Of a DNA stretch of 64,000 bases, positions 1 through 64,000 are shown one piece after another (position 1 is the first letter of the stretch; the number at the start of each line of letters is the position of its first letter). The stretch lies in NCBI GenBank assembly GCA_001797335.1, contig MGPE01000005.1, forward strand, positions 186,001 to 250,000, in the 5' to 3' direction. A model generated the notes under the pieces. The model searched no databases. It was not told the DNA's origin and saw nothing but the letters and a program-made list of their open reading frames with translations. The position numbers were made by a program, and so were the translations under genes. This DNA comes from Deltaproteobacteria bacterium GWA2_38_16. GTDB lineage: Bacteria; Bdellovibrionota; JACOXK01; 2-02-FULL-40-11.

Positions 1-80
1 ACTATTGAGGCTGGAATGGCCTGTGTCCAAGCAGTGGTGGTGATAAGTAGGATCAGAGAACTTAAAATAATTTTTCTCAT
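1..80 (-). CDS. N-terminal fragment of a secreted or periplasmic protein
   Basis: Only the first 26 codons are in the window; the gene continues off the left edge. Reading leftward from the ATG at 80 gives a short basic start (MRKI), a hydrophobic core rich in Leu, Ile and Thr, then a polar stretch with Ala, a normal Sec signal peptide layout. The mature part is not visible, so no function can be given. The upstream region (81-329) contains no other gene. It is separated from the nitrite reductase gene by a tRNA and a terminator. Confidence 0.55.
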   Translation of the reverse strand, partial: MRKIILSSLILLITTTAWTQAIPASI

Positions 81-194
81 AAAGTGTTCTTTCTTAACAA
101 GGATACTGGGCTCTGTCAATCGGGGGGGCTTATAAAAATATATTGAAGCCTCTTTAAATTCTGTGTATCAATAACTTTTTAGGCATGTGACTAT

Positions 195-229
195 AGGTAT
201 GATTTTTTGTGGGACCGTAGTTCAGCTGG
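195..229 (+). pseudogene. Partial duplicate of the tRNA-Asp 5' end and its upstream flank
   Basis: Bases 211-229 are identical to the first 19 bases of the tRNA-Asp gene at 330-348, and the 16 bases before them match the flank of the real gene with a few differences. After base 229 the similarity stops: no aspartate anticodon arm and no acceptor 3' half follow, so no tRNA can be made. A separate small hairpin (GGTCAC-AAGCGT-GTGACC, 235-252) follows directly. Apart from this, the gap 81-329 shows nothing I can identify. Confidence 0.7.
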
Positions 230-329
230 CCAAAGGTCACAAGCGTGTGACCATTCAAATCTGTAATAACCAGCTGGAAACGAAGTTTGTAGATATTTGG
301 AAATTTAGTAAGTTAGGTATAAGTTTTTT

Positions 330-406
330 GGGACCGTAGTTCAGCTGGTTAGAACGCCTGCCTGTCACGCAGGAGGTCGCGAGTTCGAGTCTCGTCGGTC
401 CCGCCA
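330..406 (+). tRNA. tRNA-Asp (GTC), CCA encoded
   Basis: A full cloverleaf can be drawn. The acceptor arm pairs GGGACCG with CGGTCCC, the anticodon stem pairs CCTGC with GCAGG around a loop CTGTCAC (anticodon GTC), and the T arm carries GTTCGAGTC. The discriminator is G403 and the terminal CCA (404-406) is in the DNA, unlike the other three tRNAs in this window. A strong hairpin terminator follows 15 bases later. Confidence 0.96.
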
Positions 407-421
407 GATAATTTCATTCAA

Positions 422-456
422 AAAAAACGAGCTCTAGATTTCAGAGCTCGTTTTTT
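422..456 (+). terminator. Rho-independent terminator after tRNA-Asp
   Basis: A perfect 14-bp inverted repeat (422-435 with 443-456) encloses a 7-base loop. The core is CGAGCTCT/AGAGCTCG; the A tract and T tract at the two ends pair with each other, so it could work on either strand. It separates the tRNA from the nitrite reductase operon. Confidence 0.9.
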
Positions 457-547
457 CGTGGTCAGACTTGTATACTTCGAATGTAAATGAGGTTTCGACT
501 TTTCTTTTTTAATACGGCCCTACTCTACGCGCTTTTTGTTTACAGGG

Positions 548-567
548 AATATGATTTGTGTCATATT
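548..567. promoter_or_regulatory. CRP/FNR-type operator, nirK site 1
   Basis: Perfect palindrome with 7-bp arms, AATATGA-TTTGTG-TCATATT. The core ATGA-N6-TCAT has the TGA-N6-TCA spacing used by the CRP/FNR family, and the same core precedes other units in this island. The centre is 56 bases before the nirK start codon. The likely binder is the regulator at 21987-22664 (inference). Confidence 0.8.
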
Positions 568-575
568 TTCAGCAC

Positions 576-589
576 ATGATTTATGTCAT
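576..589. promoter_or_regulatory. CRP/FNR-type operator, nirK site 2
   Basis: Second exact ATGA-N6-TCAT copy (ATGA-TTTATG-TCAT), centred 25 bases after the first, so the two sites lie on roughly opposite to intermediate faces of the helix. It is 24 bases from the start codon and may overlap the promoter or the transcription start. Confidence 0.75.
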
Positions 590-613
590 TTTTCTGCCAT
601 CAAGGAGGAAATA

Positions 614-2020
614 ATGAAAAAAATATTTTTGATCATTATCGGTATCGGATGTTTTGGAAATCTTTTATCGTGTAAGTCATCTTTGCCTATTGAAAAAGCT
701 GTTCTAACTTTTGCTCCAGAAGTGCCGCCGGTGATTACGCGGACATCTCCAGCAAAAGTGATTGTTGATCTAGAGGTTCAAGAAGTGGTCAATCAACTGG
801 CCGATGGTGTTGAATATACGTTTTGGACATTTGGGGGGAAAGTTCCTGGGAAATTTATTCGAGTTCGAGAAGGAGATATCGTAGAGTTTCATTTGGCCAA
901 CCATCCTGCCAATAAGCTTCCTCATAATATTGATCTTCATGCAGTGACAGGGCCTGGTGGGGGCGCCACCAGTTCCTTTACAGCGCCTGGACATAAATCC
1001 CAATTTACATTTACAGCGTTAAACGCGGGTCTCTATGTATATCACTGTGCCACGGCTCCTGTAGGGATGCATGTGGCTAATGGCATGTATGGGCTTATTT
1101 ATGTGCAACCCAAAAAAGCGCTGCCTAAGGTGGATCGTGAATATTATGTTATGCAAGGAGATTTTTATACCAAGGGTGTTTTTAGTGAAAAAGGGCTTCA
1201 GCCCTTTTCCATGGAAAAGGCTATCGATGAAAAACCAAGCTATGTGGTGTTTAATGGGGCGGTGAATTCATTGGTGGGGGATAATGCACTGAAAGCCAAA
1301 GTAGGAGAAACCATTCGTTTATTTGTGGGAAATGGGGGGCCGAATTTGGTTTCGTCATTTCATGTTATTGGAGAAATTTTTGATAAAGTGTATCAAGAAG
1401 GAGGGACTTCCACTGTTCAGGAAAATGTTCAAACTACTTTAGTTCCCGCTGGAGGATCAGCCATTGTTGAATTTAGGATGGATGTTCCTGGAACTTTTAT
1501 TTTAGTTGATCACAGTATCTTTAGAGCATTTAATAAAGGAGCTTTGGGAATGCTTAAAGCGGAAGGGCCAGAAAATAAAGTCATTTATTCTGGAAAAGAG
1601 GTGGATGAAAATTATATTGAGAGCCAAGCACATCCCCAAGCAGGGTTAAAATCAGAACCGTCCCCTTTAAAAGCCGGGCGGAGTGGGGCTACTATTTTTG
1701 AAAATGTATGCGCCATGTGTCATCAACAAGAAGGACAAGGCCTTTCTGGCGTATTTCCTCCTTTGGCAAAATCAGACTATCTTTCTCATTTAGCCGTTAG
1801 AGATCGAGAGAAATTAGTATCTATTATTCTAAAAGGGTTATCGGGAAAAATTACCGTGAATGGAAAAGAGTATAATAATGTGATGACGCCTGTTTCAGGA
1901 CTTTCTGATGAAGAATTAGTAACCATCTTAAATTATATTATCAGTTCCTGGGGAAATTCTGGAAAACCATTTACTTTAGAGGAAGTGAAAAAAGCGAAAG
2001 AAAAAATTGAATCGAGATGA
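614..2020 (+). CDS. nirK: Copper nitrite reductase, AniA type, with C-terminal cytochrome c domain
   Basis: Reduces nitrite to nitric oxide in the periplasm. The start at 614 is chosen over an upstream in-frame ATG because AAGGAGGA precedes it and it gives a lipoprotein signal (LLSC, lipid Cys20). Two cupredoxin domains carry type 1 copper ligands H104, C145, H153, M158, type 2 ligands H109, H144, H300, and catalytic D107 and H250. The [11 protein letters not shown] loop is the class II (AniA-like) form. The C-terminal extension has a CxxCH heme site (366-370) and a distal Met, so electrons can arrive through a fused cytochrome c domain. 468 aa. The next gene overlaps by 4 nt. Two CRP/FNR-type palindromes lie upstream. 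Confidence 0.96.
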
Positions 2021-3162
2021 AAAAAAATATTTTCAGCCATTTTTTCTTGGCTGCTATTTTCATAGAGGGGGGAACATTTACCCCCTTCTATGGTTTGAAT
2101 AAAGATCAAAAAAGTGTATCCGTAAAATCTTTTCGTATAGATGATGCTCCTGTAACCAAGCAGCAATTTTTTAATCATGTCTCTAAGCGGGGGAATGTGC
2201 CGGTAACCTATGTGTCGTGGGATGATGCACAAGCGTATTGCAAGGCTCGGGGAGGCAGACTCCCCACTGTTTTTGAGTGGGAATATGTAGGCAGTGCCAG
2301 TGAGACTCAAAAAGATGCTTCGAAGGATCCAAAATTTATTCAAAAACTTTTAGAGTGGTATTCAAAGCCCGTTGATGAAGCTAAAATTCCAGAGGTTAAG
2401 CAGGGAAAACCCAATGTTTGGGGAGTGTACGACATGCATGGAGTGGTGTGGGAATGGGTCTATGATTTTAATAGTAGCTTTGTCACCGGAGATAATCGTC
2501 AGGATAAAGATAAACTCAAAGATTTGTTTTGTGGAGCAGGAGGAGAAGGTGCTCAAGACCGAATTAATTACGCAGCCTTTATGCGATATGCATTGAGAAG
2601 TAGTTTAAAAGCATCTTATAAACTTATGAATCTAGGATTTCGGTGTGCTTATGATGAAAAAAATCAGGACGAGAATATTCAAACGTCTCTTGATTTATCT
2701 CCCTATCGCTCTCATTTTGTGGTGATCACGATGACGTATACGAGCTGCCAATCGGCTTGTCCTTTGATTATAAAAAAATTAAAAACCATTTTAAAAGCAT
2801 TAGGGGGAGATATCCAAAATATTGAATTTGTGGTGGTGACGTTTGATCCAACTATTGACACAGCTTCTCATCTTTTAGAATACCAAAAAAAACAAGGTCT
2901 TGATTTTCAAAATTGGCATTTTTTAAGCGGTTCCGAAGAAGAAACCCGAAAGATGTCTTTATTTTTAGATATTTCTTATCAAAAAGATGCTACGACGGGG
3001 CACTTTATGCACAGCAATAAAATTATTCTTTTAAATCCTGAGGGTCAAAAGGTAGTAACCCTAGATGGTTTGGATTCTGATATTGAGCCACTTTTAAAAG
3101 CCATGGGTAAAACACCCAAAGCTTCTTTTTTCAAAAAACTTAAAAATTATTTTACCTTTTAA
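2017..3162 (+). CDS. NirV-like SUMF1 domain fused to SCO1/SenC copper chaperone
   Basis: Two domains in one 381-aa chain behind an N-terminal hydrophobic segment. Residues about 17-215 are a formylglycine-generating-enzyme (SUMF1) fold, with motifs [24 protein letters not shown] and a C-terminal NLGFRC. This is the family of NirV, a known partner of copper nitrite reductases. Residues about 230-375 are SCO1/SenC, with the copper motif C244-x3-C248 and the conserved His in the GHFMHS segment (H329/H332). It overlaps nirK by 4 nt, so the two are probably co-translated. Likely role: maturation or copper loading of the adjacent NirK (inference from the families). The 3' end overlaps the convergent gene by 11 nt. 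Confidence 0.88.
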
Positions 3163-3637
3163 ATTGTGTATTGCTCGGTTCGTCTACGCAGGAAGAACAG
3201 CAGGGCATGGATTTTAAAAATTTAGTGGGGCCAAACTTAAGAGCGAGAAGCATATTTTTTACAAAGATCAAAATTCCTAAAAATTGTAAAAGCCCAAAAA
3301 CAAAAAAAAGAAGGTTCCAAGGAAGAGAGGAATCATAAAAAATATTTTGTAAGAGCGGTACGGTGATCATTCCCATCATTCCAATATTAGCCAGCCATAA
3401 GTGAAGCCTTTGATAATGATCGGGGACAAGAGGACTTGATGCAAAGCGGGGGATGACATGATACGCCAGACCAAAAATCATCATCGAAATCCACCCAATG
3501 GCCATCGTATGGGCATGGGGAAAATGAATGATTGTTTTCCAAGTAGGAAAAGAAGCCATTACTGTGCCCATAAGGGCACCTACCAATAAATAAAGAAGAC
3601 TTGAAATGACAAATAATCTAGAATAGGGAGACATCAT
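3152..3637 (-). CDS. Small heme-copper-oxidase subunit I-like membrane protein
   Basis: 161 aa with about four transmembrane helices. The segment FPHAHTMAIGWISMMIFG followed by AYHVIPRF resembles one helical hairpin of CcoN/NorB-type subunit I proteins and includes several His that could bind heme. The protein is far too short to be a full oxidase (about 450 aa). The soluble tail has a Cys cluster (CCSSC). It is transcribed away from the TSUP gene, with a CRP/FNR palindrome 37-50 bases upstream of its start, so it probably belongs to the nitrogen-oxide regulon. NO or O2 sensing, heme handling or NO protection are possible. The function is not established. Confidence 0.7.
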   Translation of the reverse strand: MMSPYSRLFVISSLLYLLVGALMGTVMASFPTWKTIIHFPHAHTMAIGWISMMIFGLAYHVIPRFASSPLVPDHYQRLHLWLANIGMMGMITVPLLQNIFYDSSLPWNLLFFVFGLLQFLGILIFVKNMLLALKFGPTKFLKSMPCCSSCVDEPSNTQFKR

Positions 3638-3673
3638 TAAGTTTTATTTTTAACATAGGGAGTCCATAAAAAC

Positions 3674-3687
3674 ATGATCAATGTCAT
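3674..3687. promoter_or_regulatory. CRP/FNR-type operator between divergent genes
   Basis: Exact ATGA-TCAATG-TCAT palindrome. It coincides with the first codons of the rightward TSUP gene and lies 37-50 bases before the start of the leftward gene. It is therefore placed to activate the leftward gene and could block the rightward one. Confidence 0.65.
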
Positions 3688-4414
3688 ATTTTTGCCAGTT
3701 TTTTTCTTTGTGGCTGCTCTTATTTACTCAATGGTAGGGCATGCAGGTGCTTCAGCCTATTTGGCCATCATGGCTCTTTTTGGAATATCAACAGAGGTAA
3801 TGAAACCCGTAGCCTTGGTTTTAAATATTTTAGTGGCAGCGATTGCCAGTTTTAAATTTTATCGATCAGGGCATTTTTCATGGTCTTTATTTTGGCCTTT
3901 TGCATTGACCTCCATTCCTTTTTCTTTTTTAGGAGGATTTTTAATACTGTCTCCTCTATTTTATAAGCCCATCGTTGGGATTATTCTCTTATATGCGGCG
4001 TATCATCTCTTTTTCTTTTCTGCGCTCTCCGCTTCTTTAGAAATAGCCCAACCCTTACGACGGTGGTTACTATTGTTTTTGGGATCAGGCATTGGATTTT
4101 TGTCTGGGTTAATTGGGGTAGGGGGAGGGATTTTTTTAAGTCCCCTTCTTTTATGGAGGAGGTGGGCTACGGTTCGGCAAACAGCAGCGATATCTTCTCT
4201 TTTTATTCTCGTGAATTCTATTTCCGGTTTAGGGGGGCATCTGTTTCGGGTGAATTCTTTGCCTTCTCAATTGCCGCTGTGGTTAGTGAGCGTTGCTCTG
4301 GGAGGATGGATAGGAGCAGAATATGGAAGCCGTCATCTGTCCCCCCTTTTTTTAAAGCGATGTTTGGCTTTGGTTTTATTAATAGCAGGACTTAAATGCC
4401 TCTTTTTTGTCTAA
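3674..4414 (+). CDS. TSUP (TauE/SafE) family membrane transporter
   Basis: 246 aa, almost entirely hydrophobic, with about eight predicted helices. The two halves carry the family's internal repeat; the second has GIGFLSGLIGVGGGIFLSPL, the TauE/SafE signature. Members export sulfite, sulfonates and other small organic or inorganic anions. The substrate here is unknown; its place between nirK and the nitrate-reductase-type operon suggests an anion connected with nitrogen or sulfur oxides (inference). No ribosome-binding site is obvious before the ATG, and a regulatory palindrome overlaps the start. Confidence 0.88.
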   Translation: MINVIFLPVFFFVAALIYSMVGHAGASAYLAIMALFGISTEVMKPVALVLNILVAAIASFKFYRSGHFSWSLFWPFALTSIPFSFLGGFLILSPLFYKPIVGIILLYAAYHLFFFSALSASLEIAQPLRRWLLLFLGSGIGFLSGLIGVGGGIFLSPLLLWRRWATVRQTAAISSLFILVNSISGLGGHLFRVNSLPSQLPLWLVSVALGGWIGAEYGSRHLSPLFLKRCLALVLLIAGLKCLFFV

Positions 4415-4416
4415 AT

Positions 4417-4430
4417 CTGATCAGTATCAT
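4417..4430. promoter_or_regulatory. Probable CRP/FNR-type operator before the narG-like operon
   Basis: CTGA-TCAGTA-TCAT is one mismatch from the ATGA-N6-TCAT palindrome. A weak -10 match (TGTAAA, 4451-4456) puts a start site about 40 bases from the centre, the class II activator distance, and the gene starts at 4493. Confidence 0.55.
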
Positions 4431-4492
4431 TTTTATCTCTACCGAAATTGTGTAAATCTGCCACTTTAAGGCTTAAAAAATATGGAGGAAAT

Positions 4493-7400
4493 ATGACATA
4501 TATCAGCCGAAGAAAGTTTTTAAAAGGTTTGGGGGCAGTAGGGACGTTATTAACCTCAGAAACTGTCTTTGGATCTCCTCTTCGATATTTTAAGCCTACC
4601 CATGTAGAAAATCCCTTAGCATTTTATCCCAACCGGGATTGGGAAAAAGTATATCGAAATATTTTTAAACCTGATTCCACGTTTGTATTTTTGTGTGCTC
4701 CCAATGATACCCATAACTGTCTTTTAAAAGCGTATGTCAAAAATAATGTGGCGGTTCGAATAGGTCCTACTTATGGATATGGAAAAGCACAAGATCTCTA
4801 TGGGAATCAATCGTCTCATCGGTGGGATCCCAGGCTCTGTCAAAAAGGATTGGGATTAGTACGTAGGGTCTATGGGGATCGTCGTTTAAAATCCTCAATG
4901 ATTCGACAAGGATTTAAACAATGGGTAGAGGCTGGATTTCCCAGAGATCCCAAAACTGGAAAGCCGGATTTAAAATATTTTAATCGGGGACGAGATAAGT
5001 GGCTCAGAATTTCTTGGGATGAAGCATTTCAATTATCTGCCAAAGCTTTTTATAATATTGCACAAACCTATTCAGGCAAAGAAGGAGAAAAACGTTTAAA
5101 ACTTCAAGGTTATGATTCTGCGATGATTGAAGCGTTAGAAGGAGCAGGAACACAAACAATTAAAATCAGAGGGGGAATGGCATTTTTAGGATCTACACGA
5201 ATTTTTGGAATGTATCGATTTGCCAATATGCTTGCGCTTTTAGATAGCAAAATTCGAGGAGTTGGGCCAGATCACGCCGTAGGAGCCAGAGGGTGGGATA
5301 GTTATAGTTGGCATACAGATCTTCCACCAGGGCATCCCATGGTGACGGGTACTCAAACCAATGATTTTGATTTATTTGCCGTAGAACATTCAAAGCTTGC
5401 TATTGCCTGGGGGATGAATTGGATTACGACAAAAATGCCAGATTCCCATTGGTTGACGGAAGCCAGGCTCAAGGGAACTAAAACCGTGTCCATCACGGTT
5501 GAATACAGTGCAACGGCTTCTAAAACCGATGACGTGATTGTTATTCGTCCAGGAACAGATCCAGCCTTTGCATTGGGATTGGCCCAAGTGATTATATCTG
5601 AAAAACTCTATGATTTGGAGTTTGTATCCAAAAATACGGATCTTCCTTTTCTTATTCGATTAGATACCTTGGAGCCTCTTCGTCCCCAAGATATTATTCC
5701 GGGATATGTAGAGCCTCCTTTAAAAAATATTGTCTTTCTTAAAAAAGGAGAAAAACCCCCGGCAACCTCTACCCATCGCATTCAATATGCCACGGAAGAA
5801 ATGAAGGATTCTTTTAAACCGTTTGTGATTGTTGATCAAAAAACCAAAAAATTAACACCGGTGACGAGAGACTCGTTCAGATCGGCAGATTTGTTTTCCA
5901 GTCGAACGGTGAAACTTTTAAATGGGAAGGAAATAAAAGTACAAACCGTGTTTGGGTTAATGAGAGACTATGTAAATCAAAATTTTACGCCTAAACAAAC
6001 CGAACTTATTACTGGTGCTCCTGAAAAAGCAATTATCTTATTAGCCAAACAAATTGCGGCTAATCCAGAAAAAACACTTTTTGTGACGGGTATGGGTCCA
6101 AACCAATTTTTTAATTCTGATTTAAAAGATCGGGCCATCTTTTTTGTGGCAGCCTTAACGCGAAATATTGGATTTCCAGGGGGTAATGTAGGAAGTTATG
6201 CTGGAAATTATAGAGCAGCATTGATTGGGGGAGAGCCCGTATTTGCTGCCGAAGATCCCTTTCATGTGCAACTCGATCCCAAAGGTAAGGTCATTGTTAA
6301 AAAATATACGCATTATGAATCACTTCATTACTTTAATTATGGTGAGAGGCCGCTTAGGGGAGGGAAAACATTATTTACAGGGAAAAGTCATCTTCCAACT
6401 CCTACCAAAGCCATGTGGCTCAATAATTCTAACTCTGTCATCGGAAATATTAAGTGGCATTTTGATGTGGTGAATAACACGCTTCCAAAGCTAGAGTTTA
6501 TTGCATTTGCAGATTGGTGGTGGACGGGTTCTTGTGAGTATGCTGATATTGTTTTTGGCGTCGACAGTTGGGCGGAGTTTAAAGTGCCTGATATGTGTGC
6601 TTCCTGTACCAATCCTTTCCTTCATGTTTATCCCAGAACTCCTCTTCCCAGAATTTTTGATACGAAATCTGATATCGAAGTGATTGCAGGAGTATCAAAA
6701 GCGTTAGCCGAAGTAACCAATGATGCTCGAATGGTTGACATGTGGAAATTTGTTCATGAAGGGAATGTGCAAACATATCTTCAACGGATTATGGATCACT
6801 CTTTTACGCTCAAAGGGTATGATATTGATGATCTAGAGAAAAAAGCCCAAGAAGGAATTCCAACGCTCATGAATAATCGAACCTATCCTAGAATCTCTTC
6901 TTTTGAGCAGGCCACAGAAAAAGAACTTTGGTTTACGAAATCAGGTCGATTGGAATTTTATCGTCCTGAAAAAGAATTTATTGAGCATGGTGAAAATATG
7001 GTGGTGTATAGAGAACCTGTTGATTCAACGCCCTATGAACCCAATGTCATTGTAGCACATCCTCATGTGGCCATTCGTCCTAAAGGGCCCGAAGCACATG
7101 GGATGCAGTCGAGTGATCTTTCGTGTGAAAGTCGCCAAGTGCGAAATGTGATCAAAACGCCAGAAGAAGTAGTCAAAACAGAGCATCCTCTGCGTTCCAA
7201 AAAATTTACTCACATTTATCATACGCCCAAATATCGACATGGAGCACACACGACTCCTGTTGATACTGATTTTACGGGAGTATGGTTTGGCCCTTTTGGT
7301 GATATTTATCGGCACGACAAACGTCAAGCCTCCGTGACCGAAGGATATGTAGATATAAATCCTTTAGATGCCAAAGAACTGGGGATTGAAGATGGGGATT

Positions 7401-7936
7401 ATGTGCATATAGATGCTGATCCCCAAGATCGTCCTTATAGAGGATGGAAAAAAGGGACTGAGTCTTATCATGTGGGGAGACTCCTTCTCAGGGCTCGTTA
7501 TTATCCAGGGACTCCCAGGGGAGTAGCTCGGACTTGGCACAATATGTATGGAGCTACTTTTGGAAGTGTGAAAGCTCATGAAACCCGGCCCGATGGACTC
7601 GCTAAAAATCCAGAGACAAATTACCAATCCATGTATCGCTATGGCAGTCATCAAAGTGCCACCCGGGCATGGCTACGGCCAACACTTATGACAGAAACAT
7701 TGGTGAGAAAAGAAATGTTTGGAAATCAAATGGGCAAAGGATTTGCTGCAGATATTCATTGTCCCGTCGGAGCGCCTCGGGAAGCGTTTGTTAAAATTTC
7801 TAAAGCTGAGAACGGGGGATTGGGAGGAAAAGGAAAGTGGGGGCCGGCACAGCTTGGATTTCGTCCCACCTATGAAAATGTAGCGATGAAGGAATATCTT
7901 AAAGGAAAATTTATGAAACGAAAGAAGGAGATGTAA
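4493..7936 (+). CDS. Periplasmic NarG/NxrA-type molybdopterin oxidoreductase, catalytic subunit
   Basis: 1147 aa, type II DMSO-reductase family; interconverts nitrate and nitrite at a Mo-bisMGD centre. The start at 4493 follows GGAGGA and yields a twin-arginine signal (SRRKFLK, residues 5-11), so export is in folded form. By alignment with NarG, the FS0 cluster ligands would be C68, D72, C76 and C116; Asp at the second position and the ND-T-H context are typical of the NxrA/periplasmic Nar branch. The Mo ligand is probably D276 in TDLPPG. Motifs such as [12 protein letters not shown] and EYSATASK also point to that branch. It heads an operon with the Fe-S, heme and chaperone genes. The direction in vivo is unproven; with NirK beside it, nitrate reduction is more likely. 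Confidence 0.92.
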
Positions 7937-7939
7937 AGC

Positions 7940-9070
7940 ATGGCAACAGTAAAAAATTGGCAACTGGATCGCCAAATGGATTATCCCTATGAAGAGCACC
8001 GACCTAAAAAACAATGGGCCATTGTTTTTGATTTAAATAAATGCATTGGATGTCAAACCTGTTCCTTGGCCTGTAAAACCACTTGGACCAGTGGCAAAGG
8101 CCAAGAATATATGTTTTGGAATAATGTGGAAACAAAACCTTGGGGCAGCTATCCCCTGGCGTGGGATGTCCGAGTACTTGAAAAATTGGGATATCAACAC
8201 TGGGATAAAAATAAACCCTATTCCGGAAAAACCGTTTTTGAAGCTGCTGATCCAGCAGAAAAAGCGGTTCATTTTAATCCTCAAGATGAAGATTGGATGT
8301 ATCCAAACCGAGGAGAAGATGATTGTACAGGAAATGTCTCGGGTGGAAAATATTTGACATTACCCCACGACAATTGGTTTTTTTATCTTCCCAGAACCTG
8401 TGCACATTGTACCTATCCTGCCTGTTTAGCAGCCTGCCCCAGAAAAGCGATTTATAAACGAGAAGAAGATGGTATTGTTCTGATCGATCAATCACGATGC
8501 AAAGGATACCAAGAATGTGTCAGGGCCTGTCCCTATAAAAAGTCTATGTATAATCCCTATACCCGAGTGAGTGAAAAATGTGTGGGGTGTTATCCGGCGG
8601 TAGAAGAGGGAAAGCAACCCATGTGTGTTCAAAATTGCATTGGGAAAATTCGTATTATGGGATTTATTAATCCTCCCTGGAATGCCAGAGAAGATAATCC
8701 TGTTGATTATCTGGTTCACAAAAAAGAATTAGCACTCCCGTATTATCCTCAGTTGGGACTTGAGCCGAATATTTATTATGTTCCTCCCATTCATGCCAAT
8801 CGGGAGTATTTAATTCAGATGTTTGGCCCAAAAGTAGAGGAGGTCATTGAAAATTATAAAAAAATTAAAAATGATCCTATTACCCAGGGACTTTTAGTGC
8901 TGATGGGATCTACGGATAATATTATTCATCGTTTTAAAGTTTCTGAGGGATCAGCATATGCTTTTGATGAAAAAGGGGATCAAATTGTGAGAGTTCCAGT
9001 CACAGAGCCTTTATTTATTCGAACCCCTTGGGATGAAAAACTGGGCGTTATTCGAAATAATACGCCCTAA
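7940..9070 (+). CDS. NarH/NxrB-type iron-sulfur subunit
   Basis: 376 aa electron-transfer subunit passing electrons between the molybdoenzyme and the heme subunit. Four Cys groups are visible: CIGCQTCSLAC near residue 40, CAHCTYPACLAAC, CKGYQECVRACP, and a CVGCY...CVQNC group near residue 215, matching the four-cluster NarH plan. It has no signal peptide of its own and so would be carried across the membrane with the Tat-tagged catalytic subunit, as known for this family. It starts 3 nt after the upstream stop, with AAGGAGATG as ribosome-binding site at the end of that gene. Confidence 0.93.
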   Translation: MATVKNWQLDRQMDYPYEEHRPKKQWAIVFDLNKCIGCQTCSLACKTTWTSGKGQEYMFWNNVETKPWGSYPLAWDVRVLEKLGYQHWDKNKPYSGKTVFEAADPAEKAVHFNPQDEDWMYPNRGEDDCTGNVSGGKYLTLPHDNWFFYLPRTCAHCTYPACLAACPRKAIYKREEDGIVLIDQSRCKGYQECVRACPYKKSMYNPYTRVSEKCVGCYPAVEEGKQPMCVQNCIGKIRIMGFINPPWNAREDNPVDYLVHKKELALPYYPQLGLEPNIYYVPPIHANREYLIQMFGPKVEEVIENYKKIKNDPITQGLLVLMGSTDNIIHRFKVSEGSAYAFDEKGDQIVRVPVTEPLFIRTPWDEKLGVIRNNTP

Positions 9071-9089
9071 GAAAGAAGGTGTGAGGGGA

Positions 9090-9974
9090 ATGATGAAGAA
9101 AATTTATGCTTTAATGGTTGTAAGTTATCTTTTATGGGGCCAGGGACTTTGGGCCGAAGGACTTATTGCAAAATATGTTAAAGAGGATCTCTCTAAACTA
9201 AATCTTGAAGCACTGTTTTGGAAAGAGGTTACTCCAGAGACCATTCAGCTGATAGCTCAGCCCATGGTGGCCCCACGTCCTCAAAAAACATTGACGGAAA
9301 AACTTTGGGTACAAGTGGTTCATAATGGAGAGTGGATGGCGTTTCGATTTAAATGGAAAGACAAAGAGAAGAGCGAAGCAGGACCTTTGGGTAAATTTTC
9401 GGATGCAGTGGCCATTCAATTTCCAGTGAAAGAAAAAGAAGTGCCCCCGATTTTTATGGGAGCCAAGGATAGCCCCGTTCATATTTTGCATTGGAGAGCA
9501 CAGTATCAAAAAGACAAAGAAAAAGGATTCCAAACGATGAAAGATATTTATCCCAATATGAATATGGATATGTATCCTTTAGAATTTGCCAATCAATATT
9601 CTCATGATGAGATGTTGAAAAAAATCACTGAGGAACAAAGAGAAGTGTTTGTGTCTGGAAAATCTGCTGGAAACCCTCAATCATTTCAAAAAATAAAAGG
9701 GGTGGATGAGATGATGGCCGAAGGTTTTGGTTCCAGTTCTGTCATTGAAAATACGAGAGCAGAAGCTCAGGGGATATGGCAAAAAAAAGGAAAAGAAGGA
9801 GAATGGGTAGTGCAAATTTCTCGGCCCTTAGCTTTAGAAGGGGGATCTATCTTGAAAGCAGGGCAAAAAAGTTTTATGGCCTTTGCTGTGTGGCAGGGCG
9901 GAGAAGGGGAAGTGGGATGTCGAAAATCTGTGACGATGACCTGGGTACCCTTAATAATTGAGGATAAAAAATGA
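9090..9974 (+). CDS. Type II DMSO-reductase family heme-b subunit (NxrC/DdhC/EbdC-like)
   Basis: 294 aa. The start at 9090 follows GAGGGG and gives a Sec signal peptide (MMKKIYALMVVSYLLWG). The mature part resembles the ethylbenzene-dehydrogenase heme-b (gamma) subunit family: an early LFWKEV segment, a LWVQVVHNGEWMAFRFKWKD strand pair and a DAVAIQFP segment, with Met and Lys residues available as axial heme ligands. It is soluble, unlike the membrane NarI, which agrees with a periplasmic complex handing electrons to or from a cytochrome c pool. It overlaps the following chaperone gene by 4 nt. Confidence 0.85.
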   Translation: MMKKIYALMVVSYLLWGQGLWAEGLIAKYVKEDLSKLNLEALFWKEVTPETIQLIAQPMVAPRPQKTLTEKLWVQVVHNGEWMAFRFKWKDKEKSEAGPLGKFSDAVAIQFPVKEKEVPPIFMGAKDSPVHILHWRAQYQKDKEKGFQTMKDIYPNMNMDMYPLEFANQYSHDEMLKKITEEQREVFVSGKSAGNPQSFQKIKGVDEMMAEGFGSSSVIENTRAEAQGIWQKKGKEGEWVVQISRPLALEGGSILKAGQKSFMAFAVWQGGEGEVGCRKSVTMTWVPLIIEDKK

Positions 9975-10636
9975 TGCCTAAACCTACGGATTTTATCGTT
10001 GCTTCTTTTTTGACCGCATATCCAGATAACTATTTTTGCGATAGCTTAAAGGACATCTTAAATTGTCAAAAACCCAAAGGTATTGATTCTTTCTATTTGG
10101 AGCTGAAATCTTATATAGAAACACCTCAAAAACTAAATAATTTGCGTTCTGATTATATTGATATTTTTGATCATGGAAAAGAAATCAACTCTCCGTATGA
10201 AACGTCTTATGGGCCTTATAAGGGGATGAATAAGACCATCGATCTTTCAGATTTGATGGGATTTTACAAAGCGTTTGGATTTGAATTGGGAGTGGATGAT
10301 AAAAGGCGAGATATGGCAGATCATGTTTCTGTTGAGCTTGAATTTTATGCGCTGTTGCTCATGAAAGAAGCCTATTTGAAAAAACACAATGATAAAGAAG
10401 GAACTGAAATTGTTTTAGATGCGTGTAAGAAATTTTTAAAAGATCATTTAGGAAGATTTATTTCAGCTATTGGCAATAGGCCCGCTGTTTTACAACATTC
10501 TTTTTATTCGAAAGTATTTGAGTGGAGTGCTGTTCTTGTTGCCGAAGAATGCAAAAGATTAAATGTTACGCCTACGCCTTTGTCTTACGATTCTCTGATA
10601 TCCGAATCTGAAGATTTTAACTGTCGTTTTAAATAA
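9971..10636 (+). CDS. TorD/NarJ-type molybdoenzyme chaperone
   Basis: 221-aa cytoplasmic, helical protein without signal peptide. The YIDIFDHGKEINSPYETSYG segment is the characteristic TorD-family loop (YxxxF...PYE). Such chaperones hold the Tat-tagged catalytic subunit until cofactor is inserted. It is the last gene of the four-gene operon (start overlaps the heme subunit by 4 nt). The 3' end overlaps the convergent GMC oxidoreductase gene by 52 nt. Confidence 0.85.
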   Translation: MMPKPTDFIVASFLTAYPDNYFCDSLKDILNCQKPKGIDSFYLELKSYIETPQKLNNLRSDYIDIFDHGKEINSPYETSYGPYKGMNKTIDLSDLMGFYKAFGFELGVDDKRRDMADHVSVELEFYALLLMKEAYLKKHNDKEGTEIVLDACKKFLKDHLGRFISAIGNRPAVLQHSFYSKVFEWSAVLVAEECKRLNVTPTPLSYDSLISESEDFNCRFK

Positions 10637-12039
10637 TTGGCTAGGCGTAGGGCGAATGCCATAATCGTAATTTGAGGATTGACGCCTAAAGAGGATGGAA
10701 CCACAGAACCATCTGCAATAAAAATTCGGTCAGAACCATAGACTTTTAAATTTTCATCGACGACTCTTTTAATTCCGCAGCTTCCTAACGGATGAAATCC
10801 CATGGCGTAGAGTTGAGAGGGTTTTAAACTTCCAAAATCATATTCTTTTAAATCATTAAAATCTAAAAATTCATTTTGAGATCCACTAAAAGGGAGCACT
10901 ACTTTTTGTGCGCCTGCTTTTAAATAGGCAAGTCCAATGAATCGGGCTCCTTCGACTAAATCTAAAAAATCTTTAGGATGCAAAGGGTAGTGAATAAAAA
11001 GTCCTAGCCCAGGATAGTGTCGAACCGTTCCACGACCTCGATCTTTTACAAGGACTCCAAACGAGGCCACATGGTCATACTGTAAAAGCCAGTCATCCAA
11101 ACTTTTTCCATCCAAAGGCAAAACAAGGCTGGCCAGTTGAGGGGGAGTAAAAACCCCTTCAAAAGAAAGATAGGGAAAACTGGGGTGTTTAAATCCAATA
11201 GCTTGAGGAACACCTTTACTACTATATAAAGGATTTTTAAACTGGGCTAAAACTTTAACAGCTGGATGGACGGTGAGTCCATTGCCTGCTTTTTTCCACT
11301 CTGTTCCTAATTTATTTTTACGAATCAGGATAGGAGTTGAGAGACTTCCCGCAGAGATAATAAGTTTTTTACATTCTACCGTTAAAGATTTTTTTTGAGC
11401 GTCTTTACAAAAGAGCAAAACTTTATTTTTTTCTTCTTGGATATGAGTAACGGTAGTTTGGGTAAGAAGGGTGCCGCCTTTTTTTAAAAAAAGAGGAAGA
11501 ATGGCAACATCGGTGGATTGCTTGGCTTCGTTCGGGCAGACAAAGGGACATCGTCCGGATCCATCGCAGTTTTTTTCATCTCGATTGAGAGGGGAAGGAG
11601 AAGTAAACCCCAGAGCTTCTACTCCGTTTCGAAAGAGTTTATTGCCAATAGAAATTTTTTCTTCGGGAACCGGATGAATCGAAAGCAATGTTTTTAGTGT
11701 TTCAAAATGAGGTTCTAGCTCAGAGCGTTCAATGGATATGTGAAGTTGGTCTTTCCATTCTTGAATGACAGACTCTGGAGTTTCAAAACACGTTCCAGAA
11801 TTAATCGTGGTGGTTCCTCCCACCACTTCTCCCGTTGGGATTCCAATAAATCCTTTTCCAAGACCTCCGATAAATCCCTGATCTCTATAGTAGTGTTGAA
11901 GAGAAAAGAGAGGATCTTGATTTCTTTTGGCCCAATCCCCTTTTTCAATGATGGCAATGTTTCCTAGGGTATTTTGTAATCCATAGGCCGCCAACGCTCC
12001 CCCTGCACCGGATCCAATAATGCATACATCAAATTTCAT
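10585..12039 (-). CDS. GMC-family FAD-dependent alcohol oxidoreductase
   Basis: 484 aa. The N-terminal FAD site is CIIGSGAGGALAAYGL (residues 6-21), followed by VVGGTTTINSG, a GMC feature, and the C-terminal signature DGSVVPSSLGVNPQ. A Cys-containing insert (NCDGSGRCPFVCPNEAKQS) resembles that of long-chain fatty-alcohol oxidases and cholesterol-oxidase-like GMC enzymes, so a lipid or sterol-like alcohol is a plausible substrate (inference). It is the last gene of a tight three-gene leftward operon and overlaps the 104-aa gene by 4 nt. Confidence 0.85.
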   Translation of the reverse strand: MKFDVCIIGSGAGGALAAYGLQNTLGNIAIIEKGDWAKRNQDPLFSLQHYYRDQGFIGGLGKGFIGIPTGEVVGGTTTINSGTCFETPESVIQEWKDQLHISIERSELEPHFETLKTLLSIHPVPEEKISIGNKLFRNGVEALGFTSPSPLNRDEKNCDGSGRCPFVCPNEAKQSTDVAILPLFLKKGGTLLTQTTVTHIQEEKNKVLLFCKDAQKKSLTVECKKLIISAGSLSTPILIRKNKLGTEWKKAGNGLTVHPAVKVLAQFKNPLYSSKGVPQAIGFKHPSFPYLSFEGVFTPPQLASLVLPLDGKSLDDWLLQYDHVASFGVLVKDRGRGTVRHYPGLGLFIHYPLHPKDFLDLVEGARFIGLAYLKAGAQKVVLPFSGSQNEFLDFNDLKEYDFGSLKPSQLYAMGFHPLGSCGIKRVVDENLKVYGSDRIFIADGSVVPSSLGVNPQITIMAFALRLANYLKRQLKSSDSDIRES

Positions 12040-12350
12040 AGAGATCCCTTGAGATATTCTTTTTTAAGAGAGAGGAGTACTGGAATTTTTAAAAGGCTAA
12101 TAAAAATTCTTCCCGGGAGATGAGAGGCCTGTTGAAGACGAAGAATAAGGGCCAAGGCTTTTTTTTCAGACAGGGTTGAAAAACGATAAAAAAATTCTGT
12201 GATAAAAAAAATAAAATAAGTAAGTAGACGATATTGAATAGGAAAAGACCGAATACGAGAGAGTGATTGATCGATGACTGTTGAAAGATAAGGGGGTTGA
12301 ACATGGAGCCTGGCATAAGAAAAGAGAACTTTTTTTAAAATAGAGTTCAC
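12036..12350 (-). CDS. Small conserved-looking protein between lipocalin-like and GMC genes
   Basis: 104 aa with a GTG start at 12350 that overlaps the stop of the upstream gene (GTGA) and a stop that overlaps the next start (ATGA); the overlaps on both sides argue for a real gene. The middle is hydrophobic and aromatic (RLLTYFIFFITEFFYRF), one possible membrane or hydrophobic helix, with basic flanks. I do not recognise the family. By position it may be the small accessory subunit of the GMC oxidoreductase, since several GMC enzymes have one (inference). Confidence 0.6.
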   Translation of the reverse strand: MNSILKKVLFSYARLHVQPPYLSTVIDQSLSRIRSFPIQYRLLTYFIFFITEFFYRFSTLSEKKALALILRLQQASHLPGRIFISLLKIPVLLSLKKEYLKGSL

Positions 12351-13258
12351 AGAAGGATATCCCCAGAAGGTTCTTCTCGGGTGACCCACTCTAATGCGGC
12401 ACTTTCTGAAACCAATGATTTTTTTTCTTTGGTTTTGTGGTCTATAAGAGAGAGTTCCAGAGTGGCTAATTTTGAATTGTGGCAATAAAGATGAGAATTA
12501 TCTGTATCTGTATAGGTAACAACGGCTATTTTTTGAGGGATGCTTTGAACAGTACCTTTGATCGATATATCTTTGTGATGAGCTGAGAAATGCCAAAAGG
12601 TATATCCAAATCGTGTGTGGGTTTTAAAAAGATCAATCGCTGAATTAAAAAAATACTCTTTTCCATTATATTTTAAATATAAAGACGTTAAGGGTTTTAG
12701 ATGGTGGTGGATACGAGCTGAGAGTCCTTCAAAAATAACGCCTTCTTCTGGAAAGGTATTACAATGAGCCCAGGTCCATTCTTGTGCTTGTTTTTTTCCC
12801 CACACATGCCCCATCATTCCCCGCACATTATAGAGAGAGTGACTTTTTCCATCGATGGTGAGTGTCCCATTAAAGTGAGCATTCGAAGCAACTGTTTTTG
12901 TGGAAGACTGCGAGAGATGCAAAAATTTAAAGAGAAAAGGAACCGGATCAAAACTTCCTCCTTTATTCTCATAGATAAAGTTCCACTGGAGGCGGTCTAA
13001 AGAGCCTTGTGTTTTTGTATCATTTAAAAGCCCAGAGGGGAGTCTTACGTCTTGAGTAAAGGAAAGATCAGAAAGGGCATAAACTTTTTTTTGAGCAATG
13101 ATTTTTTCGGGATGAAAATAAATCGCCCACAGAGCTGCTTCTTTTGTTTTTCCATTGAGAAGGGTGTAGCGAAACCAAAAGGCTTCTTTAGGGGAAATAA
13201 CACACTTTCCATACCAGATTTCATAAAAAGGGGATTGACTATGAAAATAAATGTCCAT
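12347..13258 (-). CDS. CrtC/AttH-like lipocalin-fold protein
   Basis: 303 aa, beta-rich, no signal peptide. Trp- and His-rich motifs (GMMGHVWGKKQAQEWTWAHCN and a later GYTFWHFSAHH) resemble hydroxyneurosporene synthase (CrtC), AttH and tocopherol-cyclase-like proteins, which bind large hydrophobic molecules in a double lipocalin barrel. It heads the operon with the 104-aa protein and the GMC oxidoreductase, so the trio may hydrate or oxidise a lipid. The reaction is unknown. A palindromic repeat lies just upstream, between this gene and the preceding one. Confidence 0.6.
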   Translation of the reverse strand: MDIYFHSQSPFYEIWYGKCVISPKEAFWFRYTLLNGKTKEAALWAIYFHPEKIIAQKKVYALSDLSFTQDVRLPSGLLNDTKTQGSLDRLQWNFIYENKGGSFDPVPFLFKFLHLSQSSTKTVASNAHFNGTLTIDGKSHSLYNVRGMMGHVWGKKQAQEWTWAHCNTFPEEGVIFEGLSARIHHHLKPLTSLYLKYNGKEYFFNSAIDLFKTHTRFGYTFWHFSAHHKDISIKGTVQSIPQKIAVVTYTDTDNSHLYCHNSKLATLELSLIDHKTKEKKSLVSESAALEWVTREEPSGDILL

Positions 13259-13264
13259 AAATCC

Positions 13265-13290
13265 GTCATTCCCGACTCGATCGGGAATCC
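13265..13290. repeat. GTCAT palindromic element forming the 3' end of a gene
   Basis: The element starts GTCATTCCCGA and has 8-bp arms ATTCCCGA (13268-13275) and TCGGGAAT (13281-13288) around CTCGA. On the minus strand it encodes the last residues (DSRSSRE) and the TGA stop of the small membrane protein. Confidence 0.85.
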
Positions 13291-13631
13291 AGTCTCCTTA
13301 CCTTAAAATAAGAAAGTAAAATAATAAAGAAAATTGGAAAATCAATAGCAGCTCCTAATCCATAGAGAAGATTTTCGGTTCGAAAAAGCGCACCCATAAA
13401 AAAAATACTGCTGCTGATTTTTGCGATTAATACCCCTCTGATAGCACTATGGTTTAAAGGAAATTTTGAACCTTCATAAGAAAGGTAGGAAATGGTCATC
13501 ATCATCGATCCGGCCAGTGCCACCCAAAAGTATTCACTATTTAAAGGAAGTCCCAAAAGGCGCAACGTCATATCAGGGCGGATGACAAAAAAAAGGCCAA
13601 CACCTAGAAAGCAAATAGACCAAAAAAGCAT
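13266..13631 (-). CDS. Small four-helix membrane protein, unknown function
   Basis: 121 aa from ATG 13631; an upstream ATG at 13730 would run through a 34-bp repeat and looks artificial. It is almost all hydrophobic, with about four helices and short loops. No motif is recognised. The C-terminal residues and stop codon come from a palindromic repeat, so the ancestral C-terminus was probably different. It reads in the same direction as the lipocalin/GMC operon downstream (gap 7 nt), so it may be its first gene. Before the putative cassette insertion it would have lain 43 nt after the porin stop. Confidence 0.55.
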   Translation of the reverse strand: MLFWSICFLGVGLFFVIRPDMTLRLLGLPLNSEYFWVALAGSMMMTISYLSYEGSKFPLNHSAIRGVLIAKISSSIFFMGALFRTENLLYGLGAAIDFPIFFIILLSYFKVRRLDSRSSRE

Positions 13632-13674
13632 TTCTTTTTGAAATATTTTTAAAGTCACAGAAAGTACTATGAAC

Positions 13675-13708
13675 TTAAAATCGTAAAGATGCAACGAGAG
13701 ATAATAAA
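13675..13708. repeat. Left 34-bp direct repeat of the MNT-HEPN cassette
   Basis: Identical over 34 bases and in the same orientation to 14747-14780. Read on the minus strand it carries the final codons and stop of the porin gene, but here it is detached from that gene. Confidence 0.95.
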
Positions 13709-13754
13709 ACCTACCCATGCTTCGTTTCATAAAAAGTAATAATATATTGCTTTT

Positions 13755-13775
13755 AATGTAATATTATGTTACATT
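13755..13775. promoter_or_regulatory. Palindrome before the MNT-HEPN operon, probable autoregulatory operator
   Basis: AATGTAA (13755-13761) and TTACATT (13769-13775) form perfect 7-bp arms around TATTATG. The site ends 8 bases before the first start codon. The first protein has an N-terminal winged-helix region, so binding by its own product is the simplest reading. Confidence 0.6.
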
Positions 13776-13782
13776 TTAAGTA

Positions 13783-14337
13783 ATGATTATGAGGACATTT
13801 TACGTCAGTGTTCTTGAGTTAGCACTTTTGGAGAAGCTTATCGTTTTTGGGCGCTCTTATACACATGAGTTGTCTAAAAATCTAACTATTTCGCCTGCCC
13901 ATGTGAATCGACTGTGCCATGCGCTGAGAAAGCGGCAGATATTGAATGTTTCTTCTCAGGAGAATCGAAAATTTTTTGAGTTGAATTATCAGTGTTTGTT
14001 AACAAGAGAATTGCTACGGTTTATAACCGTAATTAAAATAAAAAATTCTAAATATTTTCGAAAATTAGGAGAAATATGCCCTTTTGGAGTTTTTGGAAGT
14101 TTTTCGGAAGGGATGCAAACAAAAGAAAGCGATTTGGATCTATGGGTATTTTCTGACCGTTCTTTTGAAAAAAAAATCCGTTTAATTATAAATGATATTG
14201 AAAAAGAATGGGAACATATCATTAATATTGTTTATCTGGATAAAAATAAGCTTGAAATAATGAAAAAAAATGATCCAGAATTTTATTATCGCCTTCGATC
14301 CCAATCGCTTACAGAAAGGGGAGATATTTTTGAATAA
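13783..14337 (+). CDS. MNT-type nucleotidyltransferase with N-terminal HTH (antitoxin candidate)
   Basis: 184 aa. Residues about 1-70 look like a winged helix-turn-helix (KLIVFGRSYTHELSKNL, then a NRLCHALRKRQIL recognition segment). Residues about 95-170 are a minimal nucleotidyltransferase with GSFSEG (105-110) and the catalytic pair D117 and D119 in SDLDLW. In known MNT-HEPN systems this partner is the antitoxin and modifies the HEPN toxin with AMP. It overlaps the HEPN gene by 8 nt. The N-terminal HTH suggests that it also represses its own promoter. Confidence 0.82.
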   Translation: MIMRTFYVSVLELALLEKLIVFGRSYTHELSKNLTISPAHVNRLCHALRKRQILNVSSQENRKFFELNYQCLLTRELLRFITVIKIKNSKYFRKLGEICPFGVFGSFSEGMQTKESDLDLWVFSDRSFEKKIRLIINDIEKEWEHIINIVYLDKNKLEIMKKNDPEFYYRLRSQSLTERGDIFE

Positions 14338-14758
14338 ACTTAAAGATTGTTTTGAAAAGAAGTTTTTAGTCAGAACGCGCCCTGAACCTGAATTAGCTAA
14401 AAAATCTTTAAAACGTGGTTTAGCAACGATTGAGGATGTACCCAAAGCTTTAAAAGCAGATTTAGATGAGCTGGCTGAACAAAGGCTGTATCAAAGTGTG
14501 TTCCATGGAGTAAAAGCATTACTCTATAAAGATGGCATTAAAGAAAGATCACATATTTGCGTCAGTTTATATTTTAAAGAAACGTATCAGAAGTTTTTTT
14601 CTAAAGATCTTTTAACCTTATTGGATCGATTAAGGGATGTTCGCCATGAATCTCAATATGGTCTTGATGCCGTTGCCATGAATTCAGAACAAATTCAAAA
14701 TTGGTTAGCAGAGGCAGAACAACTTTTAAAAGTAATTTCTCAGCTTTTAAAATCGTAA
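14330..14758 (+). CDS. HEPN-domain protein (toxin candidate)
   Basis: 142 aa from a TTG start at 14330, chosen because AAAGGGGAG precedes it and because it overlaps the end of the MNT gene as is usual for such pairs. Helical throughout. The RLRDVRH stretch gives the HEPN RNase motif R100-x5-H106, with a Tyr at 110 that could be the AMP acceptor (the spacing H-x3-Y differs from the H-x-Y known in HepT). The last codons (LLKS) and stop lie inside the right 34-bp repeat, and the gene converges with the porin with 12 nt of overlap. Confidence 0.78.
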   Translation: MNKLKDCFEKKFLVRTRPEPELAKKSLKRGLATIEDVPKALKADLDELAEQRLYQSVFHGVKALLYKDGIKERSHICVSLYFKETYQKFFSKDLLTLLDRLRDVRHESQYGLDAVAMNSEQIQNWLAEAEQLLKVISQLLKS

Positions 14759-14780
14759 AGATGCAACGAGAGATAATAAA
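14747..14780. repeat. Right 34-bp direct repeat, 3' end of the porin gene
   Basis: Exact copy of 13675-13708. On the minus strand it encodes the last ten residues and stop of the porin (final residues SLRF); on the plus strand it contains the stop of the HEPN gene. Two proteins therefore end inside the same repeat. Confidence 0.95.
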
Positions 14781-15892
14781 TTATCAGCAGTGTCGTTAAT
14801 GCCTGATCCCTTGGTATAATTAATATCGTATCCTAATTTGAGGAGCATATTATCAGAGCATCGATATCCCCCACCAAAAGAATATCGGGAGTAAACGTTG
14901 GCCGTAACACTATTTAAAGAAGCGGTGGTAGAAGCCCCTCTTAGTTTAATGGTACTAACGCGACCGGCCAGATAAAAATGAGACAAGACGTTCCATACAT
15001 CCGGTAAATTCCATAATGATTCTACAAAACCAAAATGAGCTTGTCTTTTTTGAGCATTCCCGCCGGTAGATCCATCTTTAAAAGCACCCAAAGAAAATCT
15101 AAAAAATGCCTGGCTATCAGAATATGCAGGAGGATTTAAAGGTTTTTTGCCTTTGCCTAAATCATATCTAAAATCTATTTCTGCCACCTGCCTTGTCCAA
15201 TTTGTTGCACCGCTAGCAGGAGCTGTAATTCCTGCAATAGACATGTCTGCTGAAGATGCTTTTAATTTTCCAGAATGGTAGTAACTGGTGCTGATAAAGA
15301 GAGGATCTATCGGAGTGTAAAATAATCTTCCTAAAAAAGATTTTCCTTGGCCAGAATCCGATCCTACAACACTATTTCCATTTCCGACGGCTACAACCCA
15401 TATTTTCCCTGATAGCTCTATCCCCTCATCGGTGACGCCTACGTTTGCAGCTGAGTTAGAAGGAAGGATGCCTTCAACGACGTTATTGGTTTGGGTTTCT
15501 TCTCCAAAGGGCTGTTTAAATCTTCCCAGTCTGCCGCTTACATTAAACCACGTATTTCTTAAAGCGGGAATAAAATCTTTGGCTTGTAAAAATAAATAAT
15601 CGACTAAAGGAGTGTTGTTCCCCCCATTATTTAAATTAAATCGAAAAGTAGCAGAATTGAAATCATCTGCCTGGAACATAAACACCAATTTTGCTTCAGG
15701 TACTTCAAAAGAACCACTTCTAAAGCTAGAGGTTTGTCCTTGGGAATTATAAAAAGCACTTGCAGCTCTTCCGCTGAGCTTTAATTTAGAAAGCAGATTT
15801 GAAAGATCAACTTTGGGAGATTCTTCCCCATAGGCAAATGGGGATATGAATAAAGAAATTAAAATAATTGTTATGATGGAGTGTGGCTTCAT
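14747..15892 (-). CDS. Outer-membrane beta-barrel porin
   Basis: 381 aa. The start at 15892 overlaps the moaE stop (ATGA) and gives a Sec signal peptide ending near FAYGEE. The mature chain has alternating hydrophobic strands, Gly/Ser/Asn-rich loops and a C-terminal strand ending in Phe (SLVASLRF), the classic outer-membrane insertion signal. A segment GRLGRFKQPFGEETQTNN resembles phosphate-selective/OprP-like porins. It is co-directional with moaD and moaE behind a shared CRP/FNR operator, which suggests a channel for nitrate, nitrite or molybdate (inference). The 3' end is the target of the MNT-HEPN cassette. Confidence 0.8.
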   Translation of the reverse strand: MKPHSIITIILISLFISPFAYGEESPKVDLSNLLSKLKLSGRAASAFYNSQGQTSSFRSGSFEVPEAKLVFMFQADDFNSATFRFNLNNGGNNTPLVDYLFLQAKDFIPALRNTWFNVSGRLGRFKQPFGEETQTNNVVEGILPSNSAANVGVTDEGIELSGKIWVVAVGNGNSVVGSDSGQGKSFLGRLFYTPIDPLFISTSYYHSGKLKASSADMSIAGITAPASGATNWTRQVAEIDFRYDLGKGKKPLNPPAYSDSQAFFRFSLGAFKDGSTGGNAQKRQAHFGFVESLWNLPDVWNVLSHFYLAGRVSTIKLRGASTTASLNSVTANVYSRYSFGGGYRCSDNMLLKLGYDINYTKGSGINDTADNLLSLVASLRF

Positions 15893-16281
15893 AGAGTAAT
15901 CCTTTCTTCTTTCCAGATGGGAGCTTGTTTTTTTAATTCGGCAATGACGTATTCGCAGGCTTTGAAACACTCTTTTCGATGTTCACCGGTAACGCCCATC
16001 CAAACCGCAATTTCTCCGAGTTGTAAGGTTCCTGTTCGATGATGAACATGAATGTCTAAAACAGAAAATTCTTTTTTGGCTTTATCAATTATTTTTTTTA
16101 TTTCTTTAATCGCCATGGGCGTATAAGCTTCGTAATGGAGTTCTTTTACTTTTTTTCCTTTGTTCCATTGCCGAACCCAGCCTTCAAAGCTGACATAAGC
16201 GCCTGCCATGATATTTTTTCTTAATTTTTTAGAATGTATTGTGGGATTTAAAGGTTTGGTCCAAATTTTAACGATGGACAT
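15889..16281 (-). CDS. moaE: Molybdopterin synthase catalytic subunit MoaE
   Basis: 130 aa. MoaE moves sulfur from the MoaD thiocarboxylate onto precursor Z (cPMP) to make molybdopterin. Family motifs are clear: GAYVSFEGWVR near residue 27, LHYEAY, VHHRTGTLQLGE and the C-terminal PIWKEE with the conserved Lys. It follows moaD by 6 nt and overlaps the porin start by 4 nt. Confidence 0.95.
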   Translation of the reverse strand: MSIVKIWTKPLNPTIHSKKLRKNIMAGAYVSFEGWVRQWNKGKKVKELHYEAYTPMAIKEIKKIIDKAKKEFSVLDIHVHHRTGTLQLGEIAVWMGVTGEHRKECFKACEYVIAELKKQAPIWKEERITL

Positions 16282-16287
16282 AGTGTT

Positions 16288-16530
16288 TTATCCTCCTGCA
16301 ACCGGAGGAATAAAACACACGGTATCCCCTTCTTTAAGAGAGGTATTAAAATGAGTATATGCTTCATTAATGGCAGCGGAAAGATAGGGAGTATCCAAAA
16401 AATGAGGATATTTTTTCTTAAGTTCCTGATGGAGTTCTAAAAGAGTGCTTTGATTGGGAAGGTCTATTTTTTCTTCTTTTTTTTGAGTGATGGTTTTTAA
16501 ATGAGCAAAATATAATACATTTACTTTCAT
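16288..16530 (-). CDS. moaD: Molybdopterin synthase sulfur carrier MoaD
   Basis: 80 aa, ubiquitin-like fold with the C-terminal Gly-Gly (PPVAGG) that is adenylated and turned into a thiocarboxylate. I start it at ATG 16530 because the next residues (KVNVLYFAHLK) match the usual first strand; an in-frame ATG at 16554 is possible. It is the first gene of moaD-moaE-porin, divergent from mobA-moaA, with the shared operator at 16566-16581. The activating partner is the MoeB-like protein at 20302-21426. Confidence 0.92.
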   Translation of the reverse strand: MKVNVLYFAHLKTITQKKEEKIDLPNQSTLLELHQELKKKYPHFLDTPYLSAAINEAYTHFNTSLKEGDTVCFIPPVAGG

Positions 16531-16565
16531 GAGCTTTCGATTAACATGGGACAATTCTTTAAGAG

Positions 16566-16581
16566 TATGACATAGATCATA
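16566..16581. promoter_or_regulatory. CRP/FNR-type operator between moaD and mobA-moaA
   Basis: TATGA-CATAGA-TCATA contains the exact ATGA-N6-TCAT core. To the right, TAGAAT (16602-16607) gives a start about 40 bases from the centre; to the left, GTTAAT on the minus strand (16545-16540) does the same. One site could therefore drive both divergent Moco operons as a class II activator site. Confidence 0.75.
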
Positions 16582-16623
16582 TTTTTACCCAAAAGTCTAT
16601 ATAGAATACCTTTTTGTTTCAAG

Positions 16624-18177
16624 ATGAGCCATCATATAACATTAGCTATTTTAGTGGGGGGGGCTTCTCGTCGAATGGGGACTTCTCAAGACAAAGGGCT
16701 TTTATCTGTCCATGGGGAGGCTTTAGTTTATCGTCTCATTAGAAAACTTTCTTTTTTATTTCAAGAAATCTTAATTATTTGTTCTTCGGAAACTCAAAAA
16801 CAAAAATATGATTTCGTGCTCGGAATGACACCTCAGATTATTGTGGATGAAAGTGGGAGTGATCGAGCGGCGTATTATGGACTGTGTGCAGCGCTTAAAC
16901 AGAGTTCCACAGAAAAAGTGTTGGTGATTCCGGTAGATGCTCAAGGGGTGGATCCAGGTGTTATTAAAAAACTTCTATTGTCTCCCTCATTTCCTGTTGC
17001 CTATGAAAATACACCTTTCCCATCGGTGTGGCTCAAACAACATTTATCTTTTGTCATTCCGAGCACGAAGTGCGAGGAATCCCTAAGTATTTTAGATCTT
17101 TTGAAAAAACTTTCTACGACCTGGATACGTCCCACAGAGTGTGAAGACATACTTTTAAAAATGAATTTAAATACGAGAGAAGATGTTCGAAACTATTTTG
17201 GAGAGCCTCTGTGCGATTCTTGGGGGAGACAATTAAATTACTTAAGACTTTCTCTAACTGAATCGTGCAACATGGCATGCCAATATTGCTTGCCCAAAGG
17301 TTTTCATCAATCAACCCATGAACAGATGCTGACTCAAACCGCCCAGGTTATTTTAAAAGCGTTTCGAAAGTTAGGGTTTGAAAAAGTGCGTTTTACTGGC
17401 GGTGAGCCTACGCTTCATCCGGGACTTTTGTATCTTATTTCGGATGCTCGGTCCTTGGGATACGAAACTATTTCTCTCACTACCAATGGAAGTTTTATTC
17501 AAGATCTTACGTCTTTAATAGAGGCTGGGCTTACCCATATCAATATCAGTTTAGATACCCTAGATCCTACGACATTTCAAAAACTTACAGGGAGTCATTA
17601 TCTATCTAAAATTTTGGGTCTTATTGATGAGGCCTTAGAGAAGGGATTAAATGTAAAATTGAATACGGTTCTTCTTCGGGAGATTAATTTAAATCACATA
17701 GAACCATTACTCCATTGGGCGAAAGATCGCCCCTTAACCCTTCGGTTTATTGAACTTATGCCAATTCAAAATCACACAGAGTTTTTTAACAGAAATTTTG
17801 TTTCAAATACCGAAATTCAGTCTTTGGTTCGATCGTTGGGGTATGCGCCTATCTGTCATCCCCGACTTGATCGGGGATCCATGGAACCTTTAGGCCCCGC
17901 GGTTTTGTGGTCTCATCCAGAGTTTTTGGCCAAAGTAGGTTTTATCAGTCCTTGGTCGTGTAATTTCTGTGATCGCTGCAATCGATTGCGGGTGACTGCC
18001 AGAGCACATCTTCGTTTATGTTTATTTGGAAAAGAAGAGATAAAACTTCCGGCAGAACAAGGAGATGAAGTGGTGAGTCAATTTATTCGATCGGTTCTTC
18101 ATCAAAAGCCCCTCTCGCATGATTTAGAAAAAGGGGATAGAGGAAGTTTAAGTTATTTTAAAGTAGTGGGAGGATAA
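16624..18177 (+). CDS. MobA-MoaA fusion: molybdenum cofactor guanylyltransferase and GTP 3',8-cyclase
   Basis: 517 aa joining the last and first steps of Mo-bisMGD synthesis. Residues 1-190 are MobA (ILVGGASRRMG nucleotide loop, DKG, later NLNTREDV). Residues about 195-517 are MoaA: radical-SAM cluster C215-x3-C219-x2-C222, a GGEPTLHPG segment, and the C-terminal cluster motif FCDRCNRLRVTARAHLRLC. Two different palindromic repeats sit in frame: one in the MobA part (residues VIPSTKCEES) and one in the MoaA part (CHPRLDRGSM), adding about ten residues each at loop positions. Followed by moaC after 3 nt. Confidence 0.93.
   Translation: MSHHITLAILVGGASRRMGTSQDKGLLSVHGEALVYRLIRKLSFLFQEILIICSSETQKQKYDFVLGMTPQIIVDESGSDRAAYYGLCAALKQSSTEKVLVIPVDAQGVDPGVIKKLLLSPSFPVAYENTPFPSVWLKQHLSFVIPSTKCEESLSILDLLKKLSTTWIRPTECEDILLKMNLNTREDVRNYFGEPLCDSWGRQLNYLRLSLTESCNMACQYCLPKGFHQSTHEQMLTQTAQVILKAFRKLGFEKVRFTGGEPTLHPGLLYLISDARSLGYETISLTTNGSFIQDLTSLIEAGLTHINISLDTLDPTTFQKLTGSHYLSKILGLIDEALEKGLNVKLNTVLLREINLNHIEPLLHWAKDRPLTLRFIELMPIQNHTEFFNRNFVSNTEIQSLVRSLGYAPICHPRLDRGSMEPLGPAVLWSHPEFLAKVGFISPWSCNFCDRCNRLRVTARAHLRLCLFGKEEIKLPAEQGDEVVSQFIRSVLHQKPLSHDLEKGDRGSLSYFKVVGG
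17053..17082. repeat. In-frame palindromic element in the MobA domain
   Basis: Element GTCATTCCGAGCACGAAGTG and onward to GGAATCC. Arms ATTCC (17056-17060) and GGAAT (17076-17080), with an inner GCAC/GTGC hairpin. It has the same GTCATTC start as the other repeats but a different centre. It is translated as VIPSTKCEES without breaking the frame. Confidence 0.8.
17855..17880. repeat. In-frame palindromic element in the MoaA domain
   Basis: Arms ATCCCCGA (17858-17865) and TCGGGGAT (17871-17878) around CTTGA. It is translated as CHPRLDRGS just before the PLGPAVLW segment of MoaA, where normal MoaA proteins have a short loop. The centre and reading frame match the element in the parB-like gene. 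Confidence 0.88.
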
Positions 18178-18180
18178 AAA

Positions 18181-18645
18181 ATGGGAGATTTTACTCATTT
18201 AAAAAAGGGAAAAGCCGTGATGGTGGATGTGACACAAAAAACTCCATCTGAGAGGATTGCAAAAAGTAAAGCTCATGTACAAACAGGATCTATCAATCTT
18301 AAAAAAGAATTATCTCAAAAAGCACAGCAAGAATTGGCCTTAACTATTCGACTTTCGGCGATTCAAGCGGCTAAAAAAACATCTGAACTTATTCCTCTAT
18401 GTCATCCTTTGTCTTTAAGTTTTGTAGAGTGTGAGGTGGAATTTAAGGAAAATAAAATTTTAATAATCTGTACGGCTAAAACAAAAAATACAACGGGGGT
18501 TGAAATGGAAGCTATGGTGGGAGCCTCGATCGGAGCATTAACGGCCTATGACATGATTAAGTCCAAGTGTCGTGATACATCGATTGAAAAAATTGAGTTA
18601 GTCTATAAAGAAGGAGGAAAATCAGGCGTATGGAAAAGAACATAA
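18181..18645 (+). CDS. moaC: Cyclic pyranopterin monophosphate synthase MoaC
   Basis: 154 aa. MoaC converts the MoaA product into cPMP. Motifs: MVDVTQKTPSERIAKS, the PLCHPLSLSFVE segment with catalytic His, and KNTTGVEMEAMVGASIGALT with the conserved Lys/Glu; a GKSGVW tail. It lies in the middle of the rightward Moco operon and overlaps the next gene by 16 nt. Confidence 0.96.
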   Translation: MGDFTHLKKGKAVMVDVTQKTPSERIAKSKAHVQTGSINLKKELSQKAQQELALTIRLSAIQAAKKTSELIPLCHPLSLSFVECEVEFKENKILIICTAKTKNTTGVEMEAMVGASIGALTAYDMIKSKCRDTSIEKIELVYKEGGKSGVWKRT

Positions 18646-19130
18646 CATCCTATGTTATTGTGAGTTCTGATCGAGCATCCCAGGGAACCTATGAAGATAA
18701 GGCAGGCCCTGCTGCCCAAAATTGGCTGTGTAGCAATGGGTATAAAAATAAAGGAGTTGTCATTATCCCTGATAATCCAAAAATTCTTCGAGATAAACTT
18801 TTGGAGATATTAGAGACGGTAGACGTTGTGGTGGTGAGCGGAGGAACGGGTTTAGGCCCTCGGGATATTACTCCTCAAACATTACGTGATCTCTCAGACT
18901 ATGAAATTCCAGGATTTGGAGAAAGATTAAGACAAGAAAGTTTAAAATATTCTTTGAATAGTTATTTATCCCGGTGTGGAGGGTATGTGAAAAATGATAA
19001 ACTTATTTTAGCCCTGCCAGGAAATCCAAAAGCGGTGACAGAGCAACTTGATATTCTTTCAGAACTTCTTCCCAATGCGGTGTGTGCGCTTCGAGGGGAA
19101 TGTAAACATAGGAATCGAACATCCTCATGA
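18630..19130 (+). CDS. Molybdopterin adenylyltransferase (MogA/MoaB family)
   Basis: 166 aa. It activates molybdopterin with AMP before metal insertion by MoeA. The signature GGTGLGPRDITP, the start YVIVSSDRASQG and the C-terminal LPGNPKAV segment are typical. MogA and MoaB cannot be told apart safely from motifs alone. It overlaps moaC by 16 nt and moeA by 4 nt. Confidence 0.93.
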   Translation: MEKNITSYVIVSSDRASQGTYEDKAGPAAQNWLCSNGYKNKGVVIIPDNPKILRDKLLEILETVDVVVVSGGTGLGPRDITPQTLRDLSDYEIPGFGERLRQESLKYSLNSYLSRCGGYVKNDKLILALPGNPKAVTEQLDILSELLPNAVCALRGECKHRNRTSS

Positions 19131-20314
19131 TTACCTACGAAGAAGCCTTAGCTTTATTTTCACGCCTTCCGTCGATAAAAGAGGTTACTACAGTACCTCT
19201 TCAAAAATCATTGGGATGTGTATTGGCCAAAGATCTTTTGGCTCCTTGTTCACTCCCACTTTTTAACAATAGTGCGATGGATGGGGTGGCGCTTCGATTA
19301 TCAGATCTTCGATCTGAAATCAGGATAGCAGGAACGAGATTGGCTCAAAGGGTGAAAGATTCATTAGATCATCCTCGCACGAAAGCCATTCGAATCATGA
19401 CGGGAGCCAAAGTGCCTTCCTGGGCAGAACTGGTGGTTCCGATAGAGAAGATTGAAGGGATCAAAGAAAATGTTATTCGAGTGGCAGCCGGTTTATTTAA
19501 TAAAGGAGAGAACATTCGTTTTTCTGGAGAAGATTATCAAAAAGGAGAGCTTATTTTTAAAAAAGGGCACTTCTTAAATGCAGAGGCGTTGATGGTATTG
19601 GCCAATTTTGGAATTCAAAAAGTAGAGGTATTTAAAAAGCCGGCTCTCTGGCTTTTAACGACGGGAAATGAAGTAAAGCGTGTAGGCTCCAAGCTTTTTG
19701 ATGGGGAAATTTATAATTCTTCTCAAATTTATTTAAAGACAAAAATAAGAGAATTAGAACTGCCTCTTAAAAAATATATTCATATGAAGGATCAAAAAGA
19801 AAAACTAAAGTCTTTTTTAAAAACATGGCTAAAGTCCAAAGGTCCCTCCCTTTTGGTGACAACCGGAGCCGTATCGATGGGAGATAAAGATGATTTTCCA
19901 AAACTGGCCCAGGAACTGGGGCTTCATCTTTATTTTCATAAAGTAGCTATTCGCCCTGGAAAGCCCGTTTTATTTTGCTCGGATGAAAAAGATCACTATT
20001 GGATTGGAGCGCCAGGGAATGCTATTGCCACAGCTGTTGCCTGGACATTTTTTGTAAGGCCTTTTTTACACAGCTGGGGGAAGTTTCCTTTGCCCCACAC
20101 TACTCAAGTGACTCTTGCCGAGGATTTTAAAAAGCCCCTTGGGATTAAAACTTTTTTTAGAGGATATTGTGATGGAGAAAAAGTTATCTTAGCCAAAGAT
20201 CAAGGCTCTCAGCGGATGAAAGCATCTGCCACAAGTAATGTGTTTGTGGAGCTTCGCCAAGATCAGGAGGTGGTGATTCAGGGTAGCAAAGTCACCTGTA
20301 CATGGTTATGTTAA
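19127..20314 (+). CDS. moeA: Molybdopterin molybdenumtransferase MoeA
   Basis: 395 aa. It inserts molybdate into adenylated molybdopterin. Family segments in order: NNSAMDGVALR near residue 46, IMTGAKVP, TTGNEV, LLVTTGAVSMGDKDD and the RPGKPVLF...GAPGNAIATAV block, followed by the small C-terminal barrel. The length is normal. It overlaps the preceding gene by 4 nt and the following MoeB-like gene by 13 nt. Confidence 0.95.
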   Translation: MITYEEALALFSRLPSIKEVTTVPLQKSLGCVLAKDLLAPCSLPLFNNSAMDGVALRLSDLRSEIRIAGTRLAQRVKDSLDHPRTKAIRIMTGAKVPSWAELVVPIEKIEGIKENVIRVAAGLFNKGENIRFSGEDYQKGELIFKKGHFLNAEALMVLANFGIQKVEVFKKPALWLLTTGNEVKRVGSKLFDGEIYNSSQIYLKTKIRELELPLKKYIHMKDQKEKLKSFLKTWLKSKGPSLLVTTGAVSMGDKDDFPKLAQELGLHLYFHKVAIRPGKPVLFCSDEKDHYWIGAPGNAIATAVAWTFFVRPFLHSWGKFPLPHTTQVTLAEDFKKPLGIKTFFRGYCDGEKVILAKDQGSQRMKASATSNVFVELRQDQEVVIQGSKVTCTWLC

Positions 20315-21426
20315 AACGATATCGACCTCATCTTTTACTCTCTGGTTTTGGACTAGAAGAGCAAAAAAAATTACACTCAGCCAAGGTTTTGGTTATTGGA
20401 GCTGGAGGATTAGGATGCCCTTTGCTTTTATATTTAACGGCAGCAGGAGTGGGAACCATCGGCATTGTCGATAGTGATTCTGTAGAAGAAAGTAATCTCC
20501 AACGCCAAATTTTATATACGGAAGCAGATCTTGGAAAATTAAAGGTCGATGTTGCTCGAAAAAGACTTTCTTTGTTAAATTCCAAGACGGAATTTGTACT
20601 CTATCCCCATCGGTTTACAGTACAGAATGCTTTAGAAATCATAAAACCCTATGATGTTATTTGCGATGGCACGGATAATTTTCAAACTCGTTATATGATT
20701 AATGATGCCTGTGTCCTTCTTAATAAACCGGATGTCTATGCTTCTATTTTTCAATTTGAAGGGCAGGTGACGGTATTTAATTATGTTAATAAAGAGGGAG
20801 TAAGAGGCCCTCATTACAGGGATCTTTTTCCCGTATTTCCTCCTCAAGATCTTCTCCCTAATTGTGAAGCAGCAGGGGTGCTCGGAGTTTTGCCAGGAAT
20901 CATGGGGACGATTCAAGCCAATGAAGTGATTAAAATCATTACAGGAATAGGAGAAGTACTTTCCGGTAGACTTTTAACGATGAATACCCTAAACTTTGAA
21001 ACTCATATTTTAACGTTACCCAACGCTAAAGGAGGACAAACGATGGTGACTAAATTAGAAGAAAATCCACAAGCTTCATGTTGCGAAATTGGGAAAGGGA
21101 AAAAAGAGGTTCCTGAAGTGACGGTTCAAGAATTAAAAGCCAAAAGAGATCATCATGAAAATTTTCAATTGATCGATGTCAGAGAAAAAAATGAATATGA
21201 ATTTGTGAATATTCAAGGAGATCTTATTCCTCTGGGAGAGCTTGAACGTTCACTTTCTAAAATTTCTAAGGAAAAAACAGTGATTGTGCATTGCCGAAGT
21301 GGTGGGAGAAGTTCTCAGGCTGTGAAGCTTTTACGAGAAAAATTTGGGTATACCAATGTCTATAATCTAAAAGGCGGAATTCTAGCCTATATAGATGAAA
21401 TTGATCCTTCCTTACCTAAATACTAG
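20302..21426 (+). CDS. MoeB/ThiF-type MoaD-activating enzyme with C-terminal rhodanese domain
   Basis: 374 aa. Residues 1-260 are an E1-like adenylyltransferase (GAGGLGCPLLLYL nucleotide site, SNLQRQILY, CDGTDNFQTRY). Residues about 270-374 are a rhodanese domain with the persulfide Cys in VHCRSGGRS. The fusion, known from MoeZ/MOCS3-type proteins, can both adenylate and sulfurate the MoaD C-terminus. The spacer contains a CC pair (ASCCEIG). It may use ATG 20302 or 20308. It is the last gene of the rightward Moco operon, 23 nt before the operator of the next unit. Confidence 0.9.
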   Translation: MVMLKRYRPHLLLSGFGLEEQKKLHSAKVLVIGAGGLGCPLLLYLTAAGVGTIGIVDSDSVEESNLQRQILYTEADLGKLKVDVARKRLSLLNSKTEFVLYPHRFTVQNALEIIKPYDVICDGTDNFQTRYMINDACVLLNKPDVYASIFQFEGQVTVFNYVNKEGVRGPHYRDLFPVFPPQDLLPNCEAAGVLGVLPGIMGTIQANEVIKIITGIGEVLSGRLLTMNTLNFETHILTLPNAKGGQTMVTKLEENPQASCCEIGKGKKEVPEVTVQELKAKRDHHENFQLIDVREKNEYEFVNIQGDLIPLGELERSLSKISKEKTVIVHCRSGGRSSQAVKLLREKFGYTNVYNLKGGILAYIDEIDPSLPKY

Positions 21427-21448
21427 GTCCAGGTATTCATATAAAATA

Positions 21449-21462
21449 GTGACATAGGTCAT
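21449..21462. promoter_or_regulatory. Probable CRP/FNR-type operator before the thioesterase-regulator unit
   Basis: GTGA-CATAGG-TCAT differs in one base from ATGA-N6-TCAT and shares its spacer start CATAG with the moaD/mobA site. GATAAT (21483-21488) is a good -10 match about 40 bases from the centre. Confidence 0.6.
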
Positions 21463-21497
21463 ATTTGATCCGAAGGGGATGAGATAATAAGGGCCTT

Positions 21498-21950
21498 ATG
21501 ACGCCTGAAGTGTTAGCCCCAACCTTTAAATTTAGCCATCCTATTCGTGTCCGGCAAGGCGAGACTGATGCGCAGGGACGTGTATTGTGTCCCATGTTTT
21601 GTGTCTATCGGGAGGCAGCTCGGACAGAGTATTTTAGGAACTTGAAGTTTTCCTATCCTGAGCAGTGGAAGAGTAATTTTCACCATGTCATGACGATAGG
21701 CTCTTGCCATAATGAAAAACGGCAAGCCCATTTTGATGATGAGCTTTTAATTTTTGCTAAAATTTCTGCCATTCAAAAAACGAATTTTACTTTTTCATTT
21801 GAGATCTATCAAAAAGCAGGAGGGCAGCTTATTTCTAAGGCCACCTCGACCCATGCGGTCATTGATCCTAAAAAATGGGCTATTATCCGGGTGCCTGACT
21901 TTTTTAGAGAGATTGTAAGTCAATTTGAAAATCAAAAATTTATGATTTGA
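21498..21950 (+). CDS. Hotdog-fold acyl-CoA thioesterase (YbgC/4HBT-like)
   Basis: 150 aa. The RVRQGETDAQGRVLCPMFCVYREAA stretch is the 4-hydroxybenzoyl-CoA thioesterase-type active-site region (Asp in ETDAQG), followed by the long hotdog helix. Substrate unknown. It is unusual for such a gene to sit between the Moco operon and a CRP/FNR regulator behind the same type of operator; it may be part of the regulon or simply a neighbour. Its stop codon lies within the regulator's own operator. Confidence 0.75.
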   Translation: MTPEVLAPTFKFSHPIRVRQGETDAQGRVLCPMFCVYREAARTEYFRNLKFSYPEQWKSNFHHVMTIGSCHNEKRQAHFDDELLIFAKISAIQKTNFTFSFEIYQKAGGQLISKATSTHAVIDPKKWAIIRVPDFFREIVSQFENQKFMI

Positions 21951-21957
21951 ATCATAA
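21940..21957. promoter_or_regulatory. CRP/FNR-type operator at the regulator gene (autoregulation)
   Basis: TTATGA-TTTGAA-TCATAA, a perfect 6-bp-arm palindrome with the exact ATGA-N6-TCAT core. The centre is only 38 bases before ATG 21987, too close for normal class II activation with a leader, so binding here more probably represses. Confidence 0.72.
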
Positions 21958-21986
21958 TCCGAAGTGTGCTAGGGTTTGGCTCGCTT

Positions 21987-22664
21987 ATGGAAATCAAACG
22001 GTCTATCGACTGTAATCAGTGCCATCCCCGCCAGCATAGTATTTTTTGTCAGCTTTCTGATGACAAGCTGCATTATCTCAAAGATTTTAAGATTACTAAA
22101 ACCTATAAGAAGCGTGAAATTGTATTTCATGAGGGAGATAAACCTCATGGCCTTTTTTGTGTGTTTTCGGGGCTTGTGAAAATCTCAAAAGTATCTTCGG
22201 ATGGGAAAGAACAAATTGTAAGACTGGCTCAAAGTGGGGATGTGTTGGGGTATCGAGCATTTTTCTCTAGTGAATTTTATTCTGCAACGGCTCAGGCCAT
22301 TACAGAATCAAATATTTGTTTTATTGAACGCGAAGGAATGGAAAAAATCATTCAGCATTCTCCGGAGCTTATTTATTCATTCTTAAGAAAAGTGTGTTTT
22401 GAGTTAAGACAAGCAGAAGAAAAATTTCAAGACCTCATGGAAAAAAGTGTGGAAGAAAGACTGGCTAATTTTTTAAAACTTTTGTTAGGAAAAACGAAGA
22501 CAAAAACCTTTGATCTACCCTTATCCAGGGAAGAAATTGCTTCCCTTATTGGAGCGCGTCAGGAAACTGTGATTCGGGTATTTTCTTCTTGGAAAGATCA
22601 AGGGTACTTAAAAGTCCATGCAAAATCCCTGACACTGCTAGATTCTTCTTTTCTCGTTCACTAA
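21987..22664 (+). CDS. CRP/FNR-family transcriptional regulator, likely controller of the nitrogen-oxide island
   Basis: 225 aa from ATG 21987 (GTG 21966 also in frame). The N-terminus has C9-x2-C12-x8-C21, so a metal or Fe-S cluster is possible, though the spacing is not that of E. coli FNR. A cyclic-nucleotide-binding-type beta roll spans about 25-140, then a dimer helix and a winged HTH (SREEIASLIGARQETVIRVF). In the recognition helix the CRP positions 180/181/185 read Q-E-...-R: Glu and Arg fit TGA half-sites and Gln at 180 fits loss of the outer G, agreeing with ATGA-N6-TCAT. It probably senses NO, O2 or redox state (inference). Confidence 0.85.
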   Translation: MEIKRSIDCNQCHPRQHSIFCQLSDDKLHYLKDFKITKTYKKREIVFHEGDKPHGLFCVFSGLVKISKVSSDGKEQIVRLAQSGDVLGYRAFFSSEFYSATAQAITESNICFIEREGMEKIIQHSPELIYSFLRKVCFELRQAEEKFQDLMEKSVEERLANFLKLLLGKTKTKTFDLPLSREEIASLIGARQETVIRVFSSWKDQGYLKVHAKSLTLLDSSFLVH

Positions 22665-22701
22665 AATCTTTTATACTGAATGACAAATTAGGAGAAAACT
22701 T

Positions 22702-23799
22702 ATGTCATTTAATTTTGAACTCATGAAAAAAATGGGCCATGAACAAGTCATTTTTTGCCACAACCCCAATGTAGGACTCAAGGCCATTATCGCGATTCAC
22801 AATACTGCATTAGGCCCTGCGCTCGGAGGAACCCGCATGTGGCCCTATAAAACAGAAGAAGAAGCCTTTGAAGATGCCTTAAGACTTTCTCGAGGGATGA
22901 CCTATAAATCCGCCGTGGCCAGTCTTAATTTTGGTGGCGGAAAAGCCGTGATTATTGGAGACCCTAAGAAAGATAAATCTGAAAGCCTATTTCGAGCCTT
23001 TGGGGCCTTTGTAGAAAGATTAAAGGGTCAATTTATTACCGGAGAAGACGTAGGGATTGATGTGAATGACATTGAATTTATGTTTATGGAAACCGATTTT
23101 GTTACCGGACTTTCCAAAGCTCATGGAGGCAGTGGGGATCCCTCTCCCATGACCGCTTATGGCGTTATTCAGGGGATGCAAGCCTGCATTGAAAAACGAT
23201 TAAAACAAAAAGGGCTAAAAGGATTAACGGTGGCGGTGCAAGGCTTAGGGCATGTGGGTGAAAAATTGATTGAATACCTCGTTCACGAAGGGGCTAAAGT
23301 CATTGGCTGCGATATTGATCCAAAGCTTTGTGAAATGGTGAAATCTAAATTTAATATGACGATTGTAGAATCTGAAAAAATTTATGGAGTAGATTGTGAT
23401 ATTTTTGCCCCCTGTGCTTTAGGGGGTGTTTTAAATGAACAAACCATTCCACAACTAAAGTGCAGTATTGTGGCCGGGAGTGCCAATAATCAACTTCAAA
23501 AAGATTCTGACGGAGAACTTCTCCAGAAAAAGGGAATTCTTTATGCCCCTGATTATGTGATTAATGCGGGTGGACTTATTAATGTGGCCTTAGAATTGGA
23601 AGGATATTCCGAGAATAGAGCAAAACTTTTAACTCGAAATATTTATTATAATTTAAAACGAGCGTTTGAAATTTCTGAAGAGCAAAAAATATTGCCTCAC
23701 GTGTCGGCCGATCGCTTAGCCGAAGAACGGATTAAAAAAGTGGGCTTTATTAAACGCTCTCACGTCCTTCACAAATCCCAAATTAGACGAAAAAATTAG
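22702..23799 (+). CDS. Leucine dehydrogenase (Glu/Leu/Phe/Val dehydrogenase family)
   Basis: 365 aa. It oxidatively deaminates branched-chain amino acids to 2-oxo acids with NAD. Motifs: GPALGGTRMWPY, the catalytic Lys81 in NFGGGKAVI, GEDVGIDV, and the Rossmann segment VAVQGLGHVGEKL. The length fits leucine or valine dehydrogenases rather than glutamate dehydrogenase. TAGGAGAAAA is a good ribosome-binding site. It stands alone, after the regulator and before an unrelated secreted protein. Confidence 0.9.
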   Translation: MSFNFELMKKMGHEQVIFCHNPNVGLKAIIAIHNTALGPALGGTRMWPYKTEEEAFEDALRLSRGMTYKSAVASLNFGGGKAVIIGDPKKDKSESLFRAFGAFVERLKGQFITGEDVGIDVNDIEFMFMETDFVTGLSKAHGGSGDPSPMTAYGVIQGMQACIEKRLKQKGLKGLTVAVQGLGHVGEKLIEYLVHEGAKVIGCDIDPKLCEMVKSKFNMTIVESEKIYGVDCDIFAPCALGGVLNEQTIPQLKCSIVAGSANNQLQKDSDGELLQKKGILYAPDYVINAGGLINVALELEGYSENRAKLLTRNIYYNLKRAFEISEEQKILPHVSADRLAEERIKKVGFIKRSHVLHKSQIRRKN

Positions 23800-23867
23800 C
23801 CTAAACTTTCTCATAAATTTTCCGATAAAACATCTAGCAGGTTCATTTCTTATAAAGGGAGGAATTT

Positions 23868-26111
23868 ATGGTAAGACGGCTACTTTTAAGCATGGTTTTA
23901 GGATTATTTTTAATACCTATTTTTGGGAATGCTGATGAACCTTTTGTTTGGAAAGATCCACAAACTGTCTATACTTGGGATGATGCGTATTTATTCCAAT
24001 ACGCCCAAAAATTAAGTGAGCTCAAAAAAGATCGGCTTAAAGACCCCAAAAGAGTAAAAGCCCTCCAACTGGTTATCGAAGAACTAGGCATGCGGGGAAG
24101 ACGATTGGATAAAGATGACACATTTTATGCAAAGGCCATAGAGGCTTCTGGACTCCTCCATGAAAAAGCTGTTAAAGATGAGCCCTACCTTTATACGCAT
24201 ACAGGATCCATTCTTCATAATACGATGGAAAGAATAGCATCCGATATTAAACGTAAGCCACAATTGACCGCAGAAAATAAAGCACCCCTGATCAATTATT
24301 ACAAAGAATATGGTCAATCTAGAGGACAAAGTCGTGATGTTTTAGAAGCTACCCAGCAACTGGTTACCTTAGGGGATAAATCAGCAGCAGCTCAGATGTT
24401 TGAGCGATATGGGGAACATTTTGATATTCCTTCTGATCAGCAAGCTCAACGTGTTGTTCAGGCGATTAAAAAAGATCCCAGACTTTTTGAAATTGCTCAA
24501 CTGGCCATTGTTGAAGGAGAAGAGGAAGGTCATAAAACCTCTCCTTTAGAATATAGTTTATTTGAGTATACGAAGGCCGCTTCTTCCGACGATAAAAAAC
24601 TGTTAGCTCCGATTTGGCAAGAAGCTTTGTTGGTTACCAAAAAACCAGCCAATCAATATCAATGGGCTAATTATTTGTTAGAACAAAATGATCCTAAATC
24701 CATCGATGTGGTGTTTAATACGCATTTTAGAGACATGTATAGACCTGATCAAATAGATGAAAATAGAACTCGCCAATTTCAAAAAAAAGCTTTGGATAAT
24801 ATGGACCCTCCATCTGTCTTAGCGCTGGCGCAGCAGGACGCTCGAGTGATGACGGGGCCACAGGCGGCGGCTCCTTTTGAACCAAAAGAAGGAACTTTAA
24901 CGGCAGATCAATTTCAAATGATTGCTCAACATTTACGAGAGAAAGGGAAAAATGAGGTTGCTCGAGAAGCTGCTAAAAAATCGCTTTTAGCAACTCCTCA
25001 AGGGGGAGTGATGTATTCTAATAATGCTTCTTTGGGGATTTTAATAGATTTAGCACGTGAAAACGATTTGGAAGCTCAAAGAATTTTAACGGAGAGTTTT
25101 TCAAATCCTAAAACAACTTTAAATGATCGTGATCGAATTTTTATGCTTCAAGATATGGGTCAAGCTCAAGACTCTAGATTTAAATCATTCTTTTTAAGGG
25201 CATTTACTGATATTGATGCTCCTTTGCCTATAGATCTTACTCGAACGGTCTTGAAAGAGATAAAGTCAGAAGGCACAGTAGATTCTGTCATCCGTCAATT
25301 ATCAGAAAAACTTTCTCAAGCTAACGATAGAGAAAAAGAAAAAATTTTGGGTGGAAAACTCATGAGTTTAGGAACCTTAGATCTGGAAGGTTATCGAGCA
25401 GTACTGAGGCCTGTATTTATGGATATGGCATTGAGGAGAAGTGCTTTTTCTAATCTTATTAGAGAAAGAGAAAAACTTAAAGAGAGTACTGAAGCATTGA
25501 AAAACTTTGATAACAGCTATAAGCAAGAATTTAAAGATATTCTTCGAAATCCTAGTAACGAGGAGTTGGCTTTAGATGTTCTTAACTATTTTAAAGGGGA
25601 GGGAGATAATTCTATTGTAGAAGATTTAAATGTAGCAGCTCAGACGATGGTTCAAGATTCTCAGATGAGAAAAAAGGCATTAAGTTGTGGAAAAGGATCC
25701 TACTCCTATCAGCTGCCCTCGGCACTCATTGAATTAAGCTCTCCCAGTGATGAACAGTCCGCACTGTCTTTAGTATCGTTATTTAAAGAAGGAGCTAAAA
25801 CATCTTGCCCCAGAGGAGATCTTAATCAATGGCTCTCAGATATTGAAAAAGGATTTGGGCATTTTGAGGAAGGAGTTCAAGCCAAGATCGTGGTACAGTT
25901 GGAAGAAGCAACAAAGGATGAAAGTTTAAGCTCCACGGTTCGAGAGAGATTAACTTTGGCCGCCAAAAATCTGAAACCCAAAGAAGAAGTTGCTGAAACA
26001 TGTCCTGTGAACGCTTCAGAAGAAATGGTTGATATAAGAGTTCCTAAAGCTCTGTTGGGGGATGCACAAAAATTGGCAGAATATATAATAAATCAGGAAA
26101 AAAATAAATAA
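23868..26111 (+). CDS. Large secreted alpha-helical protein, unknown function
   Basis: 747 aa with a clear Sec signal peptide (MVRRLLLSMVLGLFLIPIFG, then NADEP) and a strong site GGGAGGAA before the ATG. The rest is charged, Ala/Leu/Lys/Glu-rich and helical, looking like a solenoid of TPR- or HEAT-like repeats. Few Cys: two near residues 604 and 645 and one near the C-terminus. No catalytic motif was recognised. Presumably periplasmic and used for protein contacts (inference). The gene stands alone; the next gene converges on it. Confidence 0.75.
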   Translation: MVRRLLLSMVLGLFLIPIFGNADEPFVWKDPQTVYTWDDAYLFQYAQKLSELKKDRLKDPKRVKALQLVIEELGMRGRRLDKDDTFYAKAIEASGLLHEKAVKDEPYLYTHTGSILHNTMERIASDIKRKPQLTAENKAPLINYYKEYGQSRGQSRDVLEATQQLVTLGDKSAAAQMFERYGEHFDIPSDQQAQRVVQAIKKDPRLFEIAQLAIVEGEEEGHKTSPLEYSLFEYTKAASSDDKKLLAPIWQEALLVTKKPANQYQWANYLLEQNDPKSIDVVFNTHFRDMYRPDQIDENRTRQFQKKALDNMDPPSVLALAQQDARVMTGPQAAAPFEPKEGTLTADQFQMIAQHLREKGKNEVAREAAKKSLLATPQGGVMYSNNASLGILIDLARENDLEAQRILTESFSNPKTTLNDRDRIFMLQDMGQAQDSRFKSFFLRAFTDIDAPLPIDLTRTVLKEIKSEGTVDSVIRQLSEKLSQANDREKEKILGGKLMSLGTLDLEGYRAVLRPVFMDMALRRSAFSNLIREREKLKESTEALKNFDNSYKQEFKDILRNPSNEELALDVLNYFKGEGDNSIVEDLNVAAQTMVQDSQMRKKALSCGKGSYSYQLPSALIELSSPSDEQSALSLVSLFKEGAKTSCPRGDLNQWLSDIEKGFGHFEEGVQAKIVVQLEEATKDESLSSTVRERLTLAAKNLKPKEEVAETCPVNASEEMVDIRVPKALLGDAQKLAEYIINQEKNK

Positions 26112-26129
26112 TCGAGCTTTGCGCAAGCG

Positions 26130-27197
26130 TTAAAGATTTTCTACCCAGCGTTGGAAAGAGGCTGAGCAGGCTTCACAATACGTGGAGAACACTTCTGGAT
26201 TATTCATGAGACAAGATCTGTTTTTTCCAATAGAACCCACGTTAGGAGAAAAAGAGGCGTGGCGTAATTTAAAAGACGGATTTTTTCCCTCGTATTCGTC
26301 ACATACTCCCAATACTAAATGAGAAAATTCATGAACCAAAATACGGGAAGAAACAGCTTTGCTGATAACGGCATAATTTCCATAGTAAGCTACTCCTGAG
26401 GGAGTGTTTGAATTGGTAACCACGATGATGGCATCCATATGAGGACCTGCGGTTTCTAAAATCTTGGATTGATCAAAACTCCAAATCATTCCATTTAATT
26501 TAAAAGAATCGTAAGAGGTTTTATTTTCTTCCCAAAAACTGTGAATTCCGGAATGAGTAGAAAACACATCGGATCTAAAAAGTGAAAATTTCTCTCGATG
26601 GGGAGAAATAAGGGGATGATTTAAAAATCCTTGAGCAAAAGTAGAAATATGTTGAGTATAATCTTCTTTTTCATCCAAGGTAAAGCCTTCCCCTAAAAAA
26701 AGGATATTAAAGTGGGATTGGGTACCTCTAAAAATTTCGGTATGCTGCAAAGAAGAAGGCTCTTCTTCTTCTCCTCCTCCTCCTCCTCCTCCTCCTCCTC
26801 TTGGCTGAATATTGTCTAGAGTTTGAGAGTGAACGAGTGAAAATGTTTCAGACTCTTTTTCTCTTTGAAAAAGTGAAAAAGAAACATTTTCCCCTTGCTC
26901 TGGAACGTAGAGACTAAATGTTTGAGCTTTAACTCGCGGAGGAAAAGAGAGATTAAAACTAGTGTGAAAATTTCCAAATTCAATTTTAAAATCTCCCAAA
27001 TCTTCAGTTCCTTTTTGAAGAAGATACGGGGTATTGAGTAAGCGGGTTACTTTTTCTATTGAAAAATGAGCTTTCACGGAATCCTCATCTTCCCACTGGA
27101 TGAGAAGATTAATTTGAAGTGTATTTTCCCCCCAAGCCATCCCATAAGTCATTAAAGTGAGCAGGGCTAATATTGTAAAAAACTTCTTCGGTTTCAT
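26130..27197 (-). CDS. Secreted zinc metallopeptidase, M64 (IgA peptidase)-like
   Basis: 355 aa with signal peptide (MKPKKFFTILALLTLMTYGM). The N-terminal beta-rich region (25-130) is followed by a low-complexity linker of nine Gly and four Glu, then the peptidase: an early FNILFLGEGFTLDEKEDY, typical of M64, and the zinc site HEFSHLVLGVCDEYEG (HExxH with a downstream Asp/Glu). The tail holds several Cys (CLMNN, YCEAC) that may form disulfides. Target unknown. The linker is encoded by a trinucleotide microsatellite, so its length may vary between strains. Confidence 0.78.
   Translation of the reverse strand: MKPKKFFTILALLTLMTYGMAWGENTLQINLLIQWEDEDSVKAHFSIEKVTRLLNTPYLLQKGTEDLGDFKIEFGNFHTSFNLSFPPRVKAQTFSLYVPEQGENVSFSLFQREKESETFSLVHSQTLDNIQPRGGGGGGGGGEEEEPSSLQHTEIFRGTQSHFNILFLGEGFTLDEKEDYTQHISTFAQGFLNHPLISPHREKFSLFRSDVFSTHSGIHSFWEENKTSYDSFKLNGMIWSFDQSKILETAGPHMDAIIVVTNSNTPSGVAYYGNYAVISKAVSSRILVHEFSHLVLGVCDEYEGKNPSFKLRHASFSPNVGSIGKNRSCLMNNPEVFSTYCEACSASFQRWVENL
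26761..26800. repeat. Trinucleotide microsatellite encoding the Gly/Glu linker
   Basis: TCT units followed by nine CTC units (plus-strand reading). On the minus strand these are GGA and GAA/GAG codons giving poly-Gly then poly-Glu. Slippage changes the linker length in steps of one residue without a frameshift. Confidence 0.85.
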
Positions 27198-27321
27198 GGG
27201 TTTGCCACAATTGCAATAAGAATGCCATTCTAACCTATTGAAATCATTTGTTTTTATAATATTCTTTTTGCCTATTTTTTAGCTATTGTTTAGACCTTGG
27301 ACAGCCGATAAGTAGAGTAAG

Positions 27322-28719
27322 ATGAAAATCTTTAAGCGCTGCCTATTTATTCTTTTGGATGGTTCTAGACCAGATGTTTTGGGTGAGCTTTTATCAGCCG
27401 GTAGAATGCCTAATTTTTTTGATGTTTTTGTAAAGCAGGGAACTTTTACCAGAGCTACTTCTGTATTTCCTTCAACAACGGGACCAGCGTATCTTCCCTA
27501 TTTAACAGGTTTTTATCCGGGGCATTGCAATGTGCCGGGTATTCGTTGGTTTGACAGAAAAGCCTTTAAAGCCAGAAGTTATGTGGGCTATGAAAGTTAC
27601 CTTTTTAATCACGATATTTCGCGTGACGTCCAAACGCTTTTTGAGCACGTAAAGCGTCCCATGAATATTTTTAGCCCGGTGAGCCGAGGAGTTGGGTTTT
27701 GGGGAAATCGAACCCGAATGATGCGGAGTCTTTATGCTCTCTATGCCCATTTTACTCAAAACTGGAGATTTGTTGATCGATGTATTGGCTATGAAACACG
27801 ATCGGCCTTAAATGATAATCCCGATTTTTTATTTACTGCTTTTCCAGGGGTGGATGAAATGACTCATCGGACAGATCCTTTTTCTGAAGAAGTCATTAAA
27901 ACATATTTACAGTTTGATCAAGAACTTGGAAAAATTATGGATCAATTAGAAAAACAAAAAATGGTAGATGATACACTCTGTGTTTTAGCCAGTGATCATG
28001 GATTGTCTGCGACACACACGCATTTAGACTTGGTCGAGCTTATGAATGAAGCAGGTTTTGATACCTTTTTCTATCCGAAAGTTTTTTGGCCGAAAGTATT
28101 TAAACAAAAATTTGATTTAGCCATTATGCAGTCTGGCAATGCCATGGCACATTTATATCTCAAGAATGGGCATGGATGGGAACGGCGAAATGATAGCCAT
28201 GAATGTGAAAAACTCATAGAAATTTTGGTACGAAGACCCGAAATATCATGGATAGCTTCTCAAGATTCAGACGGAAAAATTTATGTGAGGAGTAAAGAAG
28301 GAGAAGGATGGATCATGGAAGAGCATGGAAAAATACTTTATACCAGTCGGGGGCAGGATCCTTTGCAATTTAAAAAAATAAAAATGGTCATGACCCCTCA
28401 AGAAAGTTTAGAATTATCATTTGATCAGCTCTATCCCGATGCTTTTGTTCAGCTCTTGCAGCTTTTTAAATCAGAGCGCACAGGGGATGTGGTGATTAAT
28501 GCCGCCCCAGGATATGATTTAAGGCTCCATTATGAATGGCCGGAACATTTTTCTTCCCATGGGTCTTTAATTCAAGAGCATATGCATGTGCCGCTGGCAT
28601 TTTCCTATCCCATAGAACTCAATCGAAAAATTAGATCTGTTGATGTTTTCCCTACCTTGTTAAAGCTATTGGGCTTATCTCAAGAAAAAGAGTGCGATGG
28701 ATTGGCCCTGGTAGCGTAG
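27322..28719 (+). CDS. Type I phosphodiesterase/nucleotide pyrophosphatase-family protein
   Basis: 465 aa, alkaline-phosphatase superfamily. Metal and catalytic motifs in order: LLDGSRPDV (first Asp), the FPSTTGPAYLPYLTG nucleophile segment (Thr), PGVDEMTH (Asp/His), and ASDHGLSATHTH (Asp/His pair). No Sec signal; the start (MKIFKRCLFILLDGSRPD) is the first strand itself, so it is probably cytoplasmic. Members act on phosphodiesters, pyrophosphates or phosphonates; the substrate is unknown. The MlaC-like gene follows after 40 nt. Confidence 0.85.
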   Translation: MKIFKRCLFILLDGSRPDVLGELLSAGRMPNFFDVFVKQGTFTRATSVFPSTTGPAYLPYLTGFYPGHCNVPGIRWFDRKAFKARSYVGYESYLFNHDISRDVQTLFEHVKRPMNIFSPVSRGVGFWGNRTRMMRSLYALYAHFTQNWRFVDRCIGYETRSALNDNPDFLFTAFPGVDEMTHRTDPFSEEVIKTYLQFDQELGKIMDQLEKQKMVDDTLCVLASDHGLSATHTHLDLVELMNEAGFDTFFYPKVFWPKVFKQKFDLAIMQSGNAMAHLYLKNGHGWERRNDSHECEKLIEILVRRPEISWIASQDSDGKIYVRSKEGEGWIMEEHGKILYTSRGQDPLQFKKIKMVMTPQESLELSFDQLYPDAFVQLLQLFKSERTGDVVINAAPGYDLRLHYEWPEHFSSHGSLIQEHMHVPLAFSYPIELNRKIRSVDVFPTLLKLLGLSQEKECDGLALVA

Positions 28720-28759
28720 GCTCTTTACATTTAAAGACTATTTTTGGTACACTTTAAAA

Positions 28760-29437
28760 ATGAGGATGCGTCCGTGGATTCTAATAGGATATGCCGTTAC
28801 ATTTTTAAGTGTATTATTTTTTGTATATACGGCCAACACGGAACAAAGTGATCCCGCCAAAACTATTTCAGAGCTTGTGTCTCTTATTTCTAAGAATATG
28901 GTAAGCGATACTAAAATGAAAGACGTGGCCTCTAAAGATAAAAAAATTTTTGAAGAATATCGGACTGCTAATCAAAAGTTCCATAAAAAAATAGCTGAGT
29001 TTATTGATTTTGAAAAATTAGGGACAGATTCAATGCCCAAAAAATGGCAAGATAAATACTGGAGCATTAGCTCAGGCGAGAAAAAGAAATTTTTAGCCTT
29101 ATTGCAAACGTTAATTGAAGAAATCGTATATCCCAGAGGGAAAGATTTTTTTGAGAATGTAAAAATTGTGTACCACAAACCAAAATATTCTTCTGATCAA
29201 AAGCAAGTGGATTTGCGTTGTACCGTTCACGTTGAAAAAAAGGAAGTAGAGCTTCTCTATCGATTGATTCGACGTGGCACACAGTGGAAAATTTTTGATG
29301 TGAATATTGAAGGAGAATGGTGGACCGATAGTTTTAAAAATCAATTTAATCATATCATCACGACAAAATCTTATGATGAACTTATTTCTGCCATGAAGAA
29401 AAAATTAGGAAACGTTCAAGCCGGTACAAGTTTTTGA
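28760..29437 (+). CDS. MlaC/Ttg2D-family phospholipid-binding protein
   Basis: 225 aa with an N-terminal hydrophobic segment (WILIGYAVTFLSVLFFVYTA) that is a membrane anchor or signal. The pattern IAEFIDFEKLGTDSMPKKW, then YPRGKDFFENVKIVY and a final IEGEWWTDSFKNQFNHII, matches MlaC, the periplasmic shuttle of lipid between outer and inner membrane. No mlaD, mlaE or mlaF gene is nearby. The stop overlaps the TTG start of the next gene, so the two may be co-translated, although no functional link is known. Confidence 0.82.
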   Translation: MRMRPWILIGYAVTFLSVLFFVYTANTEQSDPAKTISELVSLISKNMVSDTKMKDVASKDKKIFEEYRTANQKFHKKIAEFIDFEKLGTDSMPKKWQDKYWSISSGEKKKFLALLQTLIEEIVYPRGKDFFENVKIVYHKPKYSSDQKQVDLRCTVHVEKKEVELLYRLIRRGTQWKIFDVNIEGEWWTDSFKNQFNHIITTKSYDELISAMKKKLGNVQAGTSF

Positions 29438-30285
29438 ATTTTAAGCATAAAAGAATTACCATTTTGGGATATGGCTCGCAAGGACGAGCGCAAGCACTGA
29501 ATTTAAAAGAAAGTGGCTGTAATGTGGTGGTCGGATTAAGGCTCGAGAGCTCTTCTTTTAAAAAAGCCAAAAAAGATCATATCTCTGCTTTACCCATTTC
29601 AGAAGCGATCCAGGATACTCATCTCATTTGTTTTTTAATTTCCGATGAATTTCAAGGGAAGGTATATGACCAATATGTTAAACCAGCGTTAAAGCCTGGA
29701 ATGACATTGGTTTTTGCGCATGGATTTAGTGTTGTTTTTAAACTTATTCCTAAATTTCCTCCTTTTATCGATATCGTTTTAATAGCACCAAAGGTATCTG
29801 GAATGCAGTTGAGAAACTCATATCTTAAAAAAGAAGATGTGACTTCTTTGGCATCAGTTTATCAAAATGCTTCAGGAAAGGCCTGGGAGGTAGCCAAAGC
29901 CTATAGTAAGGCCATAGGATGTCAGAACATGATCAAAAGTACGTTTCGAGAAGAAACCATTTCAAACCTTTTTGGAGAGCAAACAGTGAAATGTGGAGGG
30001 GTTTTAGATCTCATGAAATTATCCTATGAGACATTGGTAAAAGCAGGGATTTCACCAAAAGTGGCTTTTATTGAATGTATCCAAGGGATGAAATCGATGA
30101 TTGATCTTGTTGAAACACAGTCCTTTAAAGGGCTTCAAAAATTCATAAGTCCTATTGCCTATTATGGAGGAATAAGCCGGGGCAGACGTTTGGTGAATGA
30201 AGCTCAAAAGAAAGAACTTAAAAATATTTTAAAAGAAATTAAATCAGGACAGTTTGCCAAAGAGTGGATGAGTAAGAATTCTTAA
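29434..30285 (+). CDS. Ketol-acid reductoisomerase homologue with altered metal site
   Basis: 283 aa from a TTG start that overlaps the previous stop. The NADPH fold (ITILGYGSQGRAQALNL), the AHGF His segment and the FGEQ helix place it in the IlvC family. But the two-metal site is incomplete: counted against class I enzymes (offset 12), Asp190 is N178 and Glu230 is G218, while E182 and E214 remain. The conserved PGH is SGM, and the C-terminus is about 40 residues short. It is therefore probably not a standard branched-chain biosynthesis enzyme; it may act on another substrate, perhaps as an NAD(P)-dependent reductase or in a binding role. Confidence 0.8.
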   Translation: MNFKHKRITILGYGSQGRAQALNLKESGCNVVVGLRLESSSFKKAKKDHISALPISEAIQDTHLICFLISDEFQGKVYDQYVKPALKPGMTLVFAHGFSVVFKLIPKFPPFIDIVLIAPKVSGMQLRNSYLKKEDVTSLASVYQNASGKAWEVAKAYSKAIGCQNMIKSTFREETISNLFGEQTVKCGGVLDLMKLSYETLVKAGISPKVAFIECIQGMKSMIDLVETQSFKGLQKFISPIAYYGGISRGRRLVNEAQKKELKNILKEIKSGQFAKEWMSKNS

Positions 30286-30503
30286 AGAATAGCCTCTACA
30301 TCTTCATAACCGTAAGCGGCATCTTCACCCTCAGAATTTTCGGGTTTAGAATTCTCCATTAAACTTCTTTTGGCAGATTGATACTGCTCTAAAAGCAACA
30401 GCGCCTCTTGACGGAGATTGTGATCAGAAATGTATTTATAGAAATATTTAATGACCGATTGGTTTTTAAAATTCTTTATCTGTGTATGACTTAAGGACTG
30501 CAT
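30282..30503 (-). CDS. Small acidic-tailed hypothetical protein
   Basis: 73 aa. The helical first part (QIKNFKNQSVIKYFYKYISD) is followed by a Gln/Leu helix and an acidic tail (ENSEGEDAAYGYEDVE). GAGAAAA precedes the ATG. It converges with the reductoisomerase-like gene with 4 nt of overlap and diverges from the aminotransferase gene. No family recognised; the base composition looks coding, but a chance frame is possible. Confidence 0.45.
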   Translation of the reverse strand: MQSLSHTQIKNFKNQSVIKYFYKYISDHNLRQEALLLLEQYQSAKRSLMENSKPENSEGEDAAYGYEDVEAIL

Positions 30504-30619
30504 GAAGTTTTCTCAATATATGCTATTTTTGCCTAAAAATCAAGCAATTTTTTATTATTCTGCATAGCAGGCTGGATCCATTTGACTTTTTACGCACCTT
30601 GTCATAACTTCTTTTTGAA

Positions 30620-31752
30620 ATGACACCTCGTCTTTTTACCCCAGGTCCAGTTCCGATTTTACCCAAAGCATTAGAGGTCATGTCTCATCCCATTATTCAT
30701 CATAGATCTACTGATTTTATTCAGGTTTTTTCTGAAGTTAGAGAAGGGCTTAAATATCTTTTTGATACCCAAGAAGAGATCCTCATTCTTTCTTCTTCGG
30801 GGACTGGAGCCATGGAGGGTACCGTTCTTAATCTTTGTTCCCCAGGAGATGAAGTCATTGTTGTAAGAGCTGGAAAATTTGGAGAACGGTGGGGGCAAAT
30901 TGCCCAAACGTATGGACTTAAAGTCATCCCTTTAGATATAAGCTGGGGAGAAGCTCCCACAGGTGCTCAAATTGAAGCGCTGATTAAAAAATATCCAACG
31001 GTAAAAGCGATTTTTTTACAGGCATGTGAAACATCAACAGGCGTTGATTTCCCCATTGAAGAAATTGCGCGGTTTACGCGTACCCAAGATCTTTTATTGG
31101 TGGTCGATGCCATTAGTTATTTGGGTGTGTCTCCCTTAAAAATGGATGAATGGGGAATAGATGTGGTGGTGACGGGTTCTCAAAAGGGGCTCATGCTTCC
31201 TCCGGGGCTATCCTTTGTGGCGCTCTCAAAAAGAGCTTGGGCGAGACAAAAAACATCTACACTTCCAAAATATTATTTTAATTTTTCAAAAGAATTAAAA
31301 GCGGTTTTAGAAAATCAAACAGCATATACCCCAGCTATTTCTTTGATTTTGGGATTACGAGAAGTTTTAAAATATTATAAGGCAGAAGGGAAAGAAACTA
31401 TTTTCCGTCGGCATAAAAAATATGCCCAGGCCATGAGAGAAGCTGTGAAAGCGTTGAATTTGGAACTCTTCGCAAAAAATCCCAGCAATAGTTTGGTTTC
31501 TATTTGTGTGCCCCAGGGAGTAGATGGGAAAAAAATTATAACGTTATTGAGAGATGAATATCAAATGACAATCATTGGGGGCCAAGATCAATTAAAAGGA
31601 AAAATTATTCGCATTGGATGCATGGGATATGTGGGAGCTCAAGATCTTATTTCTGTATTTGAAGCGTTAGAAAAAGTATTAAAAACGTTAGGAGCCAATA
31701 TTCCTGTTGGCAAAGGGGTTGAAAAATTAAAAGCAGTGTTAGGAAAAGAGCG

Positions 31753-31756
<4 letters not shown>
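30620..31756 (+). CDS. Class V aminotransferase, serine-pathway type
   Basis: 378 aa, PLP-dependent, alanine-glyoxylate/serine-pyruvate aminotransferase family. Motifs: LFTPGPVPILP at the N-terminus, SSSGTGAMEGTV (PLP phosphate), VVDAISYLG (Asp contacting the PLP ring) and the Lys Schiff base in TGSQKGLMLPPG. It overlaps serA by 4 nt, so it is probably the enzyme that aminates 3-phosphohydroxypyruvate in this organism, as this family does in some lineages lacking serC. The pairing is seen; the substrate is inferred. Confidence 0.87.
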
Positions 31757-34668
<2,912 letters not shown>

Positions 34669-34681
34669 ATTTGTTTTTTAT

Positions 34682-34754
34682 GGGCCGTTAGCTCAGTTGG
34701 TAGAGCATCTCACTTTTAATGAGAGGGTCGATGGTTCGAGTCCATCACGGCTCA
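34682..34754 (+). tRNA. tRNA-Lys (TTT)
   Basis: The acceptor arm pairs GGGCCGT with ACGGCTC (one G-T pair), the D arm is GCTCAGTTGGTAGAGC, the anticodon loop ACTTTTAAT region gives anticodon TTT, and the T arm contains GGTTCGAGTCC. The discriminator is A754 and no CCA is encoded. The next tRNA starts 6 bases later. Confidence 0.95.
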
Positions 34755-34759
34755 CATGT

Positions 34760-34834
34760 GTCCCCATCGTCTAGTCCGGTCTAGGACACCTCCCTTTCAC
34801 GGAGGTGACCCGGGTTCAAATCCCGGTGGGGACG
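34760..34834 (+). tRNA. tRNA-Glu (TTC)
   Basis: The acceptor arm pairs GTCCCCA with TGGGGAC. The anticodon stem CCTCC/GGAGG encloses CTTTCAC (anticodon TTC), and the T arm is CCGGGTTCAAATCCCGG. The discriminator is G834, with no encoded CCA. The stop codon of the convergent small membrane protein begins on the very next base. Confidence 0.96.
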
Positions 34835-35200
34835 CTATTTTTCTATTGTGTAGTTAAATAATCCTTCTTCTGAAGTTTCTTGGATCAGCTCTAGCTTGAA
34901 TGAGAAAATTTTTCTAAAATGCTGGAGCCATTTAAATGTTTTTTGTTTAGTGACGACAACTAAAAGTTGACGTTGGAATAGAAAAGAAAAAATGATAAAA
35001 AGAAAAACATATATTTTAAAAAAAAGTGGATTTAAGGGCTTTACAGGGATTTGTGGATTTTGATTAAGAAGATGCCTAAGCTCAGATGATAGGGTGCCTT
35101 TTATCACAATAAAAGGGCTATGGCCTTGTTTAAGCAGGTCACCTGCGTATTTTTTAAGCCCAGCCCAACCCACTTCTGACAGTAATAATGCATTAAACAT
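34835..35200 (-). CDS. Hypothetical protein with one central membrane helix
   Basis: 121 aa. A soluble N-terminal part (GWAGLKKYAGDLLKQGHSPF) is followed by one strong hydrophobic helix (FFKIYVFLFIIFSFLF) and a basic, then mixed C-terminus resembling a small domain (LELIQETSEEGLFNYTI). It overlaps the upstream glycosyltransferase-like gene by 8 nt, which supports a real, co-translated gene. I do not recognise the family. The class I methyltransferase tail is a weak alternative reading. Confidence 0.5.
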   Translation of the reverse strand: MFNALLLSEVGWAGLKKYAGDLLKQGHSPFIVIKGTLSSELRHLLNQNPQIPVKPLNPLFFKIYVFLFIIFSFLFQRQLLVVVTKQKTFKWLQHFRKIFSFKLELIQETSEEGLFNYTIEK

Positions 35201-36017
35201 ATTCTAAAATAGTATTGAGGCGATTTAAATAAGTATGCTTTTCTAGGACCAATTGTTGGCCTGCCTGTGCAATACTTTTGCGTTCCTCGTCATGTTTTAA
35301 ATAGTAATCAATAAGATCATATGAATGTTGAATGGAATCATACATCACTAAGTGTTTTTTATTTTCAAACAGAGCAGAAATATTTTCGGGTATATTGGTG
35401 TTGGTTAGCGTTAAGCATCCGCCAGCCATGGATTCAAAGATCCTCATTACTAAAATGGGCTGAAAATTAAATCCGAGTTTTGCTTGACCATAGATGGTTG
35501 CCATTTTTGTATGATGAGCAGGTCCAATATAGGAGTTTGGATATCGTTCTCTTAAAAGGTCTAAAATAAATTTTCGAGGAATTCCTCCATCTGTTCCAAT
35601 AAATGCAATATCATATTTTGTGCTTAAAGGGTGAGGGGGGGTGTGAATATCTTCGTCGCATGCGAACGGCAGCCAAAAAATTTTTTTTCTTGGAAATTTA
35701 TTTTTTAAAGTTGAATACCCCACGTGTGATGCAGCTCCAATGATATCGAATTGTGGAATAAGTTTTAAAATATGTTTATATGCATTTTTTAAATGGGTGT
35801 CATGTACGGTTAAAACACTGGGATGTAAACTTGAAGGCATGCGGTATTTCCAATAATCGTCATCAATTTTTAAATATAAGTCATATTGGTTTGGGATGTT
35901 TCCAAAATCGGTGGTATTAAAATGGGTGACCAAATGCCCTTGTTTTTTACAGGCTTTTTCATAGTAAATACCCGTGGTATCGGGTCTTGTTTTATTAAAA
36001 ATAAGAGCAATTTTCAT
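35193..36017 (-). CDS. CgeB-like glycosyltransferase
   Basis: 274 aa, GT-B type. KIALIFNKTRPDTTGIYYEK begins the N-terminal domain; the C-terminal half has YDIAFIGTDGG, then GFNFQPILVMRIFESMAGGCLTL, whose Glu-x-Met-A-x-G pattern is the sugar-nucleotide binding region of the spore-maturation CgeB/DUF3880-linked glycosyltransferases. It probably adds a sugar to surface polysaccharide or lipid. It is second in a leftward group after the epimerase gene (gap 9 nt). Confidence 0.75.
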   Translation of the reverse strand: MKIALIFNKTRPDTTGIYYEKACKKQGHLVTHFNTTDFGNIPNQYDLYLKIDDDYWKYRMPSSLHPSVLTVHDTHLKNAYKHILKLIPQFDIIGAASHVGYSTLKNKFPRKKIFWLPFACDEDIHTPPHPLSTKYDIAFIGTDGGIPRKFILDLLRERYPNSYIGPAHHTKMATIYGQAKLGFNFQPILVMRIFESMAGGCLTLTNTNIPENISALFENKKHLVMYDSIQHSYDLIDYYLKHDEERKSIAQAGQQLVLEKHTYLNRLNTILEYV

Positions 36018-36026
36018 ACGGGAGAT

Positions 36027-37061
36027 TTAATCTTTAAAAAGATCTTGATGGGTATAAACCCAGTCGTATAGTTTTCGGATTCCTTGTTGAGGTGAAATTT
36101 TGGGTGCCCATTGCAAGTCCTTGTATATTTTTTGAATATTACAAATAAAGATGGGTTGATCCCCTGGTCTTAAAGTAGAAAATTTTAAATTAATATTTTT
36201 TTTATTCAAAATTTTAAGTTCTTCAATAAGTTGTAGTAGGGATAAGGTACATTGAGGGCCCCCACCAATATTGTATGCTTTTCCACTGATTTTATCTGGA
36301 TTTTCCACTGCCCCAACATAGCATGCGATGAGATCATCAATAAACAATATATCTCTGACTTGTTTTCCGTTTCCGTAAATCGTAATGGGTTTATTTAAGA
36401 CGCTGGCAATGGTAAACCAAGCAACCCATCCTTGATCTTCAATCCCAAATTGTCTGTATCCATAAATACAAGACTGTCTAAAGGAAGATGCTTGAATCCC
36501 ATAAATTCGAGAATAATCTAAAACATATTGATCTCCGGTTCCCTTTGAACATCCATAGGGAGAATGAAAATCTAAGGGGTGGACTTCAGAAATGGAGTCT
36601 ATGGGTTGTTGAAAGGCATAATGATCTTTTTCTTCAAGTACTTTTAAATGAGATAAACTTCCATATACCTTGTTGGTGGATGCATAGATTAAAAATGGAT
36701 TTTTGCCTTTGCTTTTTAAGCTCCGTAATCCCTCTAAGATATTAAAAGTTCCAAGGGCATTGGTTTCAAAATCTTCTCGAGGGGCATCAATAGAGGTAGT
36801 AACGGCTACTTGAGCCGCCAGGTGTAAAACAGCCGTAGTGTTGGGATGAGAAAGAAGAAAATCTAAAACCTGTTCGCCATTTCGAATATCCCCTTTTGTG
36901 AATTTAAATTTACCTTGTGTTTTAAGCCAATCTAAATTTTTAAGGGTGCCCTGACGCGAAAGATTATCAAAGATATGTACCTGATAGCCTTTTTTAAGAA
37001 AAGTTTGAGCTGCATTAATTCCAATAAATCCAGCTCCTCCAAATATGATGATTTCTTTCAT
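36027..37061 (-). CDS. NAD-dependent sugar-nucleotide epimerase, CDP-paratose 2-epimerase-like
   Basis: 344 aa, extended short-chain dehydrogenase. Cofactor motif FGGAGFIGINAAQTF, then NLSRQGTLKNLDWL, a catalytic Ser/Thr region YASTNKVYG, Tyr-x3-Lys in YGCSKGTGDQ, and FRQSCIYGYRQFGIEDQGW, which is characteristic of CDP-tyvelose/paratose 2-epimerases. It probably supplies an unusual sugar for the adjacent glycosyltransferase. The exact sugar cannot be read from the sequence. Confidence 0.8.
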   Translation of the reverse strand: MKEIIIFGGAGFIGINAAQTFLKKGYQVHIFDNLSRQGTLKNLDWLKTQGKFKFTKGDIRNGEQVLDFLLSHPNTTAVLHLAAQVAVTTSIDAPREDFETNALGTFNILEGLRSLKSKGKNPFLIYASTNKVYGSLSHLKVLEEKDHYAFQQPIDSISEVHPLDFHSPYGCSKGTGDQYVLDYSRIYGIQASSFRQSCIYGYRQFGIEDQGWVAWFTIASVLNKPITIYGNGKQVRDILFIDDLIACYVGAVENPDKISGKAYNIGGGPQCTLSLLQLIEELKILNKKNINLKFSTLRPGDQPIFICNIQKIYKDLQWAPKISPQQGIRKLYDWVYTHQDLFKD

Positions 37062-37145
37062 GAGATTGAGCCTAAGTTTAGTTGTTGAAAATTTCTATGT
37101 CAAGATGATGATGTGATGATATATAACTAAAACAGTGGAGAAGAT

Positions 37146-38720
37146 ATGACCCTTTTCGAATTTAATAAAGAAAAAAAGAAAGAGTTGGTTGAACTTGTTA
37201 GCCGACGGATATTTGATTCCTATTCTTTAAAAAATGAACCTGATCTGGATCAAACGTTAGAGGAGATGATCTATTGGGAGAAAAAAAGAAGTAAAAAATA
37301 CAAATATTGGGATCAGTATAAAGAACAATATTTGCAAAGTTCTTTAGAAACTAAAAAAGAACTTTTAAAGGGATCTATTGATCACTATTCCCATCAAATT
37401 GTGGGTAATTTTAATCCTACGATCTATCATTTATCGGCGAAACTGATTCCTCCTTTTTTAAATTTATTGCTCGATGCTTTATCTTTAAAACGCCTTTGGC
37501 ACTTTAGAGCCTCCATCGTGAATGAAAACATTATGATGACCGGGAATCTACCCTTCATTCGTTCTTTGGCGACTCGGGGAACACTGGTATTTGTTCCGAC
37601 ACATTTAAGTAATTTAGATTCGATTTTGATGGGGACAGCACTTTATTATGCGGACTTGCCTCCAGTGATGTATGGGGCAGGGCTTAACCTTTTTAAAAAT
37701 AAAATCATTGGATTTTTTATGAATAATTTGGGGGCGTATAAAGTCGATCGCCTTCGTATTCATCAACTGTATAAAGATGTATTAAAAGAATATGCGGCTT
37801 CATCTATTCAATTGGGCTTTCATAATCTTTTCTTTCCCGGGGGAACTCGAAGCCGTTCTGGAAGTGTAGAGAAAAAGCTAAAGTTGGGATTATTGGGAAC
37901 GAGTTTAAAAGCCTACATTCGAAATTTGGAAGAATCAAAATTAACTCCCAATATTTATATTATCCCAGTTAATCTCAATGCTCATTTAACCTTAGAAGCA
38001 GAAACATTGATTGGTGATTTTTTAGCAGCGACTGGGCAATCTCGATACATCATTGAAAATGATGAATTTTCAAAATTAGGACGATTGTATTCTTATTTTA
38101 AAAATCTCATGCATTTAAATTCTAAAACGTTTGTTCATTTTGGAGATCCTTTGGATCCTTTTGGTAATAAAGTCAATTCCGATGGTAAGTCGATCGATTA
38201 TCATGGCAGGGTGATTGACATTTCACGATATGTAAAGCGAGAGGGTGTTATTGTCCATGATGATGATCGAGATCAAAATTATACGAAAGAATTGGCTAAG
38301 ATGCTCATGGATGTTTTTCACTGCAATAACCGTGTGCTATCGACAAATCTTGTGGCGTTTACATTGTATGAGATGATTGCCAATCGTTATCCAGATTTTG
38401 ATATTTATAAACTCTTAAGAACCTATACCTATCATAAAGCAATCCCATTAAAAGATGTGTATGAAAAATTAGAAAGGGTTAGGCAATTTTTGGAACAGCT
38501 CTCTGATCAAGGGCGTATTATCTATGCCCATTATCTAAAAAAATTAGATGCTCAGGATATTGTAAATGAAGCTTTAAAAATATTTGCTTCCTATCATCAA
38601 AGGAGAACCGTGTATCGAGTGGGAGATGAACTTTGGGTTGGGGATTTGCTTCTTTTGTATTATTACCATAACCGTTTGGTGGGGTATAATTTAGAAGATA
38701 TGTTAAAGGGAACTTTATGA
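37146..38720 (+). CDS. Glycerol-3-phosphate 1-O-acyltransferase, PlsB-like
   Basis: 524 aa. The PlsC/PlsB active-site block is present: H153-x4-D158 in THLSNLDS, then GAYKVDR and FFPGGTRSRSGSVEKKLKLGL, all on one face of the acyltransferase fold. There is no clear membrane helix, but hydrophobic patches suggest peripheral attachment. It is shorter than E. coli PlsB (about 800 aa). It overlaps gpsA by 4 nt, which supplies its substrate glycerol 3-phosphate; this operon context makes the assignment strong. Confidence 0.85.
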   Translation: MTLFEFNKEKKKELVELVSRRIFDSYSLKNEPDLDQTLEEMIYWEKKRSKKYKYWDQYKEQYLQSSLETKKELLKGSIDHYSHQIVGNFNPTIYHLSAKLIPPFLNLLLDALSLKRLWHFRASIVNENIMMTGNLPFIRSLATRGTLVFVPTHLSNLDSILMGTALYYADLPPVMYGAGLNLFKNKIIGFFMNNLGAYKVDRLRIHQLYKDVLKEYAASSIQLGFHNLFFPGGTRSRSGSVEKKLKLGLLGTSLKAYIRNLEESKLTPNIYIIPVNLNAHLTLEAETLIGDFLAATGQSRYIIENDEFSKLGRLYSYFKNLMHLNSKTFVHFGDPLDPFGNKVNSDGKSIDYHGRVIDISRYVKREGVIVHDDDRDQNYTKELAKMLMDVFHCNNRVLSTNLVAFTLYEMIANRYPDFDIYKLLRTYTYHKAIPLKDVYEKLERVRQFLEQLSDQGRIIYAHYLKKLDAQDIVNEALKIFASYHQRRTVYRVGDELWVGDLLLLYYYHNRLVGYNLEDMLKGTL

Positions 38721-39787
38721 AAAAAACAATAGGTGTTTTAGGAAGTGGTAACTGGGGAACCACGCTTGCCAATTTAATTGCTCAAAGAGGTCAGTCCGTA
38801 TTGCTTTGGAGTCGAAATCCTTCGACCGTTCAAGAAATAAATCATTCTAAGACCAATCAAAAATATACTCCGGGATTAAAAATTTTAGATTCTATCCATG
38901 CGACTTCTTCTATGAAGGAAGTGGCAGAATCATGTGAACTTATTTTTGTGGTGGTTCCTTCGAAGGTATTTAGAGAGGTAAGTCAGGAGTTGGGTACCTA
39001 TGTTTCTGGAGATCAGATATTGGTCAGTGGGACTAAAGGGATTGAAAATAAAACATTTAGAATGATGTGCGATATTTTAAAAGAAGAAACGTGTTGCAAA
39101 AAAGTAGGAGCATTATCGGGGCCTAATATTGCCACAGAAATTATTCAAGGCGATCCTTCAGGATCTGTCATTGCTTCTCATTATAATGAAGTGATTGAGA
39201 GGGTGATGGGGGCTCTTCAGCAACCTTTATTTAAAATGTATGGAAATAAAGATGTTAAAGGGGTTGAAATTGGAGGAGCACTTAAAAATATTATTGCCAT
39301 TGCTTCAGGAATTGCCACAGGTCTTCATCTTGGGAATAATTCCAAGGCATTTTTAATTAGTCGTGGAATAGTTGAAATCTCTAGATATGGAAAATTTTTT
39401 GGAGCAGATCCTAAAACATTTTTTGGGCTCTCGGGTATTGGGGATCTTATGGCTACCTGTTACAGTGAACACAGTCGTAATAATACCTTTGGAAGAAAAT
39501 TAGCCAGTGGTCAAACCATGGATGACATCTTAAAGGCCTCTAATATGGTGATTGAGGGAATTTATACGGTACAAGCGGTGCAAGCGCTCGCCCAAAAATT
39601 TAATATTTTTATGCCAATTTCTGCGGGTATTTATCGAGTCCTCTATGAAAATGCCAATTTAAAAGAAGTAATCCGGGATTTGATGTCGGTTCGTGTGACC
39701 TACGAAAGTGAAGATTTTAAAGAAGATGTTTCTCATATTACGCATATGCTGGTGAATAAATACCCCATTCCTGAACATTTTCTATGA
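38717..39787 (+). CDS. gpsA: Glycerol-3-phosphate dehydrogenase [NAD(P)+]
   Basis: 356 aa. It reduces dihydroxyacetone phosphate to glycerol 3-phosphate for lipid synthesis. The N-terminal GVLGSGNWGTTLANLIA nucleotide site is followed by SGTKGIE, LSGPNIATEI, the catalytic Lys in EIGGALKNIIAIASGIATGL, and GLSGIGDLMATC. It is placed between the acyltransferase and a HAD phosphatase gene, overlapping both by 4 nt. Confidence 0.95.
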   Translation: MKKTIGVLGSGNWGTTLANLIAQRGQSVLLWSRNPSTVQEINHSKTNQKYTPGLKILDSIHATSSMKEVAESCELIFVVVPSKVFREVSQELGTYVSGDQILVSGTKGIENKTFRMMCDILKEETCCKKVGALSGPNIATEIIQGDPSGSVIASHYNEVIERVMGALQQPLFKMYGNKDVKGVEIGGALKNIIAIASGIATGLHLGNNSKAFLISRGIVEISRYGKFFGADPKTFFGLSGIGDLMATCYSEHSRNNTFGRKLASGQTMDDILKASNMVIEGIYTVQAVQALAQKFNIFMPISAGIYRVLYENANLKEVIRDLMSVRVTYESEDFKEDVSHITHMLVNKYPIPEHFL

Positions 39788-40572
39788 AAATTTTTCTCTA
39801 TCGGAAACTTCCAGAAAACTTCGATCAGGATATTTATATTTGGGATGTCGATAAAACCTATCTTCACACCAACTTTGAATCATTTAAAGGGCTCATGAAT
39901 ATTCTTTTTGAATTTGCTATTGATAAAACAGCTATTCCGGGGGCTAAGGAGCTTTTGCGAGAGTTAAGGCGAGGGAAAGAATCTAAAATTGGGCTGTCTC
40001 CTATTTTTTTTATTTCAGCAAGCCCCGTGATGCTTAAAAAAGTATTAGAAGGGAAATTTTTAATTGATGGGGTTCAGCACGATGGCATTGTTCTTAAAGA
40101 TTATCGGTCGTTGCGCCGATTGTTGGGGAAGGTGAGAATTAAAAATAATTTTCCCTATAAACTCATGTGTCTTTTGACACACCGGCTTTTGATGCCAGAG
40201 AAATCTACTGAAATTTTATTTGGAGATGATTTTGAGCGGGATGCCGATATTTATTCTTTATATGCGGATATTTTATCCCACAAGATCGATCGTGAGGGAG
40301 TAAAAAAATATTTACTCAAAGAAAAATTAATTAAAAAAGAGATCGAAAAGATTTTAGCCTTGGTCGAGAAAAATCAGAAACGCTCTTCAAAAGAGGTGGT
40401 TAAAAAAATCTTTATTCATCAAATTAAACATCAAGATCCAAAGTGGTTTTTAAAATACGGGGATCGTTTAGTGGCGACTCAAGATTATAGACAAACAGCC
40501 GAAATTTTGTATACCATGGGCAAGATTTCAAAATCTGGGCTTAAGCGTATTTCGGATTCAGTATGGAAATAA
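39784..40572 (+). CDS. HAD-superfamily phosphatase linked to glycerolipid genes
   Basis: 262 aa. Motif I is WDVDKTYLHTNF (D21, D23), motif II is the FFISASP Ser, and the acidic motif is LFGDDFERDADIYS. The pattern ISASP with late GDD is close to the App1/DUF2183-type lipid phosphatases. The last 80 residues are helical and basic. It overlaps gpsA and the following gene, so its substrate may be phosphatidate or glycerol phosphate (inference). Confidence 0.72.
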   Translation: MKIFLYRKLPENFDQDIYIWDVDKTYLHTNFESFKGLMNILFEFAIDKTAIPGAKELLRELRRGKESKIGLSPIFFISASPVMLKKVLEGKFLIDGVQHDGIVLKDYRSLRRLLGKVRIKNNFPYKLMCLLTHRLLMPEKSTEILFGDDFERDADIYSLYADILSHKIDREGVKKYLLKEKLIKKEIEKILALVEKNQKRSSKEVVKKIFIHQIKHQDPKWFLKYGDRLVATQDYRQTAEILYTMGKISKSGLKRISDSVWK

Positions 40573-41006
40573 AAGAAATTCAAAAATCTGTATTTTCTGT
40601 GCGGTTGGTGAAAGAGGAGGAAGTGATTCAATCTTTCACACAATGGGCGAGCGATCAAAAAATTGGATTTGCATCCTTTCAGGCTATTGGAGCGCTAAAA
40701 GAGGTGGAGTTGGGATATTATGATTTACACAAAAAAACATTTTTAAAAAAAATCTTTAAAGATGATTTGGAGCTCTTAAGTGGGCTTGGAAATATTTCTT
40801 GGGTAGAGTCTAAGACACCTTTTGTTCACTTTCATGCTTCTTTGGGGCAACGTGACTATGCAGTTATTGGAGGTCATGTATTTTCTGCCAAAGTGGCGGT
40901 AGCTTTTGAGTGCTTTGTGACTGTCTATCCCGTGAAAGTATTTAAAAAAGATGACCCAGACATTGGACTCAAAGTATGGAACTTAGAAAACTGTCAAATT
41001 TTTTAA
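40563..41006 (+). CDS. PPC-domain (DUF296) protein
   Basis: 147 aa, the plant-and-prokaryote-conserved domain. Conserved segments: an early VRLVKEEEVIQSF, GALKEVELGYYD, ELLSGLGNISW, and the metal-binding-looking VHFHASLGQRDYAVIGGH. Bacterial members form trimers; their function is poorly known, and some bind DNA or small ligands. It overlaps the HAD gene by 10 nt as the last gene of the plsB-gpsA operon. The convergent DoxX-like gene overlaps its end by 4 nt. Confidence 0.82.
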   Translation: MEIKEIQKSVFSVRLVKEEEVIQSFTQWASDQKIGFASFQAIGALKEVELGYYDLHKKTFLKKIFKDDLELLSGLGNISWVESKTPFVHFHASLGQRDYAVIGGHVFSAKVAVAFECFVTVYPVKVFKKDDPDIGLKVWNLENCQIF

Positions 41007-41485
41007 CTCTTGCAGCAGCTGCCTTTATCTTCTGTGGAATCGGTGCCGCAGCATTTTTTATGAAGCAGACAGTCTAGACCCCATTTTTGGCAGCCTATAC
41101 AGGCCAGGGCCAAAGAAGCGCCCAGAAGAACAAAGGGGAATTCAAATCCACCTTGGGATGCAAAAAATCCATTTTTTAAGTGCACCGTCACAATGGCCAT
41201 AAACATGGTAAAAGAAATCAGTGCTGCAAAAATTCGAGTACCTAGCCCTAAGAGGATTCCAATTCCACCCAAAAATTCTGTAAACGCTAAAAGATAACCC
41301 ATAAGCTCAGGAGCCGGAAATCCCATTTGAGTTAAAAAGCCAATAGTTCCGGGAAGGCCACCTCCACCAAAAGTGCCTAATACTTTTTGGCTTCCATGCA
41401 TGATAAAGGTGATTCCAATAGTTAGTCTTAAAAATAATGAGCCCAGCTCTGGGCACAGCTTACAACACCATTTTGAATTGAACAT
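41003..41485 (-). CDS. DoxX-family membrane protein with Cys-rich ends
   Basis: 160 aa. Start 41485 is set by AAAGGAGAAAA. Four helices in the DoxX pattern: FLRLTIGITFIMHGSQKVLG, GYLLAFTEFLGGIGILLGLGTR, then FTMFMAIVTVHLKNGFF with a conserved His. Unlike typical DoxX, it carries extra Cys: KWCCKLCPE before helix 1 and CIGC, DCL, KKCC and SCCKS after the last helix. These could bind metal or form disulfides; DoxX relatives are linked to thiol and oxidative-stress handling. The gene stands alone on its strand. Confidence 0.8.
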   Translation of the reverse strand: MFNSKWCCKLCPELGSLFLRLTIGITFIMHGSQKVLGTFGGGGLPGTIGFLTQMGFPAPELMGYLLAFTEFLGGIGILLGLGTRIFAALISFTMFMAIVTVHLKNGFFASQGGFEFPFVLLGASLALACIGCQKWGLDCLLHKKCCGTDSTEDKGSCCKS

Positions 41486-41568
41486 GTTTTTTCTCCTTTT
41501 AAAAAAGCATAGCAAAAAAAGATCGTATCTTGCAAGAGTTTGCATTTTATGTTTAACTTACCGACTGT

Positions 41569-43008
41569 ATGTCTTACGACGTTATTGTGGTAGGTGCAGG
41601 GGCGAGTGGCATTTTTACTTCTCTCTTCTTAATTGAAGAAAATCCAAATCTCCATATTTTGCTTTTAGATAAAGGCAAACCTTTAGAAAAACGCGACCGA
41701 AAAGTAGGAACAGATCTTATGGAAGGATGGGGTGGAGCTGGAAGTTTTTCTGATGGAAAACTGGTATTTTCTACAGATCGTGAATATGGCGGAAATCTTC
41801 AAGAATATATCCATGATATGAACCTTTTTGGAAGGCTCATGAAAAAAGTAGATGATGTCTACATGCGCTTTTCCGATGAGAAAAATATCCGCATCTATGG
41901 GGATGATGAAGAAAAAATTGAAAATATTAAAGTGAGAGCTGCCCGCTGTGGGCTTCACCTGCTCTCAGCCAGAATTCGCCATCTGGGGACAGATCATAAC
42001 TACGATATTTTGGCCAATATGTATACATATCTGAAAGATAAGATCGATATTCGCTTTCATCAGGAAGTCTCTCGTTGTGAAGTTTTGGATAAGGGATTTG
42101 AGGTGCACGTCAAAGATTTAGAAAATATTAAAGAATACTCTGAGAAGTCTCCGTATTTAGTGTTAGGACCTGGACGACGTGGCATGACCTTCTTTAAAAA
42201 AGTGGCCGAGCAATTGGGCTTAGAGCTTATTAATAATCAAGTGGACGTGGGAGTAAGAGTAGAGCTTCCCAACTGGGTCATGAAAGAAATTTGTGATGTA
42301 GTGTATGAACCAAAGCTTGTGGCTAGAACCCAAAAAACAGATCTAAGAGCTAGAACATTTTGTGTAAATTACGGAGGAGAAGTGGTGCAAGAGGAGGTAG
42401 ATAAGCTCATCACCTGTAATGGCCACAGCTATGCCGATGATTCTAAAAAAACAGCGAATACGAATTTTGCACTGCTTGTTTCGACCAAATTTACCCATCC
42501 TTTTAATGATCCTTATGGGTATGGGAAAGCAGTGGCTCAGCAGTGTAATGTTTTAGGAAATGGAGTGATTGTGCAGCGGTTAAGGGATCTTCGAGAAAAC
42601 CGACGAACTACCGAAAAAAGACTTCATGAAATGAACATTCAGCCCACGTTAAAATCGGCCACTCCTGGGAATTTAGGCTATGCTTTTCCCTATACGCAGC
42701 TTACAGCCATTACAGAGATGCTTGAGCTTTTGGATAAACTTATGCCTGGAGTGTGTGGGGGTGATACGCTTCTCTATGGTCCTGAAATTAAATGGTATTC
42801 CAGTCGCACTGTTTTAAAACCCAATTTGGAATCTACAATTAATAATCTCTATTGTATTGGAGATGGAGCAGGGATTTCTCGGGGTATTGTGCAGGCTTCT
42901 CAGTGTGGGATGATTGTGGCCAACGATATTTTAGAAAAACAAAAGGGTGTCGCAAAAAGTAAGTTTCATTTGTATTCGCCTTCTGCTCCTCATCATCTTT
43001 CCCCATGA
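41569..43008 (+). CDS. FAD-dependent dehydrogenase of the COG2509 type
   Basis: 479 aa. The N-terminal Rossmann site is VIVVGAGASGIFTSLFLIE, followed by LLDKG and the GGAGSFSDGKL segment typical of these uncharacterised flavoproteins; a late GDGAGISRGIVQASQCG completes the FAD site. Several Cys are present, but no clear Fe-S pattern. No signal peptide. Substrate unknown. It overlaps the VanZ-like gene by 4 nt. Confidence 0.83.
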   Translation: MSYDVIVVGAGASGIFTSLFLIEENPNLHILLLDKGKPLEKRDRKVGTDLMEGWGGAGSFSDGKLVFSTDREYGGNLQEYIHDMNLFGRLMKKVDDVYMRFSDEKNIRIYGDDEEKIENIKVRAARCGLHLLSARIRHLGTDHNYDILANMYTYLKDKIDIRFHQEVSRCEVLDKGFEVHVKDLENIKEYSEKSPYLVLGPGRRGMTFFKKVAEQLGLELINNQVDVGVRVELPNWVMKEICDVVYEPKLVARTQKTDLRARTFCVNYGGEVVQEEVDKLITCNGHSYADDSKKTANTNFALLVSTKFTHPFNDPYGYGKAVAQQCNVLGNGVIVQRLRDLRENRRTTEKRLHEMNIQPTLKSATPGNLGYAFPYTQLTAITEMLELLDKLMPGVCGGDTLLYGPEIKWYSSRTVLKPNLESTINNLYCIGDGAGISRGIVQASQCGMIVANDILEKQKGVAKSKFHLYSPSAPHHLSP

Positions 43009-43331
43009 AGCAGTGGGGGCCTGTGATTTTGTGGTGTGCTCTTATCTTTTATTCTTCTCATCATCCTGTTCCAGAACCCTTTACAGAAGCGCATACCTTC
43101 CCAGGGGTTGATATTCTCTATCATCTCTTTATTTATGGGATGTTGGGATTTTTGTGCTTTCGGGCTTTTAAAAATTTAATATTTTCATTTTTATTTTGTG
43201 TGCTGTATGGTTTATCTGATGAGATTCACCAATATTGGATGACATTTCGGAGTTTTGAAATTCATGATTTGTTGATGGATGCGGTGGGGGGAATTTTAGG
43301 ATCTAAAATATATGAAAAAATCATCCGTTGA
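43005..43331 (+). CDS. VanZ-like membrane protein
   Basis: 108 aa with about three helices. The family pattern is clear: an early WCALIFYSSHHPVPEPF, an Asp/His pair in GVDILYHLFIYGMLGFL, GLSDEIHQYW, RSFEIHDLLMDAVGGILG. VanZ proteins are small membrane proteins of unclear biochemical role. It overlaps both neighbours (4 and 20 nt). Confidence 0.85.
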   Translation: MKQWGPVILWCALIFYSSHHPVPEPFTEAHTFPGVDILYHLFIYGMLGFLCFRAFKNLIFSFLFCVLYGLSDEIHQYWMTFRSFEIHDLLMDAVGGILGSKIYEKIIR

Positions 43332-43986
43332 AAGAAAAGTGATCGGTACCTCTGTAGAAGGAACATCGATAGAAGCTTGGAAAATTGGACATCAAGGAGA
43401 AATTATTCATTTTTATGGGGGATTTCATGGAGATGAGCCTGAAGGGGTTGAAATTGCACTAAAGCTCAAAGATTATTTAATCCAACATGATGCTGATCTT
43501 TTTCAAAACAAAATAGTGTTGATTGTCCCTTTGGTAAATCCTGATGGGTATAAAAATAAAACGCGGGTCAATAGCCATAAAGTAGATTTAAACAGAAATT
43601 TTCCAACGAAAGATTGGACTAAAGAAGCTCTTGAGCCTAAGTACTATCCGGGACCAAAGCCAGCTTCTGAGCCAGAGGTACGGGCTATACTTGATCTTAT
43701 GGATCAATTTTACCCTCAAAAAATTATTTCTTTCCATAGTCTTATCCCGCATCAACTCAATTATGATGGACCTGCCAAAAAATTGGCTGAAGCTATGTCT
43801 TGCTATAATCACTATCCCGTGACAGATCACATTGGATATCCTACTCCAGGTTCTTTAGGAAATTATGCTGGGCAAGAACGAAATATTGCGCTTATTACTT
43901 ATGAACTTCCTGAAAAGATTTCAAAAGAAAAAGCCTGGGAAGAATCCAAAGAAGCCCTCTTAGAAGCCATCCGATTTGTGTTGTAG
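43312..43986 (+). CDS. M14-family zinc carboxypeptidase, MpaA-like
   Basis: 224 aa. Zinc ligands and substrate motifs: HGDEPEG (His, Glu), VPLVNPDGYKNKTR, DLNRNFP (Arg contacting the substrate carboxylate), SFHS (His) and the catalytic Glu in ITYELPE. This compact form matches MpaA, which trims murein tripeptide during cell-wall recycling in the cytoplasm. No signal peptide, in agreement. Cell-wall recycling is the best assignment but not proven. Confidence 0.85.
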   Translation: MKKSSVERKVIGTSVEGTSIEAWKIGHQGEIIHFYGGFHGDEPEGVEIALKLKDYLIQHDADLFQNKIVLIVPLVNPDGYKNKTRVNSHKVDLNRNFPTKDWTKEALEPKYYPGPKPASEPEVRAILDLMDQFYPQKIISFHSLIPHQLNYDGPAKKLAEAMSCYNHYPVTDHIGYPTPGSLGNYAGQERNIALITYELPEKISKEKAWEESKEALLEAIRFVL

Positions 43987-44061
43987 CCTTGGTTTGACAA
44001 TCAGTAAAAGTTAGTCCAATATAGAGAATATCCCCATGTTACCGTTTTTTTGGGAGGTATC

Positions 44062-45993
44062 GTGAATGCCAAAGAGGGTGTTTTATGGGTAGGACGAAAA
44101 TCAACGCTTATAGAATTATCTCACGCATCTCGTTTTAAGGTTTATCAAGCCAAATCGCTTCTGGAAGCTAAAGTTTTTTTAAGAGAAAGACCCATCAAAG
44201 TTATTGTTTCAGATGTGGTTCATTTCTTTGATCAGCTTAAAACCCTTTTCCCAGAACCCGTTCGTATTCTTTTAATGGATAAACTGGATGTTTCCTCTAC
44301 GCAGGCCGCGATTAACCGAGGAGAGGTATTCCGATTTTTACCAGAGACATCTGCTGTATCTGAAATTGAAGATGCCATTGATCAAGGAGTTCGTCATTTT
44401 GATCTGGTATCTCAGCATCAAACCCTTCTTTCTAATTTAAAGGTTCAAAATAGAAAATTAGAAAAGCTCATCCAAAAATTAGAAGAACAAGTATCCGTAA
44501 GAACAGCGAGGCTTCAAGGCGTTGAAGGAGAACTGAGTAAAACCAAGCGATACCTGGAACAGCTCAATGCCTTGATTGCTTGGATCAATGCTAGCTCATC
44601 GGTAGAAGAATTATCCCAGCGGGTAGAAAAAGCCTTAAAAGGGGTATTGCCAGTTGAAAAAATTGTTCTTTCTGAAACCACAACCGAAGAAGTGGTGAAA
44701 GAAGTAAAAAAACTGGGGCTTCCTTCCATTGTGATGCCTTTGATTTATCAAAAGGAAGAAAAAAAGAAGTGTGTGGGGCATTTATATTTTTTATGCAAAA
44801 ATGAGGAAGACATTGTTGCTCTCTATGAAAAAGTAGATTTGATTAAACAAATTTCCGATACCGTAGCGTTGACCTTAGAAAAAATTTATATTTTTAATGC
44901 TTCCGTTGAACGGAAAGAAGAATGGCAGAAAACCTTTGATGCCATTTTTGATCCCGTGGCATTAGTGAATAAACATTACGATATTATTCGAGCCAATTTA
45001 TCCTATAGTCAAATTTCAGGGATTAAGATTCAATCCTTGGTCGGGAAAAAATGTTACGAAGTATTTCAAAAAAGAAAAACTCCCTGCGAGGGATGTTTAT
45101 TATCGCAAACGCTTCAGAAGAAAAAACCAGCCCAATTTGAATTAAAAAGCACAGCGCAAGATACTTTTTATGCGACCTCTTCTTTTCCTTTGGAAGTAGA
45201 TAATCAAGAATTGGCTGTATTGTACTATCGAAATCAAGGCGAAGAAAAAAGACTGAGAGATCAACTGCTTCAAGCTGAAAAAATGGCAGAGATTGGGATT
45301 CTGGCAGGGAGCGTCGCTCATGAAATTAATAATCCCTTGGGAGGGATTTTAGCCTTCACCCAAATTCTTCTTTCAGAAGTTCCAAAGGATTCAACGTTCT
45401 ATCAAGATTTAAAAGAAATGGAAGAAGCCACTCTGCGCTCTAAAGAAATTGTGGAAAATTTGCTTTATTTTTCAAGAATTTCTAGAGAAGAGGATTTAGA
45501 GGCGATTGATCTTATTTCTGTCATTGAAAAAGCATTGACTTTGGTGAATTTAAAAATTCGCCATAAAAATATTACTATTGAAAAACATTTTCAAAAGACT
45601 TCTCCGTCTACAAAAATTTTTGGTGATTTTAACCAACTGGTTCAAGTGTTTTTAAATATATTTCAAAATTCTATTCAGGCTATTTTAGAAAATGGGAAGG
45701 CTAAAAAAGAGGGGAAAATTGAACTCTGGGTAGAGCATGAAGAAGACCAAAAACAGGTATTGGTCAAGATTCGTGATAATGGAAAGGGTATTGAAGCTGA
45801 ACATTTAACCAATATTTTTAATCCTTTCTTTACGACTAAAAATAAAACAGAACATCCGGGCCTTGGACTTTCGGTTAGCTATCAAATTATTAAAAATCAT
45901 CATGGGAAAATTAGTGTTGAAAGTGAGCCTGACAAAGGAACGACCTTTATTATTTTGCTTCCTTATAGGGCTATTGTTTTGTCACGTTCTTGA
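44062..45993 (+). CDS. Sensor histidine kinase with degenerate receiver, GAF-like and PAS domains
   Basis: 643 aa from GTG 44062, directly after GGGAGGT (a TTG at 44050 would put that site inside the gene). Residues 1-115 resemble a receiver: the VIVSDV strand keeps an Asp, but the usual FLTKP is FLPET, so the switch Lys is missing. Then a coiled coil (about 120-170), a GAF-like region, a PAS domain with a CEGC pair, and the kinase core with H420 in SVAHEINNPLGG and ATP-lid motifs (NIFQNSIQAI, DNGKGI, GLGLS). No membrane helix, so it is a cytoplasmic sensor. Its partner is probably the NtrC-type regulator that follows. Confidence 0.87.
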   Translation: MNAKEGVLWVGRKSTLIELSHASRFKVYQAKSLLEAKVFLRERPIKVIVSDVVHFFDQLKTLFPEPVRILLMDKLDVSSTQAAINRGEVFRFLPETSAVSEIEDAIDQGVRHFDLVSQHQTLLSNLKVQNRKLEKLIQKLEEQVSVRTARLQGVEGELSKTKRYLEQLNALIAWINASSSVEELSQRVEKALKGVLPVEKIVLSETTTEEVVKEVKKLGLPSIVMPLIYQKEEKKKCVGHLYFLCKNEEDIVALYEKVDLIKQISDTVALTLEKIYIFNASVERKEEWQKTFDAIFDPVALVNKHYDIIRANLSYSQISGIKIQSLVGKKCYEVFQKRKTPCEGCLLSQTLQKKKPAQFELKSTAQDTFYATSSFPLEVDNQELAVLYYRNQGEEKRLRDQLLQAEKMAEIGILAGSVAHEINNPLGGILAFTQILLSEVPKDSTFYQDLKEMEEATLRSKEIVENLLYFSRISREEDLEAIDLISVIEKALTLVNLKIRHKNITIEKHFQKTSPSTKIFGDFNQLVQVFLNIFQNSIQAILENGKAKKEGKIELWVEHEEDQKQVLVKIRDNGKGIEAEHLTNIFNPFFTTKNKTEHPGLGLSVSYQIIKNHHGKISVESEPDKGTTFIILLPYRAIVLSRS

Positions 45994-46092
45994 CACTTTG
46001 TTTATGACCATGATAAACTACAACTAGTTTAAGTCTTACCTCATATTAAATAGTCCGCTTGAAGAGTAGCACCAACCTTTGCTAGGAGGAGT

Positions 46093-47463
46093 ATGTATCG
46101 TTGTCGGATATTGGTAGTAGAAGATGACGTGTCTTATCAATCTGTGCTCGAGCGATTTTTAAAAAAAGAGTTTAATATCAAGGTAGTAGGGGATTGTTCC
46201 CAGGCCATGAAACAGGTGGGAAGCGGGCATTTTGACCTTTTATTGATGGATATTAAGCTTCCTGATGGTAGTGGGCTCGATCTCATGGATAAAATTCGGC
46301 ATATCTTGCCTTCTGTGCCTGTCATTGTGATGACAGGAGGGGGATCTGCTGAAACCGCTATTCAGGCTATCCAAAGAGGGGCATTTCATTATTTAACCAA
46401 GCCTTTTTCGCTGACAGAGTTAAAACACCTAGTCGACAAAGCCATTCATCATCACCGTTTGGAAAAGGAAAATTATTGGTATCACCAGGAACTAAAATCC
46501 AAGTATCAGTTTGACAATATTATTGGCAATAGCCCCGCTATTTTGGAGGTTTTTAAGCTTGTTGAAAAAATAGCTCAGTCCGATAGCACGGTTTTAATTC
46601 AAGGGGGGAGCGGAACTGGAAAAGAGCTCATTGCTAAAGCCATCCATTACAATAGCCCGAGAAGTGAAAAACCATTAGTAACGGTCAATTGTGGAGCTCT
46701 TCCAGAAGAGCTTTTAGAAAGTGAGCTTTTTGGGCATGTGAAGGGAGCATTTACAGGAGCCCATGTATCTCGGCAAGGACGATTTGAACTTGCAGATCAA
46801 GGAACCATTTTTTTAGATGAGGTTGGGGATATGAGTCCTAGGCTTCAGGTAAAACTCCTTCGAGTGCTTCAAGAGCAAAAATTTGAGCCGGTGGGGACAT
46901 CTCAAACCATTCAAGTGAATGTTCGTATTATTGCAGCGACCCATCAGGATTTAGAAGTAGCCTTGAAGGAAAAACGCTTTCGCGAAGATTTATATTATCG
47001 GTTGAATGTGATTCCCATAGTCGTTCCCACGTTGGCCAGAAGATCTGGAGATATCCCTCTCTTATTAGTTCATTTTTTGGAAAAATTTAATCGGGAACAA
47101 AAAAAGAATGTGACGGGGTTTTCAAAGGAAGTTACTCAAGCTTTGTGTCAGTATGAGTGGCCGGGGAATGTTCGGGAATTGGAAAATTTGGTTGAAAGAC
47201 TGGTGATTTTAAAGGGAGAGGGTGAAATCCTTTCTCGAGATTTACCGGATAAATATTTTAGCGTGTCGTTAACCAGTCAGCAGTCTTTGTGTTTACCTCC
47301 TGAAGGGATGGATTTTAATCAAACGATGGAGACGATTGAAAATGAACTCATTCGACAGGCTCTCATGCGAACAGCAGGCAATAAAAATAAGGCAGCAGGA
47401 CTCTTAAGATTAAAGCGGACGACGTTGGTTGAAAAACTAAAGAGAAAAAAGGCAATTTTTTGA
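46093..47463 (+). CDS. NtrC-family sigma-54-dependent response regulator
   Basis: 456 aa. The receiver has the phospho-acceptor D53 (LLMDIKLPDGSG) and switch Lys in LTKPF. The AAA+ domain has Walker A GGSGTGKELIA, an intact sigma-54 contact loop GAFTGA, Walker B FLDEVGDM and the arginine-finger region. The C-terminal Fis-type HTH ends RLKRTTLVEKLKRKK, similar to FlrC/FleR flagellar regulators. AGGAGGAG precedes the start. A perfect sigma-54 promoter lies immediately downstream, before the FliA-like gene, and is the obvious target. Confidence 0.93.
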   Translation: MYRCRILVVEDDVSYQSVLERFLKKEFNIKVVGDCSQAMKQVGSGHFDLLLMDIKLPDGSGLDLMDKIRHILPSVPVIVMTGGGSAETAIQAIQRGAFHYLTKPFSLTELKHLVDKAIHHHRLEKENYWYHQELKSKYQFDNIIGNSPAILEVFKLVEKIAQSDSTVLIQGGSGTGKELIAKAIHYNSPRSEKPLVTVNCGALPEELLESELFGHVKGAFTGAHVSRQGRFELADQGTIFLDEVGDMSPRLQVKLLRVLQEQKFEPVGTSQTIQVNVRIIAATHQDLEVALKEKRFREDLYYRLNVIPIVVPTLARRSGDIPLLLVHFLEKFNREQKKNVTGFSKEVTQALCQYEWPGNVRELENLVERLVILKGEGEILSRDLPDKYFSVSLTSQQSLCLPPEGMDFNQTMETIENELIRQALMRTAGNKNKAAGLLRLKRTTLVEKLKRKKAIF

Positions 47464-47537
47464 CGCTTTCCTGAAGTACAACGACAAAATAATGGATGTG
47501 ATTTTAGAATGGCTATTGAAATGATTTAGATTTTTTT

Positions 47538-47553
47538 TGGCATGCCTTTTGCT
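47538..47553 (+). promoter_or_regulatory. Sigma-54 promoter before the FliA-like gene
   Basis: TGGCATG-CCTT-TTGCT matches the -24/-12 consensus (TGGCAYR-N4-TTGCW) with correct spacing. The start site would be near 47565 and the sigma-factor gene begins at 47611 behind AAAGGAGGA. The adjacent upstream gene encodes a sigma-54 activator. Confidence 0.88.
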
Positions 47554-47610
47554 TTCATAAAAAGGTATAGGGACACACTATTTACATAATATAACTTAAA
47601 GGAGGATAAC

Positions 47611-48372
47611 ATGAGTGAACTTCTTGTAAAACTAAAAGAACACCGACGAAAATTTACGTTAGCAGATAAACAAGCGTTGATCTTAGAGTATACGCCACTC
47701 ATTCGGTATATTGCCCAAAGGATAGCTGTAAAACTTCCTCCCAATGTGGATATAGACGATTTAATTAGCTCAGGGGTCATTGGGCTCATGGATGCCATTG
47801 ATAAGTATGATCCCAAGCGAGACAATCAATTTAAAACCTATGCTGAATTTAGAATTCGAGGAGCTATTTTGGATGAATTAAGAAGCCAGGATTGGGTTCC
47901 CAGATCCATTCGTGAAAAATCCAAGGTATTGGAAAAAGCCTATCGAAGGCTTGAACAAAAACATGGCCGAAAAGTTAGTAATAAAGAAGTGGCCAGAGAA
48001 TTAAAAATGGATTTGGAAGAGTTTCAAGAAATGGTAACGATGACGCGATCGGTTTCCATGGTCAGTATTGATGAGGCGCAACAATTCCCGTTTAAAGATA
48101 GACGAGAACTCATTGGACTCTTTGAGGAGCTCAAAGCCAATAATCCTCATTTTTATACGACTCTGAAAGATATTAAAAAGGTTGTCCAGCAATCTCTCCA
48201 GGAACTTCCGGAAAGTGAACGGATGGTTTTGGCACTTTATTATTATGAAGACATGAATTTAAAAGAAATTGGATCAGTGCTGGATGTGACAGAGTCTCGG
48301 GTGTCGCAACTTCATTCTCAAGCGATTAAACGTCTTCAGACAAAAATTAAAAAAGTGGCAGAGGGGATTTAG
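47611..48372 (+). CDS. Sigma-28-type RNA polymerase sigma factor (FliA/WhiG family)
   Basis: 253 aa with regions 2, 3 and 4 of group 3 sigma factors. Region 2: LILEYTPLIRYIAQRIAVKLP, DIDDLISSGVIGLMDAID, FKTYAEFRIRGAILDELR. A DWVPRSIREK linker is typical of FliA. Region 4: EIGSVLDVTESRVSQLHSQA. No other flagellar gene is in the window, so the targets are unknown. The HD-GYP gene follows after 4 nt. Confidence 0.92.
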   Translation: MSELLVKLKEHRRKFTLADKQALILEYTPLIRYIAQRIAVKLPPNVDIDDLISSGVIGLMDAIDKYDPKRDNQFKTYAEFRIRGAILDELRSQDWVPRSIREKSKVLEKAYRRLEQKHGRKVSNKEVARELKMDLEEFQEMVTMTRSVSMVSIDEAQQFPFKDRRELIGLFEELKANNPHFYTTLKDIKKVVQQSLQELPESERMVLALYYYEDMNLKEIGSVLDVTESRVSQLHSQAIKRLQTKIKKVAEGI

Positions 48373-48376
48373 GTAT

Positions 48377-49087
48377 ATGACCGTACATTCTTTGAAAGAG
48401 CGGCATCTCGAACAAACCCTCGTGTGGTTATTTCAAAGCTACATGAGCCTCGAAAAAAGATTTCAAGGGCTTTTTAGCGAGGCTATTCGAGCCATTGTTT
48501 CAGCCTTAGAAGCCAAAGATAAGTATACCCACGGCCATTCCATTCGAGTGTCAGAGTATGCGTTACTTATTGGCCGTGCCCTAAAACTGAGCGATGAAGA
48601 ATTAATACATTTAGAAGTGGGAGCGCTGCTTCATGATATTGGTAAAATTGGGACGCCGGAGCATATTTTAACAAAACCCGATCGATTGACCAAAGAAGAA
48701 TTTGAAATCATGAAAGAGCATCCGGTCAAAAGTGCTGAGATTTTATCTCATATTGAACTTTTAAAAGAAGTGGTGCCCATTGTGAAATATCACCAAGAAA
48801 GAATGGATGGTTTAGGGTATCCCGATGGACTCAAAGGGAAGCAAATTCCTCTTTTAGCCAGAGCTGTTTTAATTGCCGATGCTTTTGATGCCATGACCTC
48901 AGATCGTCCCTATCGAAAAGCGTTGCCCGAAAATACAGCTTATGAAGAACTGATTCGCTGTTCTGGGGATCAATTTGATGAGGAATTGGTTAAAATTTTT
49001 ATTGCTGAACACAAAAAGAAAAAACACTTGCCTTCCGAATCTCATTTTTTTATAAAAAAGCCAAAGAGAAAAGCTGTTGGTGAATGA
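48377..49087 (+). CDS. HD-GYP-domain phosphodiesterase
   Basis: 236 aa. After a 45-residue helical lead come the HD motif (LLHDIGKIG), the upstream HGHSIRVSEYA, an EHPVKSAEIL segment, and the GYP block (RMDGLGYPDGLKGKQIP). All metal-site residues seem present, though the canonical HHE is HQE. Such proteins hydrolyse cyclic di-GMP. There is no receiver domain, so it is a stand-alone module regulated through the sigma-54/FliA operon. Confidence 0.9.
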   Translation: MTVHSLKERHLEQTLVWLFQSYMSLEKRFQGLFSEAIRAIVSALEAKDKYTHGHSIRVSEYALLIGRALKLSDEELIHLEVGALLHDIGKIGTPEHILTKPDRLTKEEFEIMKEHPVKSAEILSHIELLKEVVPIVKYHQERMDGLGYPDGLKGKQIPLLARAVLIADAFDAMTSDRPYRKALPENTAYEELIRCSGDQFDEELVKIFIAEHKKKKHLPSESHFFIKKPKRKAVGE

Positions 49088-50297
49088 AAAAGCACTTCTC
49101 GTCAGTCTTGACGGAGATTCTTTAAAAGAAATTCAGGAATTAGCTTATACGGCTGGCGCCGTGGTCTGTGAGCAGGTATCTCAGCATTTAAAGCGCATTA
49201 CGCCTACCTATTTTATGGGTGAGGGAAAAGCCAAAGAAATTGCACAAAAAGTGTCTGAACAAGGGATTCAAGTCGTATTGATTGATGAAGACCTTTCGCC
49301 TGCACAGCAAAATAATTTAGAAGAGCTGTGTGGAGTGAAGGTCATTGATCGAACAGGTCTTATTTTAGATATTTTTGCTCAGCGTGCACAAAGCCAGGCA
49401 GGTAAATTACAAGTAGAATTAGCACAGCTCAATTATTTATTGCCTAGGCTCACAGGGCATGGAGTGGCCATGTCTCGGTTGGGAGGAGGTATTGGAACCC
49501 GAGGACCAGGGGAAACAAAACTTGAATATGACCGTCGGAAAATTAGGGATCGTATTTCGGTTTTAAAAAAGGAACTTAAAAATTTAAAGATAACCCGAGA
49601 TATGCACCGGCAAAAACGCCAGGGAGTGCCCTTACCCATCGTGACGATTGTGGGTTACACCAATGCAGGGAAATCTACGCTTCTCAATACCTTAACGGCC
49701 TCTCATGTATTGGCAGAAGACAAACTTTTTGCAACGCTCGATCCCACAACCCGAAAGTTAATATTGCCCAATCATCAAAAAATCTTACTTACCGATACAG
49801 TTGGATTTATTAAAAAATTGCCCGTACAACTTGTGGAAGCCTTTAAAGCAACCTTAGAAGAAGTCACTGAAGCTGACGTGTTATTGCATGTGATTGACAT
49901 TTCTCAACCTAATTTTGAAGATCAAGCCAGAGAAGTACTAAAGATTTTGCATGAATTGGGAGTGTCCAAGACTCCCACCCTTCATGTGTATAATAAAATA
50001 GATGCATGTCCAAAAGACCAGCATGTGTTTTTAACTCGGCAACGGTTTCATCCGTTTTGTGTAATCTCGGCAGAACAAAAAATAGGATTAGATGTATTGT
50101 TAACAAAAGTTCAAGACTTGCTAACCCATTTTACCGAAGTTATTGAGGTCAAACTTCCAATGGAAGATCAAAAAATACTTTCTCAAATCTATTCGGAAGG
50201 GCAGGTGTTAGAAAAAAAGTATTTAAAAAACTCCATCCGCATTAAAGCCTCTGTCAGCCACAAGCTCGCCAACCGCTTAAAACAACTTTACTCGTAA
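49080..50297 (+). CDS. hflX: GTPase HflX
   Basis: 405 aa from GTG 49080 (TTG 49077 is also possible); it overlaps the HD-GYP gene by 8 nt. The N-terminal HflX domain has FMGEGKAKEI and GVKVIDRTGLILDIFAQRA, then the coiled segment with GETKLEYDRR. The G domain has GYTNAGKSTLLN (G1), DTVGFI (G3) and NKID (G4). HflX splits stalled or stressed 70S ribosomes in other bacteria. Confidence 0.95.
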   Translation: MNEKALLVSLDGDSLKEIQELAYTAGAVVCEQVSQHLKRITPTYFMGEGKAKEIAQKVSEQGIQVVLIDEDLSPAQQNNLEELCGVKVIDRTGLILDIFAQRAQSQAGKLQVELAQLNYLLPRLTGHGVAMSRLGGGIGTRGPGETKLEYDRRKIRDRISVLKKELKNLKITRDMHRQKRQGVPLPIVTIVGYTNAGKSTLLNTLTASHVLAEDKLFATLDPTTRKLILPNHQKILLTDTVGFIKKLPVQLVEAFKATLEEVTEADVLLHVIDISQPNFEDQAREVLKILHELGVSKTPTLHVYNKIDACPKDQHVFLTRQRFHPFCVISAEQKIGLDVLLTKVQDLLTHFTEVIEVKLPMEDQKILSQIYSEGQVLEKKYLKNSIRIKASVSHKLANRLKQLYS

Positions 50298-50322
50298 ACT
50301 AACATGTCATATATTTTCGTCC

Positions 50323-51258
50323 ATGTTTCAGCAGATGGTGCTTTCCAGTATCGATCTTAAAAACAGATTTTTTGAAGTTAATTTCTTGCCCGATTTAACA
50401 GTCCTAAAAGACTCTATCCAGAGAAAAGGAATTCTCCAGCCGATTATTGTAAAATGTCATTCTGACCCCCGACTTGATCGGGGGGAAGAATCTCTTCAGA
50501 TAGTCAGTGGCTTTAGGAGGCTTGATTGCGCTCGTGCTTTAGGATTGACTCAAGTGCCTGCCTTGATCGTAGAAGGGGAATTGAGTGATCTAGCGCTCTT
50601 CGAAAGAGCGTTAGAAGAAAATCTTTTTAGCCGGCCATTTAACCTGATTGAAAAAACCATCGTACTTCAAAAATTAAAAGTTCAATTTCACGTTCCAGAA
50701 TCTTTATTAATTGAAAAATACATGCCCATTATTGGTTTAGATCCTGCTGCAACGGTGTATCAGCGTTATCAAGAACTTTTAAATTTAGAAAACTCAATCC
50801 AAATCTATATAGTTCAGCAGAATTTGCCCTTGCATGTCATCGAAAGTTTTTTAGCCTATACCCAAAAAGAGCAAAAGATGCTTTCATCTTTCTTGAGTCC
50901 CATTCATTTTACGGTTTCTGGTCTAAAAGAGTTTTTAATATGGGTTCGAGAGGTGATGGTGCGAGATAAAGTAGAGCTTAGTGAAATTTTATCTTCTGTG
51001 CATTCTTGCTCTCAGTATGAAGAGGTGAAAAAAGTATTAAAATTAAAACGCTATCCCAGGCTTTCAGAGCTAGAGGAGAAATTTAAAGTTTTTAAACAGT
51101 CTTTGTCTCTTCCGCTTGAAGCTCCTTTATTTTTTGAAGATAATAAAATCCAGATGAAATTTGGGTTTCGCAATAAAATAGAACTTAAAGAGTGGGCACA
51201 AAAAATAGATCGAGCGTTAGATAAGAAAGAACTAGAAGAGATGCTAAAGCTCTTATGA
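50323..51258 (+). CDS. ParB-like nuclease-fold protein with in-frame palindromic insert
   Basis: 311 aa. The first 100 residues follow the ParB N-terminal domain: an early LKDSIQRKGILQPIIV, then VSGFRRLDCARALGL (the GERR-like box, here GFRR) and a later ENLFSRPFNLIEK. A palindromic element adds CHSDPRLDRGEES between two strands of this domain. The rest (about 110-311) is helical and unlike the DNA-binding region of chromosomal ParB. There is no parA nearby; the gene overlaps the SPL-like radical SAM gene by 4 nt. Possibly a regulator of, or partner to, that enzyme. Confidence 0.75.
   Translation: MFQQMVLSSIDLKNRFFEVNFLPDLTVLKDSIQRKGILQPIIVKCHSDPRLDRGEESLQIVSGFRRLDCARALGLTQVPALIVEGELSDLALFERALEENLFSRPFNLIEKTIVLQKLKVQFHVPESLLIEKYMPIIGLDPAATVYQRYQELLNLENSIQIYIVQQNLPLHVIESFLAYTQKEQKMLSSFLSPIHFTVSGLKEFLIWVREVMVRDKVELSEILSSVHSCSQYEEVKKVLKLKRYPRLSELEEKFKVFKQSLSLPLEAPLFFEDNKIQMKFGFRNKIELKEWAQKIDRALDKKELEEMLKLL
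50456..50493. repeat. In-frame palindromic element in the parB-like gene
   Basis: Starts GTCATTCTGA, then arms CCCCCGA (50466-50472) and TCGGGGG (50478-50484) around CTTGA. It is translated in the same frame as the MoaA element (PRLDRG in both). Confidence 0.85.
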
Positions 51259-52388
51259 TCCACTATCGTCCTCAAAAAATTTATATTGATCGTGCTGTTT
51301 GTGATTCGCCCATTACGAAAAATATTTTAGATTCTTTTTCAGATATTCCTCGAGAATATATCGAAGGAAAACCCGAGTTTTTAAATACCCTTCATCAGTA
51401 TCCAGATCCTATTTTTGAAGGGAAAAAATATTTGTGGGTTACTAAAAATCATGGGAAATTAGTCAAAAAATGTGGGGCTTCGACTTCCAGTCTTCAAAAT
51501 GTGGTGTGTTGTAATTACACTATTTTAGATTTTTCATTTAATTGCCATTTTGAGTGCATGTATTGTTTTTTACAAGAATACACCAATCTTCCTATGATGG
51601 TGGTGTATGCCAATATTAAAGACATGCTTACATCCGTTCAGGAAGTTCTCAATTCAGCTTCTTCAAGAAACATTCGTATTGGAACCGGAGAAATGGCCGA
51701 TAGTCTTGCCTTAGATGAGGTAACGGGGTTTAGTCAACATTTGGTTCCCTTTTTTGCTAATCAAAAAAAAGCACTTTTAGAATTAAAAACAAAATCTACA
51801 TGCATTAAAAATTTATTAAACATGGATCCAAAGGGACAAACCGTGATTGCCTGGACCCTAAGCCCTGAGTTATACGCACAAAAGTATGATTTAAAAACCG
51901 CTTCCATAAAAGAGCGTTTGGAAGCGGCCCGCTTGTGTCAAAAGGCAGGGTATAAGATTGCTTTTCATTTGGATCCTCTTATTCAAGAGCCTACTTGGAA
52001 AGAAGATTATAAGCAGTTGGTTGATGAACTGTTTGATCAATTTAATTTGGAATGGGTAAGCTTAGGGGCGTTAAGATTTAATGCTAATTTAAAAACAATT
52101 ATTCAAAGGCGTTTCCCTAACAGTTTTTTAATTACAGGAGAATTTGTGTCTACCCCCGATGGCAAAAAACGCTATATTCGTTCCATTCGAGAAGAGATGT
52201 ATGAAACCCTTCAAGGGTATATTCTTCAGAAAAAGACAAAAACACCCGTGTATTTATGTATGGAGTCGGATTTGGTATGGAAAAATGTGATGGGGTATGC
52301 GCCAGAAACTCAAGAGGCACTGGAAAGATATTTAACAGGGAGAGATTCCCCGATCAAGTCGGGGAATGACAGAGGGGTTGCCAAATAA
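51255..52388 (+). CDS. SPL-family radical SAM protein (spore photoproduct lyase-like)
   Basis: 377 aa. The radical-SAM cluster is C97-x3-C101-x2-C104 in NCHFECMYCFLQ. The segment VVCCNYTILDFSFNC before it and RIGTGEMADSLALDEVTG after it fit the SplB family, which repairs the UV-induced spore photoproduct in endospore formers. The host does not look like a spore former, so another DNA or RNA lesion, or another substrate, is likely. The C-terminus is extended by a palindromic element (RDSPIKSGND). It overlaps the ParB-like gene by 4 nt. Confidence 0.83.
   Translation: MIHYRPQKIYIDRAVCDSPITKNILDSFSDIPREYIEGKPEFLNTLHQYPDPIFEGKKYLWVTKNHGKLVKKCGASTSSLQNVVCCNYTILDFSFNCHFECMYCFLQEYTNLPMMVVYANIKDMLTSVQEVLNSASSRNIRIGTGEMADSLALDEVTGFSQHLVPFFANQKKALLELKTKSTCIKNLLNMDPKGQTVIAWTLSPELYAQKYDLKTASIKERLEAARLCQKAGYKIAFHLDPLIQEPTWKEDYKQLVDELFDQFNLEWVSLGALRFNANLKTIIQRRFPNSFLITGEFVSTPDGKKRYIRSIREEMYETLQGYILQKKTKTPVYLCMESDLVWKNVMGYAPETQEALERYLTGRDSPIKSGNDRGVAK
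52344..52370. repeat. Palindromic element at the 3' end of the SPL-like gene
   Basis: Arms ATTCCCCGA (52345-52353) and TCGGGGAAT (52359-52367) around TCAAG, ending in the inverted GTCAT (ATGAC). It is read as DSPIKSGND; 18 bases of coding sequence, including the stop, follow it. Confidence 0.88.
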
Positions 52389-52444
52389 GCGGTTCTAGAG
52401 TATATAAAATTTCACCTTAAACATCCCTAAGGAAAGAGGTATTC

Positions 52445-53266
52445 ATGGTAAAAAAATCGTTTCTTATTGTTTTTTTCTTTTTTAATTTTGCACCTGTTTA
52501 TGCACAAGATGAAGCCCGAGTGTTAGAGCAACCCGCCTATGTTGTGGTGGGGTACGGTGGAACATTTGAAGCACAAAATCCTCTAATGGTAGAACCTGAC
52601 AAACAAGCTGAGGTTCAAAATCAATTAATTGAAGGAATGAAAAAACGCCTGTTGGAAGCCAATGCAGTTCTTTTAGAATGGCAGGTAAAAACCTCTTTTC
52701 ATCCTACTGCTATCTCTAATCAAGGAAAAGTGATTCCTGATTTATATTTTCCTTCTGAAAAAGAAGCCCGATTTTTAATGGTTCCTATGGTATTTGAAGG
52801 AACTCAGGGAAATCTAAAAGAGGCACTAGAATTTTTAAATCAAAAACAATTGCCGCAGGGGCATTTTAAAGCAGAAGAAGTCAAAGAGGTTCGATATTCT
52901 TTAGAGTCATCCTATGGTTTTTATAATAAAGAACAAAAAGATATGGATCCATTCATGTCTACCATTGTTACAAAGGAAAAGGGATTTGCTGATTTATCGG
53001 TGGCGTTAAACGATAAGGATAAAACATTGGATAGTCTAGTGAGGTTCTATAAAGGAAATAATGAGTATGAGATCCAAGGCCGTCATTTACTACGGTATGT
53101 GGCTGTCTATTTTAGTTTTGTAGACCCCTCCTGGATTCAAGAAGGGTATATTCCTCAGTCTCAAATTCTCGGTCAGGCATTGCCTGATGGACGGCAGATG
53201 ATGCTGATTGGACTCATTCAAGATGCCAAAGAGCTCGAAGAATTTTTAAAGGGTGAGCCCAAATAG
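52445..53266 (+). CDS. Secreted hypothetical protein
   Basis: 273 aa with a Sec signal (MVKKSFLIVFFFFNFAPVYA, cut before QDEA). The mature protein is mixed alpha/beta without Cys. It looks like two related halves (GQ/EAL-type stretches LKEALEFLNQKQLPQGHF and AKELEEFL), but no family is recognised. AAGGAAAGAGG lies before the start. The MarC gene follows after 13 nt and could be co-transcribed. Presumably periplasmic. Confidence 0.7.
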   Translation: MVKKSFLIVFFFFNFAPVYAQDEARVLEQPAYVVVGYGGTFEAQNPLMVEPDKQAEVQNQLIEGMKKRLLEANAVLLEWQVKTSFHPTAISNQGKVIPDLYFPSEKEARFLMVPMVFEGTQGNLKEALEFLNQKQLPQGHFKAEEVKEVRYSLESSYGFYNKEQKDMDPFMSTIVTKEKGFADLSVALNDKDKTLDSLVRFYKGNNEYEIQGRHLLRYVAVYFSFVDPSWIQEGYIPQSQILGQALPDGRQMMLIGLIQDAKELEEFLKGEPK

Positions 53267-53279
53267 TATTTAAGTTTTC

Positions 53280-53936
53280 ATGGAACTAGAACTTTTTTCA
53301 CTTCTTAATTTTTTTACCAGGGTATTCATGGGGATTTTTGTTATTTTAGATCCCTTTGGGGCTTCTTCTCATTTTTTGGCACTAACTTCTCATCAAAAAG
53401 ATATGGTTAAAAAAGACATTGCTAAAAAAGCCTGTACAGTGGCCTTTGGTATTCTAGTATTTTTTAGCTTAGCCGGGGGGGCGCTCTTTAAGTACTTTGG
53501 ATTAACCCTAGCGGCCCTAAAAATTGCAGGGGGAGTGTTGTTATTTACCGTGGCCTTAAACATGCTTCATGGAAAAAGAGCTGGAGTGAGAACAACCCCC
53601 GAAGAAGAAAAAGAACATGAGTCTTTAGAAGATATTGCAGTGATTCCCATGGCCATTCCTTTACTGAGTGGTCCTGGAACCATTACTACCGTCATGGTGT
53701 TTGCTGGGGAAGCTCACTCGCTTATCAATTTGGGAATGGTGATTTTAGCCAGTTTTTTAGCTCTTCTTATTTCCTATATTATTTTATCTAATTCTGTGTA
53801 TCTTTTAAATATTCTTAAAACAACGGGAATTAAGATCTTAACCCGGATTATGGGTCTTATTATGTCTGTCATTGCGGTACAATTTGTGATTAATGGAATT
53901 ATTGATATTTTACCAACGTTATTAAAAAAGATATGA
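53280..53936 (+). CDS. MarC-family integral membrane protein
   Basis: 218 aa with about six helices. ILDPFGASSHFLALTSHQ at helix 1-2 and IPMAIPLLSGPGTITTVMV are the two signature half-repeats of MarC/SnatA proteins. Some members export amino acids; others have no known role. It overlaps the small downstream gene by 4 nt. Confidence 0.88.
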   Translation: MELELFSLLNFFTRVFMGIFVILDPFGASSHFLALTSHQKDMVKKDIAKKACTVAFGILVFFSLAGGALFKYFGLTLAALKIAGGVLLFTVALNMLHGKRAGVRTTPEEEKEHESLEDIAVIPMAIPLLSGPGTITTVMVFAGEAHSLINLGMVILASFLALLISYIILSNSVYLLNILKTTGIKILTRIMGLIMSVIAVQFVINGIIDILPTLLKKI

Positions 53937-54157
53937 AGTCTATTTTTAAAATGATTGATCTGGTTGAAAAGGCGATGGCGTCTCACAAAACCGTTACCGT
54001 CATTGATAAGAGTGGAAAATTCTTAAAAGGGGAGCTCTACGATCACTATGTACGTTTGTCTGCTGATAAACTTCGAGGGAAAATTAAATTGAGATTGGTG
54101 GCAGATCAAAAAGAAGTTGAAGTAGATGTCAATGACATCCTAGACATTCAAATCTAA
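53933..54157 (+). CDS. Small beta-barrel-like protein, unknown function
   Basis: 74 aa. After a short helix (FKMIDLVEKAMASHK) come about five short strands (TVTVIDKSGKFLKGELYDH, VRLSADK, KIKLRLV, KEVEVDVNDILDIQI), a pattern like an SH3 or Sm/Hfq-like barrel. That reading is from strand pattern only. The 4-nt overlap with marC supports a real gene. Its 3' end runs into the large inverted repeat. Confidence 0.6.
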   Translation: MKSIFKMIDLVEKAMASHKTVTVIDKSGKFLKGELYDHYVRLSADKLRGKIKLRLVADQKEVEVDVNDILDIQI

Positions 54158-54275
54158 TCGCACACTTTTGAGTTTATACTTCGTTCTCGCATCGCTCAAA
54201 TCCTCAACGTATATTAAATACGCCTCGGATTTTCGCTCAGCTCGGGGCCTTGTCTAAACTCAAAATTGAGCGATT
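54156..54275. repeat. Long nested inverted repeat between convergent genes
   Basis: Outer arms AATCGC/GCGATT (54156-54161, 54270-54275), then a perfect 11-bp stem TTTTGAGTTTA/TAAACTCAAAA (54166-54176, 54255-54265). Inner stems are AAATCC/GGATTT (54198-54203, 54227-54232) and GTAT/ATAC. It fills the whole gap between the 74-aa gene and the AsmA gene and can fold on either strand. It may be a two-way terminator or a repeat-family element. Confidence 0.75.
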
Positions 54276-54277
54276 AT

Positions 54278-57200
54278 TTATGGGAGGGTATCTTTTAAGA
54301 GGTCTTCTATTAGGTTTCCCTTAGTTTCTTCTTTTTCTTCTCCTTCAGGTTTTTTAGGTTCTTCCTTTTTCTTGGGAGAAAGAATCTTTTCAAATGCTCC
54401 TTGTACCGTATTCTGTAACAATTTCCCAACATCCGGAAGTGGAGTAGGGGAGGAGAGGGTGCCTGTCACCGTAAAAGGAATTTGTTTATTGAGATCTTCA
54501 GTTTCTGATAAATAATAGTTTCCCGTGTAATCTAAGCTACCATCAAATCCCAATGCTCCTTGGCATTTTAAGAGGTGGCTTTTTCCTTTTAGGAAAATAT
54601 CTAGGGTGATGAGTTTTTGATTTTTAATAATTAAAGAGGTTTGTAACACAGAAAAATCATCGCTTAAATTTACATTAGGTGCCACTTGATTTAAAATAGG
54701 AATGCCTGCAATGGCTTCTGTTAAATTAAAAATTTTAAAATGGCCATTTTTAATAATGGTTTTTCCTTTACCGGCCATTGATTTTTGAATTTGTTCACCC
54801 TCTAGACCAGTCATAGATACATTCATGTCGGCATCTAATGAACCAGAAAGTTTATCCTTAAGTTTACTAGACTGTGCCGTTAGAAATTTTTCCATATTGA
54901 GTTTTTGAAGATGCGCTTCAATATCTGTGACAGGATCTTTTTTATTTAAGTTTAAGGTTGTTTTAGCATTAAATTTCCCATCATAAAAATCAAATTGTAG
55001 AGGATCAATGGTAAGGAGTTTATCTTTATAGGTCATTTTAGATTCTACATTCCAAAATTTAAAGGTTTTATAAGTGGCTTTGGTTAAAGAAATTTTACCA
55101 TTGAAGGTGAGTCGTTTTAAGAGAGGATTTTCTGACAAGGGAGGTGAAGATGGTTTCTTTCCTGTTTTTTTTTCTATGGGTTTTTCTTCTTTTTCCTCTT
55201 GATCTTTTGAAATGGGAAGATATTCAAGCGCTTGAGAGGAAAGGGTAAAATTGATATTGATCGGTTTTGTGTTATCTAAAAGACTTCCTTTTAGATCTGT
55301 TTCAAACCTTAAATTTCCTGTTAGAGGGGCTTTTTTTAAAGAAGGTAAAAATTCCGAAAACTCAGAAAGGGATACCGAAGATGTTTGAAGATGGATGTTA
55401 TCAGTCGTGGAGCCTTGGATGTCCAGAGCTGTTTCTTTAAGGAGAAGTTTTGTATCCTTGAAGGTTATAGAATCTTCCTGGGACTGGATATTAAGATCTA
55501 AGGTGAAAGGGATTTTTTCTGGTTTTATAAAGGTGTTTTTAAGATGAATATCCATATCAGTTAAATTGATTTTTCCTAAAATGTTGAGTTTTTGAATTTT
55601 TCTTTTGGAATAGGAAACATCGCTTGTGACATCAACTAAAAAGGGGCCTTTAATTTGAACAGATTTAGATTGGATCAGGGTTTGGGGAATTTCTCCAGAA
55701 ACTTCATGAAGAGCCAAAGTGCCGTTTAAAGATAAATCTTTAGGTCCATCCAGAGGTAATTGTAATTGGATAGATTTAAATTCAACAGTGCCTAAAAATT
55801 TATTTTTAATAGATGGGAAGAATTGATTCCATTCTGAAAGGGAAAAGGGTTTGCTGTCTATGGCTAACTGGCATGTTTTTTTTGTATCAGAAGAAAAATT
55901 TGAAACGGTTCCTTTCATATGAGTTTCTAAGTTGTGAAATAATAGGTTTAGTGTGGATAGGGTAAGCTGATTATTCTTTAAACTGGCTTTTAAAGTAAAA
56001 GAAAGAGGGATTTGGGCAGGTTTATAAAATTCATTTTTAAATCGAAGAGCGGCTTGGGAGAGATCTGCTTTTGTATCCAGCGAAAGTTCTTTTATCTTTT
56101 TTTTTGAAATTAAAAAAGAGGTGGTGGTTGAAAAAAGGATTGGTCCTTCTGAGCTCCACGGTTTTGATTGTGTAAATTTTGGATTAAATTCCAGACGTCC
56201 CCCTTCAGAGGTCATGAGTTTTCCACTGATGTCTAAGCTTTCTATTTGGGTGGGATCTCCTTTTATAGTCAAAGAAGGGAGAGAAAGTTTTCCCTTAAAA
56301 TGGATTGGAAAAGAGGGAGGGGAATATTTTTCCAAGGTATCAGAAGAAAAAGTGTTTGTAGAAAGGGTAAGATCTATGGAGGGTGTAGGAAGAAGGTGAA
56401 TAAGGCCATTGGTTTTAAGGGCAATATCATCTATGGTTAAGGTGGTAGCTCCCAGAGAAATATTTTTTTCATTTTCTTTTTCTTCATAAATCCCATTTCC
56501 TTTAAGGCGTAGGAGTTTTCCCTTGGGTTTAGACCATTTGTTTTCAAAATTTAAAAGTAGTGGGGTTAAATCAAGTTCATAATCTTTTAAATCAATCCGG
56601 GTAGGTTTATTATTTTTAATTTGAAAATGGCCTTTGAAGCGAACACTGCCCACTCCCTCCATCATGATTTTTTTATCGGTAAAGAGAGGTTGTAGAAAAG
56701 AAGGGATTTCTCCTTGTAGTTTTTGAACGTCAATGTCTCCTTCCCCCTCTTCCATTAAAAAGGGCGTCAAAGTGCCCTTTGAAGAAAGTTTAAGTGATAC
56801 ATCATATTCATTTTGTAACTTTTTAGAATTGCTCTTTTCTTTAGTTTCTTGTTTTGGAGTAGAAGCTTGTAAAGATGTTTCTATATCAAAGCGAGGATTT
56901 TTAAAATCTAAAAGCGTGCCTTTGAGCTGTACAGCGCCCATAGGGAGGTCTAAGGACAGATTTTCAAAAACAATGTTTTCTTTACTCAGAATGCCTTTAA
57001 ATTTAATACGGAGTTTTTCTCCCATTTCTTTTTTAGCAAACGGAGTTTCAATTTTTAAAGAATCAAGTTCAGAAGAAATATTTATAGAGAATGGTTCTTT
57101 AGAAATCAGGGGATTTGAAAAAGTCCCCTTCATATTTATGGGGCCTTCAAGGGTAATATTATTTTTAGTAGAAAGAGGAAGAGAGGCTTGAAACTGAAAA

Positions 57201-57805
57201 GAAAGTGGATCTTTTAAATTTAAAGGGCCTATATTTAAAGCAATAGTTTGGAGTTTTGTGGCCGTACCATTGGACTCAAAATAGGCTATTTCTCCATCAA
57301 TGATTTCGACATATACACTGCTTCGAAGAATGAGTGCTCCTAAAAATCCTTTGGGCAATTGTTCCTTAAAAGAAACAGAGGGAGACGTTTTTGTGGGTGT
57401 CGGGGTTTCAGATGGTTTTTCTTTAAAGAGTTTTGAAGAATTTAGCTCTTTTTTATCATTTTCATAAATTTGAATTTTAGGTTTTGTGAGCGTGATTTGA
57501 ACATTAGGGGTTCCAAATAAAGATCTTAACGCACCAAAATAAACTTTAGCCTGTTCCACTTCTAAAAGAGGGGTTTGAGGAAAATCTGGGGGATTTAAAA
57601 TTTTAATACCCTGCACTTCTATGCCAAGGCCTTGGATAATAGAAAGTTCTAATTTTCCTAATTCTACTTTTCCATTAAGTTCTTCTCCAATAGCTTTTTC
57701 AATCTGAGGTTTAAGGTAGTTAATGTCGACAAAGAAAGGGATGAGAAATGCTGTAACGACTAAAAGGAAAAGAATGATTCCAAGGCCAATGAGAACTTTT
57801 TTCAT
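54278..57805 (-). CDS. AsmA-family envelope protein
   Basis: 1175 aa. One N-terminal membrane helix (VLIGLGIILFLLVVTAFLIP) is followed by FVDINYLKPQIEKAIGEELN, the AsmA N-terminal signature, and a long chain of beta strands. Low-complexity Pro/Glu/Lys linkers occur near residues 140 and 890. The C-terminal AsmA region has MAGKGKTIIKNGHFKIFNLTEAI. AsmA-like proteins are thought to bridge the periplasm and guide lipids to the outer membrane. It overlaps pgi by 4 nt. Confidence 0.9.
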   Translation of the reverse strand: MKKVLIGLGIILFLLVVTAFLIPFFVDINYLKPQIEKAIGEELNGKVELGKLELSIIQGLGIEVQGIKILNPPDFPQTPLLEVEQAKVYFGALRSLFGTPNVQITLTKPKIQIYENDKKELNSSKLFKEKPSETPTPTKTSPSVSFKEQLPKGFLGALILRSSVYVEIIDGEIAYFESNGTATKLQTIALNIGPLNLKDPLSFQFQASLPLSTKNNITLEGPINMKGTFSNPLISKEPFSINISSELDSLKIETPFAKKEMGEKLRIKFKGILSKENIVFENLSLDLPMGAVQLKGTLLDFKNPRFDIETSLQASTPKQETKEKSNSKKLQNEYDVSLKLSSKGTLTPFLMEEGEGDIDVQKLQGEIPSFLQPLFTDKKIMMEGVGSVRFKGHFQIKNNKPTRIDLKDYELDLTPLLLNFENKWSKPKGKLLRLKGNGIYEEKENEKNISLGATTLTIDDIALKTNGLIHLLPTPSIDLTLSTNTFSSDTLEKYSPPSFPIHFKGKLSLPSLTIKGDPTQIESLDISGKLMTSEGGRLEFNPKFTQSKPWSSEGPILFSTTTSFLISKKKIKELSLDTKADLSQAALRFKNEFYKPAQIPLSFTLKASLKNNQLTLSTLNLLFHNLETHMKGTVSNFSSDTKKTCQLAIDSKPFSLSEWNQFFPSIKNKFLGTVEFKSIQLQLPLDGPKDLSLNGTLALHEVSGEIPQTLIQSKSVQIKGPFLVDVTSDVSYSKRKIQKLNILGKINLTDMDIHLKNTFIKPEKIPFTLDLNIQSQEDSITFKDTKLLLKETALDIQGSTTDNIHLQTSSVSLSEFSEFLPSLKKAPLTGNLRFETDLKGSLLDNTKPININFTLSSQALEYLPISKDQEEKEEKPIEKKTGKKPSSPPLSENPLLKRLTFNGKISLTKATYKTFKFWNVESKMTYKDKLLTIDPLQFDFYDGKFNAKTTLNLNKKDPVTDIEAHLQKLNMEKFLTAQSSKLKDKLSGSLDADMNVSMTGLEGEQIQKSMAGKGKTIIKNGHFKIFNLTEAIAGIPILNQVAPNVNLSDDFSVLQTSLIIKNQKLITLDIFLKGKSHLLKCQGALGFDGSLDYTGNYYLSETEDLNKQIPFTVTGTLSSPTPLPDVGKLLQNTVQGAFEKILSPKKKEEPKKPEGEEKEETKGNLIEDLLKDTLP

Positions 57806-59055
57806 CTCACCTGTTTATTTTGTAAAAATTCAATGGCCCATTTTTTGCCATTTTCAACAGCCGGTTGGTCAAAAGGATTGATTTCATAGAGAAACCCACT
57901 GATGGCTGTAGCCAACTCAAAATGATAAAAAAGCGCCCCTAATGTATAAGCCGATAATTCAGGTAAAGAAATTCGGCAAAATGGATTTTCAAATTCAGTG
58001 AGGGATTTTTCAGTGGCTTTTTCTTCAGCTTTTAAAATATTTTCGAGGGGGATATTTTTAAGGTATGAGAAATTTTTTAAAATAGGTGAATTTGGGATAT
58101 TTAAATGATGTTCATGTTTTTCTAAGGTAATCAGCGTATACCATTTATCCTGAGGTCCTTGTAAAAAAAGTTGAAGAAGTGAATGTTGATCTTGAGTTCC
58201 AATGGCCTTTAGAGGGGTAGGGCCTGAAGAATCCGATTTGGCTAAGCTTTCAGCCCAGAGTTGACAAAACCAATCCCCAAGGGTGCTGAGTCTTTCGTCA
58301 TAGGGAAATAAAACAGTGAGAGGTTTTTTAAGTAGCCGATGAGCTCCATAGGCCAAGGTTCCATAGAAGTAGGCATCATGATTATGTTGATCCACCCATT
58401 GAGCACCTTCTAAGAGGTCATCAATTGAAATTCCAGCTACGAGCATGGGGAAAAGTCCAACAGGAGACAAAACAGAATACCGCCCCCCCACATTAAAAGG
58501 AATGGGAAACAGGGGAAGGGAATACTCTTTGGCTATGGTATTTAAGAAATTTTCTTTTGGTTCGGTGGTGACAATGACTCGTTCTTTTAGCTCTTTTGGA
58601 GAAATGGTATTTTTTAATTTTTCAAAAATAATAAAAAAGATACTTAAGGTTTCCAGGGTAGATCCTGATTTTGAAATAACATTAATGGCTGTCTTTTTTA
58701 AATCAATGGTTTCTAGAAGATGGTTTAAGGTATCTGGGTTTGGATTTTCTAAAAAATAAATTTTGGGAGTTTTGGAATTTTTTAAAGCATGAAGTGCGGC
58801 CTTAGCCCCAAGACTGGATCCCCCAATTCCAATGACTAAGAGGGTGTCGCAGGTTTGAGATATTTTTTTCGCTACTTTTTTAAGTTCGGATAAATTTTTT
58901 TGATAAGGGAGTTTTGAAAAACCAATTTCTCCTAGCTCTATTTTTTGTTTAAAATTTTTCTTAGCCACTTCTCGTTTCTTAAAAAGGGTGTGGAGCTGTA
59001 CCGTCGAAAATTGATCGGTGAGTTTTGAGAAATCTAGTGTGAGAGGTTCATTCAT
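57802..59055 (-). CDS. pgi: Glucose-6-phosphate isomerase, short form
   Basis: 417 aa from ATG 59055; no clear ribosome-binding site is visible, so the start is tentative, but a longer start would run into the divergent thioesterase gene. Motifs: VIGIGGSSLGAKAAL, the sugar-phosphate site VISKSGSTLETL, VGGRYSVLSPVGLFP, and the late QPAVENGKKWAIEFL with the catalytic Lys. The length fits the Bacillus-type, shorter PGI group. It overlaps the AsmA gene by 4 nt. Confidence 0.93.
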   Translation of the reverse strand: MNEPLTLDFSKLTDQFSTVQLHTLFKKREVAKKNFKQKIELGEIGFSKLPYQKNLSELKKVAKKISQTCDTLLVIGIGGSSLGAKAALHALKNSKTPKIYFLENPNPDTLNHLLETIDLKKTAINVISKSGSTLETLSIFFIIFEKLKNTISPKELKERVIVTTEPKENFLNTIAKEYSLPLFPIPFNVGGRYSVLSPVGLFPMLVAGISIDDLLEGAQWVDQHNHDAYFYGTLAYGAHRLLKKPLTVLFPYDERLSTLGDWFCQLWAESLAKSDSSGPTPLKAIGTQDQHSLLQLFLQGPQDKWYTLITLEKHEHHLNIPNSPILKNFSYLKNIPLENILKAEEKATEKSLTEFENPFCRISLPELSAYTLGALFYHFELATAISGFLYEINPFDQPAVENGKKWAIEFLQNKQVR

Positions 59056-59173
59056 ATTGGGGCTAGTATTAAAGGAGAGAGCACTATTGTCAATTAAAAA
59101 CTCTTTAAAAATAAAAATTTTATTTTTCAGCCTCTTTGTTTCAATTGACAGTATTTCATAAATTGATTTATGA

Positions 59174-59653
59174 ATGATCACTTATATGAAAACCGTAAAA
59201 GAATCCGCTGTTGAAATGACAGAGATTGTCATGCCACAAGATACCAATACCTTAGGGACTATTTTTGGTGGAAAGGTCATGCAGTGGATGGATATTGCGG
59301 CGGCTATTTGTGGTTTTCGTCATTGCCGAACTGCGGTCGTAACGGCTTCTGTAGATACATTAAGTTTTCATTACGCAATTAAAACTGGAAATATTGTTTC
59401 TATTAAAGCCAGTGTGAATTATACGGCTAATACCTCTATGGAAATTGGGGTGTGTGTTTATGCAGAAGATCCTTTGTCTGGAGAAAAAAAACATGCTTCC
59501 AGTGCTTATTTTACTTTTGTAGCGGTAGATGGAAAAGGGCGGCCTATAGCTGTTCCTAAAGTTATTCCGGAAACAAAAGACGAGAAAAGAAGATACCGGG
59601 AAGCTCAGGAACGAAGAAAAATTAGACTTCAAATGAGGAAAAAAAGCACATGA
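59174..59653 (+). CDS. Acyl-CoA thioesterase, YciA/BACH-type hotdog protein
   Basis: 159 aa; ATG 59186 is an alternative start. The catalytic region [28 protein letters not shown], with Asn and the GG-x-V-MQWMD helix, is the mark of cytosolic long-chain acyl-CoA hydrolases of the YciA/BACH type. The C-terminus is basic ([19 protein letters not shown]). It overlaps rph by 4 nt. Confidence 0.9.
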
Positions 59654-60363
59654 GACCTGGGAATAGAAAAAATGATGAACATCGTCCTTTTAAAATTACC
59701 CATAACTTTCTTTTATATCCTCAAGGTTCGGTACTGGTAGAGTGTGGTAATACGAAAGTGATTTGTACGGCCATTGTAGAAGAAGAGGTCCCTCCTTTTT
59801 TAAAGAAAACGGGAACAGGGTGGATAACAGCAGAATATTCGATGCTTCCTGGGGCAACCTCTGTTCGTTCTAAACGAGAACGTTATAAGGTGGGTGGCCG
59901 GACGGCTGAGATTCAGCGACTCATTGGTAGATCTTTAAGGGCAGTGGTGGATACCAAGCTTTTAGGAGAACGATCTGTTTTGATTGATTGCGATGTAATT
60001 CAGGCCGATGGGGGAACTCGGACGGCATCTATTACAGGAGCTTTTGTGGCGTTAACGCAAGCACTTCTTAAATTAAAAGAAGCTGGAAAAATTTCAAAAT
60101 TTCCTATTCAAGATTTTTTGGCTGCCACCAGTTTGGGAATAGTTGATGGAGAGATGAGATTAGACTTAGAATATACAGAAGATTCTAAAGCCGATGTGGA
60201 CATGAATTTAGTGATGACCAGTTCTGGAAAAATTGTTGAGATTCAAAATACAGCTGAAAAAGTTCCTTTTTCTAAGGATACTTTAGATGGCATGTTTGAA
60301 TTGGGTTGGAAAGGGATTCAATCTCTAATTCAAATTCAAAAAAGTATTATTCGCCTGCCTTAA
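59650..60363 (+). CDS. rph: Ribonuclease PH
   Basis: 237 aa. A phosphate-dependent 3' exonuclease for tRNA maturation. Motifs: the [16 protein letters not shown] start, [31 protein letters not shown], the [20 protein letters not shown] phosphate-binding arginines, and [19 protein letters not shown]. The length is normal. Confidence 0.97.
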
Positions 60364-60364
60364 G

Positions 60365-60724
60365 CTATTTAAAGAAGATCATTTTTAAAGAGATTAAAAA
60401 CAAAACAACTCCAAAAATTTTTTCCAAGACAACGCTTGAAAGTGAGGTGGCACATTTTGCTCCCAGCCATCCGCCCAGAAAAAATCCAATACACACAAAG
60501 GCTGCAATTTTTAAATTTACATGTCCTTGTTGATAATACTGAAGGGCCGCCAGAAGTCCAATGGGAGGGACCATCAGGGCCAATGTTGTTCCTTGTGCTT
60601 CATGCTGTGATAGGCCAAATAAAAAAATAAGGGCTGGAATAATAATAATTCCCCCTCCAATACCAATGAGCCCACTTAAAGTCCCTGCCACAATTCCTAA
60701 GAGTGAATACCACAGTATCATCAT
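60365..60724 (-). CDS. Half-size TSUP (TauE/SafE) family protein
   Basis: 119 aa, four helices, only one half of the usual eight-helix transporter. The segment LSGLIGIGGGIIIIPALIFLFG is the family signature, followed by EAQGTTLALMVPPIGLLAA. Its ends look clean, so it is probably a true short member that pairs with itself rather than a fragment. It converges with rph with a 1-nt gap. Its substrate is unknown. Confidence 0.8.
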   Translation of the reverse strand: MMILWYSLLGIVAGTLSGLIGIGGGIIIIPALIFLFGLSQHEAQGTTLALMVPPIGLLAALQYYQQGHVNLKIAAFVCIGFFLGGWLGAKCATSLSSVVLEKIFGVVLFLISLKMIFFK

Positions 60725-60740
60725 CTATTTTTTCCTCCCT

Positions 60741-60766
60741 GTCATCCCCGATCAGATCGGGGATCT
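60741..60766. repeat. GTCAT palindromic element, intergenic
   Basis: GTC, then arms ATCCCCGATC (60744-60753) and GATCGGGGAT (60755-60764) around a single A. It lies 16 bases before the start of the half-size TSUP gene (minus strand), so it may be within its leader. Confidence 0.88.
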
Positions 60767-60840
60767 AGTTTTATAGACATTATATGCTGGGGAGTGTAAA
60801 TTTTAAATGACTATTTTTTAAAAAAATATTAACATTTTTT

Positions 60841-60902
60841 GTCATTCCCGCGAAAGCGGGAATCTATAAGAATGGATCCCCCGGTCAAGCCGGGGGATGA
60901 CA
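60841..60902. repeat. Composite double-hairpin repeat bounded by GTCAT and ATGAC
   Basis: Two palindromes head to head. The first has arms ATTCCCGC/GCGGGAAT (60844-60851, 60856-60863); the second has arms ATCCCCCGG/CCGGGGGAT (60876-60884, 60890-60898). The whole is framed by GTCAT at the left and ATGAC at the right. The remainder of 60725-60935 is AT-rich with no gene. Confidence 0.88.
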
Positions 60903-60935
60903 ACGTAGTATTCGCCAAAATTGGAGTGATTATAA

Positions 60936-61010
60936 CGGGGTGTGGCTCAGCCTGGCTAGAGCACCTGCTTTGGGAGCAGGGAGTCGCCGGTTCAAATCCG
61001 GCCACCCCGA
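60936..61010 (+). tRNA. tRNA-Pro (TGG)
   Basis: The acceptor arm pairs CGGGGTG with CACCCCG, the D arm is GCTCAGCCTGGCTAGAGC, the anticodon stem CCTGC/GCAGG encloses TTTGGGA (anticodon TGG), and the T arm is GCCGGTTCAAATCCGGC. The discriminator is A and no CCA is encoded. The release-factor-like gene starts 9 bases later. Confidence 0.96.
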
Positions 61011-61018
61011 AATTTTAG

Positions 61019-61420
61019 GTGATTTCCTTAGAAAAGCAAAAAGTATTAGAAGAGAGGATGCGAAAACTGGGGATCTTGGAACAAGATCTCGAAGAGTCTT
61101 TTGTCCGGTCTCAAGGAGCGGGAGGACAGAAGGTTAATAAAAGTTCTAGCTGCGTTCGACTAGTGCATCGCCCAACAGGGATTGAGGTAAAATGCCAGAT
61201 CTCAAGACACCAGACAGAAAATCGTTTTTTAGCCCTCCGGATTTTATGTGATAAATACGAAACCCAGATACTAAAGGTCCAGTCTGAGAAAGATCGCGAA
61301 ATCTATCGAATCCGAAAGCAAAAAAAACGTCGTTCCCGCCGATCTAAAGAAAAGATGCTGGCCGATAAAAAAGCGCATGCCCAGAAAAAACAACTCAGAA
61401 AAGTGATCAAATATCCTTGA
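61019..61420 (+). CDS. Stand-alone GGQ release-factor-like protein
   Basis: 133 aa from a GTG start. It contains only the peptidyl-tRNA hydrolysis domain of class I release factors: SQGAGGQKVNKSSSCVRLVH carries the GGQ loop, and the tail is strongly basic (RKQKKRRSRRSKEKMLADKK). It lacks the codon-recognition domain, so it resembles rescue factors of the ArfB/C12orf65 type that free stalled ribosomes. The gene follows tRNA-Pro by 8 bases and may share its transcript. Confidence 0.85.
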   Translation: MISLEKQKVLEERMRKLGILEQDLEESFVRSQGAGGQKVNKSSSCVRLVHRPTGIEVKCQISRHQTENRFLALRILCDKYETQILKVQSEKDREIYRIRKQKKRRSRRSKEKMLADKKAHAQKKQLRKVIKYP

Positions 61421-61466
61421 GTTTATTATGGGTTCTGGTAATGGTTTGAACTGCGGAGGGTCTCAT

Positions 61467-63173
61467 ATGACACTATCAAAAAAAAACAAAAACTTAGAAA
61501 AATTAGGAAAAGATTATTGGGAGTTCCTAATGAAAGAAAATCCCACGTGGGCCACTTTCTTGGGAGACAAACGATATAATGATCGATTAGAAGAGATAGG
61601 CCCCAAGGCTCGCGCCAGATGTGTTGCCCAGCATAAAAAATTTTTAAAGCGTCTTAAAAAAATTAAACCTACTCAGCTGTCTTATGCAGAAAAAATCTCA
61701 TATTCCATCTTAAAATTAAAACTTAAAGAATATATTGATGCGCAAAAATATAAGGATTGGGAATGGAATATGGATCATTTATTTGGTCTTCATATTCAAC
61801 TTATGGATCTTTTAGAAATTCATCCTTTAAAGACCAAGAAAAATTATCAAGATCTCTTAAGCCGTTATAAACAAATTCCAAAAGCATTTGACCAGTTTTT
61901 AGGAGACTTAAGAGTAGGGCTAAAGTCGGGAAGGGTGGCTCCTTATGTTGCTTATGATAGAACACTAAAACAACTGGAACAATTTTTGGCTCAAAAGCCC
62001 ATGGAGTGCCGTTTTTCAGATGCAGTCAAAAATTTTCCAAAAACCTTTTTAGAAAAAGATAAGCAAAAATTAAGAGGCGATTTTGAAAAAGTGATTACCA
62101 CATCTGTGGTTCCTGCTTATCAAAAATTTCATCAATTCCTAAAGGAGGAATATCAGGGAAAAGCCCGGCGAGAAGTGGGGGTTTCTGCTATTCCTGGAGG
62201 GAGAGAAAATTATTGTTTTAGAGTTAAAGTCAATACGACTACTGATAAGACTCCAGAAGAATTGCATCAGTTGGGTTTAGAGGAGCTCGAGAAAAATAAG
62301 GAAGAAATTTTAGCCATTTCTCGAAAATTAGGGCATTCGGGGGACTTAAAAAGTTTTCTAGAACAAATTAAGGGAGATCGTGCCAATTATTTTACCTCTC
62401 GAGAAGCACTGATGAATAAGCATCAAACAACTCTAGAGGGAATGAAGACACTGCTTCCAAAATATTTTGGAAAGCTTCCTTCTATTCCTTTTGAAATTAA
62501 GGAAATGGAAGCGTATAAAGCTCCGTCTGCTCCGGCTGCGTATTATTATCCTCCCGCGGAAGATGGATCTAGACCTGGTATTTTTTGGATGAATACGCAT
62601 AAACCAGAAGACTGGGCCAATTATTCTATGGAAACCTTGGCCTTTCATGAGGCTATCCCTGGGCATCACTTACAAATTTCCCTAGCAACCGAACAAAAAA
62701 ATATTCCTCAGTTTCAGCGCCATATTGGATTTACCGCCTATGTAGAAGGATGGGCTCATTATACGGAACGGTTGGCCGATGAAATGGGAGCATATTCTTC
62801 TGATCTGCAACGGGTGGGAATGCTCATGGATCAAGCCTGGAGAGCGATTCGGCTCGTCGTAGATACGGGAATTCATTACTTGGGATGGTCTAGAGAAAAA
62901 GCTCTGAACTTTATGCGGGAAACCAGAACTGCTAACGACATGGAAATGAATAATGAAATTGATCGTTATATCGTATGGCCAGGACAAGCCCTGGCTTATA
63001 AAGTAGGACAGCGAACCATTTATGATTTAAGAGAGTGGGCCAAGGGGCAATTGAAGGATAAATTTGATATCCGCGGATTTCACGATGTGGTTCTCTTAAG
63101 TGGTCCTGTTCCCTTGACGACCCTAAAGGACATGATAGAAGACTGGGTGGAGACAAAACAAAAGAATGTCTAA
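61467..63173 (+). CDS. DUF885 family metallopeptidase-like protein
   Basis: 568 aa; start 61467 chosen because GGAGGG precedes it (an upstream ATG at 61428 would include that site). The core motif ETLAFHEAIPGHHLQISLA near residue 405 is the zinc-site signature of this family (HExxPGHH), followed by the YVEGWAHYTERLADEMG segment with a further Glu/His. No signal peptide, unlike many DUF885 proteins, so probably cytoplasmic. Substrate unknown. It overlaps hldD by 8 nt. Confidence 0.85.
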   Translation: MTLSKKNKNLEKLGKDYWEFLMKENPTWATFLGDKRYNDRLEEIGPKARARCVAQHKKFLKRLKKIKPTQLSYAEKISYSILKLKLKEYIDAQKYKDWEWNMDHLFGLHIQLMDLLEIHPLKTKKNYQDLLSRYKQIPKAFDQFLGDLRVGLKSGRVAPYVAYDRTLKQLEQFLAQKPMECRFSDAVKNFPKTFLEKDKQKLRGDFEKVITTSVVPAYQKFHQFLKEEYQGKARREVGVSAIPGGRENYCFRVKVNTTTDKTPEELHQLGLEELEKNKEEILAISRKLGHSGDLKSFLEQIKGDRANYFTSREALMNKHQTTLEGMKTLLPKYFGKLPSIPFEIKEMEAYKAPSAPAAYYYPPAEDGSRPGIFWMNTHKPEDWANYSMETLAFHEAIPGHHLQISLATEQKNIPQFQRHIGFTAYVEGWAHYTERLADEMGAYSSDLQRVGMLMDQAWRAIRLVVDTGIHYLGWSREKALNFMRETRTANDMEMNNEIDRYIVWPGQALAYKVGQRTIYDLREWAKGQLKDKFDIRGFHDVVLLSGPVPLTTLKDMIEDWVETKQKNV

Positions 63174-64000
63174 ACCTATTTTAGTGACTGGAGCCGCAGG
63201 ATTTATTGGAAGCGCTTTTGTAGAATCCTGTAATCGATTGAATATTCCTGTTATTTCTGTAGATGAGCCCACTTATTTTACGTCTCGATCAGAGCATAAA
63301 GCATTGCAATTTGGACAGATTATTGATCGAGAGAGATTATTTGAGTGGTTAGAAAGCAAACGTCCTGTGCTTTCAGCCATTGTTCATATAGGGGCTTGCA
63401 CAGATACAACCGAAATGGACGAAGCCTACCTTTCTAAAATGAATTTAGAGTATACAAAAAAAATATGGGAGTATGCAACAAAGCATGCCCTTCCTTTAGT
63501 CTATGCGAGCAGTGCAGCAACCTATGGAGATGGAGCTTTAGGATATGATGATGATGAGCGTTTGATTCCAAAACTAAAACCCATGAATCCTTATGGGGAA
63601 TCTAAACAACAGTTTGATCTCTGGGCATTGGAACAAGAAAAACAAGGAAAGCATCCCCCCAGTTGGAGTGGGTTTAAATTTTTTAATGTGTATGGATTTG
63701 GTGAACGGCATAAAGAAAAAATGTCTTCTGTCGTGATTCAGGCGTTTGATCAAATTAATCAAAAAGGATTTATTAAACTTTTTAAAAGCCATCGTGAGGG
63801 AATTCCTCATGGCCATCAGGAAAGAGATTTTGTGTATGTGGGAGATGTGATCCAAGTCCTTCACTTTGCTCTTCAAAAACCCATCCAACGAGGGATTTAT
63901 AATTTAGGGACAGGAAAAGCCCGAACTTTTTTAGATTTGGCCCGAGCCGTTTTTAAAGAGCTTCACAAACCAGAAAAGATTGAGTTTATGGATACGCCCA
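63166..64000 (+). CDS. hldD: ADP-glyceromanno-heptose 6-epimerase (partial, runs off the end)
   Basis: 278 codons are visible and the reading frame is still open at 64000. It turns ADP-D-glycero- into ADP-L-glycero-manno-heptose for lipopolysaccharide core. Motifs: LVTGAAGFIGSAFVESC, the HIGACTDTTEMD segment specific to this enzyme, YASSAATYGDG, the catalytic YGESKQ and FFNVYGFGERHKEKMSSV, and RDFVYVGDV. This points to a heptose-containing LPS and supports a Gram-negative host. Confidence 0.93.
   Translation, partial: MSKPILVTGAAGFIGSAFVESCNRLNIPVISVDEPTYFTSRSEHKALQFGQIIDRERLFEWLESKRPVLSAIVHIGACTDTTEMDEAYLSKMNLEYTKKIWEYATKHALPLVYASSAATYGDGALGYDDDERLIPKLKPMNPYGESKQQFDLWALEQEKQGKHPPSWSGFKFFNVYGFGERHKEKMSSVVIQAFDQINQKGFIKLFKSHREGIPHGHQERDFVYVGDVIQVLHFALQKPIQRGIYNLGTGKARTFLDLARAVFKELHKPEKIEFMDTP

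What the first reader, a model, noticed from the sequence alone, without database searches (positions are those of the whole stretch)
13675..14780. Minimal MNT-HEPN cassette bounded by exact 34-bp direct repeats at a porin gene end
The right repeat is the last ten codons plus stop of the porin gene; the left repeat is a detached copy of the same bases. Between them is only a toxin-antitoxin pair with its own operator. Removing one repeat and the interior (1072 bp) would place the porin stop 43 nt before the next co-directional gene, a normal operon layout. The HEPN stop codon also lies inside the repeat. This is what integration at a gene 3' end with target restoration would leave, but without any recombinase. 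It could be a trans-mobilised defence cassette type.
Basis: partly seen in the sequence, partly recalled or inferred. Interest (0 to 1): 0.85.

Follow-up and report, generated by a model that had tools for sequence, protein, structure and literature searches.

The report
Toxin-antitoxin cassette with duplicated target ends
A compact two-gene toxin-antitoxin cassette has been inserted at the end of a porin gene and is framed by two exact 34-base copies of that gene's end; relatives of the cassette in other bacteria are framed by different duplications of their own target sites, so these cassettes seem to insert with target duplication although they carry no insertion enzyme.

Summary
Two identical 34-bp copies of the porin gene's last bases frame only an HTH-MNT gene and a HEPN gene. 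No other copy exists in the 2.0-Mb genome at up to 3 mismatches, and no recombinase lies between them. The interior is unusually AT-rich.
No genus-mate with an empty porin site is held, so that insertion cannot be shown directly. The cassette family can be tested: 10 of about 68 independent MNT-HEPN loci have significant flanking direct repeats, against 2 of 697 random anchors and 0 of 27 VapBC-type loci. The repeats differ at every locus. In a second member of the phylum the repeat carries the stop codons of both convergent neighbours (pyk and a BrnA-like gene), so both genes survived because the target was duplicated. In Omnitrophota the junction holding a cassette is empty in about 15 relatives. 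One cassette present in two genomes at 92% identity ends exactly at a 48-bp duplication in one of them.
So: a mobile, enzyme-free MNT-HEPN module that inserts with long, variable target duplication. A fixed att core is not supported. The machinery is unknown.

The parts
13675..13708 (.). left 34-bp direct repeat: detached copy of the porin gene 3' end
   Evidence: exact repeat
13709..13782 (+). promoter/operator region of the pair; palindrome TGTAATATTATGTTACA at 13757-13773
   Evidence: sequence inspection; in three related cassettes the corresponding upstream promoter block is part of the conserved unit
13783..14337 (+). HTH + minimal nucleotidyltransferase (MNT), catalytic motif GSX10DXD (GSFSEGMQTKESDLD)
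   Evidence: PF18765 7.8e-8, PF01909 5.9e-7; PADLOC PDC-M05A 6e-12
14330..14758 (+). HEPN protein (probable TTG start overlapping the MNT stop); last three codons and stop lie in the right repeat
   Evidence: PF05168 1.6e-12; PDB UPF0332 AF0298 E=0.0015
14747..14780 (.). right 34-bp direct repeat: native 3' end of the porin gene, also holds the HEPN stop
14747..15892 (-). porin-like outer-membrane protein gene (target gene, intact)
   Evidence: relatives at 50-53% identity; the one in G006 aligns almost to the C-terminus
13266..13631 (-). downstream small membrane protein gene, co-directional with the porin, now separated from it by the cassette (start 13631 or about 13657)
   Evidence: relatives in G001, G003, G006, G007 at 47-55% identity

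Best explanation
A compact non-autonomous MNT-HEPN toxin-antitoxin cassette (its own promoter/operator, HTH-MNT antitoxin, HEPN toxin) was inserted recently into the junction between the porin gene and the next gene. The insertion duplicated 34 bp of target, so the porin kept an intact 3' end and the HEPN gene borrowed its stop codon from that copy. Shown: the repeats, the gene content, the absence of an enzyme inside, the atypical base composition, and the same architecture with locus-specific duplications in related cassettes. Inferred: the way it happened. The duplications vary in length (24, 34, 37, 48, 52, 84 bp) and share no sequence, which fits capture of a mobile fragment at a staggered break or by replication template switching (microhomology) better than a transposase with a fixed duplication or an integrase with a fixed core. 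The bias to gene ends may be selection for insertions that leave both neighbours working.
For: Exact 34-bp pair, unique in the genome. Interior GC 32.5% vs 38.2%; only 0.5% of equal-sized window stretches are as low. 10 of 69 (68 after removing one duplicate) MNT-HEPN loci have flank-vs-flank alignment score of 20 or more, against 0.22 expected from cross-locus pairs, 2/697 random anchors in the same contigs (Fisher p about 1e-9) and 0/27 VapBC-type loci. G006: a 37-bp repeat (1 mismatch) contains the stop of pyk and the stop of the convergent BrnA-like gene; the pyk C-terminus is native, conserved in relatives. L072: cassette at the mnmG stop, while about 15 Omnitrophota relatives have mnmG-cysK adjacent without it. 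L162/L147: 92% identical over 1.3 kb, homology starting where L162's left 48-bp repeat ends; the right junction shares about 14 bp with the unit's own end, a microhomology. L146/L148: 79% identical units with unrelated repeats of 84 and 52 bp.
Against: No empty porin site could be seen directly. Most MNT-HEPN loci (about 85%), including the two distant paralogues in this genome and 8 plasmid copies, show no repeat now; age may explain this but it is not shown. In several positive loci (L062, L072, L147, partly L162) and in G002 the repeat is or contains a dispersed REP-like element, so another route is possible there; L152 may be two copies of a small gene. The microhomology and template-switch step rests on one locus.
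Confidence: 0.66

Rival explanations
1. Site-specific integration: the cassette carries an attP that copies the porin 3' end and a tyrosine recombinase acts in trans.
For: Gene-3'-end target with restoration is the classic pattern (own knowledge); a tyrosine recombinase gene directly follows the pair on one plasmid (Sulfuricella); no enzyme lies inside the window cassette.
Against: The core differs between loci, even for related cassettes; the 34-mer is absent elsewhere in the genome and in viral contigs; in G006 the duplicated block spans two convergent coding ends, which an element-borne attP would not be expected to match.
Confidence: 0.17
2. Remnant of a larger integrative element: att-like ends remain and everything but the addictive toxin-antitoxin pair was deleted.
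For: Toxin-antitoxin pairs resist loss (own knowledge); repeats at a gene end look like attL/attR; larger repeat-bounded segments with extra genes exist (G002, L053).
Against: The conserved unit runs from promoter to HEPN stop and sits tightly inside the repeats in several unrelated cases, with no debris of other genes.
Confidence: 0.1
3. Mobilisation through REP-like repeats (HUH/Y1 RAYT-type transposase or recombination between REPs), for the subset whose ends are REP-like.
For: L062, L147, L162, L155 and L102 share GGGTC(A/G)GGCTTGA-type repeats at cassette edges; L072's 23-mer occurs twice more in its genome; G002's repeat is a palindromic dispersed element.
Against: The window and G006 repeats are gene ends, not REPs; known Y1 elements are not expected to duplicate targets (own knowledge). 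Presence of a RAYT gene was not tested.
Confidence: 0.05
4. The left copy is a local duplication unrelated to the arrival of the pair, or coincidence.
For: No empty site is available for the porin junction.
Against: Enrichment of flanking repeats at this cassette family over random anchors and VapBC-type loci; exact flanking of a low-GC two-gene insert.
Confidence: 0.02

Closest known systems
MNT-HEPN toxin-antitoxin modules (Makarova 2009, PMC2701414; HepT-MntA type VII)
   Same: Two-gene operon of minimal nucleotidyltransferase and HEPN, mobile between genomes; presence/absence between Thermus thermophilus HB8 and HB27 and between Deinococcus species was already reported
   Different: Here MNT carries an N-terminal HTH and HEPN is of PF05168/UPF0332 type without the RX4-6H histidine; MNT scores far below the NCBIfam MntA cut-off (22 vs 60 bits). 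Direct repeats are not mentioned in that paper.
PADLOC phage-defence candidate PDC-M05 (nucleotidyltransferase + HEPN; PMC12988326)
   Same: MNT hits PDC-M05A (6e-12), HEPN weakly PDC-M05B (0.0035)
   Different: Antiviral activity of PDC-M05 is unconfirmed in the paper; no insertion mechanism is described in the passages read
Tyrosine-recombinase integrative elements at gene 3' ends (IMEs, islands)
   Same: Direct repeat at a gene end with the gene restored
   Different: No integrase, about 1 kb, locus-specific repeats without a shared core
REP/REPIN elements with RAYT transposases (PMC3116915)
   Same: Some related cassettes are edged by REP-like repeats
   Different: The window repeat is a unique gene end; RAYT not tested

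Membership tests
MNT-HEPN toxin-antitoxin module / PDC-M05 | MNT with GSX10DXD motif next to a HEPN gene in one operon | tested here: met
   Pfam hits; motif GSFSEGMQTKESDLD; overlapping reading frames
HepT-MntA type VII system | HEPN RX4-6H RNase motif (HepT type) | tested here: not met
   Motif reads R-x3-[DQ]-Y with no histidine in the window, like L034 and L026 and solved UPF0332 protein AF0298; not filed as HepT
MNT-HEPN toxin-antitoxin module / PDC-M05 | toxicity neutralised by MNT; antiviral effect | not testable with these tools
   needs experiment
HepT-MntA type VII system | MntA model NF047752 score above curated cut-off | tested here: not met
   22.4 bits vs cut-off 60
Tyrosine-recombinase integrative element | integrase within the element | tested here: not met
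   only two genes between the repeats
Tyrosine-recombinase integrative element | constant att core shared by insertions | tested here: not met
   repeats differ between loci; 34-mer nowhere else
Tyrosine-recombinase integrative element | target at a gene 3' end, restored by the duplication | tested here: met
   porin; pyk and BrnA-like gene in G006; mnmG in L072
DNA transposon / MITE | terminal inverted repeats and fixed-length target duplication | tested here: not met
   no inverted repeat pairs the two cassette ends; duplication lengths vary from 24 to 84 bp
REP/RAYT-mobilised element | dispersed palindromic REP at the ends | tested here: not met
   window 34-mer occurs only twice; met in some relatives

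The most novel reading that the evidence does not exclude
MNT-HEPN cassettes are a class of enzyme-free mobile unit that inserts at gene ends by a common process leaving long, variable, locus-specific target duplications, either driven by an unrecognised host or phage activity or by repeated capture of cassette DNA during repair.
Probability: 0.4. Interest if true: 0.8.

Novelty: new variant of a known kind. Interest (0 to 1): 0.62.

Why it matters
Toxin-antitoxin and candidate defence pairs spread widely without visible machinery. Long target duplications that differ at each site are a footprint from which the route of spread can be read and tested. It would give a concrete answer to how solitary pairs move, and a rule for finding the exact ends and the empty sites of such cassettes.

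Tried and rejected
Looking for an empty porin site: only other genera of the same family or class are held; the porin and the downstream gene are not neighbours in G006 and the G001 porin contig ends inside the gene. Searching the 34-bp core with other cargo: none. Relatives of this MNT in viral contigs, phages and plasmids: none. Distant relatives on plasmids: 8 loci read, no flanking repeats. G002 (L028) first looked like a third case, but its 45-bp repeat is a dispersed palindrome and an extra gene lies inside; not counted. The own-genome paralogues (C6, C8) and the second HEPN pair (C5:129 kb) have no clear repeats. The first alignment of seven MNT proteins was too diverse to search with.

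Full report
Observation. The window holds two identical 34-bp sequences at 13675-13708 and 14747-14780. The right one is the end of a minus-strand porin gene, stop codon included; the left one is a detached copy. In the whole 2.0-Mb genome there is no third copy, even with three mismatches. Between them lie an HTH-nucleotidyltransferase gene (13783-14337) and a HEPN gene (about 14330-14758) and nothing else of note. The last HEPN codons and its stop are supplied by the right repeat. The interior is 32.5% GC against 38.2% for the window, a value reached by only 0.5% of equal-sized stretches.

What the genes are. The MNT protein has the full GSX10DXD motif and hits PF18765 and PF01909; PADLOC places it nearest candidate defence system PDC-M05A. 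HEPN hits PF05168 and the solved UPF0332 protein AF0298. It lacks the RX4-6H histidine (alignment), and MNT is far below the MntA equivalog cut-off, so it is an MNT-HEPN module but not shown to be a HepT-MntA system.

No direct empty site. Five genomes of the same family and two of the same class are held, none of the same genus. The porins found are about 50% identical, and in G006 the porin and the downstream gene lie about 17 kb apart. So the porin junction itself could not be compared with an empty version.

The family test. If the reading is right, other MNT-HEPN cassettes should be framed by repeats. A distant pair in G006 (same class) is framed by a 29-bp exact repeat, 37 bp with one mismatch. 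The repeat contains the pyk stop and, in the opposite direction, the last codons and stop of a BrnA-like antitoxin gene. Both neighbours therefore keep an intact end because the sequence is present twice. The pyk C-terminus is native, being conserved in relatives. I then assembled 69 MNT loci, the window and G006 included (68 independent after removing one duplicate), from named genomes and from species genomes and aligned left flank against right flank in each. Ten score 20 or more, against 0.22 expected from pairs of different loci, 2 of 697 random anchors in the same contigs, and 0 of 27 PIN-domain (VapBC-type) loci from the same set of genomes (p about 1e-9 against anchors, 0.06 against PIN). 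In about 306 kb of partly overlapping sequence from this phylum, the only direct repeats of 25 bp or more within 6 kb flank MNT genes; one of these, in G002, is a dispersed palindrome.

Empty sites and unit ends. In an Omnitrophota genome (L072) the cassette sits on the mnmG stop codon with a 24-bp repeat (one mismatch). About 15 related genomes have mnmG followed by cysK with roughly 20-270 bp between them and no cassette. Three related cassettes (own contig C8, G006, G002; about 75% identical DNA) share a block of about 1070 bp from the promoter to the HEPN stop and, between all three, nothing outside it. L162 and L147, from two different genomes, are 92% identical over 1.3 kb; the homology begins where L162's left 48-bp repeat ends, and those 48 bp are absent from L147's left flank. 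At the right junction the unit's own end and the duplicated target share about 14 bp. L146 and L148 carry 79% identical units with unrelated repeats of 84 and 52 bp.

Mechanism. Repeats that differ between loci in sequence and length do not fit one att core or a transposase with a fixed duplication. They fit insertion of a compact unit with target duplication of variable length, such as capture at a staggered break or template switching with microhomology. This last step is inferred; the microhomology is seen in one locus. A recombinase acting in trans on element-borne copies of the target remains possible. In one subset (L062, L147, L162, L155, L102, with L072 and G002 as further types) the edges are REP-like repeats, so a REP-based route may also operate.

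Limits. The score threshold was chosen after seeing the data, although both nulls are far below the observed count. Some positives are REP-like, one (L152) may be two copies of a small gene, and L147 is marginal. Most loci, including 8 on plasmids, show no repeats. Nearly all sequences are metagenome assemblies.

Literature. MNT-HEPN modules are known to be mobile, with strain-level presence and absence reported by Makarova 2009 (PMC2701414), where direct repeats are not mentioned. PDC-M05 is described as an unconfirmed defence candidate (PMC12988326). My searches of the open library found no report of long target duplications at such cassettes, but that library is incomplete.

Noticed in passing
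L034:1414-2533 (own genome, contig C8): A second cassette, a close relative of the G006 one (about 75% identical DNA), sits between a Nudix gene and a tRNA-Pro(CGG) gene that starts about 30 bp after the HEPN stop; no repeats remain.
   Followed up: partly
L033:1423-2464 (own genome, contig C6): A third HTH-MNT/HEPN pair in this genome, without flanking repeats.
   Followed up: partly
L028:883-927 and 2962-3006 (G002): A dispersed palindromic GGTGTTCGCGTAGCGCGC element brackets an MNT-HEPN pair plus an unknown 272-aa gene; the HEPN frame there has an internal stop.
   Followed up: partly
L162 and L147: REP-like repeats GGGTCAGGCTTGACAAACTTGAATAA lie at both edges of 92%-identical MNT-HEPN units in two genomes.
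   Followed up: partly
L053:4001-4680 compared with L084: MNT with most of its HEPN partner deleted, inside a 3-kb segment framed by an imperfect direct repeat of about 80 bp.
   Followed up: no
L077:682 and 2160; L080:1256 and 3729: Repeats of 35 and 32 bp frame the segment directly upstream of MNT genes, possibly neighbouring cassettes.
   Followed up: no
L047:914-1902 (own genome, C5:128.5-129.5 kb): Another MNT-like/HEPN pair of a different type, MNT preceded by a ribbon-helix-helix-like N-terminus; no clear flanking repeats.
   Followed up: partly

Follow-up and report, generated by a model that had tools for sequence, protein, structure and literature searches.

How short palindromic DNA comes to lie, in frame, inside the gene of a cofactor enzyme, and what it does to the protein, is the question raised by this locus. 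The window (the whole stretch of 64 000 nucleotides that was analysed) belongs to a genome of 2.0 Mb, called G000 here, which was compared with relatives of its family (G001, G003 and G004) and with further genomes where indicated.

The fusion gene and its neighbours

The initial annotation had described the gene as a union of MobA and MoaA whose frame and cluster cysteines had survived two insertions; the union, the frame and the cysteines were borne out. A single uninterrupted ORF of 517 codons (Table 1) gave Pfam matches for both halves. The NTP_transf_3 match (PF12804) covered residues 8–118 with 67 bits against a cut-off of 27, and alignment to MobA extended the MobA-like NTP transferase domain to about residues 5–190. 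Radical_SAM and Mob_synth_C were matched over residues 210–500, both above the Pfam cut-offs, and residues 196–517 form the MoaA radical-SAM domain plus its C-terminal domain. Among solved structures, the first part is closest to MobA 2e8b and the second to MoaA 1tv7. The MoaA signatures CxxxCxxC, CxxC-x13-C and C-terminal GG were all found: the cluster cysteines are kept as CNMACQYC and CDRC-x13-C (CDRCNRLRVTARAHLRLC), and the protein ends in KVVGG. The MoaA half scored 279 bits with TIGR02666 (cut-off 284), and the MobA half 48 bits with TIGR02665, below the cut-off of 152. In the MobA half, the nucleotide-binding motif GG-x-S-x-RMG-x-DK (VGGASRRMGTSQDKG) contains two extra residues, the loop reading RMGTSQDKG in G000 vs RMGQDKG in G001, where the motif is standard. 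These residues (TS, window 16657–16690) are also extra relative to G004 and, by eye, are not derived from the repeat described below. PVDAQG stands where E. coli MobA reads PCDTP in the alignment. A single-sequence AlphaFold model of the fusion protein had a mean pLDDT of 40.5.

The only strong MoaA match in G000 is the fusion gene. Its MobA half is the best PF12804 match; five other proteins were matched which, judged by frame length, we take to resemble sugar or other nucleotidyltransferases.

Table 1. Positions in the window of the fusion gene, its palindromic pieces and the adjacent cofactor genes
Feature	Position	Strand	Description
mobA-moaA fusion gene	16624..18177	+	517 aa; ORF, Pfam, alignment and fused orthologues
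Relic C	16810..16830	-	inverted copy of element A without 9 nt of one arm, GATT[CCTCGCACT]TCGTGCTCGGAATGACA
Element A	17052..17083	+	interrupted-stem palindromic repeat, TGTC-ATTCC-GA-GCAC-GAA-GTGC-GA-GGAAT-CCC
Element B	17854..17881	+	TGTC-ATCCCCGA-CTTGA-TCGGGGAT-CCA; CGTC-type REP
moaE	15889..16281	-	family search
moaD, divergent neighbour	16299..16530	-	TIGR01682, 65.7 bits
moaC	18181..18645	+	family search
molybdopterin adenylyltransferase-like (mogA/moaB family)	18630..19130	+	family search
moeA	19127..20314	+	family search
moeB with rhodanese domain	20302..21426	+	family search

The gene lies within a complete moaDE / moaC / mog / moeA / moeB cluster (Table 1). Upstream, at 4448–9974, an operon of the type II DMSO-reductase family encodes alpha, beta and gamma subunits of 1162, 376 and 313 aa, which scored below the cut-off of every NCBIfam model matched; the operon is possibly nitrite-oxidoreductase-like. 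Enzymes of this family use the guanylylated cofactor. Further upstream, a copper nitrite reductase gene was found at 536–2020, and at 2017–3162 a formylglycine-generating-enzyme-like domain and a SCO1/SenC-like domain are, by eye, seemingly joined in one ORF.

The distribution of the fusion was surveyed in 240 genomes of the phylum (E up to 1e-20). A match was encoded by 64 of them, and fusion to a MobA-like part was found only in G000, G001 and G004, the MoaA frames elsewhere in the survey being at most 427 aa long. The G001 orthologue (505 aa, 60% identity) lies on one contig; that of G004 (60–61% identity) is interrupted at a contig break whose ends share 23 nt. In G003, separate mobA- and moaA-like genes were found on one contig. 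Other fused cofactor proteins are known (MobA-MobB, PRK14489; MoaC-MobA, PRK14500; MoaC-MoaB, PRK03604; MobB-MoeA, PRK14491). They likewise join two cofactor-biosynthesis enzymes covalently, but their pairings differ from MobA-MoaA, which was not found among the NCBIfam models listed or in the literature searched. The MobA-MoaA fusion is unusual, and we found no earlier description of it.

The gene is under purifying selection. Nei-Gojobori estimates for G000 vs G001 gave a dN of about 0.38 and a dS of 1.4–2.0 (about 1.7), alike in both domains; dN/dS was about 0.2 to 0.3 in each, with dS near saturation. Both halves are therefore constrained. These values, together with its standing as the sole strong MoaA match, give no sign that the gene is inactive, an outcome that would have told against the initial annotation. 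From its sequence, the gene can be read as encoding a working bifunctional molybdenum-cofactor enzyme, whose MoaA half would convert GTP to the pterin precursor and whose MobA-like half would attach GMP to the finished cofactor.

Palindromic pieces within the fusion gene

Two palindromes, each credited with about ten added residues and placed one to a domain, had been noted. Both are real: GTCATTCCGAGCACGAAGTGCGAGGAATCCC at 17053–17083 (element A) and GTCATCCCCGACTTGATCGGGGATCC at 17855–17880 (element B) were each found with 0 mismatches, and 100 versions of the window with shuffled dinucleotides gave no match to either. They encode the peptides given for them, VIPSTKCEES (residues 144–153) for A and CHPRLDRGS(M) (residues 411–419/420) for B. 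When folded as single-stranded DNA, A reached −5.6 kcal/mol (z −2.5) and B −8.4 kcal/mol (z −3.1).

The count of two had to be raised. A third piece, relic C, was found in the MobA domain, which holds A as well, so that only B lies in the MoaA domain. The sequence of relic C, GATTTCGTGCTCGGAATGACA, is the reverse complement of element A minus nine bases; it is in frame and encodes DFVLGMT (residues 63–69). Its last 18 nt were returned by the repeat finder as an exact inverted match (16813–16830 vs 17052–17069). The hairpin is lost, and folding was no better than that of shuffles. Relic C is most simply read as a decayed inverted copy, whose partner would be element A, 221 nt away.

A, B and relic C are all missing from the fused orthologues of G001 and G004, and no repeat remnant was seen in the alignment of the mobA-moaA loops of these two genomes. 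A relative that keeps the residues but has no DNA palindrome would have spoken against an insertion; G001 and G004 lack both. The gain in length was overstated, however. Measured between conserved flanks against G001 and G004, the net gain is +5 aa for A, +4 for B and +2 for relic C. Since these gains are smaller than the elements themselves, the elements replaced about half their own length of loop sequence; the loop residues would have been lost by deletion at insertion or afterwards. In the alignment to 2e8b and 1tv7, A and B lie in length-variable regions between conserved blocks, and these loops are probably surface-exposed.

The chance that a gene of this size holds two or more elements was put at about 0.0002–0.002 per gene, over well over 1000 genes. 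A special cause for the three pieces was considered and is not needed, as argS, pdhC and aroE also hold several.

A dispersed repeat family and its known counterparts

Copies of the repeat were searched with the pattern GTCATYCC-N6..30-GGRATC, and the reversed pattern was used as a control. The pattern was found 80 times in G000, 52 times each in G001 and G002 and 70 times in G003; the control gave 0 matches in these four genomes. An upstream T is favoured (53 of the 80 copies in G000), and most copies in G000 end in GGRATC-Y-A. Many show paired arm changes across the hairpin (ATCC/GGAT, ATTCC/GGAAT, CCGG/CCGG and others). Seven copies in G000 share the identical GTCATCCCCGACTTGATCGGGGATC of element B. 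The core of element A has two exact copies in G002, so A too is a repeat, of a related subtype.

Some 20 of the 80 copies are located well within ORFs, where they are read in both orientations and in no fewer than five of the six frames. By eye, we take the products of the host ORFs to be HutI, HolB, ArgS, MiaA, CtaA, TilS, NnrD, LysA, PdhC, AroE, QueA, an ActB-like protein, XerC and Mfd. In aroE (L077, 4698–5612), two elements abut in opposite orientations, and a further element-like stretch (VILSAAKNL) lies upstream.

The CGTC REPs described by Di Nocera et al. (2013) have a CGTC/TGTC tag, an 8–9-bp stem starting with AT, a 4–5-nt loop and a CCA tail; they are dispersed, some are intragenic, and they were reported without a dedicated transposase (PMC3733652). 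Element B is a CGTC REP in every one of its features: TGTC at 17854–17857, a stem of 8 bp, a loop of 5 nt, CCA at 17879–17881 and a dispersed distribution. Element A falls outside this layout, with a stem of 5 + 4 bp, a GA/GA mismatch and a 3-nt loop. The repeats studied here also differ from the CGTC REPs in host lineage, and their in-gene copies are mostly single short units.

The RPE-4/6 elements of Rickettsia have been termed CGTC REPs as well (PMC3733652). Like RPE-4, RPE-6 and RPE-7, the present repeats carry the ATGAC/GTCAT motif and lie in frame in housekeeping genes, queA (tRNA ribosyltransferase-isomerase) being a host in both cases. The in-gene insertions of Rickettsia are listed at about 84–192 bp (PMC3767692), whereas the units here are single, 24–34 nt long, and often replace loop residues. 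For RPE-4/6/7, different elements were reported near the same site in orthologues, and the choice between hot spots and a common origin was left open (PMC3767692). Palindromes that code in frame are met here beyond Rickettsia, in a lineage whose several relatives at different distances allow insertion, replacement and decay to be followed in the same loops.

Origin of the in-gene copies

The best reading, which we hold to be probable, is that selfish, REP-like repeats have settled in surface loops of a bifunctional enzyme that still works, the insertions being neutral and tolerated, with selection filtering them for frame. It is supported by the dispersed family, the absence of the elements from orthologues, the kept frame, the constraint on the gene and the partial replacement of loop residues. 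Repeats of the CGTC/GTCAT type would have entered loops of the fusion gene at least twice, and probably three times, after the split from the nearest relatives, and the inverted copy, relic C, would later have lost 9 nt in frame. Insertion may have been undirected, or driven by some factor acting on hairpin DNA. Selection would then keep those copies that lie in tolerant loops and change the length by a multiple of three.

The sites themselves were compared at fourteen other element-bearing genes between G000 and G001–G004. The net length change at in-gene elements, relative to G001, ranged from −5 to +14 residues (median +4), which rules out that every one of them is a clean insertion of 9–10 residues. 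Plain insertions were seen where the loops of the relatives are short (tilS +12, xerC +9, queA +13, mfd +8), the insert being simply missing there. At other genes, the corresponding loop of a relative has an element of its own: in miaA of G001, where the stem is of 11 bp and the orientation opposite, in aroE of G003 and in argS of G004. Weaker remnants, recognized by eye, occupy the same loop in argS, nnrD and lysA of G001, and pdhC shows a half-motif. The loci at which relatives from other genera have an element or a remnant of their own are L141, L149, L118, L140, L117 and L109.

Such recurrent occupancy in other genera counts against purely random insertion. The loop sites might be ancestral or hot spots, with one early entry, after which the core was exchanged, inverted or eroded separately in the different genera. 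The three strict coincidences (about 0.1 expected, by a rough estimate from element densities and site-relative pairs), the weaker remnants and the same pattern in RPE-4/6/7 (PMC3767692) point that way. Against it, the mobA-moaA loops of G001 and G004 are free of remnants, the relatives have no insert in tilS, xerC, mfd and queA, and tolerant loops alone would raise the rate of coincidence too. As an account of the fusion gene this is possible, although on balance doubtful. In its broader form, the proposal is that certain protein loops in this lineage house GTCAT-type palindromes over long periods; the palindromes would be renewed, inverted or exchanged between genera, often replacing residues while the protein remains functional. 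This is put forward tentatively; if it is true, RPE-4/6/7 would have an independent counterpart outside Rickettsia and Wolbachia. The phenomenon is a known one in a further lineage, and the repeated occupation of loops across genera is a more interesting lead than the fusion gene. The case also adds the MobA-MoaA fusion; it does not by itself reveal a new mechanism.

The divergence of the MobA half, the insertion in its nucleotide loop and PVDAQG suggest that this half may have lost or changed its activity; it also holds two of the three pieces derived from the repeat. If it were degenerate, MoaA activity alone would matter. We consider this unlikely: constraint is no weaker on the MobA half than on the MoaA half (pN 0.297 vs 0.301), no other protein of the genome matches PF12804 better, and the window encodes an enzyme of the DMSO-reductase family, a user of the guanylylated cofactor.

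It is also rather improbable that the repeats are REPs which owe their mobility to a RAYT/Y1 transposase, present or past in the lineage. In G000 a single Y1_Tnp gene was detected, a broken one at L108 (C19:6497–6840), and Y1_Tnp genes were found in G003, G004 and G007. However, no clear GTCATYCC...GGRATC repeats flank the Y1_Tnp genes examined in G000 and its relatives, the repeats lack the GTAG tag that marks RAYT-associated REPs, and CGTC REPs themselves have been reported with no transposase of their own (PMC3733652). Selection of the inserted peptides for a function such as regulation, stability or domain spacing is very improbable: several elements with intact palindromes do persist in essential genes, but unrelated proteins contain translations of the repeat from at least five frames and both orientations, and the orthologues of the fusion enzyme lack it. 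So many sense and antisense readings suggest that the added residues serve no function in themselves.

Elsewhere in the window, at 60741–60901, three palindromic repeats of different subtypes and in both orientations lie within 160 nt, outside ORFs of at least 80 aa.
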